Positions 1 to 42,500 of a stretch of 42,500 nt of DNA are shown piece by piece; position 1 is the stretch's first letter; each line of letters opens with the position of its first letter. The stretch comes from Chromatiales bacterium (lineage in GTDB: Bacteria > Pseudomonadota > Gammaproteobacteria > CAMYNG01). The DNA is taken from positions 1-42,500 of the forward strand of contig JALTLF010000188.1 in the NCBI GenBank assembly GCA_027005735.1, read 5' to 3'. The notes beneath the pieces are model-generated. The model was given only the letters and a program-made list of their open reading frames with translations, was not told where the DNA came from and searched no databases. The translations under genes and the position numbers were made by a program.

Positions 1-1324
1 GGGGCAGGGTGCCCTCTCCCATGGGATTCGCCACCACCGACCAGAACCCGTGGGCCTCGCGCACCAGGTGGTTGAGGTTGTGCGCCAGGTGGAAGGCAAA
101 GGCCAGCGGCAGGTTGATGAAGGCCAGTGCGGCGAAGATCCGCCAGTATTCCGTAGCCGGCCTCGCCACGCGGCGTACCAGCCAGATGGTACCCGCGTAG
201 AGCATGACAATGAGCAGGATGCTGGCGAACATGCCGATGCTGAAGCTGGCCAGCAGGCGGCCGGAATCCCCGATGGCCATGGCCAGGCGGCTCATGAGGC
301 CCTCCCAGTAGGGCATCATGGTGAAACCATGAAACAGGGTCAGGGCCAGCAGACCGAGGGCGAACCAGGCCTCGTCGCGATGGGGCCGTGCGGCGGAGAC
401 GATTTCGCTGCCCACCCGTCGCAGGCGCCAGGCCACATTGTCGTGGGGACAACTCTGCGCGCAGGCACCGCAGGAGGTGCAGTAGGTACTCTGCTTCAGG
501 CTGCCCATGACGAGGTGCGTGGGGCAGGGTTCGATATCCTCGGTCCCGTGGTAACAGTCCAGGGTCTTGCACTGATCGCAGGTGGCCTGCTCGATGGGCC
601 GCAGGGCCAGGGGCGACATGCCGGCATAGGCCCCGAGGGTCCGCCCCACGGGGCAAAAGTAGCGGCAAAAGGCCTTGCGTTCATACACCGCCAGGGAAAC
701 GGTGGCCAGCACCACCATCAGCAGGGCGAGCAGCGCGGTGGCATAGGGGCTGACGGTGACGCCGACGCCAAGTTCAAGCCAGGTGAGACCGATGAACATC
801 CACAGGGCCGGCCAGATGTTGCGAAACGCGCGCGGCACGCGCAGATTGAGGCTGGCGGTCCTGCTGCCGCGGCGCCACAGGCGACGACGCACCAGCCAGC
901 CGGCCAGGCTGTCCCAGGGACAGACCGCGCACCACACCGTGCCGACGAAAAACACGCTGATCACCACCGCCGACCACCAGATGGTCCAGGTCAGCACGGT
1001 GGCGAGGTTGCGCTCCGGTACCGGGGTACCGAACAGGCCGGCGGCAATGACGAGCAGAAACACGGCCGCCATGGCGATCCGCAGGGAAACCAGCACCCAG
1101 CGGTGATGCAGCAGCCAGGCGAATACGCCCCGGTGGAGGGGCAGGCTGATCTCGCCACCGCTTCCTGCCTGCCCTGTCAACACCGGGCGCAGGCTCAGGG
1201 CCAGCATCCCGGTCATCAGCACCAGCACGGCCAGCACCCACTCCACCGGCAGGCCGGGGTGGACCATGCCCCCGTCGGGCACGTACACCAGCCGTGTCAG
1301 GACAGCAGTCAGGGAATCAGGCAC
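1..1324 (-). CDS. NosR/CcoG-like membrane polyferredoxin (4Fe-4S), 3'-truncated by window edge
   Basis: Open minus-strand frame running off the left edge, so not in the ORF track. A GTG start overlaps the TGA of the upstream gene. Translation has multiple TM segments and the motifs CAVCPWD, ERKAFCRYFCPVGR, CDQCKTLDC and CTSCGACAQSCPHDN. Confidence 0.75.
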   Translation of the reverse strand, partial: MPDSLTAVLTRLVYVPDGGMVHPGLPVEWVLAVLVLMTGMLALSLRPVLTGQAGSGGEISLPLHRGVFAWLLHHRWVLVSLRIAMAAVFLLVIAAGLFGTPVPERNLATVLTWTIWWSAVVISVFFVGTVWCAVCPWDSLAGWLVRRRLWRRGSRTASLNLRVPRAFRNIWPALWMFIGLTWLELGVGVTVSPYATALLALLMVVLATVSLAVYERKAFCRYFCPVGRTLGAYAGMSPLALRPIEQATCDQCKTLDCYHGTEDIEPCPTHLVMGSLKQSTYCTSCGACAQSCPHDNVAWRLRRVGSEIVSAARPHRDEAWFALGLLALTLFHGFTMMPYWEGLMSRLAMAIGDSGRLLASFSIGMFASILLIVMLYAGTIWLVRRVARPATEYWRIFAALAFINLPLAFAFHLAHNLNHLVREAHGFWSVVANPMGEGTLP

Positions 1325-1925
1325 CGGCGGTATCCTGGTGGTGGCGCTGGGCCTGCAGGCGTTGCAACCTGCGGCGTTGCAGGATGTTGACACCCACCAG
1401 GACAAGGGTGATGACGATCACCGCCGCGCCAATGGGTCCCACCGGCAGCGGCTTGCCGATGGTGATGGGGAAGTCGATGACATAGGGCTCGCCGTCGGAT
1501 TCGAACTCGGCACTGATGATATAGTCCCCTTCCTTGCTGAAGACGAAGCCCTGGCGGTAGATGCCATCGTCGATCTCCTGCACGCCGAGCACCTCCGGCT
1601 TACCGTCACTTAACCAGCCATCGTCACGCACCTTGAAGGTCACCTTGCCGACAAAGGGCGTACCGTCCTCGATGCGGCTGGCATAGAGATTCACGCGGCC
1701 GGGCTTGTTGGGCTCCGGGAAGGCGGGGAAGGCCATGAAGTTGACGAAGTACTTTCCGATCTGTGTTTCGATCTGCATTGCCGGTGGTGTGTTGGAGTCG
1801 TCACCGAGACTGTAGGAAGGGCGTCCGAGTACGTGGTGGGCCCATACGCTGACGGGCAACAGGGAGAAAAGAAAAACCATCAGCCACAAGGGACGTAACG
1901 CTCTGTTTCGCATCATCATCGTCAT
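1317..1925 (-). CDS. Exported, membrane-anchored protein (FixH/YtkA-like, tentative)
   Basis: N-terminal signal peptide (LWLMVFLFSLLPVSVWAHH), beta-rich middle, C-terminal TM helix (GPIGAAVIVITLVLVGVNILQRRR). Start chosen inside the 294-aa ORF. Confidence 0.55.
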   Translation of the reverse strand: MTMMMRNRALRPLWLMVFLFSLLPVSVWAHHVLGRPSYSLGDDSNTPPAMQIETQIGKYFVNFMAFPAFPEPNKPGRVNLYASRIEDGTPFVGKVTFKVRDDGWLSDGKPEVLGVQEIDDGIYRQGFVFSKEGDYIISAEFESDGEPYVIDFPITIGKPLPVGPIGAAVIVITLVLVGVNILQRRRLQRLQAQRHHQDTAGA

Positions 1926-1971
1926 GTCAAAGGCGTAGTATATGAGTGATCCAGAATGGCCTGTCATTACC

Positions 1972-2607
1972 TCAGCGCAGCTCGATTTTACGCCGCACGC
2001 CGATGCCGTGGTGGGCCACCGTGCCCTGGCTGCGATCGACGATACGGATCGGCAGGCTGGGTTCGGGACAGACCTCGACACACAGGCCACAACCCACGCA
2101 GCCCTTCTGCACCACCGGCCGGTAGAAGTTGCCGAACTCGAAGTCGATGGCCGAGGAACCCAGGGGACAGATCCCCACGCAAGCACCGCACACACCGGCA
2201 TCCACCCACGGATAACAGGCGACCCGATCGATCTGCGCCGTCCCCATATCCACCTCGCGGATGGGTGTCTCGGTCAGGGCCTCCGTGGGGCAGACCTCCA
2301 TGCACAGGCCGCACAGGATACAGGCCCGGTCTTCCGGGTTGATGTAGGGCGTGTTGACGCCGCCGGCGCCATCGTTGCGATGAAATTTCACCGCCTTCAC
2401 GGGACAGATCTCGCCGCACAGGCCACAGCCGATGCACGCCCCCCGGAAGGCGTCGGGATCCGGCAGGGAGCCGGGCAGGGGCACGCGGCGATGGGGATCC
2501 GCCTTTACCTCCGGCGCCAGCAGGCGCGCCAGTCCGAAGGGCAGCGCGGAGAAACCCGCCACGCCGGCAAAGAAGGCCAGCTTCTGCATGAAGGTGCGCC
2601 GTTTCAT
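1972..2607 (-). CDS. NapG/NapF-like ferredoxin-type protein
   Basis: TAT-like N-terminus (MKRRTFMQKLAFFAG) and several 4Fe-4S motifs (CIGCGLCGEICPVKA, CILCGLCMEVCP, CGACVGICP, CVGCGLCVEVCP). Confidence 0.8.
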   Translation of the reverse strand: MKRRTFMQKLAFFAGVAGFSALPFGLARLLAPEVKADPHRRVPLPGSLPDPDAFRGACIGCGLCGEICPVKAVKFHRNDGAGGVNTPYINPEDRACILCGLCMEVCPTEALTETPIREVDMGTAQIDRVACYPWVDAGVCGACVGICPLGSSAIDFEFGNFYRPVVQKGCVGCGLCVEVCPEPSLPIRIVDRSQGTVAHHGIGVRRKIELR

Positions 2608-3614
2608 GCCGCCTCGCCTGGATCGCTGTGGGCATCCGCCTGCCTGTTTTCCTGCCGCCGGCGGTATTCATGGCCGAGATGCCCCGGCCCCTGGAAGGGC
2701 TGGTCCTTGAAAGCGACCCTGAAGGTAAGTGCATCGGTGGGGCACACGGCAATACAGGCGGTGCAGTTGTTGCATTCCTGGCCAAAGCCGTCACGCAGGG
2801 GATCGAGACCGAACTGGCAGACCACATTACACTTGGCGCAGTCGTTGCACTGGCCCACCTTGCGCTGGATACGCAGGAGGCGGAAGCGGCCGAGCAGGGA
2901 GTACAGCGCCCCGCCCGGACAGACGTAACGGCAAAAGCCACGCCGCGTGACCATCAGATCGAAGGCCAGGGTCAGTATGAAAAACACAATACCGGCACCG
3001 AAGCCCCCCACGGCGATGGCATAATAGATCTCGCGACCAATGATCGCCGGCGGATAGACGGCGGCAAAGACCATGGTACCGCTGATGGCCGCGATGATGG
3101 TTCCCGCGGCCAGCACCAGGTACTTGAGCCGGCGATCCAGCTTGCGCCGACTCACCGGCAAGCCGGCCTTGCGCAACCAGGCGGCGAGGTTGTCGTGCAA
3201 CTCGTAGATGAGCGTCGCCGGGCAGATCCAGCCGCAGTACACGCGTCCCAGCACGAGCGTCACGGCGATGGGAATGAGCGCCGTGAGCAGGAAGGGCCAG
3301 TAGATGGTCAGGCCGGCGGCGGACTGACCCACCACCGCCAGCGGATCGCTGAGCTTGAGGCCGAACAGGGTCCCGGACCAGGTGGTGCCCTTGAGCGCAT
3401 TCAGATCGGTCACCGGATCGCTGACGAAGGGTGCCGTCAGGCGCTCCATGGCATCATAGATGGCCTTTTCATCCGGCGCGAGCAGGTCGTAGGCATGTGC
3501 CGCTTCATAGGTCTGGTAGAGATGCAGAAAGGGCAACAGGATGAGCATCAGGAAGACGATGCTCAGTGAAACCCACCGCAGCTTGTTGATGTGGCGTTGC
3601 CAGGTACGGCGCAT
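2604..3614 (-). CDS. napH: NapH-like quinol-dehydrogenase membrane ferredoxin
   Basis: Multi-TM protein with GWICPATLIYEL and FCRYVCPGGALYSLLG plus two C-terminal 4Fe-4S motifs (CNDCAKCNVVC, CNNCTACIAVCPTDAL). Confidence 0.8.
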   Translation of the reverse strand: MRRTWQRHINKLRWVSLSIVFLMLILLPFLHLYQTYEAAHAYDLLAPDEKAIYDAMERLTAPFVSDPVTDLNALKGTTWSGTLFGLKLSDPLAVVGQSAAGLTIYWPFLLTALIPIAVTLVLGRVYCGWICPATLIYELHDNLAAWLRKAGLPVSRRKLDRRLKYLVLAAGTIIAAISGTMVFAAVYPPAIIGREIYYAIAVGGFGAGIVFFILTLAFDLMVTRRGFCRYVCPGGALYSLLGRFRLLRIQRKVGQCNDCAKCNVVCQFGLDPLRDGFGQECNNCTACIAVCPTDALTFRVAFKDQPFQGPGHLGHEYRRRQENRQADAHSDPGEAA

Positions 3615-3617
3615 GTG

Positions 3618-4199
3618 TCAGACAACCTTGCGTTGGTGATCGGGGATGATGCGGATGGCCTGCGGGATCTGGATGCAGGAACGCTCGCACAGACCACAAC
3701 CGACACAGGCATCGAGCACGTGGGGCTGCTCGAGCCTGCCCACACGGATGGCGACGTCCTGCAGCGGGCAGGCGCGATAACAGACACCGCAGGTCTTTCC
3801 CTGCCAGGACAGGCAGATGGTTCGGTCCACCCGCGCGCGGCCCATGCGTACATTCTGCATGATGGCCTCGGCCTCGCGTTCGATTGGCTGCAGGGCGCCC
3901 GTGGGACAGGCCTCGCCACACTTCATGCACAGGATACAGGCCTGCTCTCTCGGCACGATATAGGGCGTATCCAGCGAGGCGAGGCCGTTTTCGAACCGGA
4001 AAAACTTGATTGCCCGGTTGGGGCACACCTCGCCACACTTGCCGCAACGAATGCAGCGACTAAGGTAGTCGTCTTCCGGCAGGGCGCCGGGCGGCCGCAG
4101 AAAACGCACCGATACCCGCGGCGTCGCCCGGGCATGTAAGGGCGCCGCGGCCCCCACCGCACCGGCAATCAGCGTGTAGAGAAAATTCCGGCGCTGCAT
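3618..4199 (-). CDS. napG: NapG-like periplasmic ferredoxin
   Basis: TAT-like signal MQRRNFLYTLIAGAVGAAAPLHARA and four Cys motifs (CIRCGKCGEVCP, CILCMKCGEACP, CGVCYRACP, CVGCGLCERSC). Confidence 0.75.
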   Translation of the reverse strand: MQRRNFLYTLIAGAVGAAAPLHARATPRVSVRFLRPPGALPEDDYLSRCIRCGKCGEVCPNRAIKFFRFENGLASLDTPYIVPREQACILCMKCGEACPTGALQPIEREAEAIMQNVRMGRARVDRTICLSWQGKTCGVCYRACPLQDVAIRVGRLEQPHVLDACVGCGLCERSCIQIPQAIRIIPDHQRKVV

Positions 4200-4283
4200 G
4201 AGCTCACCCCGTGTGCGCGATCCATCGGCACGAAGCGGCGCCCTGCCGGCGGCCTTGCGCCACTTCGTGCCATGCCTTCATTA

Positions 4284-6983
4284 TCAGACTTTCTCGATAC
4301 GCGCGGCCAGCTTCTTGAAGTCCACCTGACCGGATACCAGATCCCACACGCGGCTCGAGGTGCTGTTGACCAGCCAGCGGTTCTTCTTCGGATCCGCCGA
4401 GTCGGCCACCGACAGGTTCCATGGGCTGAACATGTAGCCACGCGGAACCACGTTGCGCGCCGGCTTGACCAGGCTGTTGGTGCCCACCTGCGCCCTGGCC
4501 TCGAAGGAACCGCGCCGTGTCACCAGGCGCACCTTGTCGCCGTCCTTTATACCGAGGTCTTTGGCGTCTTCCGGGTGGATCTCCACGTACATCTCCGGCA
4601 CCAGCCGCCGCGTGGTGGGACTGCGGTTGGACTTGGCGGTATGGAAGTGCTCGTAGACCACGCCCAGGCCGAGCCAGTAGGGGTAACTGTCCTTGGGCAC
4701 CTCGTTCCAGGGCTTGCCGCGATGCGCCTCGTCGGGCAGATCCGGCGTCAGACCCATGTCCCGCGCCTGCTTGAGCAGGGGAATATTGTCGATGGTATAG
4801 ACACCCTCGCGGTGACCGAATTCCATCAGCTTGCGGGTGATCTCTTCGCGCCGGGAATAATCCTGCTGAACAAACTTCATGTGCACCTTGCCGTCCCGGG
4901 TGCGGAAATAACCGTAGGGGCGGTTCTCCCACCGGCCTTCCTGCATCATGTACCGTCGCTTGGTACCGCCCTTTTTGGCGATCTCATAGGTCGGCGCAGG
5001 CCACTGGATACCCCGGAGATCACGCAGCTGCTGATAGAGTGGCTTGCCATCCAGTTTTTCCACCTCCAGCATGCCCGTGAGATCGGTATCCGTGCCCGCC
5101 GAGGCCTCGACCACGGCGCGGAAGATCTCCTCGGCATCGTAGAAACCGTCCTCCTTGCGCTTCCATGGGAAGATGCGCTCGGCATCTAGCCCCAGCAGCT
5201 TCGCAATGGCGCGTCCCTTGTCGATGACCATGTCGAGGTCCGGGCGGCAACCGGGAGGCGGCTCGGCAGCCTTCTCCACGCGGTTGATGCGGCGCTCGGA
5301 GCTGATATAGACGCCATCCACTTCTCCCCAGGTGGCTGCCGGGAAGATAACGTCGGCATAGAGGTTGTTCGGCGCATGGCGATAGATCTCCTGCACCACG
5401 TTGAAGGTCTTCATCAGGGCCGGCCGCACCAGATTATCCTGATCAGGCAGGTCGATGTGGGTGGCATAGACGAAGAAGAAGGCCTTGACATCGTCCTTCA
5501 AGGCCCGCTCCATCATGCCAATCGCCATGCCCGGATTCTTGGAGTTCATGGCCTTGACCAGGTTGGCTTCGGGCACGTTCCACTGCTTCGCCATCCACTT
5601 GCGATGCTTTGCGTTCTTCAGCGGCATGTTGAAGGGCAGGCGTCCGGTGAGGCCGCCGGTGAAACGCTCACCCATGGCATTTGGCTGGCCGGTCATGGAG
5701 AAGGGCCCGCAACCCGGCTTGGCGAGGTTGCCGGTGAGGGTCAGCAGGTTGATGATGGCAATGACGTTGTTCTGCCCATGGATGTGCTGGTTGTATCCGA
5801 TGCCCCACATGATGATGACGCCGCCATAACCCTTGCCCTCGTGCTTGCCCTTGCTGCGTGCCAGGCGCTTGCGCGTGGCGTCGGCAAACATGCCGGCCAC
5901 CCGGCGGATCAGCTCGGGCGAGACATCATGGTTGGGCCCGCCCATGCGGTCCTGCACCTGCTCGGGGCTATAGTCCCGGAGAACACCCTCGGTATATTCC
6001 TTCCAGCCGGTGGTGTGGGCCTTGAGGAACTTCCAGTCGATGACGTCGGGGTGCTCCTTCAGCAGGACATGCGCAATACTGTTGAGGAAGCTGATGTCGC
6101 CGTTGAGGATCGGGACGTGCACCGAGTTGTCGGGATTGATGTCGGCGTAGCCCTTGGCGGTTCCGGTATAGCGGGGATCCACCACCACGGTGGGGATGTT
6201 GGCCTTGCGCTTGTAATCGGCGGCACGCCAGAAGATGATGGGGTGCGACTCGCGGGCATTGTGTCCGAAGTGCATGATCATGTCGCACAACTCGATGTCT
6301 TCATAGGCCAGGGGCGGCGTGTCCGAACCCAGGGTGGCGAAGTAACCCGTCACCGCCGAGGTCATGCACATGCGGGCATTGGCCTCGATGGTGTTGGAGC
6401 TCAACACGCCCTTCATGAACAGGTTCTCGAGGTACTGGCCTTCCATGGTGAGCTGGCCGGACCCGTACAGGCCGATGGAATTGCCGCCGTACTTTTTCGC
6501 CAGGTGGGCGATCTTGTGTGCCACCATTTCCTCGGCCTCTTCGTAAGGCACGCGCACGAAGTGTTCCTCGTCGAAGGAACCCTTGGTCTTGCTGACATAT
6601 TCCAGGTCGCCGTGGCCGGGCTTCTTCCATTCTTCCCACACGTCCTTGCGTACGTAGGGATCGCCCTCCATGCGGTCGACATAGATGGGCTCCGCGGCGG
6701 TCAGGCCCTTGATGCACTGCAGGCCATAGTTGGTGGGATGATCGCGGTCCGGGCGCATGGAGACGATCTTGCCGTTCTCCACCTGGATGATGGTGCCGCA
6801 GCCCACGCCGCAATACGGGCACTGGGCAATGGCGGTGGTGCGCTTGCCATGCGCTGGCGCCTCCGCGGGCGCGGCTTCCAGTTCGGGATTGGCGCCGACC
6901 ATGAGACTGGTGCCTGCCGCCGATCCGGTGATGAAGCTGCTGGTTTTCAGAAAATCCCTTCGGTTCATCTTGATGCGTTTCAT
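4284..6983 (-). CDS. napA: Periplasmic NapA-like molybdopterin oxidoreductase catalytic subunit
   Basis: 899 aa; TAT signal (MNRRDFLKTSSFITGSAAG), N-terminal 4Fe-4S motif CPYCGVGCGT...QCIKG, putative Mo-ligand Cys in NARMCMTSAVTGY, C-terminal molybdopterin dinucleotide-binding domain (EIHPEDAKDLGIKDGDKVRLVTRRG). Substrate not determined. Confidence 0.8.
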   Translation of the reverse strand: MKRIKMNRRDFLKTSSFITGSAAGTSLMVGANPELEAAPAEAPAHGKRTTAIAQCPYCGVGCGTIIQVENGKIVSMRPDRDHPTNYGLQCIKGLTAAEPIYVDRMEGDPYVRKDVWEEWKKPGHGDLEYVSKTKGSFDEEHFVRVPYEEAEEMVAHKIAHLAKKYGGNSIGLYGSGQLTMEGQYLENLFMKGVLSSNTIEANARMCMTSAVTGYFATLGSDTPPLAYEDIELCDMIMHFGHNARESHPIIFWRAADYKRKANIPTVVVDPRYTGTAKGYADINPDNSVHVPILNGDISFLNSIAHVLLKEHPDVIDWKFLKAHTTGWKEYTEGVLRDYSPEQVQDRMGGPNHDVSPELIRRVAGMFADATRKRLARSKGKHEGKGYGGVIIMWGIGYNQHIHGQNNVIAIINLLTLTGNLAKPGCGPFSMTGQPNAMGERFTGGLTGRLPFNMPLKNAKHRKWMAKQWNVPEANLVKAMNSKNPGMAIGMMERALKDDVKAFFFVYATHIDLPDQDNLVRPALMKTFNVVQEIYRHAPNNLYADVIFPAATWGEVDGVYISSERRINRVEKAAEPPPGCRPDLDMVIDKGRAIAKLLGLDAERIFPWKRKEDGFYDAEEIFRAVVEASAGTDTDLTGMLEVEKLDGKPLYQQLRDLRGIQWPAPTYEIAKKGGTKRRYMMQEGRWENRPYGYFRTRDGKVHMKFVQQDYSRREEITRKLMEFGHREGVYTIDNIPLLKQARDMGLTPDLPDEAHRGKPWNEVPKDSYPYWLGLGVVYEHFHTAKSNRSPTTRRLVPEMYVEIHPEDAKDLGIKDGDKVRLVTRRGSFEARAQVGTNSLVKPARNVVPRGYMFSPWNLSVADSADPKKNRWLVNSTSSRVWDLVSGQVDFKKLAARIEKV

Positions 6984-7004
6984 TTTGCTGTCTCCTGAAA
7001 ACGG

Positions 7005-7721
7005 TTAGTTCTTGCTCGGAACGGTACGCAGATAGGCAATGATGTCGTCGATTTCGCTCTCCGACAGGTTTGCCATGGCATCAGGACCGCTGAAACCCAG
7101 CATGCGCGTGTTGGAGCGTCCTTTCCTGATGGTCTCGCGAATGAAACCGTCGGTGGCCTTGGACAGGAAGCCCTCCTTGCCAATCGCGGTGCCCGTGCCC
7201 CCGGCCACATAGCCATCACCGTTCTCGCCGTGGCAGGTGGAACAGATCTGGTCGAACCAGAACTTGCCCAGACGGGGGTCGCCGTGGGATTCGGGCTCGG
7301 CGTCCACCTCGGCGGATCGATCCGGCAGCGTGGCATGGGAGCGCAGGAAGGCAACGATGGCCTCGATGTTCTTGCGGCCGAGGTGGGCGAAGGGCGGCAT
7401 GCCCGTGCCGGGCCGCCCGTCACGGATGGTCGCCAGCAGGAAACGGTCACTGGAGATGGACAGCAGCTCCGGGTTGGTCAGCGAGGGCGCAAAGCCGGGC
7501 TTGCCGATGCCGTCCGCCTGGTGGCAGAAAACGCAGTTCTGGTTGTAGAGGTCCTTGCCCTGCGCCGCAAGGGCCGGGTCGACCCTGGGGGGCGGCCCGG
7601 CGGGAACCGCGGCGGGCGCGGCCGCCTCTTTTTTGGGGGGTGCTTCGGATTCCTGCTGACAGGCACTGAGTATCAGTGCAAGGCCGGCAAGTAGTAACAG
7701 GGTAAACGCTGTTCTGGCCAC
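7005..7721 (-). CDS. Diheme c-type cytochrome lipoprotein
   Basis: Two CXXCH motifs (CVFCH, CSTCH), lipobox-like LALILSAC, two cytochrome c domains. Confidence 0.85.
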   Translation of the reverse strand: MARTAFTLLLLAGLALILSACQQESEAPPKKEAAAPAAVPAGPPPRVDPALAAQGKDLYNQNCVFCHQADGIGKPGFAPSLTNPELLSISSDRFLLATIRDGRPGTGMPPFAHLGRKNIEAIVAFLRSHATLPDRSAEVDAEPESHGDPRLGKFWFDQICSTCHGENGDGYVAGGTGTAIGKEGFLSKATDGFIRETIRKGRSNTRMLGFSGPDAMANLSESEIDDIIAYLRTVPSKN

Positions 7722-7791
7722 GATCTCCTCTCCTTATCCGCTGTGGGACCCATTGTTTTAGCCAAGCCTAGTACGTTTTCCGCGAATAAAA

Positions 7792-7805
7792 ATGATCCAT
7801 GTCAG
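7792..7805. promoter_or_regulatory. Possible FNR/Dnr-type binding site
   Basis: ATGATCCATGTCAG on +, CTGACATGGATCAT on -. Matches 7 of 10 informative positions of TTGATNNNNATCAA; about 70-84 bp upstream of the cytochrome c start codon in an AT-rich intergenic region. Confidence 0.3.
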
Positions 7806-7963
7806 TTTTGTGCCATTAAATAGTATTTTATAAGCATATTCTAAATATATATGCAACATACTGTTTTTATTGAGATTTATATCCACGTGCGGGGAAATGG
7901 GGCGCAGGGAGGTAGCGACGAACGGGCGCTGGACAGGGGCAGCTGGGGTGAGTTCCAGGGAAT

Positions 7964-8281
7964 TCAGGAGGACAGGCCGGCGCCCGCCCCGGCGGGACGC
8001 TCGCGAAACAGCTGCATCCCGACCCCCTCGTCAGAGGCATGCGCAACGCGGGCCCAACGCCGGTAGGTGCGCACGATACGCTCGTATTCCAGCGTGAAGA
8101 CCAGGGACACCACCTCGCCGGGACGCAACACCGGAGCGCGGGTGTGCAGGAAGACCCCGTCCGCGCTCAGGTTACTGGCATGACAGCGCAGGGGACTACC
8201 GCCCTCCCGGTAGAGGTAGGCCTTCACATGGGCGCCACGGCGGATGGTGTTGCGCCGCTCTGTCCAGTTGCGTTTCTTCAC
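7964..8281 (-). CDS. PilZ domain protein (putative c-di-GMP receptor)
   Basis: ERRNTIRRGAHVKAYLY followed by NLSADGVFLHT resembles the RxxxR...(D/N)xSxxG PilZ signature. Confidence 0.7.
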   Translation of the reverse strand: MKKRNWTERRNTIRRGAHVKAYLYREGGSPLRCHASNLSADGVFLHTRAPVLRPGEVVSLVFTLEYERIVRTYRRWARVAHASDEGVGMQLFRERPAGAGAGLSS

Positions 8282-8495
8282 GGCTGGCTTCTACTCATGA
8301 TGTCCATCTCCGGGCTGGCCGGTTCGTATCCTGCGTTTGTTTGAAGAGTTCCGAAAGTTTAGCGACAAAGGGGCGTAGCCGGAGGCACTCAGTTCACAAT
8401 TTGCCACTGTGTGATCTTTACGCTCGCCGCGAAGAACAAGGCCAGGATCAGGTTTTGCCAGATTCCGTTCATATCAACATGCGCGCCTCCCAGTA

Positions 8496-8511
8496 TGTGA
8501 TACGTCTCACA
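8496..8511. promoter_or_regulatory. CRP/Vfr-like palindrome
   Basis: TGTGATACGTCTCACA is a perfect TGTGA-N6-TCACA, about 175 bp upstream of the first cytochrome-island gene. Confidence 0.4.
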
Positions 8512-8686
8512 CCGGCTTTGCCGAGTTCGGCGGCAAGTCCAACACCGTACAGTGGTAGCATTGCGCGCCCGTTATGCAGTCATCGGACGTGCCGTGGTGT
8601 CTGGCACATGTGATGTAACGCTCAAAAACCAAAACAGGTTTCCATTGTACGGAACCATTGACCCGAGGTGAGTGTGGAGGCATTGC

Positions 8687-9604
8687 ATGAGTAGTGTGCC
8701 TGTTGACAACGTTCTGGATACCTCCGCCGAGGGATCTTCGCGCCGCCCCCGACTACCCGTAGTTTCCGCAATACTGGGCAGCCGAGTGGCATGGATGACG
8801 ATGCTCACGGTATTCCTCATCGTCTGGGGCTGGCTCAACCGTGACAACAGTTACATAACAGCCGAGGAAGGCACCGGCTACTGGCTGGGGATCCTTGGCG
8901 GTTCGGCCATGTTGTTGCTACTGCTCTATCCCTTGCGCAAGAAGGCGCGTTTCATGCGGAACTGGGGGCCCGTGGGTTACTGGTTTGGCGCCCACATGTT
9001 TCTCGGGGTCGCCGGTCCGCTGATGATCCTCTACCACGCCAACTTCTCCACCGGTTCACTCAACAGCAATATTGCCCTGTTCAGCATGCTGCTGGTTGCC
9101 GGCAGCGGTGTGATCGGGCGCTTTCTCTATGGCCGCATCCACATGGGTATGTCAGGGCACAAGGCCACCATGGCGCAGTTGCGTGAAGAGATGCAGATAT
9201 CGCGGGGCAGGCTCAATGGCCGCTTTACCCTGTCGAAGAAAATCCTCAAAAAAATCCGCAAGTATGAAAAGCGCATGTTGCGCCCTCACATCCCTGTTCT
9301 GGGACTGTTCAGCCTGGGCTACCACGGCTTCTGCTCACTGAGCACCTACCTGAGTATTACCCACCAGTTGCACAGGAGCCTGCGTCAACAGGCACGAAAG
9401 CATGACTGGGACCGCCGCATGCGCAAGGCGCTGTTACGCGAATCCAGCCAGGCCATGCGTGAATACATCCGTGCCGTACGCCGCGCGGGGGAATTCCAGA
9501 TCTATGAACGCTTCTTCGCCCTGTGGAATCTCCTGCACCTGCCGCTTTTCCTGCTGCTAATGATTACGGGAACTGTTCATGTCATTGCCGTGCACATGTA
9601 TTGA
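8687..9604 (+). CDS. Multi-TM membrane protein, possible b-heme membrane electron carrier
   Basis: TM helices with histidines (GAHMFLG, LYHANFS, LLHLPLFLLLMITGTVHVIAVHMY); first gene of the cytochrome cluster. Confidence 0.55.
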   Translation: MSSVPVDNVLDTSAEGSSRRPRLPVVSAILGSRVAWMTMLTVFLIVWGWLNRDNSYITAEEGTGYWLGILGGSAMLLLLLYPLRKKARFMRNWGPVGYWFGAHMFLGVAGPLMILYHANFSTGSLNSNIALFSMLLVAGSGVIGRFLYGRIHMGMSGHKATMAQLREEMQISRGRLNGRFTLSKKILKKIRKYEKRMLRPHIPVLGLFSLGYHGFCSLSTYLSITHQLHRSLRQQARKHDWDRRMRKALLRESSQAMREYIRAVRRAGEFQIYERFFALWNLLHLPLFLLLMITGTVHVIAVHMY

Positions 9605-9624
9605 CAGGGATACACGCATTGACG

Positions 9625-11202
9625 ATGCATGCCTGGAAACGAAATCTTCTGCTTGGGGGAATGCTGCTCATGTTATGTAGTACTGCCAGCGCCGATCCCT
9701 TCGAATCCCTGCTCATGCCGGGCCCCCTGGTCGAAGGACATGCGGATCTCGAGGACGACTGTGACAACTGCCACCGCTCATTCAGCGATGCCACAGAGGA
9801 AACGCGCCTGTGCCTGGAGTGTCACGATGACATCCGTGCCGACGTACTCAAGCGGCGCGGCTTTCACGGCCGCTCCCGCCAGGTGAGAAAGCAGGCCTGC
9901 CGCAGTTGCCACACCGAACACCAGGGACGTGATGCGGACATAATCAAGTTCAATCCCGCCACCTTCGATCACCACCTGACCGACTTCCCCCTGCGTGGTC
10001 GGCATGCCCGCGAGGCCTGCGGGAACTGCCACAAGAAAGGCAAGAAGTACCGCGCCGCACCGGCCAGCTGCCTTGCCTGCCACAAGGAGGTCAACCCCCA
10101 TCGCAGCGAGCGCCTCGGCAAGCGCGCCAGGAAATGCCAGGTCTGTCACAGGGAGGATGGATGGAGTCGAATCGACTTCGATCACTCGGTAACGGATTTC
10201 CGCCTCACCGGCAAGCACAGGAAAACCGACTGCGCGAGCTGTCACCCCAATGACCGCTATGCAAAAACGCCTCAAGACTGCTACTCCTGCCATCGCCTCA
10301 ACGATGCGCATGCCGGGGGTAACGGCAAGAAGTGCGAAAAATGTCATTCCACACGCGCCTGGGACGACCTCGACTTCAACCACGACACGGAGACAGACTT
10401 CCCGTTGCGCGACGGCCACGACGGGCTCGCCTGTCAACGCTGCCACAAGAAGGATCCCTACAAGGTGAAGCTGAAGACGGCCTGCATTAGCTGCCACCGC
10501 GCGGACGACGTGCACAAGGGCCGTAACGGCAGAAAATGCCAGGAATGCCATACCGCCAAGGGATGGAAAGACTCGCGTTTCGACCATGGCAAGGAAACCG
10601 ACTTCCCGCTTCGCGGCAAACACAAGGGTCTAAAGTGCATCACCTGTCACAAGCGCAACCCGAAAGAGCATGAAACGGACATGGCCTGCATCAGTTGCCA
10701 TCGCGCCGATGATGTGCACAAGGGACAGCAGGGCAAGCAGTGCCAGCGCTGCCACAACGAGGCGGGCTGGCAGGTACGCGTGCGTTTCGATCACGATCTC
10801 ACGCGTTTCCCGCTACTGGGTCTGCACGCGGTAACCCCTTGTGAGGAATGTCACCTTGGGGGCACGTATCGTGATGCGGAGATGCGGTGCAATAGCTGCC
10901 ATCAAGAGGACGATGAGCACCGTGGCCGTCTCGGGACCGATTGCGAGCGCTGCCACACACCGAACTCCTGGGAACTTTGGAAGTTTAATCACAATACACA
11001 GTCGCGATTCAGGCTACGGCACAAGCATGCAAAACAGCACTGCTATGCCTGCCACCGCCGCAAGGTAGAGAAGGTGGACTCGGTGCCAAGACCGTGTGAA
11101 TCGTGCCATGCCGCGGACGACGTACACAATGGTCAGTTTGGCAGCGATTGTGCTCGCTGCCATACGACACGTTCTTTCAAGGATGTAAATCTACGACGTT
11201 GA
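9625..11202 (+). CDS. Periplasmic multiheme c-type cytochrome with 21 CXXCH motifs
   Basis: Manual count of 21 CXXCH in 525 aa. Signal peptide MHAWKRNLLLGGMLLMLCSTASA without a proper lipobox. Repeating FDH..TDFPLRG.H....C..CH...C.SCH..DD.HKG..G..C..CH...GW module. Confidence 0.92.
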   Translation: MHAWKRNLLLGGMLLMLCSTASADPFESLLMPGPLVEGHADLEDDCDNCHRSFSDATEETRLCLECHDDIRADVLKRRGFHGRSRQVRKQACRSCHTEHQGRDADIIKFNPATFDHHLTDFPLRGRHAREACGNCHKKGKKYRAAPASCLACHKEVNPHRSERLGKRARKCQVCHREDGWSRIDFDHSVTDFRLTGKHRKTDCASCHPNDRYAKTPQDCYSCHRLNDAHAGGNGKKCEKCHSTRAWDDLDFNHDTETDFPLRDGHDGLACQRCHKKDPYKVKLKTACISCHRADDVHKGRNGRKCQECHTAKGWKDSRFDHGKETDFPLRGKHKGLKCITCHKRNPKEHETDMACISCHRADDVHKGQQGKQCQRCHNEAGWQVRVRFDHDLTRFPLLGLHAVTPCEECHLGGTYRDAEMRCNSCHQEDDEHRGRLGTDCERCHTPNSWELWKFNHNTQSRFRLRHKHAKQHCYACHRRKVEKVDSVPRPCESCHAADDVHNGQFGSDCARCHTTRSFKDVNLRR

Positions 11203-11240
11203 TATTGACAACTTCTTCGATAACGAGGTGAGACTGACTC

Positions 11241-12566
11241 ATGGACAAGAATCACAATACAAGGCCAGGCTGGCTGCTTCTGCTGATGGCTTCCCTGCTG
11301 CTGGCATGCAGCTCGGCTACGGCAGCCACGGTACCGCAGGAAGGCTTCGACCACGACACCACGGGGTTCATCCTCTCCGGCGAACATACCCGCCTGTCCT
11401 GTGAGTCCTGCCACCAGCGTGGCATTTTCAAGGGCGTTCCCAAGACCTGCCAGGGCTGCCATGCCCAGGGTGGGCCCATGCCCGCCTCGGCCAAACCCTC
11501 AAACCATATCCCCAGCGGGGCTGCCTGTGATGATTGCCACCTGGAGACCAGCTGGGCTACGGCTCGTGTCGATCATGTCTCGGTTACCGGCACCTGCGAG
11601 TCCTGCCACAATGGGCGCATGGCGAGCGGCAAGCCATCTGGCCACATCCAGAGCAACAATGTCTGTGACGATTGCCATACCACCCGCAACTGGGCCGGCG
11701 CGCGCTTCGACCATAGTTCTGTCTCGGGCAACTGCATGCGCTGTCACAATGGTATTACCGCCACCGGCAAGCCGAACAACCATGTGCAAACAGGCAGTGA
11801 CTGTGCCGTCTGCCATCGCACCACTGGCTGGCTGCCGGCGGGCTTCGATCACGCCGGCATCACCAGTGGTTGCGCCAACTGCCACAATGGCGCTACCGCC
11901 ACCGGGAAGCCGGCCAACCATATCCAGAGTAACAATGCCTGCGAAAACTGTCATCGCACCACCGCCTGGGTGCCAGCCACCGGGTTTGATCACAGCGGCA
12001 TTACCACAGGCTGTTACACCTGCCACAACGGCGCCACCGCCACCGGCAAACCGCCGACGCATATTGCCAGCAGCAATGTGTGCGAGGATTGCCACCGTAC
12101 GGCGGGCTGGATTCCGGCCAGCTTCGACCACAGTAATGCGGGCAACAATTGCAACAGTTGCCACAATGGTTCCACGGCGACCGGCAAGACGCCAAATCAC
12201 TTTGTAACCACCCTGCAGTGCAGCGCGTGCCATACCACCACGGCATGGCTACCGGTACGCTACACCCACACCTCTATGAACTATCCGGGTGATCACCGCA
12301 GTGTCCGTAACTGTCTGGGCTGCCACACGACCAATTCGGAAAACATCCCTTGGCCGTTCGCGGCATACAAGCCTTTCTGCGCGGGCTGCCATGCCAACAG
12401 CTACGATGCCGGCGAACACAAAAAGGTTGATAATCCGCGGATCCTCTATACCGTGGGCGAACTCAAGGACTGCTCGGGCGCCTGTCACACTTACACCGAC
12501 AGCACGCTGACCAATATCCTCAAGCGGCGCTCCGGTCAACACCGGGTCACGGATGGAGGCTGGTAG
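11241..12566 (+). CDS. Lipoprotein multiheme c-type cytochrome, 15 CXXCH plus one CX3CH
   Basis: Manual count of 15 CXXCH plus CSGACH near the C-terminus. Lipobox LLLAC. About five tandem 46-aa diheme repeats (FDH.SIT.GC..CHNG.TATGKP.NHI.S.N.CE.CHRT..W.PA). Confidence 0.92.
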   Translation: MDKNHNTRPGWLLLLMASLLLACSSATAATVPQEGFDHDTTGFILSGEHTRLSCESCHQRGIFKGVPKTCQGCHAQGGPMPASAKPSNHIPSGAACDDCHLETSWATARVDHVSVTGTCESCHNGRMASGKPSGHIQSNNVCDDCHTTRNWAGARFDHSSVSGNCMRCHNGITATGKPNNHVQTGSDCAVCHRTTGWLPAGFDHAGITSGCANCHNGATATGKPANHIQSNNACENCHRTTAWVPATGFDHSGITTGCYTCHNGATATGKPPTHIASSNVCEDCHRTAGWIPASFDHSNAGNNCNSCHNGSTATGKTPNHFVTTLQCSACHTTTAWLPVRYTHTSMNYPGDHRSVRNCLGCHTTNSENIPWPFAAYKPFCAGCHANSYDAGEHKKVDNPRILYTVGELKDCSGACHTYTDSTLTNILKRRSGQHRVTDGGW

Positions 12567-12573
12567 CCGCAAT

Positions 12574-12595
12574 GGCGGGGTGGCAACACCCCGCC
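12574..12595 (+). other. Perfect stem-loop between the cytochrome gene and the AMIN-like gene
   Basis: GGCGGGGTG-GCAA-CACCCCGCC: 9-bp perfect stem with a GCAA tetraloop and no following T-tract. Confidence 0.6.
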
Positions 12596-12669
12596 CAGCT
12601 ACCTTCCCCCGAGGTGTATGCCTTTCGTGATGCAGGCCGATGCTGTTCCGTCATATTGAATTAAAGACG

Positions 12670-13212
12670 ATGTCGGCAAACCGCAAGCAGGGTATCCTGC
12701 CCTTCCTGCTTTGCCTGTTCACGGGAGTGATGCCCTTTCTGCTTCCCTCGCCCACTCCTGCCGGTCCGGTAACAGGCATCGTCTTCGATACGGTGAGCTG
12801 GGAACGCAATGTAGATCATTACCGCATCCGTATAGGCTTCAACTATCCCGTGCAATACATCCTGCATTACCCCCCCAGCCCACGCGATGAGGTCGTGGTG
12901 CAGATACGCCTGCTGGAAGCCAACGCCCTGGAGGGACGCCTGCCGGTGATAGAAGAAAGCGCGGCACTGGATGCCATGATGAAACGTCTTTTTGAAGATC
13001 TCCGTTTCGAGGGCAGTGTCCCGGAGACACCCCTTGTCATCCTGCGCTTTACCCACCCGCAGCATTTCCGCATCGAGCAGGGTGGCGACTGGCGCAGTAT
13101 CGTGCTCTACCTGTTCGATGAACCACGCTGGAGCGATGTGGCGCCACCGGAAGCCGAGATCATTGACGAGAACGGCGGTCATACCCAGGGCGGGGATGAG
13201 GTTCGCCCATGA
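12670..13212 (+). CDS. Exported AMIN-domain-like protein
   Basis: Signal peptide and beta-rich domain (GIVFDTVSWERNVDHYRIRIGFNYPVQYILHYP...FRIEQGGDWRSIVLYLFDEP). Overlaps the next gene by ATGA. Resembles the N-terminal domain of the next protein. Confidence 0.6.
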   Translation: MSANRKQGILPFLLCLFTGVMPFLLPSPTPAGPVTGIVFDTVSWERNVDHYRIRIGFNYPVQYILHYPPSPRDEVVVQIRLLEANALEGRLPVIEESAALDAMMKRLFEDLRFEGSVPETPLVILRFTHPQHFRIEQGGDWRSIVLYLFDEPRWSDVAPPEAEIIDENGGHTQGGDEVRP

Positions 13213-15752
13213 TAAGACCATATCGAGTTCATGTGTCACACTGGCTGTGGCATGGGCTGGTTCATGTCGCCATAGTGGCTACACTGATTTCGTGGGCCCA
13301 CGGCGTGCATGCCGCCAACCGATTCATGGAAAAGCTGGATATCTCCACGTCGAACGGCGATGCCGTGCTGACGTTGCATTTATCCGAGCCAGTCACCTAC
13401 CTGCGGCATTTCCCGGCCAGGCAGGGCAAGCTGGTTGAAGTCACGGTGCGACTGGCCACGCCTGGTGCAACGCGTGAAGTTGAAAGCGAGTCCCTGGGTG
13501 GCCCCGCGAGCGCTACCATCCCCCTGCGCGAGGTTGAAGCCACATCCATCGATCCCAATACACTAAACATTACCTTCCGCTTTACCCGCAATGCACACTT
13601 CGCCGTTTCCCGCGGTGGAGACGGAAATACAATCATCATCCGCCTTTTCAACCCTCGACGCAGTGGCATTACCGGCCCCGATACCGTCATCCGCCCAAGC
13701 TGGGGAGCGATAGTCAACACCTATACGATCAACCTGCAATCCTCGGTAACACCCTTCAAGGAACGTCCAAGTGCGCGCCGCGACATCCTCGATGTCTTCA
13801 AGCTCTACAAGATGCGGGTACGCATCAAGGGTACCGTCTGGTATCGCTACCGCCTCGGTTTCTTCGCCACCCGTGCCCAGGCCGAACGGGTCCGCAAGCT
13901 TCTCCTCAAGGACTACCCCGACGCCTGGATCGACCTGCTGCACCCCAGCGAACACGCCCTGGCGGAACGCTGGTTCTCGGTTCACCGGAAGCCGCCGAAG
14001 ATCGCCCTGGAGCCAGTACCACAGGCAGCCCCCAGGCCGCCCACACCGGCAAGCCCAGCGCCCAGGGCGCCGCCCAAACGCCCCGCGAAACCGGCAAAGC
14101 CCGCCACGCCATCTGCGCCACCACGTCCCCTGCCGAGTACCAGGTCCGGGCGCCTCATGGAACTGGCGCGCCAGGCCATGATCGACGGCAACTATCGACG
14201 TGCCACCAAACTCTACACCAAGGTACTGCAGCGCCCGGAAAAGGCCTTCCATCAGGATGCACTGGAATTCCTCGGCCTGGCACGCGAACGCAATGGGCAG
14301 ATCGCCCATGCCAAGGCGGAGTATCGCAACTACCTGAAACTGTACCCCGACGGCGAAGGCGCCATTCGTGTACGCCAGCGCCTCGATGGGATTATCACGG
14401 CGCGCAAGGATCCCCGCACGCCGCTGGCCAGGCCCAGTGAACGGGCCGAGGAGGCCCGCTGGGATATGTTCGCCAGCCTGGCCCAATTCTACCGCTACCA
14501 GACCACGTCGACTGATGCGGCGGGCAGCCAGGCCGTCGACAATTCCGTCGACTCCGACATCCTTTTCTCTGCCCGGCGGCGTACCGAGACCTGGGATATC
14601 CGCACCCTCTTCGCCGGCAGCCACCGCTATGATTTCATTGACGATCGTGATCCGGGCGATGGACGCGTCACTTCCCTGTATGCGGACTTCCGCAACCGTG
14701 TGGAGGACTATTCCATCCGCATCGGGCGCCAGACCCACAGCGCCAACGGTGTGCTCGGACGTTTCGACGGCATCCTCGGCAGTTATCGCCTCAACAGCCA
14801 GGTCAAGCTCAACGTCGTGGCTGGCTACCCGGTGGAGTTGACCTCATCGGATGGGGTCAACACCGACCGCCAGTTTTTCGGCGCCAGCACCGATCTTTCC
14901 GGCCATATCGACAACGTCGATCTCAATGTATTCTTCATCCACCAGACCATCGACGGCATGGTGGATCGCCAGGCCATTGGTGCCGAAGCCCGCTACAATG
15001 ACCCCAACGGGCGTAACGCCTTCGCGCTCATCGACTACGATACGCACTTTGGCCAGATCAATACCCTGATGTTCGTTGGCACCATGATCTTCGAGGGTAA
15101 TCGCCTGCTCAATCTGGTGGTGGACTACCGTAACAGCCCCGTACTCACCACCTACAATGCCCTGCAGGGCCAGACGGTTGCCACTATTGCCGAGTTACGC
15201 CAGACCCTGAGCGAGGCCGAGATAGAACAGCTGGCACGGGATCGCACCGCGCGCTTCAAGTCCATCACCCTTTCCGGTTCCCTGCCCCTGACCCCGAAGT
15301 TCCAGTTCAACGGTAGTGTTACTGTTTCCAGTCTTTCGGGGACGCCGGCCTCCGGTGGTGTCGCCGCCACCAGCCCCAGCGGCACCGAATACGCCCTGTT
15401 TGCACAATTGCTGGGTAACAACTGGCTGTTCGAAAAAGATGTCAGTTCCGTGGGGCTACGCTGGGCCGATGCCGCCACCGCCACGCGCACTACGCTGTCC
15501 TTCAGTACACGCTTCCCGCTGAACAAGGAATGGCGTATCAATCCCCGCTTCCAGCTGGAGAAAGTCAGCGGTAGCGATGGCTCGAGCTCGACCCTGATCC
15601 GCCCCTCCTTGCGCGCCGATTTCCGCTTCCGACGCAACATACGTTTCGAATTCGAGGGAGGTGTGGATCTGACGCAGCGTGATATTGCCGGTGGCAGTGA
15701 CGACGAAACCAGCTATTTCATCCGTGCCGGCTATGTCTACGATTTCCTGTAG
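13209..15752 (+). CDS. AMIN-like / SPOR-like / TPR / outer-membrane beta-barrel fusion protein
   Basis: 847 aa. N-terminal AMIN-like domain, SPOR-like YRYRLGFFATRAQAERVRKLLLKDYPDAWID, Pro/Ala-rich linker, TPR-like helices, then about 430 C-terminal residues of alternating amphipathic strands ending YFIRAGYVYDFL. Confidence 0.75.
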   Translation: MIRPYRVHVSHWLWHGLVHVAIVATLISWAHGVHAANRFMEKLDISTSNGDAVLTLHLSEPVTYLRHFPARQGKLVEVTVRLATPGATREVESESLGGPASATIPLREVEATSIDPNTLNITFRFTRNAHFAVSRGGDGNTIIIRLFNPRRSGITGPDTVIRPSWGAIVNTYTINLQSSVTPFKERPSARRDILDVFKLYKMRVRIKGTVWYRYRLGFFATRAQAERVRKLLLKDYPDAWIDLLHPSEHALAERWFSVHRKPPKIALEPVPQAAPRPPTPASPAPRAPPKRPAKPAKPATPSAPPRPLPSTRSGRLMELARQAMIDGNYRRATKLYTKVLQRPEKAFHQDALEFLGLARERNGQIAHAKAEYRNYLKLYPDGEGAIRVRQRLDGIITARKDPRTPLARPSERAEEARWDMFASLAQFYRYQTTSTDAAGSQAVDNSVDSDILFSARRRTETWDIRTLFAGSHRYDFIDDRDPGDGRVTSLYADFRNRVEDYSIRIGRQTHSANGVLGRFDGILGSYRLNSQVKLNVVAGYPVELTSSDGVNTDRQFFGASTDLSGHIDNVDLNVFFIHQTIDGMVDRQAIGAEARYNDPNGRNAFALIDYDTHFGQINTLMFVGTMIFEGNRLLNLVVDYRNSPVLTTYNALQGQTVATIAELRQTLSEAEIEQLARDRTARFKSITLSGSLPLTPKFQFNGSVTVSSLSGTPASGGVAATSPSGTEYALFAQLLGNNWLFEKDVSSVGLRWADAATATRTTLSFSTRFPLNKEWRINPRFQLEKVSGSDGSSSTLIRPSLRADFRFRRNIRFEFEGGVDLTQRDIAGGSDDETSYFIRAGYVYDFL

Positions 15753-15859
15753 TCCAGCGATAGTATTTCCTGCAACCCGCCCGGAATGCTTCCCTTTCAT
15801 GGCAAGGAAATGAAGTGAGCGAGGAAATCGCGACCGAGATGCGGTGTTGCCTGGCGGCA

Positions 15860-17869
15860 TCAGAAGATGCCGAAAAAACCACCCTCGTCGGCCTTCTCGA
15901 TGAGTTCCACGATCTTCCCATGACCTGCACTCTTTGCCACGCTGAGCGCACTTTGCCGATCACCGTTACGAATACGCACGTTGGCGCCCTTGTTCAATAA
16001 CAATTCCACGGTGGCAGCGTGACCGCTGCGCGCAGCGAGGATCAGGGCCGTATTGCCGAATCGATCACGCGCATCAATGTCGGCGCCGTGTCCAAGCAGT
16101 ACGGCCACGGTGGAGGTATGGCCCGCATCGGCAGCCAGTAGCAGCGGCGTGTTGCCGGATCTGTCACCGCCCTCCACTGCCGCACCATGCTTCAGAAGGA
16201 GATCAACCACCTTGTCGAAACCCAGCGCCGCAGCGCGGCCCAGCAATGTATATCCGGCACTGTCACGCCCATGGAGATCCGCACCCTGCGTGATCAGATA
16301 GGAGGCCGCCCGGGGATGACCCTGGGTGACGGCGAACCACAGGGCACCTGCGCCGTCGCGGTTGCTGTAGTCGATGGGAATATGGCGCGGCGTCAACGAG
16401 CGCACCACTTCAAGGTGACCTTCGCGGGCCGCCCACAGCAGGGCATTCATGCCATCCTTCTGTCTACGACCAGGCTTCGCCCCGGCGGCCAACAGGCGAC
16501 GCAGGCACGCGATATGGCCATGACGGGCCGCCAGCATGACAGCATCCATGCCGTCCTTGCGCTGAAGCCCGTGCCGGGCGCCCTTCTGGAGGAGTTGCGT
16601 GACGATCTTCTCGTGGCCGCCGCGCGCCGCCCACATGAGGGCGGTCATTCCCTCACGATTGGCGATATTGACCGCCGCACCCCGTTTTAACAGGGCGGCG
16701 ACGATTTTCTCATGGCCCTTCATGGCGGCACGCATGAGGGCCGTATGGCCGTCGGGATCGCGGGCATCGATCCTGGCGCCACGCTGCAACAAGGGCCCCA
16801 CAGCCGCTGTCTGGCCACGCCATGCGGCCACCATCAACGGCGTCCAGCCCGCATAAGCCGCATCGCGGGCAATGGCCTCCGCGCCCGCCGAGGCCGTGGC
16901 CACATCGACACCGTCGGTAAAGGGTTCAGGCTCGGGTGGCCTGCGCGCCCCGGCCGCAAGCAGGGCACGCGCGACCTTCGTGTGCCTGCGGCCCTCGGCC
17001 AGCTGGTAGGCCGTTCGCCCCTCGCGATCAGTCGCATCGAGTGCCACCTTGTGACGGATCAACGCCTTCACGGCATCCAGTTTGCCGCTGCGTGCTGCCC
17101 ACATCAGTGCGGTATAGCCCAGCTTGTCCTTGAGATTTTTTTTCGCGCCACGCGCCAGCAGCAAGCGTACTACGGCAGCACGTCCTTCCCCAGCTGCCAG
17201 CATGAGGGCCGTCTCTCCGGCACGGTTACGGTGATTGAGCTTTGCGCCCCGAGCGCGCAGGTGATCCACCACCTTCACGTGCCCCCCTTCCGCCGCCAGC
17301 ATGAGGGGGGAGTTCCCATCTTCGTCGAGGGTATCGACGGGGATACCTCGCGCCAGCAGGGCCTTGACTTCGGGCAGGTCACCACGCCGCGCGGCGGTCA
17401 ACAGGGCCTCGCGCGGATGCTCGGTGCCGCGCGGCGTAACGCCCTGCTGCTTCAGTTTTGCCAGGCGCCTTGCGGCGCGTCGATGTCCCTGTGCCGCGGC
17501 CTTGCGAAACCAGGCCATGGCACGTGCGGGATCGCGTCCCACGCCCACGCCGTTCAGGTACATCATGCCAAGGCTGTACTGGGCGCGATCCAGGCCGCGC
17601 TTTGCCGCCTCGCCGAACCAGTAGAGGGCCTTTTTATAGTCCTGTGGCGTCCCCTGCCCGTTGCGGTAGAGCACGGCAAGCTGATACTGGGCCTCGGCCC
17701 TGCCCTTCTTCGCCAGCGGTTGCAGCAGGCGCAGGGCACGCGGATAGTCGCGCAGGCGCAGGGCCTGCTCGGCGTCCTCGAGCTTTCCCGCGTATACCGG
17801 CGCGGCAACGACCAGCATCAGGATGAACAGGATCCAGCGCTGGTGGCAAGCTGGAGAGGAAGTATACAT
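15860..17869 (-). CDS. Exported Sel1-repeat plus ankyrin-repeat protein
   Basis: Signal peptide (ILFILMLVVAAPVYA), Sel1 repeats (AEAQYQLAVLYRNGQGTPQDYKKALYWFGEAAKRG), then many ANK repeats (GHTALMRAAMKGHEKIVAALLKRGA). Confidence 0.88.
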   Translation of the reverse strand: MYTSSPACHQRWILFILMLVVAAPVYAGKLEDAEQALRLRDYPRALRLLQPLAKKGRAEAQYQLAVLYRNGQGTPQDYKKALYWFGEAAKRGLDRAQYSLGMMYLNGVGVGRDPARAMAWFRKAAAQGHRRAARRLAKLKQQGVTPRGTEHPREALLTAARRGDLPEVKALLARGIPVDTLDEDGNSPLMLAAEGGHVKVVDHLRARGAKLNHRNRAGETALMLAAGEGRAAVVRLLLARGAKKNLKDKLGYTALMWAARSGKLDAVKALIRHKVALDATDREGRTAYQLAEGRRHTKVARALLAAGARRPPEPEPFTDGVDVATASAGAEAIARDAAYAGWTPLMVAAWRGQTAAVGPLLQRGARIDARDPDGHTALMRAAMKGHEKIVAALLKRGAAVNIANREGMTALMWAARGGHEKIVTQLLQKGARHGLQRKDGMDAVMLAARHGHIACLRRLLAAGAKPGRRQKDGMNALLWAAREGHLEVVRSLTPRHIPIDYSNRDGAGALWFAVTQGHPRAASYLITQGADLHGRDSAGYTLLGRAAALGFDKVVDLLLKHGAAVEGGDRSGNTPLLLAADAGHTSTVAVLLGHGADIDARDRFGNTALILAARSGHAATVELLLNKGANVRIRNGDRQSALSVAKSAGHGKIVELIEKADEGGFFGIF

Positions 17870-17870
17870 T

Positions 17871-19178
17871 TCAGGCAGTTCCGTGCTTGGTTTCCACTTC
17901 GATACCGATCTTCTTCAGGAAGGGCGTGGGCAGGATGCCGCCGGCACAGACGATCATGGCGTCATTGGGAATGGTGATCAACTTGCCCTCCACGTCGATG
18001 TCCACCTCCCTTTCACGGATCTCCTTGACGTTGGAATTCATCAATACCTGCAGGCGACCGGCCTCTGCCGCCGCCTCAACCTTGTCGCGGTTCTTCGCCT
18101 TGGCGCGGCTAAACGAGGCACTGCGGTAGGAAATGGTCACCGTGGTACCGGGTTCCTCCGCGATGCTGGTGGCCGCCTCAAGTGCGCTGTCGCCACCCCC
18201 CACCACCAGGACGTGCTGGTTGCGGTACTGTTCCGGGTCGATGAGGTTGTAGACCACCTTGGGGACATCCTCGCCCGGCACGCCCAGTTTACGCGGCGTG
18301 CCGCGTCGGCCGATGGCCAGCAGGACGCAACCGGCGGTGTATTCGCCCTTCGTCGTGACGACGCGGAAGAAGCCGTCTTCGCGCTGGATATCGTCCATTT
18401 TCTCACCGTAGTGGATTTTAACGCCGGTGCGCTTCTCCACTTCCTGCCAGAACTTCAACAGAGTTTCCTTGCGTGTCTCGCGAAACTTGACCTTGCCAAT
18501 AATGGGCAGTTTTACCGGCGCGGTCATGACCAGCTTGCCACGCGGAAACTTGAACACCGTACCGCCCAGTGAGTCCTGCTCGACGGTGCGGTAACGCAGT
18601 TTCTTCTCGTGCGCCCCGAGGGAAGCGGAAAATCCGGCCGGACCCGCCCCAATGATGATGATGTCGTACTCGCCCTGGTGCTTCGTGCCGGCGAGTTTTT
18701 TCGCTATCGCCTCCATGGCCTGGCGGCCCTGCTCGACGGCATTGCGGATCAAGCCCATGCCGCCCAGTTCACCGGCAATGAACAGGCCTGGGATATTGGT
18801 CTCGAAATTCGTGTCCACGTGCGGGATATCCACGCCGCGCTTCGCGGTACCGAAGACCAGTGTAATGGCCTTGAAGGGACAGGCGCGGGCACAGGCGCCA
18901 TGACCGATACATTTGGTCGGCTCGATGAGCTGTGCCTTGCCGTTCACCAGGCCAAGGATGGTGCCCTCGGGACAGGCGGTCACGCACGCGGCGCAACCCA
19001 CGCACTGACTGTCATCGATACTCGGGTGCAGGGAGGCCGGTTCCGTCAGGCCCGCTTCCCTGGCTTCCTCGAGTACCGCGACATTGCGCTTTTCCTTGCG
19101 CTTGACGTAGATGTAGTAGCCGCCGATGAGGAGCAGCGGCATGAGCATATACAAGCTTGTAACTAGACCCAGTTTCAT
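17871..19178 (-). CDS. Membrane-anchored ferredoxin-domain FAD/NAD(P)-dependent oxidoreductase
   Basis: N-terminal TM (LGLVTSLYMLMPLLLIGGYYIYV), ferredoxin motifs CVGCAACVTACP and CIGHGACARACP, dinucleotide motifs (IIIIGAGPAGFSASLGA; VLVVGGGDSALEAA), GIEVETKHG C-terminus. Confidence 0.85.
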   Translation of the reverse strand: MKLGLVTSLYMLMPLLLIGGYYIYVKRKEKRNVAVLEEAREAGLTEPASLHPSIDDSQCVGCAACVTACPEGTILGLVNGKAQLIEPTKCIGHGACARACPFKAITLVFGTAKRGVDIPHVDTNFETNIPGLFIAGELGGMGLIRNAVEQGRQAMEAIAKKLAGTKHQGEYDIIIIGAGPAGFSASLGAHEKKLRYRTVEQDSLGGTVFKFPRGKLVMTAPVKLPIIGKVKFRETRKETLLKFWQEVEKRTGVKIHYGEKMDDIQREDGFFRVVTTKGEYTAGCVLLAIGRRGTPRKLGVPGEDVPKVVYNLIDPEQYRNQHVLVVGGGDSALEAATSIAEEPGTTVTISYRSASFSRAKAKNRDKVEAAAEAGRLQVLMNSNVKEIREREVDIDVEGKLITIPNDAMIVCAGGILPTPFLKKIGIEVETKHGTA

Positions 19179-19448
19179 GGCAAGCAAAATGGTTTCACGG
19201 CATGCATACAGGGAGACGGCCACCCGGGCCACAGGCTGACCCGGCCGGGTGCAGCGGTGCCAGTCTACGCAAAACCCCGCGACAAGATGTGGAACCGGTC
19301 ACGTTTCACCTGCTCACTGCCGGGCCACTGCCGGTTTCCCGACACCAGCGCCTGCGCTGAACCATCCACCGGGGTGGCTGTCTCAAGGCGGTAGCATCGG
19401 CCCGCAACAAGGGGTATAACGACAAGCACCGAACGGAGGCCAGGCACC

Positions 19449-20942
19449 GTGAGCGAGCACTTCACCACCCTGTTTACCCTGCTGCAGTATCTCACTTACC
19501 TGTTCGTCTTTATCGTCGGCCTGGGCGTGCTGTGGATCCTCGTCCTCTACGTGATGGACGTGACCCAGAAGCGCAACGCCATCCTGCGCAACTACCCGGT
19601 GGTGGGCCACTTCCGCTACCTGTTTCAGACCCTGGGCAAGTTCTTTCGCCAGTATTTCTTCGCCATGGATCGCGAGGAACTGCCCTTCAACCGCGCCGAG
19701 CGCAACTGGGTCTACCGTGCCTCGCAGAACCAACCCAACACCGCGGCCTTCGGTTCCACGCGCGACCTGCGCCCGCCGGGAACCATCCTGTTCGTCAACT
19801 GCCCCTGGCCCACCCTGGACAAGGACGCCACGCCCACCGCGCCGCGTATCATCGGCCCCGACTGTCCCCAGCCCTATACCGCCACCTCCCTGTTCAACAT
19901 CTCCGCCATGAGCTACGGCGCCCTGTCGAAGCCCGCGGTACGCGCCCTCTCGGCGGGTGCGAAGCTGGCGGGCTGCTGGCTCAATACCGGCGAAGGGGGA
20001 CTCTCGCCCTGGCACCTGGAGGGCGGCGGCGACCTCGTCTTCCAGATCGGTACCGCCAAGTACGGCGTGCGCAATGCCGAGGGTGGCCTCGACGACGAAA
20101 AGTTGCGCGCCGTGGCGGCCCACCCCCAGGTACGCATGTTCGAACTCAAGCTCTCGCAGGGCGCCAAGCCCGGCAAGGGCGGCATCCTGCCCGCCGGCAA
20201 GGTCACCCCGGAGGTGGCCGGTATTCGGGGGATCCCGGTGCATACCGCTTCCATCAGCCCCAACCGCCATCCGGAGATCAGCAGTGAGGACGATCTGCTG
20301 GACATGCTCAACCACATCCGCGAGGTCACCGGCAAGCCGGTGGGCTTCAAGGCCGTCCTCGGCGCATGGGGCTGGCTGGACAGCCTGTTCGAGGCCATCA
20401 ACCGCCGTGGCGCCGACAGCGCGCCGGACTTCATTACCATCGACTCTGCCGACGGCGGTTCGGGCGCGGCCCCGGCGAGCCTGATGGACTACATGGGTCT
20501 GCCCCTGCGCGAGAGCCTGCCCCTGGTCATCAACAAGCTGGGGGAATACGGCCTGCGCGCGCGCATCCGGGTGATTGCCTCGGGGCGGCTGGTGACCCCC
20601 GGTGACGTGGCCTGGGCCCTGTGCGTGGGAGCGGATTTCATCAATTCCGCCAGGGGATTTATGCTGGCGCTGGGCTGCATCCAGGCCATGCAGTGCAACC
20701 GCAACACCTGTCCCACGGGGATCACCACCCATAATCCCCGCCTGCAGAAGGGCCTCAACCCCGCCGACAAGGCCGTGCGCGTGAAACAGTACGTGGAGAA
20801 CATGCGCCACTCGGTGGGCGTCATCGCCCATTCCTGCGGCGTCCACGAACCGCGCCAGTTGCGCCGTTTCCACGCCCGCATGGTGACCGAAAACGGCCAG
20901 TCGAAGCCCCTCGACGAGATCTACGGCCCGGACGTGGAATAA
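19449..20942 (+). CDS. FMN-binding glutamate synthase family protein (GltB central-domain-like)
   Basis: ISAMSYGALSKPAVRALSAGAKLAGCWLNTGEGGLSPWH; DSADGGSGAAP; C-x5-C-x4-C 3Fe-4S motif CIQAMQCNRNTC-PTGITTHNP. Confidence 0.88.
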   Translation: MSEHFTTLFTLLQYLTYLFVFIVGLGVLWILVLYVMDVTQKRNAILRNYPVVGHFRYLFQTLGKFFRQYFFAMDREELPFNRAERNWVYRASQNQPNTAAFGSTRDLRPPGTILFVNCPWPTLDKDATPTAPRIIGPDCPQPYTATSLFNISAMSYGALSKPAVRALSAGAKLAGCWLNTGEGGLSPWHLEGGGDLVFQIGTAKYGVRNAEGGLDDEKLRAVAAHPQVRMFELKLSQGAKPGKGGILPAGKVTPEVAGIRGIPVHTASISPNRHPEISSEDDLLDMLNHIREVTGKPVGFKAVLGAWGWLDSLFEAINRRGADSAPDFITIDSADGGSGAAPASLMDYMGLPLRESLPLVINKLGEYGLRARIRVIASGRLVTPGDVAWALCVGADFINSARGFMLALGCIQAMQCNRNTCPTGITTHNPRLQKGLNPADKAVRVKQYVENMRHSVGVIAHSCGVHEPRQLRRFHARMVTENGQSKPLDEIYGPDVE

Positions 20943-21088
20943 GCCCTTTTCATGACATGGGTCAAATACACCCGCCCGCCGCGCGTATTCCCACCCCGGG
21001 TGCTGGCGTATAATCAAATCCTGATTTACTCCCCTGGTTTACCCTGGGGACAGGCGGGAAGTTGAGGACGCAGCGGAGATCCGCGACG

Positions 21089-22069
21089 ATGAGTGAACTG
21101 GTCGATCCCTTTGGCAGAAAGATCCACTACCTGCGCCTGTCGGTGACGGATCGCTGCGACCTGCGCTGCCAGTACTGCATGCCGGAGGGCTTTTCCGACT
21201 TCGAGGAACCCGAGGACTGGCTGAGCTTCGAGGAGATCACCCGCGTGGTGCGGGCCTTTGCCGAACTCGGCACGCACCGCATCCGCATCACCGGCGGCGA
21301 GCCGCTGGTGCGCAAGGGGATCCCCGAACTGGTGGAAGGCCTGGCAGCCCTGCCCGGCATCGATGATCTCTCCCTGTCCACCAACGCCACGCGCCTGCGC
21401 AAGCTCGCCGGGCCGCTGCACGCCGCCGGCATCCGACGCCTCAATGTCAGCCTGGATTCCCTCGACCCCGATACCTATCGGCGCATTACGAAGGGTCGCC
21501 TGGACAAGGTGCTCGACGGCCTCATGGCGGCGAAGGCGGCGGGCTTCGCGCCCATCAAGATCAACATGGTGGTCATGAAGGGGATCAATGACCACGAGGC
21601 CGAGGCCATGGTGGAATTCTGCATGGAGCACGGCTTCACCCTGCGCTTCATCGAGACCATGCCCGTGGGCGACACCGGGCGCGAAGCCAGCGCGCAGTAC
21701 ATCGGCCTCGATGTCATTCGCGCGCGCCTCGCCGAGCGCTACACGCTTACCGACGGCCACCTCTCCGGCGGCGGCCCGGCGCGCTACGTGCGCGTCAACG
21801 ACAGCCCGCTGCACATCGGCTTCATCACGCCCATGTCGCAACACTTCTGCGACACCTGCAACCGCGTTCGCCTGTCCGCCGACGGCACCCTCTACCTGTG
21901 CCTCGGCCAGGACGACCACTACGCCCTGCGTCCCCTGCTGCGCGCCGGCATCGGCGACGCCGAGCTGCGCGAACACATCGCCCACGCCATCTCGCTGAAG
22001 CCGGAACGCCACGAGTTCCGCGAGGCCCCCGGCAAGGTGGTGCGTTTCATGTCCATGACCGGCGGCTGA
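21089..22069 (+). CDS. moaA: GTP 3',8-cyclase (molybdenum cofactor biosynthesis)
   Basis: Radical SAM CDLRCQYCMPEGF, RITGGEPLVRKGI, C-terminal CDTCNRVRLSADGTLYLCLGQ. Confidence 0.95.
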   Translation: MSELVDPFGRKIHYLRLSVTDRCDLRCQYCMPEGFSDFEEPEDWLSFEEITRVVRAFAELGTHRIRITGGEPLVRKGIPELVEGLAALPGIDDLSLSTNATRLRKLAGPLHAAGIRRLNVSLDSLDPDTYRRITKGRLDKVLDGLMAAKAAGFAPIKINMVVMKGINDHEAEAMVEFCMEHGFTLRFIETMPVGDTGREASAQYIGLDVIRARLAERYTLTDGHLSGGGPARYVRVNDSPLHIGFITPMSQHFCDTCNRVRLSADGTLYLCLGQDDHYALRPLLRAGIGDAELREHIAHAISLKPERHEFREAPGKVVRFMSMTGG

Positions 22070-22130
22070 GCCGGCCGGGGGACAGGGAATTTTTTTGCCT
22101 CCCATGGTCTAACTGGCGAACCCACAGGAA

Positions 22131-22658
22131 GTGAGCGCCATGACCACAACAAAGATACGGTTTTTCCCCCTTCTGTTCCTTGTGCTCGCCTTCGCCCCCG
22201 GCGGGGCCGCGCTGGCCGCCGACTTCACCACCGTCGAACAGGTGCTCGCCGCCGACACGCCACCCGACGGCGTGGTCTTCGAGATCGCCACCGCCGATGA
22301 CGACGCCCTGGAGTGGGCCATCCCCATCGTGCGCCGCGAGGCCGCGCGCCTGCGCAAACAGTTTCCGCAACTGGACATCGCCCTCGTCACCCATGGCGAG
22401 GAACAGTTTGGCCTGCGGAAACAGGAGGGCGACGCCGTGCCCCGGCTACAGAACCTGGCCCGCGCGCTGGTGGAAGACGACGGCATCCAGCTCCATGTCT
22501 GCGGCACCTTCGCCGGCTGGCGCGGCCTCAGCGAGGAAGACTTCCCCGACTTCATCGACGTCGCCGCCGCCGGCCCGGCCCAGGTCAACATGTACCGGGA
22601 GCTGGGCTTCGTCGTCATACTGGTGCGTCAGGACGATGACGATGAATATGATATGTAG
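22131..22658 (+). CDS. Exported DsrE-family-like protein
   Basis: Signal peptide followed by a DsrE-like fold pattern (LDIALVTHGEEQFGL...LHVCGTFAGWRGLSEEDFPDFIDVAAAGPAQVNMYRELGFVVILV). Confidence 0.65.
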   Translation: MSAMTTTKIRFFPLLFLVLAFAPGGAALAADFTTVEQVLAADTPPDGVVFEIATADDDALEWAIPIVRREAARLRKQFPQLDIALVTHGEEQFGLRKQEGDAVPRLQNLARALVEDDGIQLHVCGTFAGWRGLSEEDFPDFIDVAAAGPAQVNMYRELGFVVILVRQDDDDEYDM

Positions 22659-22691
22659 GAAAACCCGGGACAGACCACGTTTTTCTGTCTG

Positions 22692-23105
22692 CTACCTGCA
22701 GTCTCCCAGGCGCCGACCACTAAGGCCGGTCACCACGGTGAGGGAACCGGCGGGGCCGTTCATCACCATCTCCATGCTGCCCTGCATGCTGTCACCGTTG
22801 AACTCCATGTGACCGCTGCCGTTTGCCTTGCCGTTGGGCGTATCGCAGGTCATGGTCCATTCCAGGCGATTACCGCGCGCCCCGTTGCTCCTGACCTTGC
22901 AACCCTGCGCATTGGCCGTCTGCGGCACCATGTTCTCCGCAGAGAGGCACTCCTGCTGTGTCTGGGGCGGGACGGCCGTGGGCATGCCGGTAATACTGAC
23001 TGTCATGGTGATTTGCCACAGGCCGGTACGGATCTCCGCCGCGGCCACGCCACTCGTCATCACAAGAGCCAGTATCAGAAGTAAACTCCATCGCATTGGG
23101 GACAC
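22692..23105 (-). CDS. DUF3617-like exported protein
   Basis: Signal peptide, EIRTGLWQITMTVSITGMP, conserved Cys spacing typical of DUF3617. Confidence 0.65.
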   Translation of the reverse strand: MSPMRWSLLLILALVMTSGVAAAEIRTGLWQITMTVSITGMPTAVPPQTQQECLSAENMVPQTANAQGCKVRSNGARGNRLEWTMTCDTPNGKANGSGHMEFNGDSMQGSMEMVMNGPAGSLTVVTGLSGRRLGDCR

Positions 23106-23213
23106 TCTCCCTGGTTACGTTTTCCAGTATATCGTCAGCCAATCTTAGCGGAAAAACCGGGACAGTCCGCGTTTTTCTGCCGAGAAAACGTGGTCTGTCT
23201 CTGTATCCTCTCC

Positions 23214-23708
23214 TTATAGGAACAGGTACAGCAGGCCAAAGATGGCCGCCATGAAAGCCAGTACCATGGCCATGGCCAGAATCATTTTGATCACAAAGGC
23301 AAGAAGATCGATGAAAATGGCACCGGCGGCCGCGCCCCCCATGGCGCCCATGAGCAGGAGCCCGCCTTGCGCCCCTTTGACCCCCGCGACCGTCAGGCCC
23401 ACGACCGCGCCGATGATGGCGAGAACGACTTTGCTTCGCCGCGGGAGGCGCGCAAACAGCGCATCCACACGTTCCGACATGGCATCGAGCCATTCATCGA
23501 ACGCACCCGCCGAGCTGCCGGTGCCTCCCGACGACGATGAGGTCTGTATACCATTCCGCCTGCGGCGGTTCTCGTCCTCGCTTTTCTGGATGGCCTTCTC
23601 TTGCTCGCGGCGCCGCTCGGCTTCCTGGTAGCCCAGGTGGCTATAGAGATCATCACCGCCAAAGCCCGCCATGCCTTTGGCGAAATTGTGTGCATCGTTT
23701 TCGTCCAT
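23214..23708 (-). CDS. Hypothetical membrane protein
   Basis: Charged N-terminus, Ser/Gly linker, two C-terminal hydrophobic segments. Confidence 0.55.
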   Translation of the reverse strand: MDENDAHNFAKGMAGFGGDDLYSHLGYQEAERRREQEKAIQKSEDENRRRRNGIQTSSSSGGTGSSAGAFDEWLDAMSERVDALFARLPRRSKVVLAIIGAVVGLTVAGVKGAQGGLLLMGAMGGAAAGAIFIDLLAFVIKMILAMAMVLAFMAAIFGLLYLFL

Positions 23709-23755
23709 CGTGACTCCCCCTTCACTTGCCAGTCTATGTGCCCCCCTCCCGGAAC

Positions 23756-24556
23756 CTATAGCCCATACAACATGCGAATGCCAAGGGCCAGCAGGAAAAT
23801 GGCGAAAAGGCGCTTGAGTACCGGCACCGGCAGGCGGTGAGCGAGGCGTGCACCCAGGGGCGCAAAGAGGATGCTGGTGGCGGCAATACCGAGCAGCGCC
23901 GGCAGGTGGACGAAGCCCGCGCTATACGGCGGCAGTCCGGGCAGCTGCCAGCCGCGCATCACGAAACCCGCCGCACCGGCCACGGCGATGGGCAGCCCGC
24001 AGGCGGCGGAGGTGGCCACCGCATTGCGCATGGGTGTGCCGCGCCACACCAGCCACGGCACGCTCAACGTGCCACCGCCGATCCCCACCAGCGCCGAGAC
24101 GGCGCCAATGACCGTGCCGGCAAGGCCGTGCTCCCAGGCCGATCCGGCCACAGCTCCCGGGGAGGCGGGGGCGCGCGGCTTCATCCCGAAGGCCAGTTGC
24201 AGGGCCACGCCGATCTCGAACAGGGCGAAGAACAGGCGCAGGCCGTCGGTGGCGAAGAAGCCCGCCAGCCAGGCCCCCAGCAGGGCGCCGACGATGATCC
24301 CCGGCGTCAACTGCCAGAACACCGGCCAGCGTACGGCGCCGTGGCGGTGATGGGCGCGCACCGAGGAGAGGGAGGTAAAGACGATGGTGGCCAGAGAGGT
24401 GCCCACCGCCAGATGCATGAGCACGCCCGCATCGAAACCCGCGCGGCTGAACAGGAAGGCCAGTACCGGGACGATGAGGAGCCCGCCGCCCACCCCCAGC
24501 AGGCCGGCAATGACACCGGCAAAGGCCCCGGTCACAAGGTAGGCAAGCAGCTCCAT
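23756..24556 (-). CDS. TauE/SafE family membrane protein (putative anion/sulfite exporter)
   Basis: GAFAGVIAGLLGVGGGLLIVPVL...HLAVGTSLATIVFTSLSSVRAHHRHGAVRW; second half GIGGGTLSVPWLVWRGTPMRNAVATSAACGLPIA. Confidence 0.88.
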   Translation of the reverse strand: MELLAYLVTGAFAGVIAGLLGVGGGLLIVPVLAFLFSRAGFDAGVLMHLAVGTSLATIVFTSLSSVRAHHRHGAVRWPVFWQLTPGIIVGALLGAWLAGFFATDGLRLFFALFEIGVALQLAFGMKPRAPASPGAVAGSAWEHGLAGTVIGAVSALVGIGGGTLSVPWLVWRGTPMRNAVATSAACGLPIAVAGAAGFVMRGWQLPGLPPYSAGFVHLPALLGIAATSILFAPLGARLAHRLPVPVLKRLFAIFLLALGIRMLYGL

Positions 24557-24607
24557 CGGTGCAGTGTAGGGCCGATGAGGCCGCTGGAACAAGCCATCCG
24601 GCGGCGA

Positions 24608-25888
24608 TCAGCGCCACAGGCTGAGCAGCTTGCTGACGACGAAGACCAGGCTGGTGAACAGGCCGAGCCACGGCACCCAGGCGGGAAAGATGCGCGCACC
24701 CAGGGCAACGGGATCGCGGCGCTTGATGCGGATCAGCGACAGGTTGATGAAGATATAGACGATGAGAATGATGAAACTGGTGGTGTCGGCCAGGGCACGC
24801 AGGCCCAGCGGCAGTGCGGCGGCGAGGATCAACACTGACGTCAGCGCGGTCGCCACCATGGGCGTGCGCCGCCCGGGATGGATATAGCTCAGCGCGGCAG
24901 GCAGCCAGCCCCGGCGGCTGATGCCATAGAGGATACGGCTGGCCATGATCATCTGGATCAGCGCGCCGTTGATCACCGCGAACAGACTGATGAGCGTGAT
25001 CAGCCAGGGGTCGCGTCCCGTACCCTGCTCGTAGAGGACCGCCATGGGAGCGGCGCTCTTCACCAGTTCCTCCGGGGGGTGGGCGAGGACGGCGCTGAGG
25101 GCGACGAGGAAATAGAGCAGCGCGGAGACCACGATGGCGATGATGATGGCGCGTGGCAGGTTGCGTGGCGCATCCTTCACTTCCTCGGCGACATTGACCA
25201 TGTCCTCAAAACCGATGAAGGCATAGAAGGCCACGAAGGCGGCGATGAAGATCCCGTGCCAGACGTCGAGGTCGGGCGGCGGAACCAGTTCCCGCCAGCG
25301 AGTCTCCAGATCGGCCAGCGCACCGCCGTTGACGAAAATGATCAACACCAGCCCGCCGAGCTCGATGACGGTCATGATGCTGGCCACCGTGACCGATTCG
25401 CGGATCCCCCACAGGGCAAGACCACCGAGCAACAGGATCGCCGTCACCATGATGGGCACGCGCCCGAGGTACCAGGCATCGGCGACGAACTGGGGCGAGC
25501 TCAGCAGTATGGCGAGTTTCTGCACGTAGCCGACGAAGGCATTGGCCAGCGTCGCGGAGGACACCACCCCGGCGAAGACGATGAGCAGCCCCACGGTGGT
25601 GGACAGGGGCGGCCAGCCCAGGCCCTGTTGCACGTAGACCGCCTCACCCGCGCTCCGGGGGTAACGCGAGGACAGCTCGGCATAACTCAGGCCGGTGAAG
25701 GCGGCGATCACCGCGGCGATGACGAAGGCCAGTGGCGCGTACATGCCGGCGCTGCCCGCTACCTCGCCGATGAGGGAATAGATCCCGGCGCCGAGGATGG
25801 TGCCGAGGCCATAGAAGACCGTCAGGGGCAGGGACAGGCTGCGCCGCAGGGTGGGCGGTTCAACAGACGAGATCGGCTTGGCCACCAC
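24608..25888 (-). CDS. APC-family amino acid permease
   Basis: FYGLGTILGAGIYSLIGEVAG, ELSSRYPRSAGEAVYV, FYAFIGFEDMVNVAEEVKDAPRNLPRAI; about 12 hydrophobic segments. Confidence 0.85.
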   Translation of the reverse strand: MVAKPISSVEPPTLRRSLSLPLTVFYGLGTILGAGIYSLIGEVAGSAGMYAPLAFVIAAVIAAFTGLSYAELSSRYPRSAGEAVYVQQGLGWPPLSTTVGLLIVFAGVVSSATLANAFVGYVQKLAILLSSPQFVADAWYLGRVPIMVTAILLLGGLALWGIRESVTVASIMTVIELGGLVLIIFVNGGALADLETRWRELVPPPDLDVWHGIFIAAFVAFYAFIGFEDMVNVAEEVKDAPRNLPRAIIIAIVVSALLYFLVALSAVLAHPPEELVKSAAPMAVLYEQGTGRDPWLITLISLFAVINGALIQMIMASRILYGISRRGWLPAALSYIHPGRRTPMVATALTSVLILAAALPLGLRALADTTSFIILIVYIFINLSLIRIKRRDPVALGARIFPAWVPWLGLFTSLVFVVSKLLSLWR

Positions 25889-25915
25889 GACAGTCTATGC
25901 TGCCTGGCGCAGGCC

Positions 25916-27280
25916 TTACTTGATCCAGATCGTCTTGATGTTGACGAACTCGTGGATGCCGTGATGCGAGAGCTCGCGTCCGTAACCCGAGTTCTTGACG
26001 CCGCCGAAGGGCAGGCGGGGATCACTCTTGACCATGCCGTTGACGAAACAGGCGCCGGACTGGAGTCGCCGCGCGAAGGACTCGCCGCGCTTGTCGTCGG
26101 TGGTCCACACGCTGCCGCCCAGCCCGAAGGGGGAATCGTTGGCGATGCGCAGGGCATCGGCCTCGTCGCGCGCGCGAATGACGATGGCCACCGGGCCAAA
26201 GAGTTCCTCGCTGTAGGCACGCATGCCGGGGCTGACACGGTCGAGGATGGAGGGCTGGTAGAAAGCGCCATTACCTTCCCCCGGCGCACAACCGGTGACG
26301 GCCACCGCGCCAGCGGAGACGGAGTCGCTCACCTGCTGGTGCAACTCGTCGCGCAGGTCGCTGCGCGCCATGGGCGCCAGCGTGGTATCGGGATCCGTGG
26401 GATCGCCCATCTTCAGGGCCTCGACGCCGGCCTTGAAGCGCGCGACGAAGTCCTCGGCAATGGCATCGACGACGATGAAACGCTTGGCGGCAATGCAACT
26501 CTGGCCGGCGTTGAGGAAACGTGATGCCACGGCATTGTTGACGGCGAGATCGAGATCGGCATCCTCCAGCACCACGAAGGCATCCGAGCCGCCCAGCTCC
26601 AGCACCGACTTCTTGACGCAGGCGCCGGCGGTAGCGGCCACCTGGCGGCCGGCCGGTTCGCTACCGGTCAGCGTCACGGCATGCACACGCGGATCCTCGA
26701 TGACGGCTTTCACCTTGCCGGCACGGATCATCAGGGTGCGGAACACGCCCTGGGGAAAGCCCGCCTCGTGGAAGACCTCTTCGATGGCCAGCGCGCACTC
26801 GGGGACGTTGGAGGCGTGCTTGAGCACGCCGGTGTTGCCCGCCACCAGCCCGGGCGCGGCGAAACGGAACACCTGCCAGAAGGGAAAGTTCCACGGCATC
26901 ACCGCCAGCACCGTACCCAGCGGCTGGTAGGCGACGAAACTGCGCCCCGCGTCGCTCTCGATGATCTCGTCGGCGAGAAAGGCGGCACCGTTGTCGGCAT
27001 AGTAGTCACACACCAGGGCGCACTTCTCCACCTCGGCGACCGCCTCGCGGGTGAGCTTGCCCATCTCGCGGGTGATGAGGCCGGCATAGTGATCCTTGCG
27101 ATCGCGCAGGACCTGCGCCGCCCGGCGCATGAGCGCACAGCGCTCCTCGATGGGCGTGGCGGCCCATGCCGGCGTGGCGGCGGCCACCTCGGCCAGCGCC
27201 GCGTCCAGGGTTTGATCATCCCAGTCGGGGAATTCTGCGAGGGTTTCGCCACTGGCGGGGTTGACGACGACAAAGCTCAT
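25916..27280 (-). CDS. NAD(P)-dependent succinate-semialdehyde dehydrogenase family protein
   Basis: MPWNFPFWQVFRFAAP, TGSEPAGRQVA, VLELGGSDAFVVLEDADLD, NAGQSCIAAKRFIV catalytic Cys, FGGVKNSGYGRELS. Confidence 0.9.
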   Translation of the reverse strand: MSFVVVNPASGETLAEFPDWDDQTLDAALAEVAAATPAWAATPIEERCALMRRAAQVLRDRKDHYAGLITREMGKLTREAVAEVEKCALVCDYYADNGAAFLADEIIESDAGRSFVAYQPLGTVLAVMPWNFPFWQVFRFAAPGLVAGNTGVLKHASNVPECALAIEEVFHEAGFPQGVFRTLMIRAGKVKAVIEDPRVHAVTLTGSEPAGRQVAATAGACVKKSVLELGGSDAFVVLEDADLDLAVNNAVASRFLNAGQSCIAAKRFIVVDAIAEDFVARFKAGVEALKMGDPTDPDTTLAPMARSDLRDELHQQVSDSVSAGAVAVTGCAPGEGNGAFYQPSILDRVSPGMRAYSEELFGPVAIVIRARDEADALRIANDSPFGLGGSVWTTDDKRGESFARRLQSGACFVNGMVKSDPRLPFGGVKNSGYGRELSHHGIHEFVNIKTIWIK

Positions 27281-27419
27281 GTAGATTCCTTCTTCATTAT
27301 GAGGTGATGCCCTACAGTATAGACGCTTGAAGGTAAAAGTGGTTCCCGCAGCCATTACCGCGCCCGTCGTGATGGTATGGGCTCGTGCACCATCCGGGCG
27401 CAGTGGGTAAGATAGCGTG

Positions 27420-28655
27420 ATGAAGATCTTCCAGGTAGGTGGCAGCATACGCGACGAGCTGCTCGGTCTGCCGGTCAAGGACCGGGACTGGGTCGTGGTG
27501 GGCGCCACGCCCGAGGAGATGCGGGCCGCCGGCTACAGGCAGGTGGGGGCCGATTTCCCCGTCTTTCTGCATCCCGACAGTCATGAGGAATACGCGCTGG
27601 CGCGCACCGAGCGCAAGACCGGCCCCGGCTACACCGGTTTTGCCTTCCACGCCGCGCCGGATGTGAGCCTGGAAGACGACCTGCGCCGCCGCGACCTCAC
27701 CATCAATGCCATGGCGCGTGATGCCGACGGCAGGCTCATCGATCCCTGGGGCGGCAAGGCCGATCTCGAGGCACGCCTGCTGCGCCATGTCTCGCCCGCC
27801 TTCACGGAGGATCCGGTGCGCATCCTGCGCGTGGCGCGCTTCGCCGCGCGTTTCGCGCCGCAGGGCTTTACCATCGCCGACGAGACCCTGGTGCTGATGC
27901 GCGAGATGGTGGACAACGGCGAGGTTGACGCGCTGGTGGCCGAGCGCGTATGGACCGAAACGGCGCGTGCCCTGGGCGAAGCGGCGCCGGCGGTATTCTT
28001 CGAGGTGCTGCGCAAGTGCGGCGCACTGGCGCGTATCTTCCCGGAGATCGATCGCCTTTTCGGCGTGCCGCAGCCGGCAGAGCACCACCCGGAGATCGAT
28101 ACCGGCATCCATACCCTGATGGTGCTCACCCAGGCGGCGCGCCTGAGCGACGACACCCGCGTGCGCTTCGCCGCGCTGGTCCATGACCTCGGCAAGGGCA
28201 CCACGCCGAAGGCGGAGTGGCCGAAACACATTGGACACGAAGAACGCGGCGTTCCGCTGGTCAGGGAGCTGTGCGCGCGTCTCAGGACGCCGCGCGACTA
28301 CCGCGAGCTTGCCGTGCACGTGACACGCTACCACCTGCACTACCACCGCGCCGGGGAACTGCGCCCGGATACCTTCCTCAAGGTGCTCGATGCGCTGGAC
28401 GCCTTCCGTCGCCCCGAACGCTTCCGGCAGTGGCTACTCGCCTGCGAGGCCGACTCGCGCGGCCGCCCGGGTTACGAAGACCGCGAGCCGGTCAACACGC
28501 GGATCTGGCAGCACGCCTTCGACGCCGCAATGGCCATCGACGCAAGCATGCTCGTCGAACAGGGACTGGAAGGCCAGGCCATCGGCGAGGAACTGCGGCG
28601 GCGGCGGATGGCGGCGATAAAAGAAGTGGCGAGGAGCGAGGCGCGAGGGACCTGA
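27420..28655 (+). CDS. cca: CCA tRNA nucleotidyltransferase
   Basis: [44 protein letters not shown]-domain segment [14 protein letters not shown]. Confidence 0.93.
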
Positions 28656-28671
28656 GTTTCACGGCTTGGTG

Positions 28672-28710
28672 TTTAACCACGGGGGGCACGGGGCACACGG
28701 GTAAAGATTT
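28672..28710. repeat. Dispersed Cys/Thr-free 'ACCACGG..GCACGG..ACACGG' repeat, copy 1
   Basis: GTTTAACCACGGGGGGCACGGGGCACACGGGTAAAGATTT; related in inverse orientation to 28884-28915 and 35818-35850. Confidence 0.6.
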
Positions 28711-28720
28711 TTTCAGTCCC

Positions 28721-28806
28721 GTAGCCCGGATGCAGACCAGGGGCCGAAATCCGGGAAGATGTCTTTCGACGTAAACCCCGGATTCCGCTTCGCTTCATCC
28801 GGGCTA
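28721..28806. repeat. Inverted-repeat element with GTAGCCCGGATG / CATCCGGGCTAC ends
   Basis: GTAGCCCGGATG...AATCCGGG...CCCCGGATT...CATCCGGGCTAC between cca and cmoB. Confidence 0.75.
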
Positions 28807-28883
28807 CCTGCTAAACACCCCCATCCCAACCTTCCCCCACAGGGGGAAGGCGGTGTTTTTACCGGACACCTCAGCTGGCGTTG

Positions 28884-28915
28884 TCTCCGTGTCCTCTGTG
28901 CTCTCTGTGGTTAAT
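28884..28915. repeat. Dispersed CTCCGTGTCCTCTGTGCTCTCTGTGGTTAA repeat, copy 2
   Basis: TCTCCGTGTCCTCTGTGCTCTCTGTGGTTAAT next to the cmoB stop codon. Confidence 0.6.
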
Positions 28916-28921
28916 TGTCTA

Positions 28922-29878
28922 TCACGGTACCGTGGCGATGAGGATGGCACGGCGCGGCGCGGGATGGCCTTCGATGGTGCGGGCGGGATCGCCGGGGTCG
29001 AGGAAGTCGGCCAGGGACTTGAAGCGCATCCAGTCGGTGCTGCGCTGTTCCTCGACGGTGGTGGGACTGACGTCCACCACGCGCAGGTTTTCATAGCCGC
29101 AGCGGCGCATCCAGTTCTCCAGCTCCGCCACCGTGGGAATGAACCAGACGTTGCGCATGGCGGCATAGCGGCCCTCGGGGACCAGAACCTCGCCGCGCCC
29201 GCCCTCGATGACCAGGGTCTCCAGCACCAGCTCGCCCCCGGGGACCAGGCAGTCGGCCAGTTCCAGCAGGTGGTCCATGGGGGAGCGGCGATGGTAGAGC
29301 ACGCCCATGGAGAACACGGTGTCGAAGGCGGCAAGCTTCGCGGGCAACGCGTCGCTGGCGAGGGGCAGCACGCTGACGCGCGGATCACGGATGAAGTGTT
29401 GCAGGGCCTGGAACTGCATGACGTAGAGGAGCGTCGGGTCGATCCCGATGATCCGCGCCGCGCCGGCGCCCGCCATGCGCCAGCAGTGATAGCCGCTGCC
29501 GCAACCGACATCGAGCACCCGTCGGCCGGCCAGCGGCGCAATGTGCTCCCGCAGGCGTTGCCATTTCCAGTCGGAGCGCCACTCGGTGTCGACGTAGAGA
29601 CCGAACAGATCGAAAGGTCCCTTGCGCCAGGGATGCAGTTCCCGCAGGGCGGCTTCCAGGGCGCTGCGCTGTTGCGTGCTCATATCCGCGGGCAGGCCGA
29701 CGCGCACCGCATCACGGTCCAGCTCGATGCAGGACGGCGTGATAGCAGGCAGGCTCGCCAGCGCCGCGCGCCAGCGCGGCAGATCACCGTGCCCCGCATC
29801 GGCAAGCGCCTGTTCACCCCGGGCCACCAGGGCATCGAGGCGCGCATCGAGACTGCCGTGGTCCACCGCCATGGGCAT
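28922..29878 (-). CDS. cmoB: tRNA U34 carboxymethyltransferase
   Basis: [65 protein letters not shown]. Confidence 0.93.
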
Positions 29879-29887
29879 TTCAGCTAC

Positions 29888-30634
29888 TCAGTCCGCGCGG
29901 CGGGCCAGCAGGGAGACGAAGTTGAAACAGCGGAACCAGGCGTGGATGTCGCTGAAGCCGGCCGCCTCGAGACGCGCGACATGTTGTTCGAGGGTGTCGG
30001 GTATGAGAACCCGCTCCAGCGCGCTGCGCTTGCGGGCGATCTCCAGCTCGCTGTAGCCGTTGGCGGCCTTGAAGGCGGCGTGCATTTTCTCGTTGAAGGC
30101 CTGCTCGGCGGGATCCTCGCTGTGGATCTTTTCCGACAGCAGCAGGGCCCCGCCGGGGACGAGACCGTCGTGGATACCCCGCAGCAGCGCCCCGCGCGCC
30201 TCGCGGGCGACAAATTGCAGGGTAAGGTTCATCACCACGAAGCTGGCATCGCTGATCACCGTCTCCTCGATGTTGGCGCATTGCACTTCCACGCGCTCCC
30301 CGTGCGTCTCGCGCTGCATGATGGCACGGCAACGCGCCACCATGGCCGGCGAGTTGTCCACGGCGATGAAGTTTACTGCCGCAGAGGTGCGACGCAACAT
30401 GGACAGGGTCGAGGCGCCGAGGGAACAACCGAGATCGTAGATCCGGGTCCCGGCGCGGGCGTACTGATCGGCCAGCAGGCCGGTCAGCGCGACGATGTGT
30501 TCATAACCGGGCACCGAGCGGCGCACCATGTCGGGAAAGACATCGGCGACCCGCTCGTCGAAGACGAAGTCCACCAGGTCCTCGCGGGGAGCCTGGAAGA
30601 GATCGTCACGCTTGCCGGACCCGGACAAAACCAC
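29888..30634 (-). CDS. cmoA: Carboxy-S-adenosyl-L-methionine synthase
   Basis: FVFDERVADVFPDMVRRSVPGYEHIV, IYDLGCSLGASTLSM, VVMNLTLQFV. Confidence 0.93.
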   Translation of the reverse strand: MVLSGSGKRDDLFQAPREDLVDFVFDERVADVFPDMVRRSVPGYEHIVALTGLLADQYARAGTRIYDLGCSLGASTLSMLRRTSAAVNFIAVDNSPAMVARCRAIMQRETHGERVEVQCANIEETVISDASFVVMNLTLQFVAREARGALLRGIHDGLVPGGALLLSEKIHSEDPAEQAFNEKMHAAFKAANGYSELEIARKRSALERVLIPDTLEQHVARLEAAGFSDIHAWFRCFNFVSLLARRAD

Positions 30635-30647
30635 CCCCTCCCGCTGA

Positions 30648-31472
30648 TCAGTCGAGACCCGCCGGGATCATGTCTGCCCCGATGAGGTAGAACAACAGCG
30701 CGCCCAGCAGCAGACGATAGATAACGAAGGGAAACATGCCCACGCGCTCCACCAGGCGCAGGAAGTAGTGAATACAGGCATAGGCGAACACCCCCGAGAG
30801 CAGCGTGCCGATGCCGAAGGCGCGCCAGTCCACGCGCTCGGCCTCCTGTGCCAGTTCCACGGACTTGAGGCCGCCGGCGGCGAGGATGATGGGAATGGAA
30901 AGCAGGAAGGAAAAGCGCGCCGCCGCCTGACGCGACAGGCCCGCCATGAGGCCGGCGGTGATGGTAATGCCGGAACGCGAGGTCCCCGGGATCAGCGCCA
31001 GGACCTGGGCGAAACCGACGAACACCACGTCGCGCCAGCCAAGCTCGCCCTCGCTGCGCGTATTGTCGCGGCGGCGATCCGCATACCACAGGAGGAGACC
31101 GAAGACCACGGTCGCCGCGGCGATGACCAGCGGCGCGCGCAGGTAGAGTTCGACGATGTCATCGAGAAACAGGCCGGCCAGTCCCGCCGGGATGGTGGCG
31201 AAGACCACCGCCCAGGCCAGCCTGCCCTCGGCCTCCAGTTCGAGGCGCGAAAAACTCAGCACCCAGTTGACCGCCATCTGGTTGAGGTCGCGGCGAAAAT
31301 AGAACACCACCGCCGCCAGGGAGCCGAGGTGCACCGCCACGTCGAAGGCCAGGCCCTGCTCCGGCCAGCCGGTGAGCACCGGCACGAGGATCAGGTGCGC
31401 GGAACTGGAGATGGGCAGAAACTCGGTGATCCCCTGCACCAGGGCGAGCACGATGATTTGCAAAAGATCCAT
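30648..31472 (-). CDS. uppP: Undecaprenyl-diphosphatase
   Basis: ALVQGITEFLPISSSAHLILV and ALIPGTSRSGITITAGL. Confidence 0.95.
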   Translation of the reverse strand: MDLLQIIVLALVQGITEFLPISSSAHLILVPVLTGWPEQGLAFDVAVHLGSLAAVVFYFRRDLNQMAVNWVLSFSRLELEAEGRLAWAVVFATIPAGLAGLFLDDIVELYLRAPLVIAAATVVFGLLLWYADRRRDNTRSEGELGWRDVVFVGFAQVLALIPGTSRSGITITAGLMAGLSRQAAARFSFLLSIPIILAAGGLKSVELAQEAERVDWRAFGIGTLLSGVFAYACIHYFLRLVERVGMFPFVIYRLLLGALLFYLIGADMIPAGLD

Positions 31473-31484
31473 GGCGGTTTCCTG

Positions 31485-32693
31485 TCAGCCGGGGCGCGCC
31501 GCGAGGGCCGCGCCGAAATCCCGGATCTGAAAGCCGGGGATGTCGCATTCACAATCACGCGCAAGGGCGATGACCTTGAACAACTCGCCCATTTCGTGGG
31601 GCAGGGTCAGGCGCTTCAGTTGCGCGGCGATCTCCAGTTGCGCGCGCGTGTCCACCGGGTTGACCGCGCTGGCCAGCTCGGTGATGCCGCTGCCGAGCAG
31701 GAAATTGGCCTGGTTGGTATAACCCGCCAGCTTCATGCCCGCCTCGCCGGCCGACCGCGCCACGGCGGAAAAATCCACGTGGGCGGTAATGTCCTGCAGG
31801 CCAACGAAGGCAAAGGGATCGTCATGGGCATGGTGACGGTAGTGACACATCAGGGTGCCCTGTGATCGCTGCGCATGATAGAACTCGTGGGCGGGAAAAC
31901 CATAGTCAATAAGCAGTAACAGGCCGCGGGTGAGCATTCGCGCCACGCTCGCGGTCCACTGCTCGGCGGCCAGCCCCAGCTCGGAGACATAACCCTCCGC
32001 CATGGTTGCGCCGTGTTCCTGCCGCAACTGCGCGAAGCGTGCCGCCAGCTCGTCCCCGACGTCGTCCTGCTCGCGCCACGCGAAACGCCCTTCCTCCAGG
32101 CCCACCCCCAGGCGGCGAAACTCGCCGCGGCGCACCACAAAGCGCTCCACCGGCAGAGCATCGAGCAGTTCGTTGGCCACCACCACGCCGACGAAGTCCC
32201 CGGGCAGGCTGTCGAGCCAGGCGACGCGCTCGCGCAGCGGCGCGTCCAGCGCGGCAAGGCTCGCCTGCTGGCGCGCGCGCAATTCGGCGCTGCGCTCCAG
32301 TATATAGTAGCGTGCCGGCAGGCAGTCCTCGTCACGCCACTGGCGCAACATGTCCGCCGCCATGGCGCCGCTGCCGGCGCCCACCTCCAGCACCGCCGCC
32401 TCGGTGCCCAGCGCACGCAGGGCCGGCGCCAGCGCGCGCGCCACGCAACGCGAGAACAGGGGCGAGAGCTCAGGGGCGGTGATGAAATCCCCCGCCGCGC
32501 CGATCTTGTGGCTGCCGGCGCTGTAGTACCCCAACCCCGGGGCATAGAGCGCCAGTTCCATGAAACGGCTGAAGGGGATGACGCCGCCGGCCTGTTCGAT
32601 CTCATCGGCGATGAGGGCCGCAAGCCGCGCGGAGACGGCACGGGCCTCGGCAGACGGTTCGGGCAGCTGGGCGTGGGTGGGAATGGGCGGCAT
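31485..32693 (-). CDS. MidA/NDUFAF7-like SAM-dependent methyltransferase family protein
   Basis: FSRFMELALYAPGLGYYSAGSHKIGAAGDFITAPELSPLF, EVGAGSGAMAADML, LLLIDYGFPAHEFYHAQRSQGTLMCHYRHHAHDDPF. Confidence 0.88.
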   Translation of the reverse strand: MPPIPTHAQLPEPSAEARAVSARLAALIADEIEQAGGVIPFSRFMELALYAPGLGYYSAGSHKIGAAGDFITAPELSPLFSRCVARALAPALRALGTEAAVLEVGAGSGAMAADMLRQWRDEDCLPARYYILERSAELRARQQASLAALDAPLRERVAWLDSLPGDFVGVVVANELLDALPVERFVVRRGEFRRLGVGLEEGRFAWREQDDVGDELAARFAQLRQEHGATMAEGYVSELGLAAEQWTASVARMLTRGLLLLIDYGFPAHEFYHAQRSQGTLMCHYRHHAHDDPFAFVGLQDITAHVDFSAVARSAGEAGMKLAGYTNQANFLLGSGITELASAVNPVDTRAQLEIAAQLKRLTLPHEMGELFKVIALARDCECDIPGFQIRDFGAALAARPG

Positions 32694-32776
32694 GGCTGGC
32701 AGTGTCGGGATTGGCCCTGGCGCGCGCAAGTACGGTACAGTGCGTGCAAGGTTTAAGGCATTCGAGGATACCACAC

Positions 32777-33511
32777 ATGCCGACGGACAAGGTCGTACTC
32801 ATTACCGGCGCCGCCCACCGCCTCGGTGCCGCCACGGCGCGTCACCTGCACGCGGCGGGCATGCGCGTCGTGCTCCACTACCGGCACTCGGCCGCGGCGG
32901 CCGAGGCCCTCAGGGACGAACTGGAAGGTGTTCGGCCCGACAGCGTCGCGCTGGTGGCAGGCGATCTGCTCGAGGTGGAACGCCTGCCGGACATCGTCGC
33001 CGAGAGCACCGCCGCCTGGGGCCGGCTGGACGTGCTCGTCAACAACGCCTCCACCTTCTATCCCACACCCTTCGGCTCGGTGACGCTGTCACAGTGGGAG
33101 GAACTCATGGGCGCCAACCTGCGCGCACCCTTCTTCCTCGCCCAGGCGGCGGCGGGGGAACTCACGCGCCGCGAAGGCTGCATCATCAACATCGTGGACA
33201 TCCACGCCGACCGGCCGCTCAAGGACTACCCGGTCTACAGTATGACCAAGGCCGGGCTGGTGATGCTCACCCGCTCGCTGGCGCGGGAGATGGGCCCGGC
33301 GGTGCGCGTCAATGCCATCGCCCCCGGCGCCATCCTGTGGCCGGAAAACATGGACGAGTCCACCCGGCAGCAGATCATCGAGCGCACCGCGCTCAAGCGC
33401 ACCGGCCAGCCGCAGGACATCGCCGATGCCGCCCTCTACCTCATCGACAAGGCCGACTACATGAGCGGCCAGGTGCTCACCGTGGACGGCGGGCGCACAC
33501 TGGGGAACTAA
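32777..33511 (+). CDS. Pteridine reductase (SDR family)
   Basis: VVLITGAAHRLGAATARHLHAAG, LVNNASTFYPTPFG, YSMTKAGLVMLTRSLA; near folK/folB. Confidence 0.82.
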   Translation: MPTDKVVLITGAAHRLGAATARHLHAAGMRVVLHYRHSAAAAEALRDELEGVRPDSVALVAGDLLEVERLPDIVAESTAAWGRLDVLVNNASTFYPTPFGSVTLSQWEELMGANLRAPFFLAQAAAGELTRREGCIINIVDIHADRPLKDYPVYSMTKAGLVMLTRSLAREMGPAVRVNAIAPGAILWPENMDESTRQQIIERTALKRTGQPQDIADAALYLIDKADYMSGQVLTVDGGRTLGN

Positions 33512-33715
33512 ATACGTGTTCCGAATTCCACTACAGTTTACAGACGTCGAACGCTCTCCGAGGCGGCGTTTACGGACCGTCAGCCGCAGGGAAGCGGCTG
33601 TCGAGCGTACAGGGACGTATGTACCGCGTGTCCGTAAACGCCGCCCCGGAGAGAGACAGGCAGACGGTGCAATCCGCTTATTCTCAGGTGATCGGGGATT
33701 CGGAACACGTATTTA
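33509..33715. mobile_element. MITE-like inverted-repeat element, 207 bp
   Basis: 18-bp perfect terminal inverted repeats TAAATACGTGTTCCGAAT / ATTCGGAACACGTATTTA (33509-33526, 33698-33715). Internal inverted repeat of 24 bp with 1 mismatch (33554-33577 vs 33630-33653) and central CAGCCGC...GCGGCTG hairpin. Confidence 0.75.
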
Positions 33716-33786
33716 GTGTCGCGAGAGGGCAGGAGAAGGTGAGACCGGAGGTCGAGAAGCTGGCCTGGGCCACGCCCGGAGCGACT

Positions 33787-33907
33787 GCGGCTGTCGAGCG
33801 TACAGGGACGTATGTACCGCGTGTCCGTAAACGCCGCCCCGGAGAGAGACAGGCAGACGGTGCAATCCGGTTATTCTCGGTTGATCGGGATTCGGAACAC
33901 GTATTTA
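33787..33907. repeat. Partial second copy of the MITE-like element (right half only)
   Basis: Near-identical to 33594-33715 (offset 193 bp), with a few substitutions and a 1-base gap, including the right terminal repeat at 33890-33907. Confidence 0.85.
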
Positions 33908-33934
33908 GAATCAGTAGCGAAGTACGAGGGCGGC

Positions 33935-33986
33935 GGATCTGATCCCCGCCCCCTGTCCCCCGCCCTGAGGGCGGGGGGACCGATAT
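33935..33986. repeat. 52-bp dispersed repeat, copy 1
   Basis: GGATCTGATCCCCGCCCCCTGTCCCCCGCCCTGAGGGCGGGGGGACCGATAT, identical to 35720-35771. Confidence 0.85.
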
Positions 33987-34109
33987 TTCAAGAACCGCGC
34001 CGTCATCACCGCTGTCCTTCTGCCCCAGGGCTGACCACGGCCGGGGGTAGAGATGCTTTGCCGTTACCTGGATCGAGGTACCCTCGCCACTCGCACCTCG
34101 CTACCGCCT

Positions 34110-34634
34110 TTAACACCCCGTGTCGTCGGCGGCGTAGTCGTCGTCGCTCCAGTCGAAGTCGATACACCACAGTGCCTGCTCGCCGGTGTCCAGTTCGGCG
34201 CGCATCTGCGCAAGGGGCTTTCCCGTCACGGGGTGGACGAGATCGGCGGCCAGGTCGGCCAGCGGGAACAACACGTGGGCGTGGTGGGTGATCTCCTCGC
34301 GCGGCAGGGCGACACCGCCGTGTTCGCCGACGAGATCGTCGTAGAGCAGCAGGTCGAGATCCAGGGTGCGTGATGAAAACCGCGGGCCGCCGCGCTCGCG
34401 GCCGTAGCGGTCCTCGATGGCATGCAGCACGGCATTGACCTCGGAGACCGGCATGTCGGTGTCCACGCCGGCGACGAGATTGTAGAAGTTGTCGCCCGCG
34501 AAGCCCACCGCGCGGCTTTCGTACACCGGCGAGAGCAGCACGAAGCCGAAGGCCTCGCGCAGGGCGCCCACGCCCTCGCGGATGCGCCGCGCCGGCTCGA
34601 TGTTGGAACCGATACTTATATATACCTGCGCCAC
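34110..34634 (-). CDS. folK: 2-amino-4-hydroxy-6-hydroxymethyldihydropteridine diphosphokinase
   Basis: VYISIGSNIEPARRI, SPVYESRAVGFAGDNFYNLVAGVDT, RFSSRTLDLDLLLYDD. Confidence 0.92.
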   Translation of the reverse strand: MAQVYISIGSNIEPARRIREGVGALREAFGFVLLSPVYESRAVGFAGDNFYNLVAGVDTDMPVSEVNAVLHAIEDRYGRERGGPRFSSRTLDLDLLLYDDLVGEHGGVALPREEITHHAHVLFPLADLAADLVHPVTGKPLAQMRAELDTGEQALWCIDFDWSDDDYAADDTGC

Positions 34635-34637
34635 GGC

Positions 34638-34994
34638 TCAGTCCGGCCGCGGGCGTTCGATGAGCACGCCCACGTCGCGCGCGCCACGCACCGCGCCCTG
34701 CTTGTTGACCCGCAGGCGCACCCAGGGCACGCCGAACTCGCCGAGAATGATCTCGGTGATGCGCTCGGCCAGGGTCTCCACCAGCTGGAACTCGCTCTCC
34801 TCGACGAAGGCGATGATGCGCTTGGCGACGGCCTTGTAGTCGAGGGTGTCCGCGATGTCGTCGCTGGCCGCGGCGCGCCCGATATCGGTGGCCATCTCGA
34901 TGTCGAGGCTCACGGTCTGCCTGACGCGGCGCTCCCAGTCGAAGATGCCGATGATGGTGTCGATGCGCAGGTCGTTGAGGTAGATGATGTCCAT
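34638..34994 (-). CDS. folB: Dihydroneopterin aldolase
   Basis: MDIIYLNDLRIDTIIGIFDWERRVRQTVSLDIEMATD; VETLAERITEIIL. Confidence 0.92.
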   Translation of the reverse strand: MDIIYLNDLRIDTIIGIFDWERRVRQTVSLDIEMATDIGRAAASDDIADTLDYKAVAKRIIAFVEESEFQLVETLAERITEIILGEFGVPWVRLRVNKQGAVRGARDVGVLIERPRPD

Positions 34995-35092
34995 CGGCAT
35001 AAGGTACTCGGGAGCGGGGCGGCGGAACAAGAAAAAATTACCGCCGCCACACAACCTTTTACAGCCGCGCGGCGATCTTGTACCTTCTCGCC

Positions 35093-35686
35093 ATGGACTA
35101 TCTCAACTACGCCCTGCCGGTGGCCGCCTACCTGTTCGGCTCCATCTCCGCCGCCATCCTGGTGTGCCGGCTCATGGGCCTGCCCGACCCGCGCGGGGAG
35201 GGCTCCGGCAATCCCGGCGCCACCAACGTGTTGCGCATCGGCGGCAGGAAGGCCGCCGCCATCACCCTCCTTGGCGACATGCTCAAGGGCCTGCTGCCGG
35301 TGCTGGCCGCGCGCCTGCTGGGTCTCGACGATCCGTGGCTGGGGCTGACCGCCGCGGCGGCCTTCCTCGGCCACCTCTACCCGGTATTCTTCGGCTTCCA
35401 GGGAGGCAAGGGCGTGGCCACCATGCTCGGCACCCTCGTGCCCCTGTGCTGGCCCGCGGGCCTGGCCACGCCGTTCACCTGGCTGGTGATGGCGAAGCTG
35501 TTCCGCATCTCCTCCCTGTCGGCGCTCATCGCCACGGCGCTGGCGCCGCTCTACGTGTGGCTGTTCTGCCACTCGGCCGTCCTCACCGCCTTCACCGGCG
35601 GCATGACCGTGTTGCTGTTCTGGCGTCACCGCAGCAACATCCGCAACCTGCTCGCCGGCACCGAGGGGAAGATCCGGAGCGAGTAA
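35093..35686 (+). CDS. plsY: Glycerol-3-phosphate acyltransferase PlsY
   Basis: YLFGSISAAILVCRLMGLPDPRGEGSGNPGATNVLR, FLGHLYPVFFGFQGGKGVATMLG. Confidence 0.93.
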   Translation: MDYLNYALPVAAYLFGSISAAILVCRLMGLPDPRGEGSGNPGATNVLRIGGRKAAAITLLGDMLKGLLPVLAARLLGLDDPWLGLTAAAAFLGHLYPVFFGFQGGKGVATMLGTLVPLCWPAGLATPFTWLVMAKLFRISSLSALIATALAPLYVWLFCHSAVLTAFTGGMTVLLFWRHRSNIRNLLAGTEGKIRSE

Positions 35687-35719
35687 GGCATTGCGAGTAG
35701 CGAGTGACGAGGTATCAAG

Positions 35720-35771
35720 GGATCTGATCCCCGCCCCCTGTCCCCCGCCCTGAGGGCGGGGGGACCGATAT
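35720..35771. repeat. 52-bp dispersed repeat, copy 2
   Basis: Identical to 33935-33986. Confidence 0.85.
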
Positions 35772-35817
35772 CCTGATTTCGGCGGGCCGAATCACAGCGG
35801 ATAACGCCCACGTTAAT

Positions 35818-35850
35818 TTCTCCGTGTACTCCGTGCCCTCTGTGGTTAAC
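35818..35850. repeat. Dispersed CTCCGTG..CTCTGTGGTTAA repeat, copy 3
   Basis: TTCTCCGTGTACTCCGTGCCCTCTGTGGTTAAC. The TTA within it (35846-35848) is the tsaD stop codon. Confidence 0.6.
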
Positions 35851-36883
35851 AGGGGGGCGACAATTCCTCCAGCCCCCACCTTGGGCGGGCGTTGAAGGCC
35901 AGCGGCTCGCTGGCGCCGACGCGCAGGCGTTGCCAGCCGGCGTAGGCGATCATGGCGCCGTTGTCGGTGCAGAAGGCCGGGCGCGGGTAGTACACCGCCG
36001 CGCCAAGGCGCGCCACTTCCGCTTCCAGCCGCCCACGCAGGCGCCGGTTGGCGCTCACCCCGCCGGCCACCACCAGCCGGCGCAGGCCGGTCTCGTCCAG
36101 CGCGCGACGGCACTTGATGGCCAGGGTCTCCACCACCGCCGTCTCGAAGGCCAGGGCGATGTCGGCGGCCAGTTGCCCGCGCTCTGCGTCGCCGGCACAG
36201 CGCGCCTCCTCTTCGCGCAGGGTGTTCATGGTGTAGGTCTTGAGGCCGCTGAAGCTGAAGTCCAGTCCCGGGCGGTTGACCATGGGGCGCGGGAAGTCGA
36301 AGCGCCCGGGCCGGCCCTGCTCGGCGAGTTTCGCCACCGCCGGCCCGCCGGGATAGCCCAGCCCCAGCAGCTTGGCGGTCTTGTCGAAGGCCTCGCCGGC
36401 GGCGTCGTCCAGCGACTCGCCCAGCAGGCGGTAGCGCCCCACGCCGGCGACTTCCACCAGCTGGGTGTGACCGCCGGAGACCAGCAGGGCGACGAAGGGG
36501 AATTCGGGTGCCGGATCCTCCAGCATGGGGGCAAGCAGGTGGCCCTCCATGTGGTGCACGCCCACACCGGGCACGCCCCAGGCGAAGGCCAGGCTGCGCC
36601 CCAGCGCCGCGCCCACCAGCAGGGCACCCACCAGCCCGGGGCCGGCGGTCCAGGCCACGCCGTCGATGTCCGCCGCCCCGATGCCCGCCTCGTCGAGTAC
36701 CTGGCGCAGCAGGGGCAGGGCCTTTTGCACGTGGTCGCGGGAGGCCAGCTCGGGCACCACGCCGCCGTAGTCGGCATGCAGGGCCACCTGGCTGTGCAGG
36801 GCGTCGGCCAGCAGGCCGCGCTCGCTGTCATAGAGGGCGAGCCCGGTCTCGTCGCATGAGGTCTCGATGCCGAGGACGATCAT
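35846..36883 (-). CDS. tsaD: tRNA N6-adenosine threonylcarbamoyltransferase
   Basis: [63 protein letters not shown]. Confidence 0.95.
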
Positions 36884-37063
36884 GCCCCGCCCCCCGGCGC
36901 CCGGCGACGCCCCGGGGAGCAGAATTGGCCGGTAAAACAGGGGCCTGGCGCGCCGCCCGGGGCCACAAACCACTGCCGCCGGCTTTGCAATCCCCCCGTC
37001 GCGGGGGTAGAATGCGCGGCTCTCGAAACATTTGACTTCAAATCTGGTGAGGTAACCGTATCC

Positions 37064-37279
37064 ATGCCTTCGGTTCGCGTTAAAGAAAACGAGCCCTTCG
37101 ACGTCGCCCTGCGACGTTTCAAGCGTTCCTGTGAAAAAGCCGGCATTCTGTCGGAAGCACGTCGTCGTGAATTCTACGAGAAACCCACCGCCGTGCGTAA
37201 GCGGAAACTGGCCGCCGCCGTCAAACGCCACCAGAAGAAGCTCAACCGCGAGCTGGCCAAGCGCCGCCGTCTGTACTGA
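37064..37279 (+). CDS. rpsU: 30S ribosomal protein S21
   Basis: [48 protein letters not shown]. Confidence 0.97.
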
Positions 37280-37328
37280 TGATCCCGCCCACCGGGGCGT
37301 CGCGCCCCGGCCGCACCCACCCCGCGTC

Positions 37329-37778
37329 ATGAGCGAACTCAAGGACCGCATCCTCGAAGATACCAGGGACGCCATGCGCGCCCGGGACAAGGCCCGGCTC
37401 GGCGTCCTGCGCCTCATCACCGCCGCCATCAAGCAGAAGGAAGTGGACGAGCGTACCGAGCTCGACGATGCCGCCGTGCTGGCGGTGCTGGAGAAGATGG
37501 TCAAGCAGCGCCGCGACTCCATCGCCCAGTACGAAAAGGCCGGCCGCGACGACCTGCGCGAGGTGGAGGAATTCGAACTCGGCATCATCCAGACCTACCT
37601 GCCCGCGCCGCTCTCTGCCGAGGAGATCGACGCCCTCATCGACGCCGCCATCGCCGAGACCGGCGCCGCCAGCATGAAGGACATGGGCCGGCTCATGGGC
37701 ATCCTCAAGCCCAGACTGGCCGGGCGCGCCGACATGGGCCAGGTCAGCCAGGCCATCAAGCAACGCCTGTCCGGCTGA
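37329..37778 (+). CDS. yqeY: GatB/YqeY domain protein
   Basis: [42 protein letters not shown]...[12 protein letters not shown]. Confidence 0.93.
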
Positions 37779-37863
37779 CAGATTCGAGACGTGTTCCACC
37801 TCGTGGTTGGCGCCGCGTAACTCGCCGCTCGGGACGGGTGCGCCTGCGCTACAATGCGTAGCC

Positions 37864-39696
37864 ATGGCGAAGCGCATCCCCCAGGACTTCATCGACGAGC
37901 TCATGAACCGCGTCGATATCGTCGAGGTCATCGACACCCGGGTGCCGCTGAAGAAGGCCGGCCGCGAGTACCAGGCCTGCTGCCCCTTCCACAACGAAAA
38001 GACCCCCTCCTTCACCGTCTCGCCGGCCAAGCAGTTCTACCACTGCTTCGGTTGCGGCGCCCACGGCACGGCGCTGGGCTTCCTGATGGAATACGAGCAC
38101 CTGTCCTTCCCCGAGGCGGTGGAGGCCCTGGCCCACACCGTCGGGCTGGAGGTCCCGCGCCAGGACGACGGGCGCGGGCCGCGGCCGGCGAAGCAGGGCG
38201 AGGACCTCTACGCGCTCATGGGCCGCTGCGACGAGTTCTACCGCCAGCAATTGCGCCAGCACCCGGCGGCCGGGCGGGCGGTGGACTACCTCAAGGCCCG
38301 CGGCGTGAGCGGCGAGATCGCCGCCGAGTACGGCATGGGCTTCGCCCCGCCGGGCTGGGACAATCTCCTCGGGGCCATAACCGCCGGGGAGGCCCCGGCC
38401 GAGGCCCTGCGCGAGCGCCTCATCACCGCCGGCATGGTGATCCGCAAGGACGAGAAACGCTGCTACGACCGCTTCCGCGAGCGCATCATGTTTCCCATCC
38501 GCGACCGGCGCGGGCGCACCATCGCCTTCGGCGGGCGCATCATCGACGAGGGGGAACCCAAGTACCTCAACTCCCCCGAGACGCCCATCTTCCACAAGGG
38601 CCGCGAGCTCTACGGGCTCTACGAGGCCACCCGCGCCCTGCGCAAGATCGAACGCCTGCTGGTGGTGGAGGGCTACATGGACGTGGTGGCCCTGGCCCAG
38701 TTCGGGGTGCGCTACGCCGTGGCCACGCTGGGCACCGCCACCACCCGCGAGCACCTCACCCGCCTGTTCCGCCTCACCCCCGAGGTGGTGTTCTGCTTCG
38801 ACGGCGACCGCGCCGGCCGCGACGCCGCCTGGCGGGCGCTGCAGAACGCCCTGCCGGTGATGCAGGAGGGCTTCGAGATCCGCTTCCTGTTCCTGCCCGA
38901 GGGCGAGGATCCGGACAGCTATATCCGCCACGAGGGCCGCGAGGCCTTCGAGACCGCGGTGGGCGAGGCCCGCCCCCTGTCGGAATACTTCTTCGACCAC
39001 CTCCAGGCCGGCCTGGACATGGACAGCCTGGAGGGCCGCGGCCGGCTGGTGAAGCTGGCCCGGCCCCTGCTCCAGCAACTGCCCGAGGGCGTCTTTCGGC
39101 AGATGATGGTGGATCGCCTGGCCCGCCTCAGCGGCACGGCGGCGGCGGGCCTGCTCACCGGCGCCGGTAGCCGCCCGCAGACCCGCCCCGAGGGGCGCGC
39201 GCCAGGGGCGCGGCGCGCCGCCTCCCATGCCGGGCCGGCGCCCGGCGCCGGCCCCCGTACGCCCGTGCGTGCCGCCATTCAGGCCCTGCTCGCCCGACCG
39301 GAACTGGCCGCCCGGGCAGGCGATCCCGCCCGCTTCGCCCACCTGGACATCGCCGGCGTCCCGCTGCTGGTGTCCCTGCTGGAGACCCTGCAGGGGAACC
39401 CCGAACTCTCCCCCGGTGCGTTACTGGAGAGGTACCGGGACGACCCCCATGCCCGCCACCTGAGCCGCCTGCTGGAGGCGGCCACGCCGCTGGGCGAGGC
39501 GGAGCTGGAGGCCGACTTTCTCGGCTCCCTGGGGTGGCTGGAGAACGAGGAGCTGAAGCGCCTGCAGGAGCGCCTGCTGGCGCGGGGTGAACACCAGCTG
39601 ACCCCGGCGCTGCTGAAGTTGTGCAAACCGGTGGATAGTCTAAGCTCAGAGGAAAAAGCCGCCCTGAAACAGTTGTTTAACGAGCAGGCGGGCTGA
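37864..39696 (+). CDS. dnaG: DNA primase
   Basis: Zinc finger CCPFHNEKTPSFTVSPAKQFYHCFGCGAHGTALGFLME; TOPRIM VVEGYMDVVALAQFG; FDGDRAGRDAAWRAL. Confidence 0.97.
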   Translation: MAKRIPQDFIDELMNRVDIVEVIDTRVPLKKAGREYQACCPFHNEKTPSFTVSPAKQFYHCFGCGAHGTALGFLMEYEHLSFPEAVEALAHTVGLEVPRQDDGRGPRPAKQGEDLYALMGRCDEFYRQQLRQHPAAGRAVDYLKARGVSGEIAAEYGMGFAPPGWDNLLGAITAGEAPAEALRERLITAGMVIRKDEKRCYDRFRERIMFPIRDRRGRTIAFGGRIIDEGEPKYLNSPETPIFHKGRELYGLYEATRALRKIERLLVVEGYMDVVALAQFGVRYAVATLGTATTREHLTRLFRLTPEVVFCFDGDRAGRDAAWRALQNALPVMQEGFEIRFLFLPEGEDPDSYIRHEGREAFETAVGEARPLSEYFFDHLQAGLDMDSLEGRGRLVKLARPLLQQLPEGVFRQMMVDRLARLSGTAAAGLLTGAGSRPQTRPEGRAPGARRAASHAGPAPGAGPRTPVRAAIQALLARPELAARAGDPARFAHLDIAGVPLLVSLLETLQGNPELSPGALLERYRDDPHARHLSRLLEAATPLGEAELEADFLGSLGWLENEELKRLQERLLARGEHQLTPALLKLCKPVDSLSSEEKAALKQLFNEQAG

Positions 39697-39730
39697 GGCC
39701 GGAGCACTTTTTGGCCGGCAAAACTGGCAA

Positions 39731-39754
39731 AAATATTAGAATAAGCTAATATTT
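39731..39754. other. AT-rich perfect inverted repeat in the dnaG-rpoD intergenic region
   Basis: AAATATTAG-AATAAG-CTAATATTT. Confidence 0.5.
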
Positions 39755-40008
39755 GGGCGCCCCCGGCCGCTAATGGGGGACCTTGAAAGTGCCTGTTTTT
39801 AACCACATTTTGGTCATGGGGATACCGCCGGGCAGGCCGGCGGCGGAAGTACAGGGTGTGTCACCACAGCATGTCACCGACCCGGCAGGCGCGGCGCGAG
39901 CGCGGATGGCCAATGGCCAAAAAGGCCGTTTTGGTATAGAATTCCGAGGTTTTACGCGTCCATTTTTTACCATTTTTCACGGTCTTACGAACTGACGAGA
40001 TATTTTCA

Positions 40009-41835
<1,827 letters not shown>

Positions 41836-41916
41836 GCTGAGTTGCACGCGCCGGGAAGCAGGGCTATGCTTCCCGGCGCATATCGAGCGGCTGGCTGCCA
41901 GCCGCGAATTTGTACC

Positions 41917-42251
41917 GGGCCTGTAGCTCAGTTGGTTAGAGCAGGGGACTCATCAAAATGGTGCGTTCATGTCGAAAGACATGAAATGAACGGGATGAAT
42001 TCAGGGAACCCGTAGCAACCCGGTTGGTTGCCGGCAACCCTGAGCCAAGCCGAAGGTACACCTTCGGAAGGTGCAGAGACTACCTGGGGACTGGTTATCT
42101 TACCGAGTGTCCTTAATGACAGGCTAGAGCGTCCCGCACCCAAGTAAGCCTGTTCGCATGCTTACGGGTGATGAGATAGTCCGCTCCTGATGGAAACATC
42201 GGGAATCAGTGAATCCCTTGGTCCCAGGTTCGAGTCCTGGCGGGCCCACCA
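41917..42251 (+). tRNA. tRNA-Ile(CAU) gene with CCA end, interrupted by a group I intron
   Basis: 5' exon GGGCCTGTAGCTCAGTTGGTTAGAGCAGGGGACTCAT (41917-41953); 3' exon AATCCCTTGGTCCCAGGTTCGAGTCCTGGCGGGCCCACCA (42212-42251). The joined exons fold as a complete tRNA resembling bacterial tRNA-Ile2 with a CAU anticodon. Confidence 0.92.
41954..42211 (+). ncRNA. Group I self-splicing intron (about 258 nt) in the tRNA anticodon loop
   Basis: P1 CAU|CA-AAA-UGGUG with U.G wobble at the 5' splice site, ends in omega-G. Core motifs GAGCCAAGC, GAAGGTGCAGAGACTA and GATAGTCC match the Azoarcus tRNA-Ile intron core from memory. GAAA-capped P2 hairpin CATGTCGAAAGACATG. Confidence 0.92.
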
Positions 42252-42294
42252 CTTCCCGAGACGATGTTTCCGCGTGTGCGGCCCTCTTCCCCTG

Positions 42295-42500
42295 CTACCG
42301 ACCGGCCGGCCTGAAGCCATTCAGGGTCTCGACCAAGCTGTCGCGGTTGCGCAACTGGGGAATCGTATAGATAAAGCTTTGCCCGCCTTCGTTCGTCACG
42401 TTGCCAAGGGCCTGCCTTGCCGCCTCGGCGTAGTCCTCGCTGATGGCGATCCGCAGCCCACGGCGGTTCAGCGGGAAAGTCGCTTTCTCGATCCGGCCAA
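42295..42500 (-). CDS. C-terminal fragment of an unidentified protein, truncated by window edge
   Basis: Open minus frame ...GRIEKATFPLNRRGLRIAISEDYAEAARQALGNVTNEGGQSFIYTIPQLRNRDSLVETLNGFRPAGR* running off the right edge. Confidence 0.4.
   Translation of the reverse strand, partial: GRIEKATFPLNRRGLRIAISEDYAEAARQALGNVTNEGGQSFIYTIPQLRNRDSLVETLNGFRPAGR

Follow-up and report, generated by a model that had tools for sequence, protein, structure and literature searches.

Judged from gene content and sequence motifs, the gene cluster analyzed here is a complete and ordinary member of the PCC3 porin-cytochrome systems. Encoded beside it is a membrane-anchored ferredoxin-flavoprotein that is newly recognized here as a near-obligate partner of PCC3, being nearly always found with it, while an exported Sel1-ankyrin protein is a usual companion. 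The window, meaning the whole stretch of DNA analyzed, is a complete 42.5-kb contig (G000:C188) from a 2.76-Mb gammaproteobacterial assembly with a completeness of 98.7%. Its closest named relative locus is that of Gammaproteobacteria isolate HyVt-448. Both RuBisCO and dsrA are found in the host genome, which therefore likely belongs to a sulfur-oxidizing autotroph.

Gene content and order

Five genes, all on the forward strand, occupy positions 8687–15752. The preliminary description had delimited the cluster to these five co-directional genes, all of which are present, but two conserved partner genes at 15860–19178 fall outside that interval.

The same description had presented the cluster as an unconventional conduit that parallels PCC3. 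The comparison was apt, but the cluster's features place it within PCC3 itself, which has been known since 2017 (He et al., 2017; PMC5566968). In Sideroxydans lithotrophicus, the PCC3 genes Slit_1446-1449 follow an identical order (inner-membrane protein or IMP, periplasmic multiheme cytochrome or MHC, extracellular MHC, porin), and Slit_0867-0870 have the gene order of the window, reversed. PCC3 and the window cluster share the gene set, the length and motifs of the IMP, a 21-heme MHC, a low number of amino acids per heme, and a second MHC built from repeats (ES-1 proteins were compared by description). Bradyrhizobium is a PCC3 host in the original study (He et al., 2017; PMC5566968), and three Bradyrhizobium loci (L098, L106, and L111) represent the same locus as the window; together with betaproteobacterial loci, they form the bridge to described PCC3 systems. 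PCC4 systems, which are defined by a porin and three periplasmic MHCs without an extracellular MHC, were ruled out, as the cluster encodes a single periplasmic MHC alongside an MHC presumed to be extracellular.

The inner-membrane protein

PCC3 IMPs have been described as proteins of ~300 amino acids with five transmembrane helices, an SGXXG motif on the fourth helix, and WX3HX13H motifs on the third and fifth (He et al., 2017; PMC5566968). The window IMP (8687..9604, +) has five transmembrane helices and carries SGXXG and two WX3HX13H motifs at the expected helices. Its ATG start at 8687 is preceded by GGAGG; residue numbers given here are counted from 8672. The AlphaFold2 model places helices at residues 29–55, 68–82, 101–122, and 130–157, with a final helix ending at 309. 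The motifs lie at W104-X3-H108-X13-H122 (WFGAH-X13-H), 145–149 (SGVIG), and W285-X3-H289-X13-H303 (WNLLH-X13-H). W104, H108, H122, S145, G146, G149, W285, H289, and H303 are invariant across 12 homologues, and 78 of 80 named homologues retain all motifs. Identity beyond the genus is 27–43%.

The IMP has no match in Pfam (E ≤ 0.1), including to the NADPH oxidase/ferric reductase domain (PF01794), no sequence match in the PDB, and no significant match in a fold search with its model (pLDDT 77; best E 0.72). The assignment of b hemes thus rests on histidine spacing, from which the four-histidine IMP is very probably a two-heme cytochrome b. Loops 83–100 and 158–284 contain 33 K/R versus 9 D/E residues and are therefore probably cytoplasmic. 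These positive loops suggest that the 120-residue helical insert of the IMP sits in the cytoplasm, where it could serve as a docking site for the flavoprotein.

The two multiheme cytochromes

The first cytochrome (9625..11202, +) begins with an ATG at 9625 and has a type-I signal peptide and 21 CXXCH motifs, all of which are invariant in an alignment of 10 homologues. Exactly 21 hemes are present in 55 of 67 complete homologues, and PCC3 periplasmic MHCs have a median of 21 hemes. The second cytochrome (11241..12566, +) contains 15 CXXCH motifs and one CX3CH motif (CSGACH). It is exported and presumed to be extracellular, and its position and N-terminus, which includes the sequence FDHxTTGFxLxGxH, are conserved. 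The ratio of amino acids to hemes is 27–29, inside the PCC3 range of 22–39. Because shuffled cytochrome sequences contained a mean of 0.33 and 0.18 CXXCH motifs and never more than 3 (2000 shuffles), the counts are far from chance, and the 21 and 15+1 hemes initially reported hold up.

With 16 hemes, the second cytochrome is small for PCC3, in which this component has a median of 34 hemes (10–35 in Gallionellaceae). Its equivalents in other loci range from 9 to 73 or more CXXCH motifs. Such high and variable heme numbers would suit cytochromes that mainly store electrons or buffer redox state without a dedicated route to an outside substrate; use as a capacitor has been suggested in a Gallionellaceae pangenome study (PMC10734462). 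We consider this unlikely for the window cluster, since the conserved barrel and IMP at opposite ends imply transfer over both membranes.

The second cytochrome had also been proposed to be an outer membrane lipoprotein with a lipobox. The relevant tetrapeptide, LLAC, is part of the signal peptide's hydrophobic core, and an AxA-like site lies downstream. We set the lipoprotein assignment aside because a homologue in a congener (L026) has no cysteine at this position and because a lipobox-like tetrapeptide is missing from 75 of 83 related cytochromes.

The outer membrane barrel and the small exported protein

The fifth gene (13209..15752, +) encodes a fusion of a signal peptide, a beta domain (residues 40–147), a SPOR domain (198–259), a TPR region (312–397), and a barrel (418–846). 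These assignments draw on Pfam, AlphaFold2, and a fold search. AlphaFold2 predicts a confident 22-strand barrel at 418–846 (pLDDT mostly >85), so the structure prediction did not return a non-barrel. A conserved 37-residue loop (644–680) connects strands 13 and 14 and, from strand parity in the model, would be extracellular. The preceding gene (12640..13212, +) encodes a small exported protein that is a paralogue of the barrel protein's N-terminal domain (30% identity to residues 57–161, E 6.7e-6).

AMIN, SPOR, and TPR modules had been ascribed to the barrel protein, and an AMIN-like domain to the small protein. SPOR is recovered by Pfam (E 1.8e-5) and TPR by weak matches; AMIN has no Pfam match in either protein (E ≤ 0.1), although the AlphaFold2 model does contain a beta-rich exported domain at 40–147. 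The article text of the original PCC3 study (He et al., 2017; PMC5566968) mentions neither the SPOR/TPR modules nor the paralogous small exported gene.

The barrel and the cytochromes co-occur across genomes, as would be expected of a conduit. A scan of genome contigs with the barrel sequence returned nothing usable; among intact named loci, 20 of 21 encode the barrel alongside the IMP and MHCs. This conservation and the 22 predicted strands argue against the barrel being a porin for the export of, for example, polysaccharide, in the manner of the PgaA/BcsC-like TPR-barrel fusions. Such a role, in place of a cytochrome sheath, would accord with the TPR-barrel architecture, with the presence of generic barrels such as the alginate exporter AlgE among the best fold matches, and with the lack of a sequence relationship to MtrB/PioB in the barrel or host genome. 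The fold matches pick no function, however, because they comprise many unrelated barrels with low TM-scores (0.16–0.29 over the query), and we regard an export porin as very improbable.

MtrCAB, MtoAB, and PioAB share a similar working plan with the window cluster, in that each combines a barrel with periplasmic and outer cytochromes. The initial view that none of the cluster's proteins reads as an MtrA or MtrB homologue is borne out. Neither the barrel nor the host genome has a match to the MtrB/PioB family (PF11854), and the periplasmic cytochrome scores 29.3 bits against the MtrA/DmsE model (TIGR03508; cut-off 192) and has 21 hemes, compared to 10 in these systems. Membership in either family was thus ruled out. 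The MtrB barrel has 26 strands, and the window barrel has 22 predicted strands.

A flavoprotein partner of PCC3

Two genes on the reverse strand follow the barrel gene. The first (15860..17869, –) encodes an exported protein with Sel1 and ankyrin repeats, a conserved PCC3 neighbor that 17 of the 21 intact 20-kb named loci encode. The second (17871..19178, –) encodes the ferredoxin-flavoprotein, which is located 8 kb from the IMP. Its N-terminal transmembrane helix precedes a K/R-rich stretch, and the protein further contains a pair of ferredoxin motifs, CxxCxxCxxxCP and CxxHxxCxxxCP (the latter with a histidine replacing the second cysteine), and an FAD/NADPH domain. The CxxHxxCxxxCP variant is kept in 64 of 65 homologues.

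The closest relative of the FAD/NADPH domain is the bacillithiol disulfide reductase YpdA (PDB 7a7b; relative 7a76). The flavoprotein departs from YpdA in its transmembrane helix, its two fused ferredoxin motifs, and a circular permutation. The final FAD-binding segment (TNIPGLFIAGELGG) precedes the GxGxxG motif instead of following it, and, when this segment is shifted to the end, residues 4 to 317 align to PDB 7a76 (E 3.5e-34), which identifies the domain as circularly permuted. The TrxR-type CxxC disulfide motif is absent from the flavoprotein sequence. This absence, the CxxHxxCxxxCP motif, and the K/R-rich stretch fit a cytoplasmic electron-transfer enzyme. A simple pattern for the NADPH-type motif matched only 39 of 65 flavoproteins.

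We surveyed 369 Gammaproteobacteria genomes for strong IMP matches (E ≤ 5e-57) and for the flavoprotein. Strong IMPs were present in 41 genomes and the flavoprotein in 44, with 40 genomes encoding both (Fisher p 8e-48, a value that overstates the number of independent events because genomes share ancestry). The sole strong-IMP genome without the flavoprotein is G194. The four flavoprotein-only genomes are G004, which is 72% complete and has a PCC3 barrel nearby, G102 and G304, which have partial matches, and G143, which has a distant match. For 40 IMP copies, the flavoprotein is on the same contig and no more than 12 kb away; for 32 it lies within 1 kb, and 31 of these are divergent and upstream. 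None of the 17 genomes with only a weak IMP-like match encodes the flavoprotein, so the link is specific to PCC3, not to such membrane proteins generally.

The association extends to other samples. In a phylum sample of 398 genomes, the IMP and flavoprotein occur in the same six genomes (two of which overlap the first sample). Among named loci labeled Alpha-, Beta-, or Gammaproteobacteria, 68 of 80 contain the flavoprotein, as do 21 of 21 loci of at least 20 kb. Flavoprotein, ankyrin protein, IMP, 21-heme MHC, large MHC, and barrel are arranged in a single direction in several alphaproteobacterial loci, and one-direction runs of flavoprotein-ankyrin-IMP-MHC-MHC-barrel are found in L086, L096, L119, L134, L135, and L139. 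The link between the flavoprotein and PCC3 thus persists over classes and three gene arrangements. A flavoprotein or ankyrin partner of PCC3 or multiheme cytochromes was not found in open-access literature text, and the words ferredoxin, FAD, and ankyrin do not occur in the original PCC3 article (He et al., 2017; PMC5566968).

A possible route for electrons

An electron route from the inner membrane through the periplasm to the outer membrane, as first proposed for the cluster, remains the best reading once its lipoprotein element, which lacks support, is removed. We consider it likely that the cluster encodes an envelope-spanning PCC3 conduit, in which the co-inherited NADPH-type flavoprotein probably forms the cytoplasmic end. 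Electrons at this end would pass from NADPH to FAD, then to two Fe-S clusters and the b hemes of the IMP. The IMP would carry them over the inner membrane, and the 21-heme cytochrome would act as a wire through the periplasm. The barrel may be the site at which this cytochrome contacts the outer 16-heme cytochrome, or may partly enclose the latter, and the SPOR/TPR modules may anchor the complex at the cell wall.

NADPH oxidases and the Fre-MsrQ pair use a comparable NAD(P)H-flavin-to-heme arrangement. Like the proposed mechanism, these systems pair a cytoplasmic NAD(P)H-flavin module with a four-histidine, two-heme membrane protein. The IMP, however, has no sequence or fold match to NADPH oxidase or ferric reductase, and the window flavoprotein is of the YpdA/TrxR type with ferredoxin motifs, as opposed to the FNR or Fre type. 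The flavoprotein could instead act on a quinone or a soluble partner, and its 8-kb distance from the IMP in the window and the 39 of 65 matches to the NADPH-type pattern count against the proposed role.

More tentatively, PCC3 may be a six-component conduit that wires cytosolic NADPH, besides the quinone pool, to the cell surface, with the flavoprotein feeding or draining the two-heme IMP and Fe(II) oxidation not being the default role. If NADPH is the partner, outward flow would be thermodynamically easier, because inward transfer from Fe(II) to NADP+ would cost energy.

It is similarly conceivable that the IMP alone links PCC3 to the quinone pool, mainly in the inward direction as Fe(II) or a different external donor is oxidized, and that the flavoprotein has an accessory role, such as maturation or redox regulation. 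A quinone-active cytochrome b was proposed by He et al. (PMC5566968), and the host's RuBisCO and dsrA are consistent with lithoautotrophy. In Sideroxydans CL21, moreover, PCC3 copy 2 has an IMP gene whose expression rises when cells can oxidize iron. Two observations speak against a purely quinone-linked IMP. The membrane-anchored FeS-flavoprotein is inherited with PCC3 almost perfectly and specifically, which is more than an accessory would need, and in ES-1 the expression of the two PCC3 clusters is lower with Fe(II)-citrate than with thiosulfate. ES-1 mineral proteomes revealed no clear response of PCC3 proteins. The ES-1 and CL21 expression data do not decide between inward and outward flow.

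Implications for PCC3 biology

In many genomes, PCC3 has been put forward as a possible iron oxidase. The flavoprotein provides a handle on the electron pool and the direction of flow, as well as a first protein to purify, and its recognition as a partner makes the question of PCC3 function directly testable. With 58–72% identity beyond the genus, versus 27–43% for the IMP, it is also a far better marker gene for PCC3 than the fast-evolving cytochromes. If the conduit is indeed NADPH-linked, Fe(II) oxidation would not be the default function of PCC3.

The PCC3 porin-cytochrome cluster adjoins a reverse-strand gene group (2604-7721) that encodes a NapA/formate-dehydrogenase-like molybdopterin enzyme, ferredoxin proteins and a cytochrome c. 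The 899-amino-acid enzyme resembles NapA and formate dehydrogenase and scores far under the cut-offs of both models. It is accompanied by NapG-like and NapH-like ferredoxin proteins and a cytochrome c with two CXXCH motifs. The enzyme and this cytochrome also adjoin PCC3 in the congener (L026).

Other PCC3 loci encode haem-rich cytochromes. The extracellular cytochrome of Bradyrhizobium sp. BR13661 (L106, 12436 to end) contains at least 98 CXXCH motifs, a lower bound as the reading frame extends past the end of the stretch examined; the highest number known to He et al. was 85 (He et al., 2017; PMC5566968). A single locus in another genome (L035/L058, G040:C126) contains multihaem cytochrome genes with 21, 23, 33, 73 and 37 CXXCH motifs, bounded by genes for the inner-membrane protein and the outer-membrane barrel.

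The membrane-anchored flavoprotein (17871-19178, reverse strand) has a circularly permuted YpdA-type domain and a second ferredoxin motif that contains histidine. It matched no NCBIfam equivalog at or above cut-off. In a one-contig genome (G039:C1:2217460-2219028), the flavoprotein gene is matched in two pieces with a TGA inside, so either the gene is disrupted or the sequence contains an error.

Divergent from the flavoprotein gene is a gene for a glutamate-synthase FMN-domain protein (PF01645; 19449-20942, forward strand). Two other loci (L027 and L028) have a reading frame at the equivalent position, as judged by location. The PF01645 protein could be a further, or an alternative, partner for the flavoprotein in this lineage.

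Follow-up and report, generated by a model that had tools for sequence, protein, structure and literature searches.

AMIN- and SPOR-like modules on the porin of a PCC3 porin-cytochrome locus

Among the genes of the window, as we call the whole 42,500-nucleotide stretch of a Chromatiales contig analysed here, an open reading frame on the forward strand (13209-15752; ATG start, 847 amino acids) lies directly downstream of two multiheme cytochrome genes. A sequence-only reading had proposed that its product fuses AMIN, SPOR and TPR modules to an outer-membrane barrel, that such a fusion could tie an electron conduit to the cell wall, or dock a long cytochrome across the periplasm, and that no described family with this order was known to it. 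To which system does this protein belong, and what would wall-binding modules do on a porin? Judging by domain content, predicted fold, conservation, neighbourhood, hallmark motifs and co-occurrence, all observed here, we consider it very likely that a PCC3 porin-cytochrome conduit has this protein as its outer-membrane porin.

Domain architecture of the porin

A query with the single sequence returned no related loci, and an alignment query returned 80. Together with the homologues from 19 sampled genomes, these gave 83 non-redundant porins, of which 81 were aligned. In an AlphaFold2 model of the full porin made with the 81-row alignment (mean pLDDT 88.8), a beta domain (mature 5-112) comes first and a SPOR-like domain (mature 137-223) second; disordered residues rich in Pro and Ala then lead to a helical repeat, which a short linker joins to the barrel. 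We number the mature protein from aa 36, after a putative signal peptide (aa 1-35; 13209-13313) that we judged by eye to be cut after AHA. The proposed order of AMIN, SPOR, TPR and barrel is confirmed, its AMIN part through the predicted fold only, and it is not a product of chance, because homologues with the same order occur in many genomes. Pfam by itself supports this order unevenly, with SPOR above its cut-off, TPR below threshold and AMIN absent.

The N-terminal domain (mature 1-116; 13314-13661) has no match to the Pfam AMIN family (PF11741). AMIN searches with the small paralogue described below and its relatives, and a genome-wide family search, likewise gave no match in the window. 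When the N-terminal fragment of the porin was modelled alone (pLDDT 88.2), the best matches in the PDB for mature 1-116 were PilQ B2 (Z 8.7, rmsd 3.0 over 99 residues, and a second match with Z 8.6) and the AMIN domain of AmiC (Z 8.2, rmsd 3.8 over 106 residues). The predicted structure of the domain is an AMIN fold. A paralogue of this N-terminus is encoded immediately upstream as a 190-aa secreted AMIN-like protein (12640-13212, forward strand), the gene for which overlaps the porin start by ATGA; some relatives also have a separate AMIN-like gene ahead of the porin.

The SPOR domain (mature 136-223; 13719-13982) was found both by sequence and by fold. PF05036 matches aa 203-241 with an E-value of 1.8e-5 and 25.4 bits against a curated cut-off of 21, and the family profile built from the 81 relatives matches the DamX SPOR structure (E 1.1e-5). 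In a fold search with the model of the N-terminal fragment, mature 136-210 matched the SPOR domains of RlpA (Z 8.5, rmsd 2.3, 73 residues) and DamX (Z 6.1). Residues Q270, R302, R309 and R311 of RlpA contact denuded glycan, and W283 and R285 of FtsN correspond to L307 and R309 of RlpA (PMC6895207); Gln270 has been described as important in RlpA. We placed these positions by structural alignment of mature 136-210 to RlpA 266-342 together with the sequence pattern, which puts N175, W211, R213 and R215 (mature 140, 176, 178 and 180) at the positions of Q270, L307, R309 and R311. The window porin retains R309 and R311 and has a Trp at the FtsN W283 position; Q270 is replaced by Asn, and R302 is not retained. 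Across the 52 SPOR-bearing porins, Arg occupies the R309 position in 42 and the R311 position in 40, the Q270 position is Asn or Gln in 45 (mostly Asn), and the FtsN W283 position is Trp in 36. To judge from this mixed pattern, the domain likely binds glycan, with the Asn at the Q270 position counting against it, and a cell-wall anchor as proposed would fit the contact residues that are kept.

A Pro/Ala-rich, flexible linker (13983-14138), through most of which (mature 224-275) the pLDDT is low, leads into the TPR block (mature 277-362; 14142-14399), which is the best conserved soluble part of the porin in the family alignment. In the window porin itself, the Pfam match is weak and sub-threshold (aa 319-382), but TPR models match most of a 20-protein porin alignment (TPR_16 in 14 of the 20), the profile of the 81 relatives matches TPR proteins in the PDB, and the model forms a helical repeat, all of which bears out the TPR assignment. 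The barrel-like C-terminus is likewise upheld: mature 383-811 (14460-15746) is predicted by AlphaFold2 as a barrel of 22 antiparallel strands, with pLDDT mostly above 90. Fold searches with the barrel returned generic barrels only (TonB receptors, ushers, OprD and AlgE), so they teach nothing about function. Between strands 13 and 14 there is a conserved helical insert, SPxLTTxNALxGQ...QLAxDRT (aa 644-680, mature 609-645; about 15138-15248), which strand parity places on the outer side and which is a candidate docking site or lumen plug.

All 81 aligned porins have the TPR block and the barrel. Counted as aligned stretches, not as domain matches, SPOR is present in 52 and the AMIN-like domain in 63, with both in 38 and neither in 4; two of these last four (L040 and L076) are cut by contig ends. 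At least two porins (L060 and L077) carry a second SPOR copy, and no plasmid copy was found. By alignment, AMIN and SPOR are optional attachments on a fixed TPR-barrel core. Since 25 of the 81 porins lack a SPOR stretch and keep AMIN, and four lack both, wall binding through SPOR is not essential to the family.

A PCC3 gene cluster

The PCC3 cluster defined by He et al. in 2017 comprises a porin, an extracellular cytochrome (median 34 hemes), a periplasmic cytochrome (median 21 hemes) and an inner-membrane protein of about 300 amino acids that is marked by SGxxG and two WX3HX13H motifs and whose likeness to ferric reductases those authors noted (PMC5566968). Each of these parts has a counterpart in the window, on the same strand as the porin. 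The inner-membrane protein (8687-9604), a multi-TM, cytochrome-b/ferric-reductase-like protein, carries WFGAH...H at aa 104, WNLLH...H at aa 285 and SGVIG at aa 145. It is followed by a periplasmic cytochrome with 21 CxxCH motifs (9625-11202; the frame opens at 9523, and 9625 is the likely start) and by a second long cytochrome with 15 (11241-12566), the variable partner that takes the place of the PCC3 'extracellular' cytochrome. An LLAC lipobox had made this 15-heme protein a candidate lipoprotein, an assignment we dropped because the closest relative has no lipobox.

The order of inner-membrane protein, 21-heme cytochrome, variable cytochrome, AMIN-like gene where present, and porin recurs in loci from Gamma- and Alphaproteobacteria. 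In the relatives' inner-membrane proteins, SGxxG is found in 41 of 41 and both WX3HX13H motifs in 40 of 41. Of the 48 scored copies of the first cytochrome, 41 have 21 hemes, and the second ranges from 4 to 73, the lowest counts being cut by contig ends. Single reading frames with 69 and 73 CxxCH motifs lie beside PCC3 porins (L035, 10660-15822; L043, 7929-13427), close to the published maximum of 85. We could check 65 loci that had at least 1 kb of readable upstream DNA, and a multiheme cytochrome lies within 2.5 kb of the porin in 63. Both exceptions are explained: L059 belongs to a MAG chromosome joined by 100-N gaps about every 3 kb, and L077 has a 32-heme frame just past the 2.5-kb limit. 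The link between porin and cytochromes is thus very strong, and, with a cytochrome neighbour in all checkable loci, the concern of the sequence-only reading that the same architecture might be common in genomes without multiheme cytochromes falls away.

Other genes surround this core. A secreted Sel1 and ankyrin-repeat protein on the reverse strand (15860-17869) is a frequent partner, present in 9 of the 12 loci with enough flank on both sides. Upstream of the operon, also on the reverse strand, lie a NapH-like ferredoxin protein (2604-3614), a diheme cytochrome c (7005-7721) and a divergent, twin-arginine-type molybdopterin oxidoreductase (4284-6983) that is intermediate between NapA and formate dehydrogenase and scores under the cut-off for either. 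In genome G001, too, this oxidoreductase and the diheme cytochrome adjoin the PCC3 operon.

On its motifs, heme numbers and gene order, rather than by alignment to a published PCC3 sequence, we take the locus to be PCC3. It shares with the published clusters, including those of the Gallionellaceae survey, a porin, the variable large cytochrome, the 21-heme cytochrome and the motif-bearing inner-membrane protein of about 300 amino acids (PMC5566968, PMC10734462). The host range also agrees, covering Gamma- and Alphaproteobacteria that include tubeworm symbionts; our relatives include symbionts of Lamellibrachia and Escarpia, near the tubeworm hosts listed in the PCC3 paper. The claim of an undescribed family therefore does not hold for the gene cluster, which is PCC3 (PMC5566968), and stands for the AMIN, SPOR and TPR modules of the porin, which the PCC3 main texts do not mention. 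Those main texts also lack the extra AMIN-like gene, the ankyrin protein and the Fe-S/FAD reductase described below, all present here. Specifically, TPR and ankyrin go unmentioned in the main texts of PMC5566968 and PMC10734462, and TPR in that of PMC12442390; sporulation-domain naming, FAD and thioredoxin reductase go unmentioned in the main text of PMC5566968. Our literature search, which covered open-access papers, found none linking a SPOR domain with extracellular electron transfer. PCC3 porins have been counted at up to 42 strands with PRED-TMBB (PMC5566968), compared with the 22 of our model, and that count may include the soluble part of the porin.

The best-known conduits, MtrAB, MtoAB and PioAB, likewise place a barrel and a multiheme cytochrome across the outer membrane. 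MtrB-type porins have 26 strands and no AMIN, SPOR or TPR module. We found no sequence relation between them and the window porin: the MtrB/PioB family has no Pfam match at E up to 10 in the window porin or among 20 relatives, and the cytochrome partner has 21 hemes, unlike the MtrA-type decaheme. PilQ-type secretins, RlpA, DamX and FtsN share the fold of the two N-terminal modules, but those modules there accompany a secretin, an enzyme or a division anchor and not a 22-strand barrel beside cytochromes.

An Fe-S/FAD reductase that tracks the porin

Beyond the ankyrin protein, on the reverse strand (17871-19178), lies a membrane-anchored reductase. It has a hydrophobic segment near its N-terminus, carries two [4Fe-4S] motifs and contains a TrxR-like FAD/NAD(P) domain that is closest to YpdA and thioredoxin/ferredoxin-NADP reductases. 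Porin homologues occur in 19 of 95 sampled genomes, three more with weak fragment matches having been left out. The reductase, at E <= 1e-60, is found in exactly these 19 (G000, 1, 4, 6, 13, 22, 27, 38, 39, 40, 52, 60, 70, 71, 80, 84, 86, 90 and 92) and is absent from the remaining 76, which makes it a strict genomic partner. Three genomes that have neither porin nor reductase belong to the same family as the window's genome. In 18 of the 19 genomes with porin and reductase, the inner-membrane protein also gives a strong match; the exception, G004, is 72% complete, and its porin contig ends inside the cluster. All 12 loci that extend far enough to either side have the reductase. These observations suggest that it lets electrons enter or leave the cytochrome-b-like protein on the NAD(P)H side, much as in a split NADPH oxidase.

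In G039 (C1:2217466-2219028), the match to the reductase falls into two parts, separated by one in-frame TGA and some additional sequence. Adjoining the reductase in the window is a membrane-anchored protein (19449-20942, forward strand) that has a domain like GltB, the large subunit of glutamate synthase. L033 has at the equivalent position (279-1772) a protein that is equally long and resembles it at the N-terminus, and the GltB-like protein might belong to the electron-entry side.

What the porin and its modules may do

In the mechanism that we propose for this PCC3 porin, the cytochrome-b-like protein of the inner membrane would exchange electrons with the 21-heme periplasmic cytochrome, and this in turn with the long variable cytochrome that leads across the outer membrane. 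Electrons could flow in one direction or the other, for export or import. The 22-strand barrel would be a sheath and docking point at the outer membrane; since it has fewer strands than the 26 of MtrB, insertion of a cytochrome into it is not certain. SPOR, and probably AMIN, would bind peptidoglycan, chiefly where its glycan is denuded, and a partner, most likely the periplasmic cytochrome, would dock on the TPR block. The heme wire would thereby be held upright and fixed to the wall, with AMIN and SPOR acting as a wall anchor or localiser of a wire that spans the periplasm. On the cytoplasmic side, the reductase would feed electrons to the inner-membrane protein or take them from it. A more specific proposal makes PCC3 a wall-anchored, NAD(P)H-linked wire, comparable to a split NADPH oxidase connected to the exterior: the reductase would pass electrons directly to the cytochrome-b-like protein and thence to a 21-heme wire that the AMIN/SPOR arm holds to peptidoglycan, by-passing the quinone pool. 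This proposal is tentative, and we regard it as somewhat doubtful.

The strongest competitor concerns the modules. They could be an assembly or localisation tag that recruits the conduit to the septum or pole, both rich in denuded glycan, instead of a static tether or cytochrome dock. AMIN is known as a septal and polar targeting module from AmiC and PilQ. SPOR is known as another (PMC6895207), its contact residues are kept here, and AMIN and SPOR are swapped and lost across the family as the TPR-barrel core stays. Nothing that we observed speaks directly against this reading, and we give it a substantial minority share of our belief.

Two further readings deny the conduit itself. TPR beside a barrel is the plan of BcsC, PgaA and Slam, in which a periplasmic TPR precedes the barrel, and AlgE-type and usher barrels are among the fold matches; the second cytochrome must, moreover, somehow reach the surface. 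The porin might on these grounds be an exporter that secretes the long cytochrome or other cargo and not a conduit sheath. However, it differs from those exporters in strand number (22, against 14 in Slam and 16 in BcsC and PgaA), partners and gene context. The locus holds none of their export partners, with no glycan synthase or lipoprotein system adjoining the porin. In every checkable locus the porin lies among redox proteins, and its structural similarity to exporters is that of barrels in general. We think an exporter unlikely, and marginally less likely still is a cluster unrelated to extracellular electron transfer, with cytochromes confined to the periplasm, for example for electron storage, and the porin a solute pore. 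PCC3 is known from genomics and some expression data: both clusters of Sideroxydans ES-1 are down-regulated on Fe(II) (PMC8788666), and those of Sideroxydans sp. CL21 are expressed above the mean (PMC12442390). The lack of induction by Fe(II) in ES-1 speaks for a periplasmic role and against the conduit; what speaks against a periplasmic role is that the porin strictly co-occurs with very long heme wires and with an inner-membrane protein resembling cytochrome b.

The finding is a PCC3 member with undescribed domain content, not a new kind of system. Two points seem undescribed: the putative wall-binding AMIN and SPOR modules of the porin, with SPOR contact residues that appear largely kept, and the Fe-S/FAD NAD(P)H-type reductase that tracks the porin across genomes. 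PCC3 occurs widely among uncultured bacteria of marine and groundwater habitats and in tubeworm symbionts. A likely wall-binding arm on its porin suggests, in physical terms, how a heme wire of such length could be held in place, and the reductase that always accompanies the cluster points directly towards the source or sink of the electrons, which the PCC3 papers left open.
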